Notes under the pieces: model-generated | Databases searched by the model: none | What the model was told of the DNA's origin: nothing | Seen by the model: the letters and a program-made list of their open reading frames with translations, nothing else | Source: a virus | DNA: 23,060 nucleotides | IMG/VR virus record: IMGVR_UViG_3300017726_000092 | Location: 1-23,060 of that record | Strand: one strand, 5' to 3' | Translations under genes and position numbers: made by a program | In this document: positions 1-23,060 of the stretch, piece after piece | How positions within the stretch are numbered: position 1 is the stretch's first letter | Layout of the letters: each line of letters starts with the position of its first letter

Positions 1-21
1 CATTATTATTAATATTTCTAA

Positions 22-37
22 AGCCGGTTGCCCGGCT
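22..37 (-). terminator. Short GC-rich hairpin with GCAA tetraloop between two minus-strand genes
   Basis: On the minus strand AGCCGG pairs perfectly with CCGGCT around a GCAA tetraloop, in otherwise AT-rich DNA. It lies 17 bases after the stop of the 232 aa gene. Only a short T stretch (TTTAG) follows, so as a terminator it is weak; it could instead be an mRNA stability or processing hairpin. Bases 3 to 1 read ATG on the minus strand after an AT-rich leader, so the next gene of this strand probably begins at position 3 and leaves the window. Confidence 0.45.
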
Positions 38-54
38 ATAGTTATTTGAGTTTA

Positions 55-753
55 TCATGCGTCAACTACTGTTACTTTAGCATCTGCAGGTAAAAAGAAA
101 TCTACTCTTACTAAACCTTCAAAAGCAATGTTAGCTGATCCACCAGCTGTAATTGTTACATATAACCTTCTCTGAAAATCTAAGTCACTTCCAGGATTAT
201 CAGGATCATCTTTAGACCAATATAAAGAAGCTCTTGTTGTTGGAATATATGCGTTTGTTGGAGCAAGCGCATATACTTCAGCACCAGTAGCAAATGTACT
301 TACCTGATTTAAATCATATCCTAATGCATTTGTTGTGTAACCTAAACTACCATCAATCTTTTCAGTAAGAAGTTTATCTAAAGAACTACCAGTCCAACTA
401 ACTCTTGCAATTTCTACTGTATATGCTGAAGGACCTATTCCTGTTGGTGCAGTACCAATACCAAAAGTTATATAATAACCTTTCATATCAGTTGCTGGTG
501 TAAGAGGATCAGTATATAAAGTTCCATCAGCAGTTTCATGAAAATGAAATGCAGGTGGTGTACTTGTATCACTGGTTAAATCATAATAAGAAACAACACC
601 TTTGAAAATTTCATCAGACTGTTCTCCTAAATTATTAACATCTGCCAATCTAGCTAACTGAGCTTGATCAAGATTACCTTTAATAGCTTGAGCCTTTAAC
701 TCAGCATTAGTATTAGCAGGTTTAATTTTATTTATATAACTTTTATGTGACAT
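55..753 (-). CDS. Probable virion structural protein (232 aa), function unknown
   Basis: I do not recognise a named family. The first 45 residues are helix-prone and hydrophilic (MSHKSYINKI start, then QLARLADVNNL at about 32-42, a helix like those at the start of many Bacteroidota-phage fibre or tail proteins). The rest is rich in Thr, Ser, Gly, Tyr and Asp with alternating hydrophobic residues, which suggests a beta-sandwich. It lacks a signal peptide and membrane segments. It is the second gene after the major capsid gene, separated from the preceding 66 aa gene by 9 bases, so a head fibre, decoration protein or tail component is a fair guess. It ends with TGA and is followed by a GC-rich hairpin. 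Confidence 0.75.
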   Translation of the reverse strand: MSHKSYINKIKPANTNAELKAQAIKGNLDQAQLARLADVNNLGEQSDEIFKGVVSYYDLTSDTSTPPAFHFHETADGTLYTDPLTPATDMKGYYITFGIGTAPTGIGPSAYTVEIARVSWTGSSLDKLLTEKIDGSLGYTTNALGYDLNQVSTFATGAEVYALAPTNAYIPTTRASLYWSKDDPDNPGSDLDFQRRLYVTITAGGSANIAFEGLVRVDFFLPADAKVTVVDA

Positions 754-762
754 GATATATGA

Positions 763-963
763 TTAGGAAATAACAACTCTTAATGCTCCAGCATTGTGAT
801 AAATATCACCTTTGATTAATCCTGCAGCTTTAGCAGCAGTATCATCTGCATGATTTCTATCAACAATTACTTTACCAGAAGCTTTTGAAGCAAGAAGAAC
901 AGATGCATCTGAATTTGTAAACTCTGTAACTTTATTTGCTTTCTTAAAATTAAATATTGCCAT
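763..963 (-). CDS. Small structural-type protein (66 aa) downstream of major capsid gene
   Basis: The start at 963 (MAIFNFKKANK) is chosen because the longer reading to 1014 would translate through the terminator hairpin at 979-1005, and the bases just before 963 are the usual A/T-rich leader. The C-terminal part, GLIKGDIYHNAGALRVV (about 47-63), resembles a short beta motif seen at the ends of phage head or fibre proteins (GLxxGDxYxxxGxLxVV). Probably a small capsid-associated or decoration protein; this rests on position and that motif only. The gene is read together with the 232 aa gene that follows it. Confidence 0.7.
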   Translation of the reverse strand: MAIFNFKKANKVTEFTNSDASVLLASKASGKVIVDRNHADDTAAKAAGLIKGDIYHNAGALRVVIS

Positions 964-978
964 AATTAAAGATTTAAG

Positions 979-1005
979 AAAAAAAGGGGGAGACTTGCTC
1001 CCCCC
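979..1005 (-). terminator. Strong intrinsic terminator after major capsid gene
   Basis: On the minus strand GGGGGAG and CTCCCCC pair perfectly around a five-base loop, followed directly by seven T residues. It sits 18 bases after the stop of the major capsid gene. It should limit read-through from the highly expressed capsid gene into the two small genes that follow, setting their dose relative to the capsid protein. Confidence 0.85.
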
Positions 1006-1022
1006 GTTTTTCAAGTTAATAA

Positions 1023-2642
1023 TTAGAATGATCCACCTGTAATTGGGTTTCTCATTACAATCTTAAGAACCTTGGTTGGGTCTTTAACCCAGATAGCCGG
1101 CATGGTTTGAGTCATATAAACTCTGTAACCATTAAACTGTCCAGTAGACGCAAATCCTTGAGTTCTTCCCATGTAGTCCATAGTACCATTTTGGTAGAAC
1201 CACTTGAGTTGATTGTCCCAATTGAGTTTCAATAAGAAGATGTTGTCATTTCCTTCGTCAGTAACATCAAAGATGATAAAGCTGAATGAAGAAAGTGGAC
1301 GACCATCAATCAATGGATTCTCAATATCATTGGTATGTAGATTGTCAAATGCAGGATTCAATACAAACTTCACATTAGCCAAGAATGGAATAGTGAAACT
1401 AGTGTAAGCAAATCCAAAGTCTAGATCCATACCAGAACCTGTAACAGCTCCAATATCAGTAGCATTTTGTACAAGACCAGAACCATAAACTTCATTAGCA
1501 ATAGCTTTGTTAATTAACTGCATACCACCAATACCAGTTTGAACGATCAATCTTCTCTCTGGGTCTGGACCTTTAAACTCAACTTTACCTTGGTAGAAGT
1601 TGTAAAGCTCAGACTTGAACATATCTAATGTGAAAGAAGACTTGTTGTATACTCTCTTAAATGAGTTATCCAACTGTGACCAAAGACCTACAGAAAGTCT
1701 GATATCATCTGGTCCGTCTTGTCTGATTCTACCTCCTTTACCCCACATCAAGTAAGTCTCAATGTCATTGGCAATTTTAGAAAGATGTGCAGCTTCTAAG
1801 TTAGTAATGAAAGTTCTAGAAAGAGTACCGCTTTCAAAAGCGTCTCTAGCACCTGCTTTACCCATAGTTGTTACTAAATCTTCAATAGAAGATACAGAAG
1901 GGTTGTTAGGATCTTGGTTAAAGTTTCTCCAGATCTCAGTTACAGGAACAGTACCATCAGCATTCATTCCCCCTTTGATCATAAGATCTGCACGAGAAGA
2001 AATAGAATAATGTACATGAGCTTCTGCTCCTCCTACAAAGTTGTAGAATTCACGGAAACCAGAACCTGTCTCAATATCAGAGAATCTTTCACCATACTCA
2101 CCTCTTGCAGAACCTTTTCTGAAATACTTAGTACCAGGACATAAGTAAGTAGCAGCATCTAATCCTGCAGAGTTGTTATTGTTAACTAATTGTACAGTAT
2201 AAATGAACCCGTCACCTGCAGGAAGAATATCATCCGCAGTGATGTAAAGTTCAAGACCATTGTACTTGTCATAAGTGATAATGTCACCATGTCCAAAAGC
2301 TCGCTTAGAAAGCTTGATTTGGAAAGTAGTACCATCAACACCTAATGTACCTCCACCTGATACATCAGCCACAACAAAAGGAAGATCCTGGGCAATTGGA
2401 GTTTGCCACTTATACTCACCACGAGCATTATCTACTAAAATTGTGTTCTGACCACCAAAAGAAGCCATTTGATACAGGGGCATTTCTACTTTCTGTGTCA
2501 TTGCCCAAATATCTACAGGACCCATATCCATAGGTTCCGCAGATCCTAACATTGCTGTCAGGTGATAGGAGTCAACATGAGAGCTAGCTTTATAACTAGT
2601 ATCTCTCAAGAATATCCCATTATTTAAAACCGGAGTTGCCAT
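1023..2642 (-). CDS. Major capsid protein (539 aa)
   Basis: Predicted coat protein of the icosahedral head. Identification rests on size (539 aa, about what crAss-like phages use), place (after terminase, portal and scaffold-like genes), composition (balanced, no membrane segment, many aromatic and beta-prone stretches) and a strong terminator just downstream. Residues from about 190 to 390 contain helix-rich segments that could correspond to the HK97-type spine helix and P-domain, but I cannot prove the fold by eye. The start is the ATG at 2642, which follows a long T-rich leader with no alternative in-frame start nearby. The coding sequence has more well-formed, less AT-biased codons than neighbouring genes, as expected for a highly expressed gene. 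Other structural roles such as a tail sheath are less likely given the gene order. Confidence 0.82.
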   Translation of the reverse strand: MATPVLNNGIFLRDTSYKASSHVDSYHLTAMLGSAEPMDMGPVDIWAMTQKVEMPLYQMASFGGQNTILVDNARGEYKWQTPIAQDLPFVVADVSGGGTLGVDGTTFQIKLSKRAFGHGDIITYDKYNGLELYITADDILPAGDGFIYTVQLVNNNNSAGLDAATYLCPGTKYFRKGSARGEYGERFSDIETGSGFREFYNFVGGAEAHVHYSISSRADLMIKGGMNADGTVPVTEIWRNFNQDPNNPSVSSIEDLVTTMGKAGARDAFESGTLSRTFITNLEAAHLSKIANDIETYLMWGKGGRIRQDGPDDIRLSVGLWSQLDNSFKRVYNKSSFTLDMFKSELYNFYQGKVEFKGPDPERRLIVQTGIGGMQLINKAIANEVYGSGLVQNATDIGAVTGSGMDLDFGFAYTSFTIPFLANVKFVLNPAFDNLHTNDIENPLIDGRPLSSFSFIIFDVTDEGNDNIFLLKLNWDNQLKWFYQNGTMDYMGRTQGFASTGQFNGYRVYMTQTMPAIWVKDPTKVLKIVMRNPITGGSF

Positions 2643-2689
2643 AATTGATAAAAAATTAAAAAATTAAAAAAATGAAAAAATAAAAAAAA
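2643..2689 (-). promoter_or_regulatory. T-rich untranslated leader of major capsid gene
   Basis: The 47 bases between the scaffold-like gene and the capsid gene read on the minus strand as an almost unbroken run of T and A with repeated TTTTTTAA-type units. There is no Shine-Dalgarno sequence. In Bacteroidota, unstructured A/T-rich leaders support translation, so this probably ensures high capsid protein output. No clear promoter motif is visible. Confidence 0.4.
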
Positions 2690-3979
2690 TTAAAATCGTT
2701 TAAAAATATTCCTTGATCTAGGAATTTTTCTTCTTGTAGGTTCTTCAGCAGCACTTTCATTTGCAGAACTAGCACCAGAATTTCTTGAAGCTTGTGCCGT
2801 CTTCAACTTTCTTACTGTATCAGTAACTGCTTTCTGACTACCTTTCTCAATAAGTTTCTTTTTGTAACTATCTGGATCAGACAATAGCCAAAGGGCTTCG
2901 CTAATCAAACTATAGTTAGGTTCAACAAACTGATATTTCTCTAATAAGTGTCCTAAAAGATTTGTATTAGAACCATTGATGGATGGATAAGAAGACTTAA
3001 CCAATCCATTAAATAACATTGCTTGAGTACGTTTGTCAACTTTAATGTCATTAACGCTTCCTTCTTTTAGTGTTTCGTACACATTATTTACATATTGCTC
3101 TGTTGCTTTTTCTTTTTGAGCTTTACGTACTTCTTGCTCTTTGATTCTTTTAGCAACAACTTGCTCTTGCATCTTGTCTAACTTTGGTTTAAACTTATTT
3201 GCTTGTTGCTCAAGTTTACCCAAGTCTTTCCAAGTTTCAATCTCTTCTTGAATTTCTTCTACAGTGCCATATCCAGTTGCAGAAAGATAATCAGTAATAA
3301 TTCTTTCTTGACCTCTCTCACTTTTAGGATCAATCTCTCTAGTTTCTTCTACTTGTGCTAAAGCTGAAAATAAACCTTTCATGTCTTTACCACCATCTGC
3401 CACATACTTGGCAGCAACTTGCAATTCTCTAGGAAGACTTTGAAAAAACTTTTTAGGAGTTTGTTGTTTGATTTGATTTTCTCTTTCTTCTAAATTAGCT
3501 TGAATAAGCTCTTCCCAATCTTTTGCAGAATAATCTTCAAGTTGTTTATCATCATCAAAAGGAATAATCTTTTCATCTTTAATTAATTTATTAAAGACAT
3601 CTGCCATTCCTGTAATTGGTTTTCTACCTCTTTTCTCTTTAACTACTTCTTCTTGCTGCTCAATTGTTTCATTAAAAATCTCATCAACCTCATCACTTGT
3701 TACTTTTGTTTCAATAACTTCCTCAGTTGTTTCTTCAGTAACTTCAGATGATTCAACAGTCTCAGTAGTATCTTCTACTACTTCTTCTGTTTGTTTTGTT
3801 TCTGGTGTCTCATATGCAAAAGACATATCAGGACCAGATACAGGTTTTGAAAAGATGTTTGGTTTTGACTGCTCTTCAGTAATAACATCAGCTCCAGTGG
3901 GTGCTCCACCAAAAATTTCGTCAATATTGACTGCTTCTTTTGTTATTGTTTGATCTGCAGTATTCATTTCATTATTCAT
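2690..3979 (-). CDS. Scaffold-like capsid assembly protein (429 aa)
   Basis: A hydrophilic, strongly acidic protein between portal and major capsid genes, the usual place of a scaffolding protein. Residues 1-120 are low-complexity and Glu/Thr/Val-rich and probably disordered; about 140-310 are helix-rich with many Glu, Gln and Lys, compatible with coiled coil; the last 30 residues turn basic and end in RSRNIFKRF. An acidic body with a basic C-terminal tail that docks on the coat protein is typical of phage scaffolds, as in P22. No protease motif is visible. The first ATG is supported by a TTAAAAC leader exactly 8 bases upstream, the same arrangement as in several other genes here. An internal cargo protein packaged in the head is the main alternative. 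Confidence 0.6.
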   Translation of the reverse strand: MNNEMNTADQTITKEAVNIDEIFGGAPTGADVITEEQSKPNIFSKPVSGPDMSFAYETPETKQTEEVVEDTTETVESSEVTEETTEEVIETKVTSDEVDEIFNETIEQQEEVVKEKRGRKPITGMADVFNKLIKDEKIIPFDDDKQLEDYSAKDWEELIQANLEERENQIKQQTPKKFFQSLPRELQVAAKYVADGGKDMKGLFSALAQVEETREIDPKSERGQERIITDYLSATGYGTVEEIQEEIETWKDLGKLEQQANKFKPKLDKMQEQVVAKRIKEQEVRKAQKEKATEQYVNNVYETLKEGSVNDIKVDKRTQAMLFNGLVKSSYPSINGSNTNLLGHLLEKYQFVEPNYSLISEALWLLSDPDSYKKKLIEKGSQKAVTDTVRKLKTAQASRNSGASSANESAAEEPTRRKIPRSRNIFKRF

Positions 3980-4040
3980 ACTAGTTGGTTTTAATAGTTA
4001 ATTACAATAATAATATAAGAAAAATCAGATAATTAAACTT

Positions 4041-4067
4041 ATATGATTTGATAAATTCAAATGATAT
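4041..4067. promoter_or_regulatory. Inverted repeat in the gap between portal and scaffold-like genes
   Basis: Within the 121-base gap 3980-4100 there is a dyad: ATAT, a G-G mismatch, then ATTTGA and TCAAAT around a five-base centre, then ATAT. The gap is the longest inside the packaging and head operon, so this may be an operator or a processing hairpin for a separate scaffold-capsid transcript. It is AT-rich, so chance is a real possibility. I see no convincing TAnnTTTG-type Bacteroidota promoter. Confidence 0.3.
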
Positions 4068-4100
4068 TCAATAGTATATAGCTAAGAGTAAAAAAGTTTT

Positions 4101-6863
4101 TTATTCTTTTTCTTTTTCTTTACCAGAATCCTTACTATCATATCTATTTTTATTGACTCTAGCTATCTCAAGTTGTTTGTTTGCAACCTCTCTTTGAGAT
4201 GCCATCTTTTGTCTTTGAAGATCAAGCTTTTGATTTTCTACTGAGTTTTTAACTGCTTGTTGCTCTCTCTTAAAACTCATCTGTTCACGATACTGTTCTG
4301 TTTGCTTTAGATCTTTTAAGCTATCTTGCAAATCTGATACTTGATTCTGATTAATATCTTGCATAGCCCCATAACCAGAAGCTTTAATTTCCGCAACCAT
4401 AAGATCTTTTTGTCTTTCCTTTTGACTTTCTTCAGCTTCAAACTGCATCTTCATTTGATCTTCTTGAGCTTTAGCTTGTAACTGTTGCTGTTGCATTTGT
4501 TGTTGCTGTTGCATCTCTTGCTGGCGCATCATCATTTGCTTACCTTCTGTATCCTTAAGAATATCTGAAACTTCAGCAATTGAAGTAGCTTTTATAATAT
4601 TACCAAGATCATATATACTAGCACCTGTTGTATTATTTGATAATGCCATTTGTTTTAACTGATCTAATATCTGTCTATGATTAGTTTTAGTTGTAGAGTA
4701 TATATTAAAATCTCTTAATAATAAATCAGTGCCATTAATAGTAAAGTTAACTTTTTCAGCTTCTGATGATATATATTGAAGTCTTACACTTGGTTTAGTG
4801 CTATAGTAATACTGTGCAAGATCTGTACGCATCTGGTGCACTCTAGGCATTAAGTTATCAGAATGCTGTACAAAATACATTTCTGTTTGTGCATATGATG
4901 CATTCATTGCTTGAGTAACGCCTGTAGCTGTTTGTTGTGCAATAGCACCCCCTAGTCTTTGAGGATTAACCCCAATAGATTCAAAACACTGTTGTTTAAA
5001 ATAGTTAGCTAACTGTATTCTAGACATTAGTCTACCAGTTTGCTCCATGTTTAATGTCTGATAATGATTAAAGTTTGTAGCATTTTCTGTATTAGTAATA
5101 GAAGTATCCAATGGTAACATCTGAAAATCTTTCATTGCTACATATGCTTTAGCATAGTTATTCTTACCCCAGTCTTCACCCATAGAATGGCGTGGTAATG
5201 CATTCTGATCAAACATAATAACAGTACCAAGCTCATCTACTAAAATGTCAGCTATCTGGTTATTAACCATGTTATAACCTACTTGATAAGGTTTCATTAA
5301 GTCAACAAGAGATGTTGATCTAGTATTTCTATCTGAAAAGACTCTACCTTCCATTGGTAATTTACAACCATAAAGTGTGTTATCACCTTTAAATTGAAAT
5401 GGAACTCTTCCAGGTTTTGTTTTATTTATTCCAAGATAAATTGGGTTAATATTATCACCCATGTTAGATCTCCAGAATGCAGGTAAGTTTGGACCAATTT
5501 TAACACCACCCCATACTTCATTAATCCATATCCAATCTATATGCTCACCTTGAATTAAGGTGTCTTTAGTTTTATTTTTAACTATAGAAGTATCATATTT
5601 AGGTTTCATTGTAACCCTATATGACTCATCAATAATTTCTTGTGTTACTTCTCCTGTTTCAGATATCGCTGTTAAGTGACCTACTTTTCTTTGAGACTTC
5701 CAGTAAACAGTAGTAACACGCATCAACTCACCTTCACCCCATTGTTTAACATCTTCACCCTCATTAAGGATAGCACTAACAATATCCCCACCTCTAGCTG
5801 GATCATCAGAAAAATTACTTACAAACTGTCTATAAGCAAGACCCGGCATATTTGTATTCCACTCATGTGATCTAGATGGATCATAGTATGCACCATCATT
5901 TTGATAACCATTTACTTGATACTGTGCAGATTTAGCAGGATATATTTCTTGTAATGAATGTAACTGTGCTTCACTCATCAAATACCCATACTTGTCTATT
6001 ACATCTGCCACAGTAAGTAAATCAACCTTACCAGCAAAATTAGAATCAGATATATATCTAGTATCTGGAGACTTTTGATAGAATGTTGTTACAGGATTCC
6101 ACAGTTCTAACTCATAGTCATCCTCTAACATTCTAAAATGCCAAAACTCACGATCTGTGATAAGCATATCTCTAAATCCTCTTTCCTCAAGCTCTTGCAT
6201 TTTAAACCTTTCTTCATCAACATTAAGTTGATGAGATGCCCATTCTTCTATAAGACTTCTATAATCTTTAGAAAAGAAGTCTTGAATCTCAGGTAAACTT
6301 TTTAGGTTTTCAGGATTTAATTGTTGTTTTAATTCTGGATCTGCAGGATCAGCACCCATGTCAATCATTTTTTGAATGAGCTGCGTCTGTGCATCTGCCA
6401 ATAATGTTTTTTCAATCTCCTCTCTTTTTGATTCTAAAAACTCATTATATGATAAATCATCTACAGCTCTAAACTGAACCTTATGATATCTTTTAGAAAA
6501 CTCACCAGAAAGAACATTAATTACATTTGGAACAATTGGATAAAACTTTAATTCTAATGCTGACTCATCCTCTTTGGTTAGAACATCCATTAAATCTTTG
6601 TATTCATTGTCTTCTTCAACAATGTAATCTCTTTTGTCAATAATACCTTTAGCAAGCTTATAGTTCTTTAAAAGCTTTCTAGCATTACGTCTTAGAAACT
6701 CTAATCCTTGTAATTCCAACCAGTCTAGATTCCATGCAGACCAATCATCATCTTTTTTCTTTTCAGGTAAAAACTGAATTGGTTGCGTTAAGCTAGATGT
6801 AGTAGGATATTTACCCTCTGCTTTAGCACCTTTCTTTAACTGTAGAGCGTTAACTACCCTCAT
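4101..6863 (-). CDS. Portal protein (920 aa)
   Basis: Forms the dodecameric DNA channel at one head vertex and the docking site for terminase and neck. The assignment comes from its place directly after the large terminase, its large size (crAss-like portals are mostly about 750-920 aa), the mixed alpha/beta body (about 1-760) and a long polar C-terminal region (about 781-910) rich in Gln, Glu, Lys and Met, with a Gln-rich run at 781-795, which should form a coiled coil or the barrel helices. Residues 10-30 contain a low-complexity start and the segment DDWSAWNLDWLELQ, followed by helix-rich sequence typical of portal N-termini. The start ATG shares one base with the terminase stop (TAATG), which indicates translational coupling. 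The CAG/CAA-rich tail DNA is repeat-like but remains in frame. Confidence 0.85.
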   Translation of the reverse strand: MRVVNALQLKKGAKAEGKYPTTSSLTQPIQFLPEKKKDDDWSAWNLDWLELQGLEFLRRNARKLLKNYKLAKGIIDKRDYIVEEDNEYKDLMDVLTKEDESALELKFYPIVPNVINVLSGEFSKRYHKVQFRAVDDLSYNEFLESKREEIEKTLLADAQTQLIQKMIDMGADPADPELKQQLNPENLKSLPEIQDFFSKDYRSLIEEWASHQLNVDEERFKMQELEERGFRDMLITDREFWHFRMLEDDYELELWNPVTTFYQKSPDTRYISDSNFAGKVDLLTVADVIDKYGYLMSEAQLHSLQEIYPAKSAQYQVNGYQNDGAYYDPSRSHEWNTNMPGLAYRQFVSNFSDDPARGGDIVSAILNEGEDVKQWGEGELMRVTTVYWKSQRKVGHLTAISETGEVTQEIIDESYRVTMKPKYDTSIVKNKTKDTLIQGEHIDWIWINEVWGGVKIGPNLPAFWRSNMGDNINPIYLGINKTKPGRVPFQFKGDNTLYGCKLPMEGRVFSDRNTRSTSLVDLMKPYQVGYNMVNNQIADILVDELGTVIMFDQNALPRHSMGEDWGKNNYAKAYVAMKDFQMLPLDTSITNTENATNFNHYQTLNMEQTGRLMSRIQLANYFKQQCFESIGVNPQRLGGAIAQQTATGVTQAMNASYAQTEMYFVQHSDNLMPRVHQMRTDLAQYYYSTKPSVRLQYISSEAEKVNFTINGTDLLLRDFNIYSTTKTNHRQILDQLKQMALSNNTTGASIYDLGNIIKATSIAEVSDILKDTEGKQMMMRQQEMQQQQQMQQQQLQAKAQEDQMKMQFEAEESQKERQKDLMVAEIKASGYGAMQDINQNQVSDLQDSLKDLKQTEQYREQMSFKREQQAVKNSVENQKLDLQRQKMASQREVANKQLEIARVNKNRYDSKDSGKEKEKE

Positions 6864-9046
6864 TATCTTAAATTTTTAAATCCAGTTCTCTTCATCCTTT
6901 GTCCATTTATTGTGTTTTTACGCCCAATATTACGGAACGGACTATACTTTAATTTATGGAATTTTTTTGAATTATCCAATGAATTCTCATTCTTCTCTAG
7001 CCTTTTTGCATACCCACGGTTAGATTGTTGAATCTTTGCAAAAGCAACTAAAGCAGAAAAAGCAACTAAACGGTCAACATTTAAACCTGGATAATATGCT
7101 AACATTTCTTTAATTAACATTGGATCAGGTATTCTAGTAGCACCCTTTGTAGTAGATATAATATTACCTTCTATGTCTAACTCTTCATCTATATCTTCTC
7201 TAAGAAACTCAATAGCATAAGAAATTAAATGATTCTTAAATAGTGTACCTGTATTTTTCCAACCATATTCTTGGAATACAGATCTATTAGAACCCAAATC
7301 TTTCAGAAATAATATCTGCTGCTTTGGTACAAGATACTTTTGCTTGCGCTTACTAATCATATATTGAATAAATAATGAGATATTATTCTCCACTATTGTC
7401 CATGCATTATACCATTCTATAATTAGTTCTAATTGCTCATGCGTTTTATTAATATCATCATATCTACCGCACCATGCAGCAACTATCTTATCTTTTTCTA
7501 TAAAGTGTTCTAGTCCATTTTCTGTTTCTCTACTTACTTCTACAGGATTCTTATATACAAAAATGCTACACAATGAATCTGATGTAGTTGTCTTACCTTC
7601 TGACACAGGGTCAATAGAAGCATAATATGTACCAAACTCTGGATTCTTTGTAGGACGCTCCCATACAACTAAAGCACCTGTTTTATCAACTTGCTTTTTA
7701 TCTACAGGAAATTTAGATATTGGTAATTTATCTGTACGATTTGCAATAATACCTTTTTCATCTCTTTGTAGTTTAAGATGTTCATAAGAGTATTCTTTCT
7801 CTTCTATTGCTTTTAATTGTTTAGATAATACACCTTGAGGAAATATAGATTCTTTTCTGTAAGCAAATGCTTCAGCAATGTTAGTAGGCTTCTGAGATAT
7901 TCTTAATTGATATTGTTCTGGATTAAGAGATACTTTCCAATCTGCTCTTTCTTTTCTAATAGCTTCTAATGCTTGTTCAACAAGAGAATTACCATAATCA
8001 TCAATATAAGGAGGCATAGACCATTGCTCAGGAATAAATAATCCTGCTATGCCAATAGTACCATCCTTATCCATTAGATTAGTTTCTATAGCATATACAT
8101 CATTTGCATCTGCGTTTAAGATCATCTCCTTTAAAGGTTCACATTGATCCAAGTCCCCCACTGATCCTGCTGCAATAAACATCCCCGTAGTTACCATACC
8201 AGATACCATTGCAGGTCTAATATATTCATATGTATCAGACATCTTAGGTGCAATCCCTGCTTCCTCATGAAAGAAGTATGTACACGGACCACCAACTCCA
8301 GTTGTTGCACTCTTCTCAAAAGATGCACCCTGTATCTTAGATTTAAGTCCTCTATATGTCTTACGGTTATTTATTTTAACCTCAATCTTCTGCTCCCATA
8401 AAAGAACCTTCTCAGGATTACATGGTCTATACCATGCAGTATGCTCGTTTAAAAAAGCTTTATACTCATCAAGAAACTTCCATGAACCTTTGTCATTGAT
8501 ATAATCTTTTAAAGAAGCTCCTATCTTACATATACTACCCTCCTCAAACCAATAGGTATTAAGAAGCTTTGCCATATGAAAGTATGAAGATGCAATCTGA
8601 CGTTTCTTTAATATTGCTGAATGTTTGTAATGTAACTCTGCAAGTAATTCATATAGTGCCATATGGTATTGAGCATCTCTTACTTTGGCAAAACCAAACT
8701 TCTTTTCTTCCTTGTTAAAAATAGGCAAGAAGTTTAACCACATGTAATAATCTCTAGTAAGATACCATGTGATTCCTTGGTTGTGATATATTACACCATC
8801 ACGACATTTATTCTTTTCAGTTTCCCAATAAGTTACAAAGTCTTTAGATCTAAAAGGTTTATCACAATAAAATCCATGCTCTTCAAAAAACCTAGCCTCT
8901 TTATTAAAGATGTAAGCAGTTTCATCAAAAGCATACTCCCCAGGCTCTTTGAACAAGGGGAGTAGAAAGTTTATAAAATCTTCACGAGTTTTAAACTCTG
9001 TGGTACGCCAGGTACCATTGTCATATGTGTGTATTGACTTATACAT
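6863..9046 (-). CDS. terL: Terminase large subunit, ATPase and nuclease (727 aa)
   Basis: Motor that cuts and pumps concatemeric DNA into the procapsid through the portal. ATPase domain (about 120-330): a variant Walker A, KKRQIASS at 147-154, with Arg-Gln before the Ser pair as is common in terminases; Walker B with catalytic Glu, TYFFHEE at 256-262; a coupling motif AAGSVGD at about 292-298. RNase H-like nuclease domain (about 470-680): acidic residues in SIDP (D479), VENN (E553) and NVDRLVAF (D658). The size and variant Walker A fit crAss-like terminases. It begins with ATG inside the end of the GroES-like gene (8-base overlap) and its stop overlaps the portal start. No obvious defects: all expected catalytic residues are present. 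Confidence 0.93.
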   Translation of the reverse strand: MYKSIHTYDNGTWRTTEFKTREDFINFLLPLFKEPGEYAFDETAYIFNKEARFFEEHGFYCDKPFRSKDFVTYWETEKNKCRDGVIYHNQGITWYLTRDYYMWLNFLPIFNKEEKKFGFAKVRDAQYHMALYELLAELHYKHSAILKKRQIASSYFHMAKLLNTYWFEEGSICKIGASLKDYINDKGSWKFLDEYKAFLNEHTAWYRPCNPEKVLLWEQKIEVKINNRKTYRGLKSKIQGASFEKSATTGVGGPCTYFFHEEAGIAPKMSDTYEYIRPAMVSGMVTTGMFIAAGSVGDLDQCEPLKEMILNADANDVYAIETNLMDKDGTIGIAGLFIPEQWSMPPYIDDYGNSLVEQALEAIRKERADWKVSLNPEQYQLRISQKPTNIAEAFAYRKESIFPQGVLSKQLKAIEEKEYSYEHLKLQRDEKGIIANRTDKLPISKFPVDKKQVDKTGALVVWERPTKNPEFGTYYASIDPVSEGKTTTSDSLCSIFVYKNPVEVSRETENGLEHFIEKDKIVAAWCGRYDDINKTHEQLELIIEWYNAWTIVENNISLFIQYMISKRKQKYLVPKQQILFLKDLGSNRSVFQEYGWKNTGTLFKNHLISYAIEFLREDIDEELDIEGNIISTTKGATRIPDPMLIKEMLAYYPGLNVDRLVAFSALVAFAKIQQSNRGYAKRLEKNENSLDNSKKFHKLKYSPFRNIGRKNTINGQRMKRTGFKNLR

Positions 9047-9317
9047 TTATGATTGCAAACACATCTTCAGCATTTAGAAGAAAGTGTTCTTCACCATCAT
9101 GCATCATAACTGTTGGTTTAGCATAGTCAGCATATTGAATAACCTGTCCTGGTTCAATAAGCTCTACAGTATTACCAACAGCTACTACAATAGCTTTACA
9201 CTCTTTCTTTCCCGTTCCCTCTGGAATTAGTATTGATGTTCCTGCAAAGTACTTTTCTGCTTCTTTCTTCTTTACTAGGATCTTTCTTCCTACCGGTGTA
9301 ATTTTTTGATTTTTCAT
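9039..9317 (-). CDS. GroES-like co-chaperonin (92 aa)
   Basis: Cpn10 family protein that should cap a host GroEL and help fold virion proteins, as T4 gp31 does for its capsid protein. Matches to the family: KITPVGRKILVKKKEAE at about 5-21, a mobile-loop region GTSILIP at 26-32 with the hydrophobic tripeptide I-L-I that would bind GroEL, IVVAVGN at 43-49, an acidic-glycine turn EPGQVI and the closing strand EDVFAIINV. The start at 9317 is preferred because family similarity begins there and the leader is A-rich; a GTG at 9362 and an ATG at 9338 in the same frame would only add a non-conserved extension. It overlaps the terminase start by 8 bases, so it is made with the packaging and head proteins. 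Confidence 0.82.
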   Translation of the reverse strand: MKNQKITPVGRKILVKKKEAEKYFAGTSILIPEGTGKKECKAIVVAVGNTVELIEPGQVIQYADYAKPTVMMHDGEEHFLLNAEDVFAIINV

Positions 9318-9371
9318 TTTTAATTGATTTAAAGTCATCCCAATATGGGAAAATATATTCACTATTCATAA

Positions 9372-9890
9372 TTACAATTGATCATAAGCTAGCCCCTGCC
9401 CACCTCTTACAGAACTTTCTTGTTCCTGTCTCATATCTGTAAATGCACCTTTGTATGATGCTCTAATTTGTTCAAACTTTGCAGCAGCATTAACTAATGA
9501 GTTAATATTACCATCTCTCCCGTGCTCTATTGAAGTTGTTTCCATGTATCTAGCCAATCTATCCAGCATAGACTTAATGCCCTTATATGCCCTGTATGTG
9601 GGTGTCTCATACATCTTCTTACATAGCTCTAATGCTCTTGCAATAATAGGATCTTCTATAGATTCTTCAAGTTGTACTTCTTCAATAATTATATCCTCCT
9701 TCTCATGCTCAGGTAAATTAAAGAAAGGGTTTAAATCTGGATTAGGACAACTTACATAAAATATATACTGATATATTGATAAATAAGTATCTGGATACTC
9801 ATCCATAACTGCCTTGAGAAACTTTAGTGTATAACAGTGTTCTGTTGGTACAACTTTATTATTCTGTATATCAAATAGTCTTACAATCAT
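9372..9890 (-). CDS. Conserved-type unknown protein (172 aa), candidate small terminase subunit
   Basis: No family recognised. N-terminal 60 residues contain strand and helix segments with aromatic residues (LSIYQYIFYVSC); about 65-80 is acidic; 80-150 is helix-rich (ALELCKKMYE, YKGIKSMLDRLARYM) with a Lys/Arg-rich face; the end is Gly- and Gln-rich (RGGQGLAYDQL). It lies immediately before the GroES-like and large terminase genes, the usual place of a small terminase subunit, and has the right size, but I see no clear helix-turn-helix, so the role is only a guess. It overlaps the gene before it by ATGA. A candidate neck or internal protein is possible. Confidence 0.7.
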   Translation of the reverse strand: MIVRLFDIQNNKVVPTEHCYTLKFLKAVMDEYPDTYLSIYQYIFYVSCPNPDLNPFFNLPEHEKEDIIIEEVQLEESIEDPIIARALELCKKMYETPTYRAYKGIKSMLDRLARYMETTSIEHGRDGNINSLVNAAAKFEQIRASYKGAFTDMRQEQESSVRGGQGLAYDQL

Positions 9891-10096
9891 CTGTTTACTA
9901 ATTCTTTGAACTCATCATAACTCATATCTACAATAAAAGGTCCCATTGCACCTATAATAGTAACTAATGTATGTTGTTCATGTTTATAATAAGATACAAT
10001 AGCATCTGGTTTAAATGAAGCCACTGATGGTTTAAGTTGAGTTAATCCACTTTCATCTTGCACTTCTAATTTTATTTTTACTTCTATATACATCAT
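9887..10096 (-). CDS. Small unknown protein (69 aa)
   Basis: No recognised domain. The sequence alternates hydrophobic and charged residues (IEVKIKLEVQ, then VSYYKHEQHTLVTIIG), which suggests a small beta-barrel or sheet with one C-terminal helix (YDEFKELVNR). It overlaps both neighbours by four bases (ATGA at 10093-10096 and 9887-9890), so it is translated in step with the nuclease and the 172 aa protein. The first of two adjacent ATG codons is chosen because of the ATGA overlap. A small protein with this shape next to a nuclease could be a partner or inhibitor, but nothing in the sequence shows it. Confidence 0.7.
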   Translation of the reverse strand: MMYIEVKIKLEVQDESGLTQLKPSVASFKPDAIVSYYKHEQHTLVTIIGAMGPFIVDMSYDEFKELVNR

Positions 10097-10905
10097 TTGT
10101 TATCTTTTAACCACATTATTAATGTTCTTACCTCATCTTTAAGATATGGTAAATCATATATTTTAATATCTTCCACAACAGGTTCTCCATTTATATGTTC
10201 ATTAATTGGATACCCATTTGTATCAGTACCCAATTGTTTAAACTTTACATGTTGAATAGTTAACTTTCCTATCTTTAGTTTAGGGTTGTGCTTTTTAATA
10301 ATATACGCATAAATACTGAGTTGTAAATTATAATGATTTAAATTACAATCATCAAGGTGTATAACAGGAGCAAACATTTTAGATGTTATACCCTCCCAGT
10401 TTGTAAACCCTTTCTCACGTATTTCTTTATTAGTCTTATAATCATTGATATTTATGTGTCCATTTACTATTTCAACTAAATCTGCTTGTCCGCATAAACC
10501 TACAGACTTTAAATACACCATATGTTCAGGATATACACCTTCATCAAGTTTTTGATTTGATGCTATTTTAATCCCATCATTATCAATAATTGGTTTAATA
10601 ATAGGTACTTCAACACCCTCACGTTGAATTGTTTTAAGACCAAGTATATCTGACTCACGTTGATTATGATACCAGTTGCCAAGTTTAATAGCTCTTTGTG
10701 TTTCATTATCCCATGCTTCCATTATTTCTTCTGGAGTCATACCATACCACTTAGATCTTTTATTCTTAGAAGACTTCTTTGCTTGACCTTCTCTATCAAA
10801 CTTAGGTTTAAAGTTTCCTATAAATGACGTAACACTAGTCCACTTGATATCTTCATTACCAATGCTTTCATACAAGTGTCCATCTTCTTTAAATGTTATT
10901 GCCAT
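10093..10905 (-). CDS. PD-(D/E)XK nuclease, RecB/Cas4-like exonuclease fold (270 aa)
   Basis: Probable metal-dependent DNA exonuclease acting in phage recombination, DNA end processing or host DNA breakdown. Motifs in order: a His in a helix (GNWYHNQ, H80), an acidic residue before the core strand (D142 in GLCGQADLVEI), the catalytic NDYKT (D155, K157) and the QxxxY helix motif LQLSIYAYI (Q195, Y199). This set and order is typical of RecB-type nucleases. Crassvirales genomes commonly carry a PD-(D/E)XK nuclease. No Cas4-type cysteine cluster is seen, so it lacks the iron-sulphur site. The stop overlaps the next gene by ATGA and its start shares one base with the SET gene stop (TAATG). Confidence 0.85.
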   Translation of the reverse strand: MAITFKEDGHLYESIGNEDIKWTSVTSFIGNFKPKFDREGQAKKSSKNKRSKWYGMTPEEIMEAWDNETQRAIKLGNWYHNQRESDILGLKTIQREGVEVPIIKPIIDNDGIKIASNQKLDEGVYPEHMVYLKSVGLCGQADLVEIVNGHININDYKTNKEIREKGFTNWEGITSKMFAPVIHLDDCNLNHYNLQLSIYAYIIKKHNPKLKIGKLTIQHVKFKQLGTDTNGYPINEHINGEPVVEDIKIYDLPYLKDEVRTLIMWLKDNK

Positions 10906-11279
10906 TATTTCTTTTTTAAATGTGGTTTAGCCTCCCAATATTTATCTCCACCATAAAATACAGTTATTTCATCTCCAGCTTCAATATCTTTAATTGCCCT
11001 AAACCTCATAGTTTCTCTACCAAAGTCTGGTTCATAGATTGCATTACATGTATCAGAATGATTATAGAAACAACCATAACCTGCTACAATGCAAGCTTTA
11101 TTATTTATTTTCCAACTAAAACTATAATCTGCTAACTTGTCTTGCTCAGATACAAATATTACAGGACACTCTTCAATAAGTTCTTTTTTTGCAATTGGTT
11201 CTTTTGCAAATACTCCAAACCTATGTATAGGACTGCTTCTAACTATTATTTTATTCGTTGATGTTATTATCATTTTCAA
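10905..11279 (-). CDS. SET-domain protein, putative protein lysine methyltransferase (124 aa)
   Basis: Nearly the whole protein is a minimal SET domain. Signatures: HRFGVFAKEPIAKKELIEE (about 19-37, the N-terminal SET motif), YGCFYNHSDTCNA (about 68-80, equivalent to the NHSxxPN motif that binds S-adenosylmethionine) and AGDEITVFYG (101-110, equivalent to GEELTxDY with the catalytic Tyr at 109). Pre-SET and post-SET cysteines are absent. SET proteins transfer methyl groups from S-adenosylmethionine to lysines; the target here is unknown, candidates being virion proteins, the neighbouring IHF-like protein or host proteins. A second in-frame ATG (11273) is possible. The start overlaps the zinc-ribbon gene by 29 bases and the end overlaps the nuclease start by one. 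Confidence 0.82.
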   Translation of the reverse strand: MKMIITSTNKIIVRSSPIHRFGVFAKEPIAKKELIEECPVIFVSEQDKLADYSFSWKINNKACIVAGYGCFYNHSDTCNAIYEPDFGRETMRFRAIKDIEAGDEITVFYGGDKYWEAKPHLKKK

Positions 11280-11583
11280 TTGAGTTTAATAATTCAGCTT
11301 CTGTTTCATCATTCATAAGTGCTGTCCATTTACCCTTGGGACAATCAGAAGATAATGATCTTGTCTTTAGTGATAAACTGCAACCACATTCTGAACAGCA
11401 CGGTTGTGTACCAGGAGCAAGACACTCAGAACCTTTCCTATCCAATAATTCACAAGAGTTGCATATTGACATTCTCCACTCTGCTTCTGCTTCAATGTGT
11501 TCTTTCTTGAATACCTTGTTTTTAATACCCTCTAATATTTGTTGAGAGTTTTTAAATGCATCTAAATACTTATGTAGTTTCAT
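11251..11583 (-). CDS. Eight-cysteine zinc-ribbon protein (110 aa)
   Basis: Function unknown. Residues 36-86 hold eight Cys (41, 44, 54, 62, 63, 66, 68, 81) in the order CxxC, a spaced C, PCCxxCGC and CPxGKW, enough for one or two zinc sites. The CPxGKW ending is common in small zinc proteins of phages. The N-terminal 35 residues are a charged helix and the C-terminal 25 residues are acidic. Probably binds nucleic acid or a protein partner. It overlaps the IHF-like gene by ATGA and the SET gene by 29 bases, so these three products are made together. Confidence 0.78.
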   Translation of the reverse strand: MKLHKYLDAFKNSQQILEGIKNKVFKKEHIEAEAEWRMSICNSCELLDRKGSECLAPGTQPCCSECGCSLSLKTRSLSSDCPKGKWTALMNDETEAELLNSIENDNNINE

Positions 11584-11936
11584 TTTTTTGATTTAAACTC
11601 TCGATATTCTTTTTTTCTTTGCTCTATAACATTTAAAGTTTTCTCCATGATCTCTATCTTAGAAGTTGTGTTTAAATGTTTTTCATAACCATTGTATGTA
11701 TTTACATCCACACTGTTTAAAATGTTACGTTGCTTTTCTAAAGCTTTATTAAGTTTCTTTTTCATTACACTAAATGTCCCAAGATTATCTATATAAATCT
11801 TAGGGTCTGTTACAGAAACCATATGCTTCCTCACCTCAGAGTAATAAAACTTTATAAAATCAGTGACAACATCTTCATGGACACCAACTTCTTCCGCTAT
11901 CCCCTCTATTAAAGTTTTAAACTTCTTTGGTTTCAA
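11580..11936 (-). CDS. IHF/HU-like DNA-bending protein (118 aa)
   Basis: Residues 1-65 match the HU/IHF layout: helices with LIEGIAEEVGVHEDVVTDFIKFYYSEVRKHM and then the short sheet KIYIDNLGTFSVMKKK, equivalent to the GxGxF turn of HU. The usual DNA-intercalating Pro of the arm is not evident and residues 66-118 form a long charged helix instead of a standard C-terminus, so it is a divergent member. Crass-like phages carry IHF-like proteins near their virion genes. Likely roles are genome condensation, packaging or control of late transcription. It overlaps the winged-helix-like gene by 20 bases and the zinc-ribbon gene by ATGA. Confidence 0.72.
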   Translation of the reverse strand: MKPKKFKTLIEGIAEEVGVHEDVVTDFIKFYYSEVRKHMVSVTDPKIYIDNLGTFSVMKKKLNKALEKQRNILNSVDVNTYNGYEKHLNTTSKIEIMEKTLNVIEQRKKEYREFKSKK

Positions 11937-12285
11937 TTCCTAAAATTTTATAATCTAAAAAAATAGGTCCTTCTGTTTGAACATTTAAAGCTTTACCAAT
12001 AGCAATAGTCTTCTTACCATTACCATTCTTATCCACCAATCCTTTCTTTTCAACTTTTGCTAAACAGTTTCTAGCAGACTGTGCAGATTTAAATATTTCA
12101 AGCTCCTCAACAACTTTACAAAAATCAGTTAGATCTGTCTTACCTAACTCAGAAAGCTTGGTAAGACAGTCTAATTCTGCAGTTGTAACCGGTACTTGAT
12201 TAAAAAAACAATAGGTTACTATCTGATACCGTATTGCATCAGATAATATTACTTTTCTTTTCTCACTTACTTTAGTCACTTCCAT
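11917..12285 (-). CDS. Winged-helix-like DNA-binding protein (122 aa)
   Basis: Tentative. About residues 12-90 form a helical array (AIRYQIVTYCFF, TTAELDCLTKLSELG, LTDFCKVVEELEIF, SAQSARNCLAKVEKKGLV) followed by a short wing-like segment DKNGNGKKTIAI, which is the shape of a winged helix with the recognition helix at SAQSARNCLAKV. The N-terminus is basic, the last 25 residues are hydrophobic-acidic. It could be the transcription regulator of the late strand or a partner of the IHF-like protein whose gene it overlaps by 20 bases. Only one base separates it from the amidase gene. Confidence 0.65.
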   Translation of the reverse strand: MEVTKVSEKRKVILSDAIRYQIVTYCFFNQVPVTTAELDCLTKLSELGKTDLTDFCKVVEELEIFKSAQSARNCLAKVEKKGLVDKNGNGKKTIAIGKALNVQTEGPIFLDYKILGIETKEV

Positions 12286-12286
12286 A

Positions 12287-13201
12287 TTATAAGCTTAATA
12301 ACATTTCAACTAATCTAGGATCAGGATAACAATCAGACTTACCTCTACTAATATTAGTGTGAGTAAACAACCCTTTTACTTTCCCATAGTATGCATCCTC
12401 ATTCCACTCAAATGCTTTATGAGCACCATGCTTTTTAATCCACTGTACTAATCCAACTCTTGGATCAATATTGTCTCTTTCTGCCACAAATAGAATCCAC
12501 TTCTTAGTTTCCTGTATTTGTTTATCAGAATAACGGTGATATGTTTTATATCCTCTAAATGGTTCTTCTAATAAAGCAACTTGATTATCAGCAACTCTTC
12601 TACCTGTATAGGTCTTTTGATTTTTTAAATATCCCATAGAGCAGATCTCTAAAGCTACTGTGCGTTTATTCATATATCCAGAACCACTACGTCCTAAATG
12701 CCATCCCTGACATCCCGTAGGAAAACATTGCACCATTACACCATCATACTCATTATCATTAGTAGCACAATCTTTACCACCCAAAACAAATTCAGTGGCA
12801 ACACGCCCACGGGTATCTCTACCCCAGTAGTCAATCACCTTGTAAGGATTAGCTCCACTAGCCGTATGATGTAAACAGATATAATCATTCTCAATGGGTC
12901 CTTCTAGATATTCACCCTTGGGTAAATAATACTTATGAATTCTCTGCCCAAACGTAGTTTCAAAGAATTGATCCTGGATATCACTACTCTCATCAATAGC
13001 ATCATCCTTATGGGCAATGTTTAACAAAGCCGTCCACGTCTGATTCCCCACCACCCCATCAACCTTGAGGTCATTGCTCATTTGAAATCTAATAACACCC
13101 TTCTCAGTGTTAGGACCAAAGATGCCATCAGCCTTAAGTTTAAGAAGTCTCTGTAGTTGTTTTACTTCTTCCCCTTTTGAACCTTTCCTAAGCAACTGCA
13201 T
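12287..13201 (-). CDS. Peptidoglycan-binding amidase, candidate endolysin (304 aa)
   Basis: N-acetylmuramoyl-L-alanine amidase of the Amidase_2 / PGRP fold, which cuts the bond between muramic acid and the stem peptide. N-terminal peptidoglycan-binding repeat at about 4-60 (GSKGEEVKQLQRLLKLKADGIFGPNT, split here only by family landmarks). Catalytic domain about 100-295: HHTAS (zinc ligand H111), a core strand VALEICSMG, FTHTNI (H281) and GKSDCYPDP (K288, C291), matching the His-His-Cys zinc set and Lys of T7 lysozyme. No signal peptide or membrane segment, so release needs a holin or another route. It lies at the upstream end of the late strand and its start shares one base with the preceding stop (TAATG). 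A virion-associated role is possible. Confidence 0.88.
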   Translation of the reverse strand: MQLLRKGSKGEEVKQLQRLLKLKADGIFGPNTEKGVIRFQMSNDLKVDGVVGNQTWTALLNIAHKDDAIDESSDIQDQFFETTFGQRIHKYYLPKGEYLEGPIENDYICLHHTASGANPYKVIDYWGRDTRGRVATEFVLGGKDCATNDNEYDGVMVQCFPTGCQGWHLGRSGSGYMNKRTVALEICSMGYLKNQKTYTGRRVADNQVALLEEPFRGYKTYHRYSDKQIQETKKWILFVAERDNIDPRVGLVQWIKKHGAHKAFEWNEDAYYGKVKGLFTHTNISRGKSDCYPDPRLVEMLLSL

Positions 13202-13503
13202 TAGTCCTTCTTTAGATTTCTTTTGGGTCCATTCTCAAACTCATTCTCCCAATCCTGCTTTGCTTCCTGATTACCTGCTTTTTCTTGTGCAGCATAAACC
13301 TGAGCCATCATGATCTGAGCCTGCAGTCTTTCCGCTCTTGCCTTCTCAATATCAGTGAGCAGCGTTTCATACTCTAACTGAGTTTTAAGATGCTTGATAT
13401 TATCTTTATAGAATTTCGTGATCTCTTCACGTCTCTTCTTCATATCTTCTTCTGAAAGATTTTCCGGTGCCTCAACTTGAGGTGCTTCTTTTACTTCTGC
13501 CAT
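13201..13503 (-). CDS. Coiled-coil unknown protein (100 aa)
   Basis: No recognised domain. An acidic Pro/Glu-rich start (about 1-18) is followed by a nearly uninterrupted amphipathic helix (about 18-80) with heptad-like spacing of Leu, Ile and Ala, then a polar basic end (GPKRNLKKD). Probably a small coiled-coil structural or adaptor protein. The ATG at 13503 has TTAAAAC seven bases upstream, the leader pattern common in this genome. It is coupled to the amidase gene by TAATG and separated by 62 bases from the 97 aa gene upstream, where a promoter could lie, though none is clear. Confidence 0.75.
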   Translation of the reverse strand: MAEVKEAPQVEAPENLSEEDMKKRREEITKFYKDNIKHLKTQLEYETLLTDIEKARAERLQAQIMMAQVYAAQEKAGNQEAKQDWENEFENGPKRNLKKD

Positions 13504-13565
13504 TGTACTGGTTTTAAATTAACAATGAGAGTAAATATAAAGAAAAAATATAAAAAGTTTAAGAA

Positions 13566-13859
13566 TTAAGAATCTTTTTTGGGAAACATCTCATCTTTAA
13601 TAACCTTGATCTCGGCACACTTCTCATATTCCTCTGTTCCTTCAAAGTGCTTGATGATAGTATCTAGCTGAGTTTCCGTTGGTCCTTCCTCTGGATCATA
13701 CGCTGTAATAGCAATTTCCATATGCTCATCCAAGGTAACAATATCCTTAAGGTTAAGCTTACCCGTAAGCATAAGATAAGAATTCTCAATAGCAGCAATC
13801 ATTATCTCTTGTTCCTTCTCAGGATCTATACTTTCAAATTCAAACTCAAAATCCTCCAT
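13566..13859 (-). CDS. Acidic unknown protein (97 aa), first gene of the minus-strand block
   Basis: No recognised family. Strongly acidic (MEDFEFEFESIDPEKEQE start; EEGPTETQLD in the middle) with two or three predicted helices (EIMIAAIENSYLML, TQLDTIIKHFEGTEEYEKCAEIKVI). Soluble, no signal peptide. It is the first gene on the minus strand after the divergence point, so its promoter must lie in 13860-14199. Being first in a late block could mean a regulator or a small virion component; the sequence does not decide. Confidence 0.75.
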   Translation of the reverse strand: MEDFEFEFESIDPEKEQEIMIAAIENSYLMLTGKLNLKDIVTLDEHMEIAITAYDPEEGPTETQLDTIIKHFEGTEEYEKCAEIKVIKDEMFPKKDS

Positions 13860-14199
13860 GACAATTCTTTATATAATTAATATACGCAAACTTGGGAAGA
13901 TTCTTTAACTCTCTGGTACAGGGATTCCCACATGTTTAGCATTCTTGAGGGGTCCTATAGAACCTAACCCCCATAAAATTCTGACACAGGGCTACCCCCC
14001 GGGTGTTAGCTAGAGTGTTTTTGTGTGACATGTGCACGTTGCAAAAATAAAAATTTCCAGGGAAGAAGTACTTTCTTGGAACATGCATGTCCTTGTGGAT
14101 GTCATCACAACCAAGACCCTCTCAACAAACTGATGTGGAAGCAAGCAGGAGGCAGGCGCACACATCTATATATATACTCATCCTCCAAAATCTACTATT
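13860..14199. promoter_or_regulatory. Divergent intergenic region where transcription splits
   Basis: 340 bases between the first minus-strand gene and the first confident plus-strand gene; promoters for both directions are expected here. Visible elements: a TTTG followed by AT-rich sequence ahead of the minus-strand gene (about 13880-13895); an imperfect dyad GGTCCTATAGAACC (about 13951-13964); a hairpin ACCC-CCC-GGGT at about 13994-14004; and a perfect 10-base palindrome ACATGCATGT at about 14081-14090. It is less AT-rich than the genes around it. I cannot place promoter boxes with confidence. A Cys-rich reading frame covers 14025-14294. Confidence 0.5.
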
Positions 14200-14294
14200 A
14201 TGCGAGAATTAATCATGGACTTAACAGCAATCTTCTTTGGAATATTTATGATCATCAACAACCTTGTACTACTTGTACCAGTTGTTTTTGGTAA
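14025..14294 (+). CDS. Possible Cys-rich small protein with GTG start (89 aa), doubtful
   Basis: The frame opens with GTG and quickly gives MTCARCKNKN, then EHACPCGCHH at about 19-29: seven cysteines and three histidines in the first 29 residues including CxxC and CPCGCHH, suggestive of a zinc site. Against it: no A-rich leader, a rare start codon, and the C-terminal third overlaps the well-supported membrane gene at 14200 in another frame and is low-complexity Tyr/Ser. If real it may be shorter in function or a minimal zinc knuckle. Treat as a candidate only. Confidence 0.25.
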   Translation: MTCARCKNKNFQGRSTFLEHACPCGCHHNQDPLNKLMWKQAGGRRTHLYIYSSSKIYYYARINHGLNSNLLWNIYDHQQPCTTCTSCFW

Positions 14295-14391
14295 TGACAT
14301 ACCACTTGGATTCTGTATGGTTGTACTAGGTGCTGCTGCTATGCTAGCATTGGTGAACCGTGTACTTGCGTGGACTGATCCATGCAGGTAA
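14200..14391 (+). CDS. Small two-helix membrane protein (63 aa)
   Basis: Function unknown. Two hydrophobic stretches, about 8-30 (LTAIFFGIFMIINNLVLLVP) and 36-54 (LGFCMVVLGAAAMLALV), separated by a short polar turn with Gly-Asn-Asp, make a membrane hairpin. ATG follows AAAATC seven bases upstream, close to the leader pattern of the next genes; a second in-frame ATG (14215) is possible. A terminator follows at once. Size and topology fit a small holin, antiholin or superinfection-exclusion protein, but nothing in the sequence fixes which. Confidence 0.65.
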   Translation: MRELIMDLTAIFFGIFMIINNLVLLVPVVFGNDIPLGFCMVVLGAAAMLALVNRVLAWTDPCR

Positions 14392-14399
14392 CTGAAATG

Positions 14400-14427
14400 G
14401 GGGGTGCCTATACCCCCTTTATTTCTT
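14400..14427 (+). terminator. Intrinsic terminator after first small membrane gene
   Basis: GGGGGT pairs with ACCCCC around a six-base loop, followed by TTTATTTCTT. It lies nine bases after the TAA of the preceding gene. Its 3' arm begins the repeated unit ACCCCCTTTA-N5-TGA found three times in this stretch. Confidence 0.75.
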
Positions 14428-14445
14428 GAATTAAATCTTACTATC

Positions 14446-14643
14446 ATGAAAACATTTATAAAGTTTGTACTGTATTCTTCTGCATTGTTAGCACTTATTG
14501 GTGCTGGTGCATTTAATCTATTAGCCTATGCATATGCAGATACTTTGAAGTATCCCATGGCTCCAGTTCTTGTAACTGTTGGTGCTATTGCATGGGTATG
14601 GATTGCTGTTGCATTCCTTAGATATCTTGTTAATGGGAAGTAA
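14446..14643 (+). CDS. Small two-helix membrane protein (65 aa)
   Basis: Function unknown. The start at 14446 is chosen because a longer reading would begin inside the terminator at 14400-14417 and because TTAAATC stands exactly eight bases upstream. Hydrophobic segments at about 3-27 (IKFVLYSSALLALIGAGAFN) and 39-60 (APVLVTVGAIAWVWIAVAFL), a short basic N-terminus and a basic C-terminus suggest both ends inside. The TAA stop lies within the stem of the following terminator, so translation and termination are physically linked. Possible holin-type or envelope-modifying protein. Confidence 0.75.
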   Translation: MKTFIKFVLYSSALLALIGAGAFNLLAYAYADTLKYPMAPVLVTVGAIAWVWIAVAFLRYLVNGK

Positions 14644-14660
14644 CACTTCCCTTTTGTTTT
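14635..14660 (+). terminator. Terminator overlapping the stop codon of the 65 aa gene
   Basis: GGGAAGT and ACTTCCC form a perfect seven-base stem with an AAC loop; TTTTGTTTT follows. The last codons and the stop codon of the membrane gene form the left arm and loop. Confidence 0.8.
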
Positions 14661-14678
14661 ACTTTAAACTCATTCACC

Positions 14679-14792
14679 ATGAATAAACCTAAAAGACATT
14701 TTGATGAAGATTCACACTGGGATGAAATCCTGGGTTTTGTAATCTGTGTTGCTATTGGAGCATTCTTCCTAGTAGCAATGATAATTCTATAG
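14679..14792 (+). CDS. Tiny single-pass membrane protein (37 aa)
   Basis: ATG at 14679, 36 further codons, TAG at 14790-14792. The first 16 residues are charged (MNKPKRHFDEDSHW), the remaining 21 are a continuous hydrophobic helix (ILGFVICVAIGAFFLVAMII). Its place in the gene row supports it: TTAAACT stands eight bases before the ATG, a terminator precedes it and another begins at its stop codon. Function unknown; a membrane-embedded regulator or small toxin-like or holin-like peptide would fit the shape. Confidence 0.65.
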   Translation: MNKPKRHFDEDSHWDEILGFVICVAIGAFFLVAMIIL

Positions 14793-14817
14793 GGGGCATA
14801 GACCCCCTTTACTTTTT
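14792..14817 (+). terminator. Intrinsic terminator after the 37 aa gene
   Basis: GGGGG and CCCCC pair around CATAGA, followed by TTTACTTTTT. The first G is the last base of the TAG stop. Same design as the terminator at 14400, with the shared ACCCCCTTTA-N5-TGA unit at 14802-14819. Confidence 0.75.
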
Positions 14818-14853
14818 GATATTTTATTCTTCCACTTTTTAAATCTATATGCC

Positions 14854-15078
14854 ATGATGAGAATTATGCTTAGTGTATCTGATACACAACCAATCCGTAG
14901 ACAAGTTTTAGGTAAGGACCACAATAATTGTGAGCTCCATGAATGTCACTACATAGGAGAACCAGAACTCTCTGTAGAAGTTGTCAAGAACAACATGATA
15001 CTAGAACGCTGGAGATTGTCTGACTATATGCGTAGAGATATACCCATCAATAGTATTATCTCAATGTATACTAAATAA
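14854..15078 (+). CDS. Small unknown soluble protein (74 aa)
   Basis: No recognised family. A hydrophilic protein with likely strands (LSVEVVKNNMILERW) and several His/Cys residues (NNCELHECHYIG at about 24-35) that could bind metal, though no standard motif is visible. Two ATG codons stand side by side; the first lies eight bases after TTAAATC, the leader pattern of this gene row. It is bounded by terminators on both sides, so it appears to be its own unit. Not membrane-associated, unlike its left neighbours. Confidence 0.65.
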   Translation: MMRIMLSVSDTQPIRRQVLGKDHNNCELHECHYIGEPELSVEVVKNNMILERWRLSDYMRRDIPINSIISMYTK

Positions 15079-15086
15079 TGGTAGTG

Positions 15087-15122
15087 GGTTGGGGGGACTT
15101 CGGTCCCTCTTTCCACACAACC
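15087..15122 (+). terminator. UUCG-capped hairpin after the 74 aa gene
   Basis: GGGAC and GTCCC enclose a TTCG tetraloop (15099-15102) of the exceptionally stable cUUCGg type; G-T and G-C pairs extend the stem, and GGTTG/CAACC form an outer stem. Only TTT and a C-rich segment follow, so it may be a stabilised 3' end or a compound structure with the C run at 15127-15131. Confidence 0.65.
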
Positions 15123-15172
15123 TAAACCCCCTTTAATTACTGATATTTTTTTTTAACCTTAAACACAATTTC

Positions 15173-15532
15173 ATGAACGAAGTTAAGTTTGTAGACCTAC
15201 GGGTCAATGTTGAGCGCAACACTGCGTATTTTTTAGTTGCTGATTTAGTGGATACTTCCACTGCTCAGAAGTTCACTAATCCTGACGGGATTGATTTCTT
15301 CTTGAAGCAACGTTCAGGTAGTAGACTGGGTATTCTTAATATCTATGATAGTGATAATAATAAAGTTGGTGCTGACCATGAACTTGTTACTTACTATCAG
15401 GGATTGATAGAGGAAGGCAAGCTTGTACCAAACAAGTCTGCTATCCCAGGTCGTATCACAGATGAGAAAGTTAAGCACCCTGCTACGGGCAAGGAGCTTG
15501 ATAGACTCTACTGGGCTACCCAACCTGAGTAG
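15173..15532 (+). CDS. Unknown protein (119 aa)
   Basis: No recognised family. Begins MNEVKFVDLRVNVERN with an alternating pattern of strands through about residue 65 (AYFLVADLVD, GIDFFLKQR, LGILNIYDSD), then a helix (VTYYQGLIEEG) and a polar Lys/Pro-rich end. Probably a small alpha/beta or beta-sandwich protein. TTAAACA stands seven bases before ATG. It ends in TAG and is followed by the strongest terminator of the window. Codons are less AT-biased than those of the flanking genes, which may point to high expression. Confidence 0.7.
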   Translation: MNEVKFVDLRVNVERNTAYFLVADLVDTSTAQKFTNPDGIDFFLKQRSGSRLGILNIYDSDNNKVGADHELVTYYQGLIEEGKLVPNKSAIPGRITDEKVKHPATGKELDRLYWATQPE

Positions 15533-15538
15533 CAAAGT

Positions 15539-15573
15539 GGGAGTGGCACCTTCGGGTGTCATTCTCCTTTTTT
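15539..15573 (+). terminator. Strong terminator with 12-pair stem and UUCG tetraloop
   Basis: The stem runs from 15539 to 15550 against 15555 to 15567, with a few G-T pairs, closed by TTCG and followed by TTTTTT. It ends the row of small genes and precedes a long non-coding region. Confidence 0.9.
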
Positions 15574-15889
15574 AGCTAATACTAAATCAACTAAGTGTGG
15601 CTAGTAATTGTTATTTTTTTCTACAACAATCCCACTAAATAAGAGTAGCTAGTGTGATGTATGGTCCAACACACCACCCAAACCCCCTTCACACACCACG
15701 CCAACCTCACAACACACCCACACACGACATTAATGTGGTATATAGTTGTGTGTGTGTAAATATGTAGGTGTGGTCAATAATCCCACATATTACCACTTTA
15801 AACCCTAATTTATTTTGTTTGGCACAGTAATATAATATATAGCTATCTTAATGTGCTTGAGTCCTATTAATCCTTTAAACCCTTTCTCT
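15574..15889. promoter_or_regulatory. Non-coding region with A/C-rich and G/T-rich tracts and hairpins
   Basis: About 300 bases without a convincing gene. Three parts: (1) 15594-15636 can fold as AGTGTGG / CCCACT with an inner ATTGTT (15607-15612) / AACAAT (15625-15630) stem and a T-rich loop; (2) 15664-15728 is nearly all A and C on the plus strand; (3) a G/T-rich tract begins at about 15735. The A/C arm CACACACGAC (15719-15728) pairs with GTTGTGTGTG (15745-15754) with one G-U pair. An AT-rich stretch (15815-15848) with TTTG at about 15819 precedes the next gene and is the likely promoter. Possible roles are an untranslated regulatory RNA, a promoter region or a replication origin. Confidence 0.5.
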
Positions 15890-16132
15890 ATGTCTGTTAT
15901 TAATATATACCGTAATGAAGCATTACAATATCATGATGCTTTGTCTATTGCTCTTGTGCATTTGGAGAGTGAGTACAACCAGTTTATTGATCGTGCACCT
16001 TATAATGCTACATACATGAGTGATGGTGATTTATCCCGTATAGAGACATTAGATAAGAGTAAGTATTTAATCCAGAAATTAATTAACCAGATAGAGAGTG
16101 GCTGCTCTATACCCTTAAAACAAGAATCATGA
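15890..16132 (+). CDS. Small unknown helical protein (80 aa), coupled to M23 peptidase
   Basis: No recognised family. Starts MSVINIYRNEALQYHDALSI and consists mainly of two or three helices (LQYHDALSIALVHLESEYNQ; LSRIETLDKSKYLIQKLINQI). Hydrophilic, no signal peptide. The start at 15890 is preferred over the in-frame ATG at 15851 because TTAAACC stands exactly eight bases before it, as in neighbouring genes; the longer form would add 13 Pro-rich residues. Its stop overlaps the peptidase start by ATGA, so the two products are probably made in fixed ratio. Confidence 0.65.
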   Translation: MSVINIYRNEALQYHDALSIALVHLESEYNQFIDRAPYNATYMSDGDLSRIETLDKSKYLIQKLINQIESGCSIPLKQES

Positions 16133-16830
16133 ATGATACATTAATGAAAACAACAAAGCTTGCTCTTTGTATCGGAATACCATTAGGTATAATTGCCTGT
16201 ATAGTTATTATAATATCTGTTGGTAAATCAGTTGCTGATTCGCCATATAATGATCCAGACTACGTGGCTGATATAGATGGTATTGAAGTAATAGATACAA
16301 TCCCTACGTTAGTTCATCTATACAAACCATGGGAAGATGATTGGTTTGCTTGGTATGATTCGGATACTGTTATAGATAGTATTGATATTTATACAGAGAA
16401 CTATCATCCACCCGTTTTAGTGGGTAGACATACCAGCGGCTATGGACCACGTTGGGGTATGTTTCATGAAGGAGTTGATATTGGTGGTAATAATCGTGAT
16501 ACAAGTTATGCTGTATTTGATGGTGTAGTAAGATTCTCAGATAATGCTGGGGGCTATGGTAACTTAATTGTTATAAGACATGACAATGGTCTTGAAACTT
16601 TCTATGCACATCATTGGCATAACATAGTAGAGCGTGGTGATACTGTTAAAGCAGGTTCTCCATTAGGTGTTATTGGATCTACCGGTGTATCTACTGGACC
16701 TCATTTACATTTTGAGGTGCAGTTTTTAGGTAAAACAATGGATCCAGATGACTTCTTTAATGTTATGAATGATACATCTAACTTTACTATTAAATCACGT
16801 AATCGTTTTAGATATGATATTATCTATTAA
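16129..16830 (+). CDS. Membrane-anchored M23 (LytM-type) peptidase (233 aa)
   Basis: Zinc endopeptidase that cuts peptide cross-bridges in peptidoglycan. One N-terminal membrane segment at about 11-32, then a linker rich in Asp, then the M23 domain at about 95-207. Zinc and catalytic residues: HEGVDIG (H113, D117), YAHH (H161), GPHLHFEV (H192, H194). The complete set suggests an active enzyme. The anchor places it in the inner membrane facing the periplasm, or it is a signal peptide. Possible roles are lysis, or local wall opening when it is part of the virion. A second ATG at 16144 is possible, but the ATGA overlap favours 16129. Confidence 0.88.
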   Translation: MNDTLMKTTKLALCIGIPLGIIACIVIIISVGKSVADSPYNDPDYVADIDGIEVIDTIPTLVHLYKPWEDDWFAWYDSDTVIDSIDIYTENYHPPVLVGRHTSGYGPRWGMFHEGVDIGGNNRDTSYAVFDGVVRFSDNAGGYGNLIVIRHDNGLETFYAHHWHNIVERGDTVKAGSPLGVIGSTGVSTGPHLHFEVQFLGKTMDPDDFFNVMNDTSNFTIKSRNRFRYDIIY

Positions 16831-17169
16831 AATATAACTGTAGCATTGCATTAATTCTTTTCTTGGTCGTTCATGTTGTGCAATGTTACAGTTCCTTATA
16901 GACTGCAGTACCTTTTCATTTTGTGTTTTTGGTTCAGGGTACTGTAGTCTTTCTTACATCTACATAAGTTGTTACAACCAGCTTTAGTAGATATCTATAT
17001 GTTGTTTGTAATAGGTATTGGATAACCGGTACTGACAGATCATATGAAGATCTGGTGTACACCTGTGTTGTAGGTGGTGTATATAATATAAAACAAACGT
17101 AAAAACTCATATAGGGATACCTGAGTATGTATATAAACTGCTTATTTTTTTAACCCAAATTTATTTTCT
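16831..17169 (+). ncRNA. Candidate structured RNA with tandem long hairpins
   Basis: A 339-base gap without a gene. Hairpin 1: 16836-16850 with 16879-16893, 15 pairs including one G-U, loop of 28. Hairpin 2: 16900-16912 with 16938-16950, 13 pairs including one G-U, loop of 25. A weaker third: 16958-16963 with 16987-16992. Further on: CAGATC/GATCTG at 17036-17054, the palindrome GGTGTACACC at 17054-17063, and ACTCA/TGAGT at 17105-17126. GGTACTG occurs at 16938 and again at 17028, so CAGTACC at 16906 has two possible partners. Both G-U pairs are allowed only in RNA of the plus strand. It ends six bases or so before a lipoprotein gene. Could be a 5' leader switch, a stable decay-resistant RNA, or a small RNA. 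Confidence 0.55.
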
Positions 17170-17331
17170 ATGAAGTATTTAATTAAACACCGTATGTTCT
17201 TGTATTTAGTTGCTGTTGTTTTATTTACAGGTATGGTATCCACATCGTGTGGTAGATTTAATAGTTGTAAAGGTCATCCAGGTATAACACAGGATTTACA
17301 AAACAGTCAACAAGATAATTATGGCGGCTAG
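17170..17331 (+). CDS. Small lipoprotein (53 aa)
   Basis: ATG at 17170 after an A/T-rich leader, TAG at 17329-17331. A basic start (MKYLIKHR), a hydrophobic core (FLYLVAVVLFTGMV) and a lipobox-like end STSCG with Cys at 27 form a lipoprotein signal; the mature part is 27 residues (GRFNSCKGHPG, then a Gln/Asn-rich end). It overlaps the next gene by 11 bases. Probably a lipid-anchored periplasmic or outer membrane peptide; small phage lipoproteins of this type often serve in superinfection exclusion or as o-spanins, but no motif decides. It is preceded by the structured RNA candidate. Confidence 0.65.
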   Translation: MKYLIKHRMFLYLVAVVLFTGMVSTSCGRFNSCKGHPGITQDLQNSQQDNYGG

Positions 17332-17527
17332 AATATCCCAAGAACTTCTTAAATCTGAGCTTAATGCTTGGAGGAAAGATTATGATACAGCTAAACAACA
17401 GGGTCTATACCCTGCTGAGTTTGGCAAATTTATGAACATGAAATATAATTTTCAAGATCCAAAGCTTACAGATGGTACGCCATTAGCTGATGCTCTTGTT
17501 ATTATATTTAATGATCATGTTGAATAG
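17321..17527 (+). CDS. Small unknown protein (68 aa)
   Basis: No recognised domain. Polar protein with a helical start (ISQELLKSELNAWRKDYDTAKQQG) and a shorter C-terminal helix (LADALVIIFNDHVE). No signal peptide, so it is cytoplasmic. The 11-base overlap with the lipoprotein gene suggests coupled translation. Ends with TAG. Confidence 0.7.
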   Translation: MAARISQELLKSELNAWRKDYDTAKQQGLYPAEFGKFMNMKYNFQDPKLTDGTPLADALVIIFNDHVE

Positions 17528-17532
17528 ATAGC

Positions 17533-17551
17533 TATACTTATACAAAGTATA
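17533..17551 (+). repeat. Small hairpin after the 68 aa gene
   Basis: TATACTT and AAGTATA pair perfectly around ATACA, six bases after the stop. It lacks a T tract and is AT-rich, so it is a weak terminator at best. The 80 bases between 17528 and 17608 hold nothing else I can name. Confidence 0.35.
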
Positions 17552-17608
17552 AAGCACTATAGCAAGTATTTGTTAGTATGAATATATTGTATTAATTATT
17601 TTTAATAT

Positions 17609-17872
17609 GTGATTATACAATTACCATGCGGCAGATTCATTGAGTGTTCTCTTGAACAGTACTTATCTCTATCAGATGATGAGCTTGCAGAACTTAATGG
17701 GTTACCATTCTCCTACACAAAGGAATATACCAATCCTTTTTATAATTCATATGTAGGAAAAACACCTGTAGAGCCTGAACCAGAAGAAGAGAAGGATGGT
17801 GAAAAGGATCTCAATGAAATAGAAAAGAATGAAAAGCTTTCTGATAAGTATTTTCATTCTGATGATGTTTAA
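17609..17872 (+). CDS. Small acidic protein with GTG start (87 aa)
   Basis: The only possible start in frame near the conserved-looking beginning is GTG at 17609 (IIQLPCGRFIECSLEQYLSLSDDELAELNGL); an overlapping ATG two bases earlier runs at once into TGA. The opening, a short strand pair then the helix SLSDDELAELNGL, is of a kind I associate with small proteins common in marine and Bacteroidota phages, function unknown. Residues 50-87 are highly acidic, rich in Glu and Lys and probably disordered. Preceded by an A/T-rich leader and followed by a 20-base T-rich gap before the next gene. Confidence 0.65.
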   Translation: MIIQLPCGRFIECSLEQYLSLSDDELAELNGLPFSYTKEYTNPFYNSYVGKTPVEPEPEEEKDGEKDLNEIEKNEKLSDKYFHSDDV

Positions 17873-17892
17873 TTTTTTTTAATTTTTTTATT

Positions 17893-18375
17893 ATGCAAAG
17901 CAAAGTTATTGTATCTGCGGATGCAAATGGTAATGTTATTACCCAGTCTTCAGGTAATCCTGAATATGGTTTCATTCGCTTGCAACAACAACGTGTAACT
18001 TTTACAGACACAGGTTGGGTGCAAGCAAAGAATCATTCTACTCTACTACATGGTAGAATGGAAGAGCTTGAATCTCTTGGTATGAAACCTAATCAAGAAT
18101 TACCCGGTAAAATTCTTGTTAAAGAGCAAACAGAACCATTCAATCAGAATGATCCTGATCGTGATCTGAAGTATGCAGGTAATACAGGTGTTATTTGTTG
18201 TATTGATGGTGAACCTATTTATAGGAAAACATTTTACATTGCTAGTGGGCAAGGTCAAGATGTATTTGTAGCTCATACAAATGGTGATGCTATCCGTGAA
18301 GCTAATGCTTCTACACCTTCCTCTACTGAACAAGTAGAAGAGGAAGTTGAAATGGATAGTTCATTTGAACTTTAA
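17893..18375 (+). CDS. Unknown protein with acidic tail (160 aa), possible ssDNA-binding protein
   Basis: No firm family. About residues 1-125 alternate strands (KVIVSADANGNVI, YGFIRLQQQRVTFTDTGWV, PGKILVKEQ, AGNTGVICCIDG, RKTFYIASGQGQDVFVAHTN), compatible with an OB-like barrel. About 126-160 are a Ser/Thr linker and a strongly acidic tail ending in DSSFEL. Acidic tails ending in a hydrophobic residue are typical of single-stranded DNA-binding proteins, and replication genes lie downstream, so that role is a reasonable but unproven guess. A terminator follows, so it closes a transcript. Translation starts at ATG after a T-rich leader. Confidence 0.72.
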   Translation: MQSKVIVSADANGNVITQSSGNPEYGFIRLQQQRVTFTDTGWVQAKNHSTLLHGRMEELESLGMKPNQELPGKILVKEQTEPFNQNDPDRDLKYAGNTGVICCIDGEPIYRKTFYIASGQGQDVFVAHTNGDAIREANASTPSSTEQVEEEVEMDSSFEL

Positions 18376-18385
18376 AGTTTGTTAA

Positions 18386-18419
18386 AGGGGTTGTATTATA
18401 CAGCCCCTATTTTTATTTT
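18386..18419 (+). terminator. Intrinsic terminator after the 160 aa gene
   Basis: A ten-pair stem with one T-G pair, from AGGGG and TTGTA to TACAG and CCCCT around TTA, followed by ATTTTTATTTTT. Confidence 0.88.
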
Positions 18420-18440
18420 TAATTCTTAAATCTTTTTATT

Positions 18441-18659
18441 ATGAAAAATCTATCGTTTATTTTATTGGCTGGTATTACTTTAGCTCTTACTTCTTGTGGT
18501 GTTTTTGCTACTGAAGAAGCTACTGCAGAAGTAGTTGAAGAGGAGGCAGCAGATTCTACTGCTGTAGACTCTAGTGCTGCAGAAGTTATTGAAGCACCTG
18601 CAGTTGAAGAAGCAACAGAGGAAGCAAGTCCTGCAGATAGTACAGATATTGCAGAGTAA
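18441..18659 (+). CDS. Acidic low-complexity lipoprotein (72 aa)
   Basis: A signal peptide of the lipoprotein type: MKNLSFILLAGITLALTSCG with Cys at 19 in LTSCG. The mature 54 residues are nearly all Glu, Ala, Thr, Val, Asp and Ser, with repeated EEA/DSTA-like units, and should be disordered and highly negative at the membrane surface. It has TTAAATC eight bases before ATG and terminators on both sides, so it is a single-gene unit. Function unknown; a surface or periplasmic shield, for instance against a second infection, would suit its form. Confidence 0.75.
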   Translation: MKNLSFILLAGITLALTSCGVFATEEATAEVVEEEAADSTAVDSSAAEVIEAPAVEEATEEASPADSTDIAE

Positions 18660-18683
18660 GTTATTTTATTTGTTTCATTTTAA

Positions 18684-18712
18684 AGGGGTTACTTAGGTAG
18701 CCCCTTTTTTTT
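18684..18712 (+). terminator. Intrinsic terminator after the acidic lipoprotein gene
   Basis: AGGGGTTAC and GTAGCCCCT form a nine-pair stem around TTAG with eight T residues after it. The arms resemble those at 18386-18408, so the two terminators may be copies of one element. Confidence 0.9.
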
Positions 18713-18725
18713 ATCCCTATATTTT

Positions 18726-19151
18726 ATGACAACCCATTACAAAGGAATCTTATCAGATTATCAATTATATGCTAAAGATCAATTTACTTACACTAAACTA
18801 AATCCTAAACAACATTTCTTTTTTAAAAGAGTTGTTCATGGTTTGAATGTATACTCTCAAGAGGAAGTACAGACCATGAGTCCAGCTAAGAAAAAACGTA
18901 TTACAAGAGTTTGGAAGAGAGGACAGTTAGAAATAAATCTTCTTAAACAAACTGTATGTAATGAGTTTTGTAATAAGATATTTAGTATCTTTAGCAATAG
19001 CACTTTAGCAAAAGATATGGTTAGTGATGAATTAAATCCTAGCTATATTAACCGTTTCACACTCAAGCAGTTAGGTATAAATTATGATCACTTGATTGTA
19101 CATTTTATGCGTAAAGGTTTGTTACCCCATAATTATTTAGAACTTAAATGA
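18726..19151 (+). CDS. Unknown basic helical protein (141 aa)
   Basis: No recognised family. Basic and mostly helical: LSDYQLYAKDQF, NPKQHFFFKRVVHGL, MSPAKKKRITRVWKRGQLEINLLKQ (positive patch at about 52-66) and a C-terminal part with ITYN-type loops. A nucleic-acid-binding role is possible from charge alone. It overlaps the HNH-like gene by ATGA, so the two may work together. It starts right after a terminator with no TTAAAY leader, only a T-rich one. Confidence 0.7.
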   Translation: MTTHYKGILSDYQLYAKDQFTYTKLNPKQHFFFKRVVHGLNVYSQEEVQTMSPAKKKRITRVWKRGQLEINLLKQTVCNEFCNKIFSIFSNSTLAKDMVSDELNPSYINRFTLKQLGINYDHLIVHFMRKGLLPHNYLELK

Positions 19152-19411
19152 AAAAAGTATCTAAGAAAATGTCTAAGATAAACTCCGAGTATAGTAAACT
19201 CAGGAGAGAGTTTTTATCAGAACATCCTGTCTGTCATGCAAGTATAGACAGGTGTTCTGTAAAAGCAACTGATGTCCACCATAAGCGTGGTAGAGGTAAA
19301 TATCATTTAGACGTTAGTACTTGGTTACCTGTATGTAGGAATTGTCATACATACATTGAGTTAAATCCAGAGGATGCTATTGAATTAGGATTCTCACAAA
19401 AAAGAAACTAA
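19148..19411 (+). CDS. HNH-like zinc endonuclease domain protein (87 aa)
   Basis: Residues 27-68 have the pattern of compact HNH nucleases: PVCHASIDRCSVKATDVHH (C29, C36, H44, H45), then GRGKYHLDVSTWLPVCRNCHTYIE (D55, C63, C66, H67, given here in two parts with a gap at 50). Two Cys pairs hold the structural zinc and the His residues would bind catalytic metal. The rest is basic at the N-terminus. Such short HNH proteins often nick or cleave DNA in phage packaging, recombination or homing. It could also act on host DNA. ATGA overlap with the preceding gene. Confidence 0.75.
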   Translation: MKKVSKKMSKINSEYSKLRREFLSEHPVCHASIDRCSVKATDVHHKRGRGKYHLDVSTWLPVCRNCHTYIELNPEDAIELGFSQKRN

Positions 19412-19412
19412 T

Positions 19413-19841
19413 ATGAAAAATTTATTATTTATACTTCTATTACCTTTAGTTGGTTGTTCTCAGTCAATAAAAGGCACTACATTTACTGCTGATACAATGC
19501 AAATATTAGAATCAGATGATGAAGGTTACTATAGTATAGAGAGAAGAAAGCTTGTAAATGTAGAGATTACATTCTATAAAAATAGTATACACATTCTAGA
19601 TACAAACACAGATAGTTTAACTATTATTCAAGGAAAGTATTTACCACGTAATGGTCAAGGTGATAGACACTATTATTCATTAGATAATGGTGTAGTTAAT
19701 GTTTATTTAGATTATGATGTAGTAAGTATATGCTGGGAATGGCGCGAGGATGTACATGCATACAATACTATATTTAGATTTGCAGGTTTAAAAGAATTAC
19801 AATCTGAAGGTAGACCAACTGATATGATGCATAATTGGTAA
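19413..19841 (+). CDS. Unknown lipoprotein (142 aa)
   Basis: A short lipoprotein signal peptide: MKNLLFILLLPLVGCSQS with Cys at 15 (LVGC). The mature 127 residues look like a beta-rich domain (TADTMQILE, RKLVNVEITFYKNSIHIL, SLTIIQGKYL, VVNVYLDYDVVSICWEW), suggesting a small beta-barrel or sandwich. No name. Only one base separates it from the HNH gene. It lies just before the tRNA. Possible roles are superinfection exclusion or envelope stress relief during infection; neither can be shown from sequence. Confidence 0.72.
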   Translation: MKNLLFILLLPLVGCSQSIKGTTFTADTMQILESDDEGYYSIERRKLVNVEITFYKNSIHILDTNTDSLTIIQGKYLPRNGQGDRHYYSLDNGVVNVYLDYDVVSICWEWREDVHAYNTIFRFAGLKELQSEGRPTDMMHNW

Positions 19842-19847
19842 ACTAAC

Positions 19848-19921
19848 GCTCTCATAGCTCAACTGGATAGAGCAATTCACTTCTAATGAATAGGTTTCAG
19901 GTTCGAGTCCTGATGAGAGTA
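19848..19921 (+). tRNA. tRNA-Arg with anticodon UCU
   Basis: A full cloverleaf can be drawn: acceptor GCTCTCA (19848-19854) with TGAGAGT (19914-19920) including one G-T pair; D arm GCTC/GAGC (19857-19860, 19870-19873); anticodon stem ATTCA/TGAAT (19875-19879, 19887-19891) with loop CTTCTAA and anticodon TCT at 19882-19884; five-base variable region; T arm TCAGG/CCTGA with TTCGAGT loop (19897-19913); discriminator A. CCA is not encoded (CTA follows). It reads AGA, a heavily used Arg codon in these genes, so it likely supports translation of phage mRNA. Confidence 0.95.
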
Positions 19922-19935
19922 CTAAAATTTTTATT

Positions 19936-20382
19936 ATGAAAAAGTTATTAATAATTCTTACAAGTTTAATGCTTGTAAGCACAATGTATAGTCAAAGTGA
20001 TCAACCAATTGAAGCACTAATAGACGCAATGATTCATGTAGAATCTAATGATAATCCTAATGCTATTGGAGATGGTGGTAAAGCAGTAGGTGTTTTACAG
20101 ATATGGAAGATAATGGTTGATGATGTAAATAGAATATTACGTCTGTATGATGTTGATCATTCTTTTACGTATGATGACAGATATGATAGAGAGCAATCTA
20201 TAGGAATGTTTTTTGTATGGTTATGGCATTATTTTCCTAATTATACTTCTGCAGATTATCAAGAGATTGCTAGAGCATGGAATGGTGGTAGAAGCGGACG
20301 TTGGTCACATAGTACAAGATATTATTGGTATAAGGTTAGTAACGCCTTAGAAGTAATTTCAGTAGTATACTATAATAATTAA
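19936..20382 (+). CDS. Secreted lytic transglycosylase, SLT-like (148 aa)
   Basis: Lysozyme-fold enzyme cutting the glycan strand of peptidoglycan. Signal peptide 1-20 (KKLLIILTSLMLVSTMYS), then ALIDAMIHVESNDNPNAIGD with the catalytic Glu at 36, GVLQI at 52-56 (family Gly-x-x-Gln-Ile), and RAWNGG at 113-118 typical of the goose-type/SLT group. The domain covers the whole mature protein. It must act in the periplasm, exported by the host Sec system. Starting ATG follows the tRNA by 14 bases. It may help lysis or release of progeny, or degrade wall during entry if carried by the virion; the signal peptide argues for the former. Confidence 0.82.
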   Translation: MKKLLIILTSLMLVSTMYSQSDQPIEALIDAMIHVESNDNPNAIGDGGKAVGVLQIWKIMVDDVNRILRLYDVDHSFTYDDRYDREQSIGMFFVWLWHYFPNYTSADYQEIARAWNGGRSGRWSHSTRYYWYKVSNALEVISVVYYNN

Positions 20383-20385
20383 ACT

Positions 20386-20571
20386 ATGATGATGACAGAA
20401 GTAACATTAGACGGAAAGAAAGTATCTCTAAATACATATGAGTTAGAGTACGAAGTTTTAAAATACTATACTTTTAAATGGTTAGACCATAAGGATAAGC
20501 AGAAAGCAATTCAAGAAACTGTTGATAGCTTTGGTCTACATGAAAGAATGGTAAAGCATATATGCTTATGA
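20386..20571 (+). CDS. Small unknown protein (61 aa)
   Basis: No recognised domain. Three ATG codons at the start; the first is used here. Short strand then helices (YELEYEVLKYYTFKWLDHKDKQKA, IQETVDSFGLHERMVK). Hydrophilic with many aromatic residues. It starts three bases after the transglycosylase stop and overlaps the next gene by ATGA, so all three genes are read together. Confidence 0.65.
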   Translation: MMMTEVTLDGKKVSLNTYELEYEVLKYYTFKWLDHKDKQKAIQETVDSFGLHERMVKHICL

Positions 20572-20747
20572 AACAGAAAACATTTAAGATCAAAAAGACA
20601 ATTAAGATTAGAGATGACTACTCTGTAACAGTATATCTGGTACAAGGTAGTGAGATATTAACCTTTGATGTTTATCATGAGGCAGAGAAGTTTTCTCAAT
20701 TGTTAAATGATAACTCAGATGATAACACAATTTACTATGTCAATTAA
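20568..20747 (+). CDS. Small unknown basic protein (59 aa)
   Basis: No recognised family. The ATG at 20568 is chosen because it forms an ATGA overlap with the preceding stop; an ATG two codons earlier in the same frame is possible. Strand-rich (TFKIKKTIKIRDDYSVTVYL) then an acidic helix (YHEAEKFSQLLNDNSDDN). Its end overlaps the helicase start by 11 bases. Confidence 0.6.
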   Translation: MKQKTFKIKKTIKIRDDYSVTVYLVQGSEILTFDVYHEAEKFSQLLNDNSDDNTIYYVN

Positions 20748-21852
20748 TAGAGATCAAGTTCAAGAGGAAGCCCTTAAGGTTTCATTAGATAATGATAGAT
20801 GTACTTTAGGTATATCTATGGGTGTTGGTAAGACTAGAATTGCTATTAAGAATCTTCAAGGAAGATATCATGATTTAATATCAGTACTTGTAGTTGTTCC
20901 TAAGCTATCTATCCGTGACTCTTGGATTCAAGAATTAAAGAAACTAAACTTAGAGGATTTATTAAACCATATAAGTTTTGTTACCTATCTTTCTTTGACT
21001 AAAAAGGATCCTAATAACTATGATATAGTCTATTTAGATGAGTGTCATAGTATATTAGAGAGTCATATACCTTTTTTAGATAAGTTTAAAGGTAAGATAT
21101 TAGGTCTTACTGGTACTCCGCCTAACAATTCTACTAGTATAAAGTATAGATTACTTGATAAATATTGTCCAGTTAAATATACATTTACTGTAGATGACGC
21201 AACAGATAGTGATATTCTAAATGATTATAGAATAATTGTACATAAACTAAAGCTATCTAAGTTAAAGAATTGTAAGAAGAAAAATAAAAAAACTGGTGGT
21301 ACATGGTTTACATCTGAAGATGATGATTATAATTATGTATCTCAGAGATTTCTTCAGGCTACAACAGGTAAGCAAAAACAAATGGCAGCTATCATGAGAA
21401 TGAAAGCATTACAATCTTACTATACTAAAGAAGAGTATGCAAAGAGTCTTGTAAAAAGTATGGAAGATAAAGTTATTGTCTTTGCTAATACCAAAGAACA
21501 AGCAGACAGGGTTGCACCTTATAGTTTCTATTCAGGTAATACTATGTCTAATCACAATCTTAGAATGTTTGCTAATGATGAGATACCAGCTCTCTCTTGT
21601 ATACTACAACTTAGTGAGGGTGTTACTATACCCAATCTAAGACAAGGCATTATAATGCATGCCTATGGTAATGAGAGGAAGTCTGCTCAAAGAATTGGTA
21701 GATTACTAAGACTTAACCCAGATGAAACAGCTACATGTCATATACTTTGTTATAAAGATACTGTAGATGAGAAGTGGGTTAGCAATGCACTCAAAGAGTT
21801 TGATAACTCGAAGATTAAATATTATGATCCATTAAAAGCAACTTATGAATAA
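20737..21852 (+). CDS. SNF2-type superfamily 2 helicase (371 aa)
   Basis: ATP-driven DNA translocase, probably for replication or recombination. Using the start at 20737: Q-like motif near 6-8, Walker A MGVGKT (about 28-33), motif Ia VVVPKLSIRDSW, Walker B DECH (about 101-104), motif III GLTGTPP (about 123-129) and, in the second domain, motif VI QRIGRLLRL near residue 320. All core motifs are present. It is short for this group and lacks extra domains. ATG at 20737 is preferred over 20707 and 20719 because similarity begins there and overlap with the previous gene is then only 11 bases. Crassvirales carry a helicase of this type. Its stop overlaps the next gene by eight bases. Confidence 0.87.
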   Translation: MSINRDQVQEEALKVSLDNDRCTLGISMGVGKTRIAIKNLQGRYHDLISVLVVVPKLSIRDSWIQELKKLNLEDLLNHISFVTYLSLTKKDPNNYDIVYLDECHSILESHIPFLDKFKGKILGLTGTPPNNSTSIKYRLLDKYCPVKYTFTVDDATDSDILNDYRIIVHKLKLSKLKNCKKKNKKTGGTWFTSEDDDYNYVSQRFLQATTGKQKQMAAIMRMKALQSYYTKEEYAKSLVKSMEDKVIVFANTKEQADRVAPYSFYSGNTMSNHNLRMFANDEIPALSCILQLSEGVTIPNLRQGIIMHAYGNERKSAQRIGRLLRLNPDETATCHILCYKDTVDEKWVSNALKEFDNSKIKYYDPLKATYE

Positions 21853-22048
21853 ATTATTAGATGATAAATTTTTAGATGATGATTATAGATATGAAGAGTT
21901 TATGGAAACTCTTGAAAAGGGTATTCCAGATTGCATTAATTGCGGGACTGATAACCTTGTATACGCTCGTTCCAATCCTGAACATCTACTTTGTCTATCT
22001 TGTGGTCACGAGTTTGTTTCAGTAGAAGGTAAGATTAAATTTAGATGA
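21845..22048 (+). CDS. Small zinc-ribbon protein (67 aa)
   Basis: Two CxxC pairs, C30-C33 and C50-C53, separated by 16 residues, in a context (IPDCINCGTDN ... LLCLSCGHEF) typical of zinc ribbons that bind nucleic acid or polymerase subunits. N-terminal part is acidic and helical. It overlaps both the helicase (8 bases) and the NinB-like gene (ATGA), so it likely belongs to the same replication set. Exact partner unknown. Confidence 0.75.
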   Translation: MNKLLDDKFLDDDYRYEEFMETLEKGIPDCINCGTDNLVYARSNPEHLLCLSCGHEFVSVEGKIKFR

Positions 22049-22428
22049 GAGATAATATACATCTAAAACTTTCTATCAAGGATGGGAAGTTACACTTTCC
22101 TGTTAAAGCATATAAGACTAAGTATGAAAAGTTTCTAAAGGATGCACCAGAAGGTGCTAGAGTAGAGCTATTTCTTAGTATTGCAGATGGAAAAGGTACT
22201 AATGCACAGCTAGCTAGAATTCATGCCATGTGCAGAGAACTAGCTAATGCTGTGGGTTATACCTTTGAAGAAATGAAACTACAGATCAAGCGTAAAGCTG
22301 GTCTGTGTTTTATGAAAAATAAAGTAGAGTACTGCAGATCTTTTGCAGACTGTGATTCTAGTGAATTAAATTTAGCTATCCAAGCTTGTATAGAGATTGG
22401 AGACTTTAATGGTATGCAGTTAAGATGA
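22045..22428 (+). CDS. NinB-like recombination-associated protein (127 aa), tentative
   Basis: Residues 55-127 (AQLARIHAMCRELANAVGYT, FEEMKLQIKRKAGLC, RSFADCDSSELNLAIQACIE) resemble small DNA-recombination proteins of the NinB/Orf type, in which a helical region ends with a regularly spaced acidic and aromatic pattern. The N-terminal 50 residues are strand-rich. NinB-type proteins bind single-stranded DNA and help recombinases. The resemblance is by eye and weak. It sits next to the helicase and zinc ribbon and overlaps the minus-strand gene's tail by nine bases. Confidence 0.5.
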   Translation: MRDNIHLKLSIKDGKLHFPVKAYKTKYEKFLKDAPEGARVELFLSIADGKGTNAQLARIHAMCRELANAVGYTFEEMKLQIKRKAGLCFMKNKVEYCRSFADCDSSELNLAIQACIEIGDFNGMQLR

Positions 22429-22875
22429 TTGATCTTTTACATCAAATTTAACATCAACTGTTTCATCATTAACTTTCTCCATTAACTTTTCATAGTTAGC
22501 ATTGAAATCTCCAACAGCTTCTTTATCAGATCTATCTAATTCTATAAGTTCAGAAGACATATCTGTAATTTCTTTCAATAGATCATCAGATAAAGGTACT
22601 TCTCTAGACAGCCCTTGTTCTTTAGCTTTTCTTTTTAACTCTTGAATTAAGCTTAGTAAAACATATATATTGTTTTCATCAGCTGTAAGTTCAATAGATT
22701 TATCTCCTTCCATGAGAGACTGAATCTTTTTATAGATCTTTGTTATCTCTTCGGGGCTACCTACAAAAGCTAAGATAGTTGTTAGAACTTGTTGAATACC
22801 CGGTATATATGTAGTAGATATTTCAATATCCTTGATCACTTTACTGTAATCATATATAACTCTATTTTGTGCCAT
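22420..22875 (-). CDS. Isolated minus-strand unknown protein (151 aa)
   Basis: No recognised family. Mostly helical and charged, with an Ile/Thr-rich region at about 17-37 and an acidic C-terminal half (SDDLLKEITDMSSELIELDR). No signal peptide. It is the only minus-strand gene between 14 kb and the window end. It ends tail to tail with the NinB-like gene (nine-base overlap), and its ATG is only 16 bases from the ATG of the plus-strand gene that follows. Its reading frame is intact and the other strand here has no rival gene, so it is likely real. Direction suggests late expression or its own control. Confidence 0.7.
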   Translation of the reverse strand: MAQNRVIYDYSKVIKDIEISTTYIPGIQQVLTTILAFVGSPEEITKIYKKIQSLMEGDKSIELTADENNIYVLLSLIQELKRKAKEQGLSREVPLSDDLLKEITDMSSELIELDRSDKEAVGDFNANYEKLMEKVNDETVDVKFDVKDQSS

Positions 22876-22891
22876 CTTTAAATTTTAAGTT

Positions 22892-23060
22892 ATGAATATA
22901 AATATAAATGAAATAAGAAAAAAGTTTCTTACTAAACTATTTCCATCAGGTTGGGATAAAATCCTTGAACCATATATAAATGGGAATGAGTTTAAAGGAG
23001 CTGTTAATCAGTTAGTTGAACGTAGAGAACAAGGTCATAAGTTTGAACCTGAATTCAAGA
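22892..23060 (+). CDS. Probable uracil-DNA glycosylase, N-terminal part only
   Basis: ATG at 22892 opens a frame that is uninterrupted to the window end (56 codons). The sequence contains PSGWDKILEPYING and later REQGHKFEPEFK, a W-x-x-x-L start and a Lys/Phe/Pro segment like the beginning of family 1 uracil-DNA glycosylases, before the first catalytic motif. Crassvirales genomes commonly carry this enzyme. Catalytic motifs lie beyond the window, so the call is provisional. It has an A/T-rich leader directly before ATG. Confidence 0.5.
   Translation, partial: MNININEIRKKFLTKLFPSGWDKILEPYINGNEFKGAVNQLVERREQGHKFEPEFK

Follow-up and report, generated by a model that had tools for sequence, protein, structure and literature searches.

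Does the gene at positions 10905-11279 of an environmental viral DNA fragment encode a SET-domain methyltransferase, and if so, which protein would it modify? The window, i.e. the whole stretch that was analysed, is a single IMG/VR record of 23,060 bases and covers part of the packaging/head operon of a crAss-like phage. The original prediction, made from the letters alone, described a minimal phage SET protein in a late operon and offered a lysine-rich IHF-like neighbour as its target. Our analysis identifies the gene product, with high confidence, as a SET protein-lysine methyltransferase of the stand-alone vSET-like kind, and the gene as accessory cargo of an environmental crAss-like phage. 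The proposed target fared less well.

Sequence motifs and predicted fold of the SET protein

The open reading frame was confirmed on the minus strand, which had not been specified before, and comprises 124 codons from a TTG start. An alternative ATG at 11273, two codons after the TTG, would give a protein of 122 aa. The Pfam SET profile (PF00856) matched the 124-aa protein over profile positions 2-105 of 105 with an E-value of 2.9e-16 and 60.2 bits at a cut-off of 22.4, and SET was the only Pfam family detected in it. Searches of PHROGs and NCBIfam returned no SET match for the protein. The closest sequence of solved structure, obtained with phmmer against the PDB, was vSET of PBCV-1 (1n3j; E 1.1e-20, residues 9-122), followed by Plasmodium PFL0690c and S. 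pombe Set7. With its 124 aa and without pre-SET, post-SET or accessory domains the protein resembles the vSET-like stand-alone group, whose members have a length of about 120 aa. The full Pfam profile and the vSET alignment bear out the description as a minimal phage SET protein.

All three SET signatures that had been claimed are recognisable, one of them with a substitution. Motif I reads HRFGVFA (19-25), such that in R20-F21-G22 the second glycine of the GxG element is kept while the first is replaced by arginine. A further SET motif, GYGCFYNHSDTCNA, spans residues 67-80 and includes N73, H74, S75 and N79. Y52 is present as well, and EITVFYGG at 104-111 contains E104 and the catalytic tyrosine Y109. 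All 136 aligned relatives have N73, I99 and E104, and 135 of them have Y109; in the A3 family alignment G67, N73, I99, E104 and Y109 are all invariant.

The structure prediction that had been suggested as a check yielded a model that matches SET folds. The AlphaFold2 model, based on a 71-row alignment, had a mean pLDDT of 89.7 and a pTM of 0.83. A Foldseek search with this model placed vSET (3kma) first at 4.9e-11. In VIA-align the model matched PFL0690c and Set7 with a Z-score of 15.3 and vSET 3kma with a Z-score of 14.9 (rmsd of 2.0 Å over 101 residues). MLL, SET8, PRC2 and other SET enzymes came next at Z 12-13.6, and hundreds of other SET chains were matched as well. In this global fold comparison the near end-to-end match of the model (Z 13-15) spans both knot-forming motifs.

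The crAss-like operon and its variable slot

At its upstream border the SET gene overlaps the gene of a Cys-rich zinc-ribbon-like protein of 110 aa (11251-11583, minus strand; phrog_13558 of unknown function, 5.3e-8) by 29 nt from the TTG or 23 nt from the ATG start. At its downstream border it shares 1 nt (TAATG) with the gene of a PD-(D/E)XK exonuclease (10093-10905, minus strand; phrog_298 exonuclease, 1.1e-22), for which the PF12705 match of 2.2e-4 is slightly below the cut-off. Both overlaps had been claimed correctly. The IHF/HU-like gene (11580-11936, minus strand) is indeed close and lies one gene further upstream. Its product of 118 aa is lysine-rich as described (17% Lys) and matches PF00216 weakly, with an E-value of 9.6e-4 and 19.8 bits, where 22.4 would be needed to pass the cut-off. 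An identity of this protein as AcrIIA3 was dropped (18 bits versus a cut-off of 70).

The label of a late operon fits too, as the genes of the terminase large subunit TerL (6863-9046; crAss-like, phrog_6681, 2.1e-60), the portal protein (4101-6863; phrog_6547, 1.1e-94), the major head protein (1023-2642; phrog_11589, 3.4e-28) and a GroES-like co-chaperonin (9039-9362; PF00166, 1.1e-12) share the minus strand of the SET gene. The same holds for an endolysin with peptidoglycan-binding and amidase_2 domains (12287-13201; PF01471, 1.8e-14; PF01510, 9.3e-8). Promoter-like sites were found at chance level. The GroES-like gene is located directly upstream of TerL and is syntenic in relatives; in most of them its product is far more diverged (28-60%) than TerL. 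A tRNA-Arg (TCT) is found at 19848-19922, within the half of the window that carries plus-strand genes.

Judged by the sequence relatedness of TerL, portal and head protein, the genome that carries the SET gene is that of a crAss-like phage. The top annotated TerL matches were uncultured gut crAss-like phages with 22-28% identity. Among the matches kept, the TerL search provided 80 viral contigs with 74-90% identity, plus one contig, L001, with 97%. The common gene order is amidase, x122, IHF, zinc ribbon, slot, PD-(D/E)XK, x172, GroES, TerL, portal and head protein, with the zinc-ribbon-like gene being syntenic across the crAss-like relatives.

Within this order the SET gene is an accessory insert in a hypervariable slot of an otherwise conserved packaging/head operon. 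Both slot borders, i.e. the zinc-ribbon and the PD-(D/E)XK gene, were present at 52 loci, and only in L001 did a SET gene lie between them. At the 51 others the operon order was kept while the slot gap ranged from about -16 to 358 nt and was empty or contained unrelated tiny ORFs. An alignment of the window with L001, L009 and L045 showed flanks that run on without a break in all four, and L009 and L045 lack the SET segment. When 50 relative records, which are fragments, were searched with PF00856, SET was found in three: in L001 and in two that carry a different, shorter SET protein. The SET copy of the window type occurs in two genomes only, the window and L001, both of which are fragments. 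In many relatives (e.g. L012, L024, L033 and L046) the slot holds an ORF of 28-33 aa that ends in WYT-type motifs such as MINYIYKENKTTYNINAQNGMWYTSISY; further alternatives are ORFs of 60-90 aa without assigned function.

The SET proteins of the window and of L001 are 91% identical and differ in 10 of 124 residues. For the gene pair we obtained a dN of 0.041, a dS of 0.324 and a dN/dS of 0.127, with values of 0.03-0.18 for the neighbouring genes. Within this small lineage the SET gene is under purifying selection, and together with the E-values the dN/dS puts the SET match far from chance. L001 has both glycines of the GxG element (Gly20), and the first glycine is found in 130 of the 136 relatives, while arginine occurs in the window copy alone. 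Having replaced the first glycine of the SAM motif, Arg20 could reduce the activity of the window copy. One may go further and regard this copy as decaying cargo that is losing or has lost its activity through Arg20, a reading to which the high conservation of the glycine and the absence of the gene from nearly all relatives would lend themselves. We consider such decay unlikely, given that the ORF is full-length, that its dN/dS against L001 is low and that the remaining motifs are intact. Moreover, a few family members carry D, E or H at position 20, so that the first glycine is not strictly needed for SET membership, and Arg20 amounts to one base change in one assembled contig, which could be an error.

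SET genes in other viruses and a shorter SET family

SET methyltransferases had been described as mostly eukaryotic and rare in phages. This was overstated, since SET genes are found in many phages as well as in bacterial and archaeal phyla. On viral contigs 124 places encode vSET-like relatives, 11 phage records contain SET relatives, and among the matches listed vSET-like proteins come from numerous phyla of bacteria and archaea. BFVD already contains annotated SET proteins from uncultured Caudovirales phages (best match 1.8e-13, 41%). Phage SET enzymes are known from database listings, and the window protein adds one more.

A phylogeny, which had also been suggested, did not place the window protein and its L001 counterpart with any other group. 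In the tree of 136 rows and 140 columns, which has many open forks, the two form a pair (100/100) that is joined to no other group. Most viral sequences fall, together with a single cellular row, into one clade (98/97), and vSET is grouped with gammaproteobacterial sequences. As to an origin from a particular host, we claim no donor because the pair is unplaced.

Among 90 scanned neighbours of other viral SET genes no family occurred more than five times (2OG-Fe(II) oxygenases 5, helicases 4-5), which argues against a fixed SET gene module. Such varied contexts are what is expected for portable cargo. Near the other vSET-type viral loci (124 places) no crAss-like genes were found, with two exceptions: L092, a second entry of the L001 contig, and an amidase match in L132-L134. 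At L002:5477-6974 the SET gene is flanked by two 2OG-Fe(II) oxygenase genes, and the upstream neighbour of the SET gene at L099:4473-5000 is 58% identical to the one in L002. The SET and oxygenase genes of these two loci might constitute a protein-modifying set.

Some related crAss-like phages encode a second, shorter SET family (mini-SET, about 105 aa, motif IRTPLGGFINHSK..N) in the operon that corresponds to that of the window (L085:3090-3422, L021:4984-5307 and L253-L259). In L021 and L085 the SET-like protein has 107-110 aa and is encoded upstream of the gene that precedes the amidase. Its relatives fall within phrog_28741, which is listed as 'unknown function'. Among its tblastn matches are proteins annotated as hypothetical only, from Pelagibacter phage Kolga and from the cyanophages P-RSM6 and P-SSM7. 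The mini-SET model (pLDDT 84.8) matched SET chains at Z-scores up to 12.1; both the model and the fold search point to a SET fold for the phrog_28741 mini-SET. Just upstream of the mini-SET, L085:1973-3012 contains a run of proteins of 55-84 aa with 21-29% lysine, one of which is weakly DUF5872-like. Such short lysine-rich ORFs precede the mini-SET in L085 and several relatives; they also occur without it (16/32 loci versus 2/32). In the window no lysine-rich short ORFs of the L085 type were found.

Activity, candidate substrates and known systems

SET enzymes bind SAM in a pocket, take up the substrate lysine through a channel and transfer the methyl group to it. In the window protein SAM would be bound at motif I together with the NHS/NxxA motif, while the substrate lysine would enter from the opposite side through a channel lined with Y52 and Y109, such that the methyl group could pass from SAM to the epsilon-amine of the lysine. 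The protein is probably functional as a protein-lysine methyltransferase, an activity that we infer. As its gene, inserted into the hypervariable slot, overlaps with both neighbours, it is probably translated together with the late structural proteins. The literature that we searched contained no enzymatic data on phage SET proteins and no study of SET function in phages.

For the substrate, the best explanation leaves room for a host protein that is methylated late in infection, serving takeover or counter-defence. We give this option a little less than an even chance. Optional cargo in a variable slot is what one expects of host-interaction genes, and SET genes are found in many unrelated phages with differing neighbours; the position in a virion operon, on the other hand, suggests co-production with structural proteins. 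Our second guess, somewhat less likely than a host protein, is a phage-encoded virion or DNA-binding protein, the IHF-like protein included. Should a phage protein of DNA packaging or of the virion turn out to be methylated, this would represent a case of lysine methylation on a genome-bound protein in a prokaryotic virus.

The more specific proposal that the SET protein methylates the neighbouring IHF-like protein and thereby tunes its DNA binding in genome packaging appears doubtful to us. The two genes share an operon with one gene in between, the IHF-like protein is the most lysine-rich among the larger proteins of the operon, and in vitro methylation of the nucleoid protein MC1-alpha by a SET protein is on record for archaea (PMC3980110). 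However, the SET gene sits in a variable slot, and the IHF-like gene is present in 49/49 SET-less relatives measured with equal lysine content (17.3 ± 2.1% versus 17% and 16% for the two genomes with SET). A lysine enrichment that would mark a methylation partner was therefore not seen in this comparison. Nor was the HU/IHF family recurrent among the neighbour families listed for other viral SET genes. With presence and lysine content of the IHF-like protein being independent of SET, it is adjacency that speaks for this target. A broader reading would be that environmental crAss-like phages repeatedly acquired SET enzymes, of the vSET type in the window and of the mini-SET type near lysine-rich small proteins in sister lineages, with which they methylate lysines in their own DNA-binding or virion proteins as a phage counterpart of chromatin methylation. 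We hold this to be improbable, and the chromatin-like interpretation of phage SET is speculative. Substrate and activity should be easy to test owing to the compact setting, with one optional slot in a conserved late operon, and to the natural Gly/Arg pair.

Of the known systems, PBCV-1 vSET (A612L; PDB 1n3j, 3kma, 2g46) is likewise a stand-alone SET protein of about 120 aa with the same motifs, and its fold is matched by the predicted one. It differs in being a Chlorella-virus enzyme, an H3-Lys27 methyltransferase by PDB entry name, while the host of the phage has no nucleosomes. In addition, it groups with gammaproteobacterial SET proteins apart from the window protein, which differs from it by Arg20. 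Goe1-SET of Methanosarcina mazei, for which methylation of the chromosomal protein MC1-alpha is covered in a review (PMC3980110), is by description similar as a small prokaryotic SET enzyme with a DNA-binding substrate, but it is archaeal and cellular. It offers the best outside parallel to the IHF proposal, and a legitimate one. Stand-alone SET proteins of Saprospiraceae, Planctomycetota, Bacillaceae, Patescibacteria, Methanosarcina and others have the same length and motifs at about 30-46% identity; unlike the window protein they are cellular, and no well-supported branch joins them to it. Among phage proteins, A0A6J5L8Y2 of an uncultured Caudovirales phage ('SET domain containing protein') is a stand-alone protein of 128 aa with 41% identity and a TM-score of 0.86. 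The annotated SET proteins of Menderavirus (Stenotrophomonas phages Moby and Ps15) show 36-37% identity in alignments that cover 78% of the query; in contrast to the window gene, the SET gene of Moby lies within a run of small hypothetical genes rather than in a structural operon.

Follow-up and report, generated by a model that had tools for sequence, protein, structure and literature searches.

What is encoded in the long gap between two genes of a crAss-like phage, and is any part of it shared with other phages? The window, that is, the whole stretch of 23,060 bases analyzed here, is an IMG/VR record that carries crAss-like markers (terminase, portal, major head protein, HU/IHF-like, and DNA helicase genes), with a terminase of only 22–27% identity to those of cultured Crassvirales. 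Its genes lie on the minus strand to the left of approximately 13.9 kb and on the plus strand to the right, and the gap (16831–17169) is located within the plus block (table 1). The minus-strand block also includes the genes of a SET-domain protein (10905–11279) and of a Cpn10-like co-chaperonin (9039–9362). Another long gap of the window, at 15533–15850, has a fold z score of about −3 and shows a hairpin with GTGTGT/ACACAC arms ahead of the gene that follows.

According to the predicted folds, the gap at 16831–17169 encodes a structured intercistronic RNA, in which three hairpins in tandem are followed by a branched domain and, at the end, by an H-type pseudoknot. Its best-supported part, which was missed by the first-pass annotation, is the 3′ end, one copy of a pseudoknot family that is widespread among phages.

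Table 1. Non-coding element of the window, its structural parts, and the flanking genes
Feature	Positions	Strand	Remark
M23 peptidase gene, upstream of the element	16129–16830	+	Another ORF at its place in sister contig L004
Whole non-coding element	16831–17169	+	Spans the gap between the M23 peptidase stop and the small lipoprotein start
Hairpin A, 15–16 bp, loop of 26–28 nt	16836–16893	+	Identical in three phages
Hairpin B, 13–15 bp, loop of 21–25 nt	16898–16952	+	Loop more variable than any other spot
Hairpin C, two 6-bp helices	16958–16992	+	Fold prediction
Branched domain	16995–17114	+	Consensus fold of three sequences
H-type pseudoknot	17117–17143	+	Member of a widespread phage RNA family
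53-aa lipoprotein gene	17170–17331	+	Start 26 nt past the pseudoknot

The two long stems described in the first-pass annotation are found where it had placed them, with 15 and 13 pairs. In detail, the stem of hairpin A (16836–16850/16879–16893) has 15 nt on each side, one G-U pair and a 28-nt loop, or 16 pairs if the next U-G is counted, and that of hairpin B (16900–16912/16938–16950) has 13 nt, one G-U pair and a 25-nt loop. The further stems that it had announced up to the lipoprotein gene are also present, but the final one turned out to be a pseudoknot, with P1 at 17117–17120/17129–17132, P2 at 17123–17127/17139–17143, and an A-rich junction (NNAAAC) at 17133–17138. Between the hairpins and the pseudoknot, the branched domain is predicted to be closed by stem 16995–17001/17108–17114, followed by an inner stem (17003–17009/17093–17099) and three hairpins (17014–17033, 17036–17054, and 17055–17084).

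The folding energy of the whole element, −93.5 kcal/mol, is lower than the mean of its shuffled versions (−70.7; z = −5.2), and none of 100 shuffles was as good. The plus strand folds better than the minus strand, both over the element (z of −4.3 vs. −3.6, 60 shuffles) and in 160-nt windows (−3.9 vs. −1.7). Several coding stretches of the same window reach equally low fold scores; stability alone therefore proves little and was dropped as evidence. No family of Rfam 15 matched the element at the gathering cut-off, the only matches being weak ones by E-value (E up to 10). Sigma-70 and Bacteroidetes promoter patterns gave nothing above chance in the element, and no intergenic ORF in the gap is common to the relatives, that is, no conserved protein reading frame crosses it.

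Two sister contigs (L004 and L005) keep the gap at 97% identity. Across the element, the window and L004 differ by seven substitutions and three gap columns, whereas 124 of 319 four-fold sites (39%) in eleven shared genes are changed between the window and the sister phages; this comparison comprises three sequences only, two of which are near-identical. The changes in the element are mainly located in the loop of hairpin B, and near-total conservation extends even to unpaired bases. A full compensatory series is found at the pair 17000/17109, where the U-A of the window corresponds to U-G in L004 and to C-G in L005; this is the one compensatory pair across the three sequences. The proposal of an undescribed structured RNA is thus upheld by the fold score, the lack of an Rfam family, the contrast of identity in the gap with four-fold change in the genes, and this pair. 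An extra 18-bp hairpin stands before the element in L004.

Two other proposals fared less well. The near-identical 11-base strings of the two loops are present in the window but are not kept in the relatives, where CATTTT--GTG of loop 2 is replaced by TTATTTAAGTG. Since loop 2 is the variable part, the similarity is probably due to chance, and the derivation of one hairpin from the other is not supported. Similarly, GGTACTG does occur twice, at 16938 and 17028, but the two-partner switch suggested for it has no covariation support. The second copy has a local partner of its own in the consensus fold, and an alternative pairing of 7 bp could form only by displacing a hairpin of 13–15 bp, which makes the switch energetically lopsided.

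The M23 peptidase gene, which precedes the element in the window, is found at 8800–9486 in L004, an indication that this gene has moved. As a different ORF stands upstream of the element in L004, the element is independent of the peptidase gene. L389, which carries a more distantly related lipoprotein gene, lacks the element and has an ordinary hairpin in front of that gene. These placements, together with the conservation of unpaired bases, would fit a small phage RNA in its own right, one that acts on host or phage RNA in trans and whose stable 3′ end is formed by the pseudoknot. We consider this rather unlikely, as no promoter was recognized by the above patterns and only three sequences are at hand; it is compatible with the protective role of the pseudoknot proposed below.

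Less probable is that the 97% identity reflects a recent phage-to-phage transfer and has little bearing on function. The genomes are mosaic and some neighboring genes show few four-fold changes (2/24, 2/15, and 1/15), so a recent transfer could mimic conservation. However, the conserved block tracks the non-coding stretch and fades some nine codons past the lipoprotein start; the first bases of that gene are identical in the relatives and its remainder has diverged. Moreover, the existing changes avoid the stems or preserve the pair. A recent transfer is therefore regarded as unlikely.

Further copies of the long element were not recovered. BLASTN of the region against annotated phages gave no match, exact scans for parts of the element retrieved only the two known sister contigs from IMG/VR and nothing from bacterial genomes, and searches through the downstream gene added no copy. 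On the reverse strand of another contig (L092, 15518–16521), roughly twelve hairpins stand in tandem within a gene-free stretch of 1 kb (z = −8.7); a tRNA-Arg follows directly, and the conserved genes located downstream are those also present in the window. This stretch resembles another hairpin array but was rejected as a relative of the element, as it has no sequence in common with the window.

The 3′ end of the element behaves differently in these searches. A weak BLAST match at 17117–17146 revealed short copies that precede genes in three other contigs (L059, L054, and L038), and a degenerate pattern built from these copies matched at least 120 IMG/VR stretches, against approximately one chance match expected from base counts. 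The copies share a P1 of 3–4 bp, a CU loop, a P2 of 5 bp formed with downstream sequence, and an NNAAAC strand along P1. The two helices are interleaved, the first loop pairs downstream, and both helices covary, as expected of an H-type pseudoknot.

The covariation is evident at positions that the pattern left free. The P1 pair −2/11, unconstrained in the pattern, is complementary in all 130 distinct copies (58 expected) through C-G, G-C, A-U, U-A, and a few U-G combinations, and the end pair of P2 (3/23) is formed in 124 of the 130 (102 expected). A scan with no stem letters fixed, based on the AAAC strand and pairing only, recovered 182 distinct sequences vs. 13 in shuffles, and 162 vs. 1 when CT was also required in the loop. 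Other stem letters appeared in this way, for instance GGACA/TGTCC, GGGTA/TACCC, GGCCA/TGGCC, and ATTC/GAAT. In a set of 46 diverse copies, eight of the nine pairs are changed on both sides, 97.8% of the cells are paired (slid controls ≤41%), and the covariation score is 0.66, compared with 0.23 for shuffled sequences and ≤0.15 for slid partners; this set was selected by structure, and the selection-free pairs are only −2/11 and 3/23 of the 130 copies. The reversed pattern gave no match in 21 whole records, 20 of which contain the pattern itself. A match in the E. coli phage GJ1 was not counted, its P1 pairing being incomplete. The existence of a widespread phage pseudoknot RNA family is nearly certain.

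Rfam 15 recognized only tRNAs at the gathering cut-off in the loci with pseudoknot copies, apart from weak E-value hits. A limited search of open-licence papers found neither a description of the family nor a paper with its consensus, and for this scope the term undescribed is provisional. H-type pseudoknots as such are already known; provisionally, this family and its pattern of use appear to be new.

Named carriers belong to unrelated phage groups. Among the Cobavirinae, they are Roseobacter phage SIO1, Lentibacter phages ICBM1-3, and Celeribacter phage P12053L, in which the copies lie between ribonucleotide reductase and glutaredoxin genes where both are annotated. The other named carriers are the gut crAss-like phages cr7_1 and cr124_1, the cyanomyovirus S-RIM4, and Paracoccus phage ParKuw1. 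There are one to seven copies per genome (seven in one contig). The copies are predominantly intergenic, with 150 out of 160 outside long ORFs, and follow the strand of their neighbors both upstream (138/148) and downstream (127/142). The distance from the preceding stop codon varies from 1 to 126 nt, mostly 8–12 nt (the peak) or 50–80 nt. About half of the copies end 11–30 nt before a start codon, often 17–30, and others are located just before tRNAs or at a distance of 60–190 nt to the nearest start codon.

Hsp20 (10 of 56), DUF932 (8), and ribonucleotide reductase (5) are among the upstream genes, whereas the downstream genes are very diverse. In 12 copies, which make up most of those adjacent to phage tRNAs, a same-strand tRNA starts 3–11 nt downstream of the pseudoknot, and no tRNA of the opposite strand was found near the copies. 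These are tRNA-Asp in ten phages, probably representing one orthologous site, tRNA-Ser in L299, and tRNA-Val in cr124_1. Folding is stronger over the 55 nt preceding the pseudoknot than over the 55 nt following it (mean z of −1.35 vs. −0.29), a trend that the window follows with its hairpins standing before the pseudoknot.

Other recurrent sequences were also observed. A conserved leader, CAGAGTAAACTGTTTAAATCATT, followed by a small GTGGGGGTAATGGTCCTCAC hairpin, precedes a gene starting with MAYF in five contigs (L125:15847, L078:16210, L110:18268, L101:13239, and L117:15302), and looks like another conserved phage leader RNA. A string close to CTCTCTCTATAGGATAATAGA is repeated in intergenic stretches of crAss-like phages (L081:2264, L099:1459, L087:1689, L092, and L018).

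The motif was also found five times in a bacterial chromosome, that of an Ignavibacteria member (CP054675.1). All five occurrences fall within a single CRISPR array, which has 140 spacers, and share the same orientation. The motif is complete in three of the spacers, and the other two start inside P1. Type III-A cas genes (Csm1 to Csm5 and Cas1) adjoin the array on the minus strand, and the reverse complement of the array repeat ends in ATTGAGAC. As this end resembles a crRNA handle, the crRNAs would be antisense to the pseudoknot RNA, and the motif would in turn be transcribed in the proposed sense. A reverse transcriptase, a possible source of RNA-derived spacers, was not found in the Ignavibacteria genome. 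In this array (L355), several groups of overlapping or identical spacers of the same orientation are present in addition to the spacers with the motif (e.g., s29, s70, s102, s132, and s135), as if a few hot spots had been sampled repeatedly.

As to function, our tentative preference, drawn from sequence and placement, is that the pseudoknot is a putative guard of processed mRNA ends that blocks exonucleases. The element and its pseudoknot would be read together with the neighboring genes of the plus strand as part of an mRNA. An endonuclease would then cut nearby and expose an RNA end; where a tRNA follows within 3–11 nt, RNase P would be the enzyme and would leave an upstream message ending with the pseudoknot. 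The hairpin and the pseudoknot would stop 3′-to-5′ exonucleases and the upstream message would survive. In the window, the pseudoknot would cap the long hairpin RNA, 26 nt before the start codon of the lipoprotein gene. The tRNA spacing, the stronger upstream folding, and the Hsp20 and ribonucleotide reductase genes upstream are indirect indications of such a role. The occurrence of the motif in unrelated phages suggests contact with the host machinery rather than with a phage protein. On the contrary, the copies located 11–30 nt before start codons fit a role in the 5′ UTR equally well.

Accordingly placed copies lead to the main rival, namely translational or riboswitch-like control of the downstream gene from its 5′ UTR, either by autoregulation, as for T4 gene 32, or by binding of a ligand, as for preQ1-I. 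Both roles are known for small H-type pseudoknots, and glutaredoxin, primase-helicase, nucleases, and kinases are among the downstream genes. Nevertheless, we find this reading rather unlikely, given the diversity of the downstream genes, the copies before tRNAs or far from any start codon, and the lack of a match to Rfam riboswitch models. The preQ1-I riboswitch itself is not indicated, since cmscan gave no match to its model and the neighbors (nucleases, glutaredoxin, Hsp20, ribonucleotide reductase, and others) are not queuosine genes. Autoregulation of the T4 gene 32 type finds no support, as the copies adjoin many different genes and not that of an ssDNA-binding protein. A pseudoknot for stop-codon readthrough or frameshifting is not indicated either, the spacing from the stop codon not being fixed.

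An action on RNA polymerase through pausing, antitermination, or factor-dependent termination, like that of the put RNA of HK022, appears improbable. The motif acts in cis, on the gene strand, between genes and in unrelated phage groups, and thus probably via host machinery, which would agree with it. However, copies are found between the genes of operons and not at operon starts, the family consensus has no following U tract, and no terminator was called in 16831–17169; for the latter two reasons, an intrinsic terminator was rejected as well. A DNA element (phage promoter, replication or packaging signal) is very improbable, for although the motif is short, conserved, repeated, and upstream of genes, its stem letters vary freely as long as pairing holds, its placement is same-strand, and the five type III-A spacers are all in one orientation.

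H-type pseudoknots of the kind found in preQ1-I riboswitches and in the leader of T4 gene 32 resemble the phage family in their two short interleaved helices, A-rich third strand, size of approximately 27–35 nt, and position in cis in the mRNA. The family differs in its CU loop, its AAAC strand, its several copies per genome, and its lack of an Rfam match, and it is not bound to one gene or pathway. Known viral xrRNAs are larger and act on 5′-to-3′ enzymes in RNA viruses. A likeness of the phage pseudoknot to them, and to structures stabilizing mRNA 3′ ends, may lie in a compact pseudoknot placed at, or close to, the ends of processed RNAs; its putative block would be 3′-to-5′. The manA and wcaG RNAs of cyanophages are structured RNAs of marine phages near Hsp20-type and nucleotide genes, and one of them has a possible pseudoknot (PMC2864571), but their Rfam models matched none of the loci searched. 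GOLLD and ROOL are large ornate non-coding RNAs of bacteria and phages (PMC12286853); in comparison, the present element, with no match to their models, is simpler and about 340 nt long.

Taken together, and with more caution than for the guarding role itself, phages of several unrelated groups and hosts may share a 27-nt pseudoknot that guards processed transcripts at their ends against host exonucleases and to which hosts reply with type III spacers, and which in this phage caps a hairpin RNA of 300 nt. The recurrence of so small a covarying fold in crAss-like phages, marine podoviruses, a cyanomyovirus, and other phages suggests a need that phages have in common and for which Rfam has no name. 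The five spacers against the pseudoknot suggest that some hosts treat the motif as a shared phage signature. If the pseudoknot does protect mRNA ends, this would account for the survival of selected phage messages within operons, and the pseudoknot would be a short, testable, and portable RNA part.
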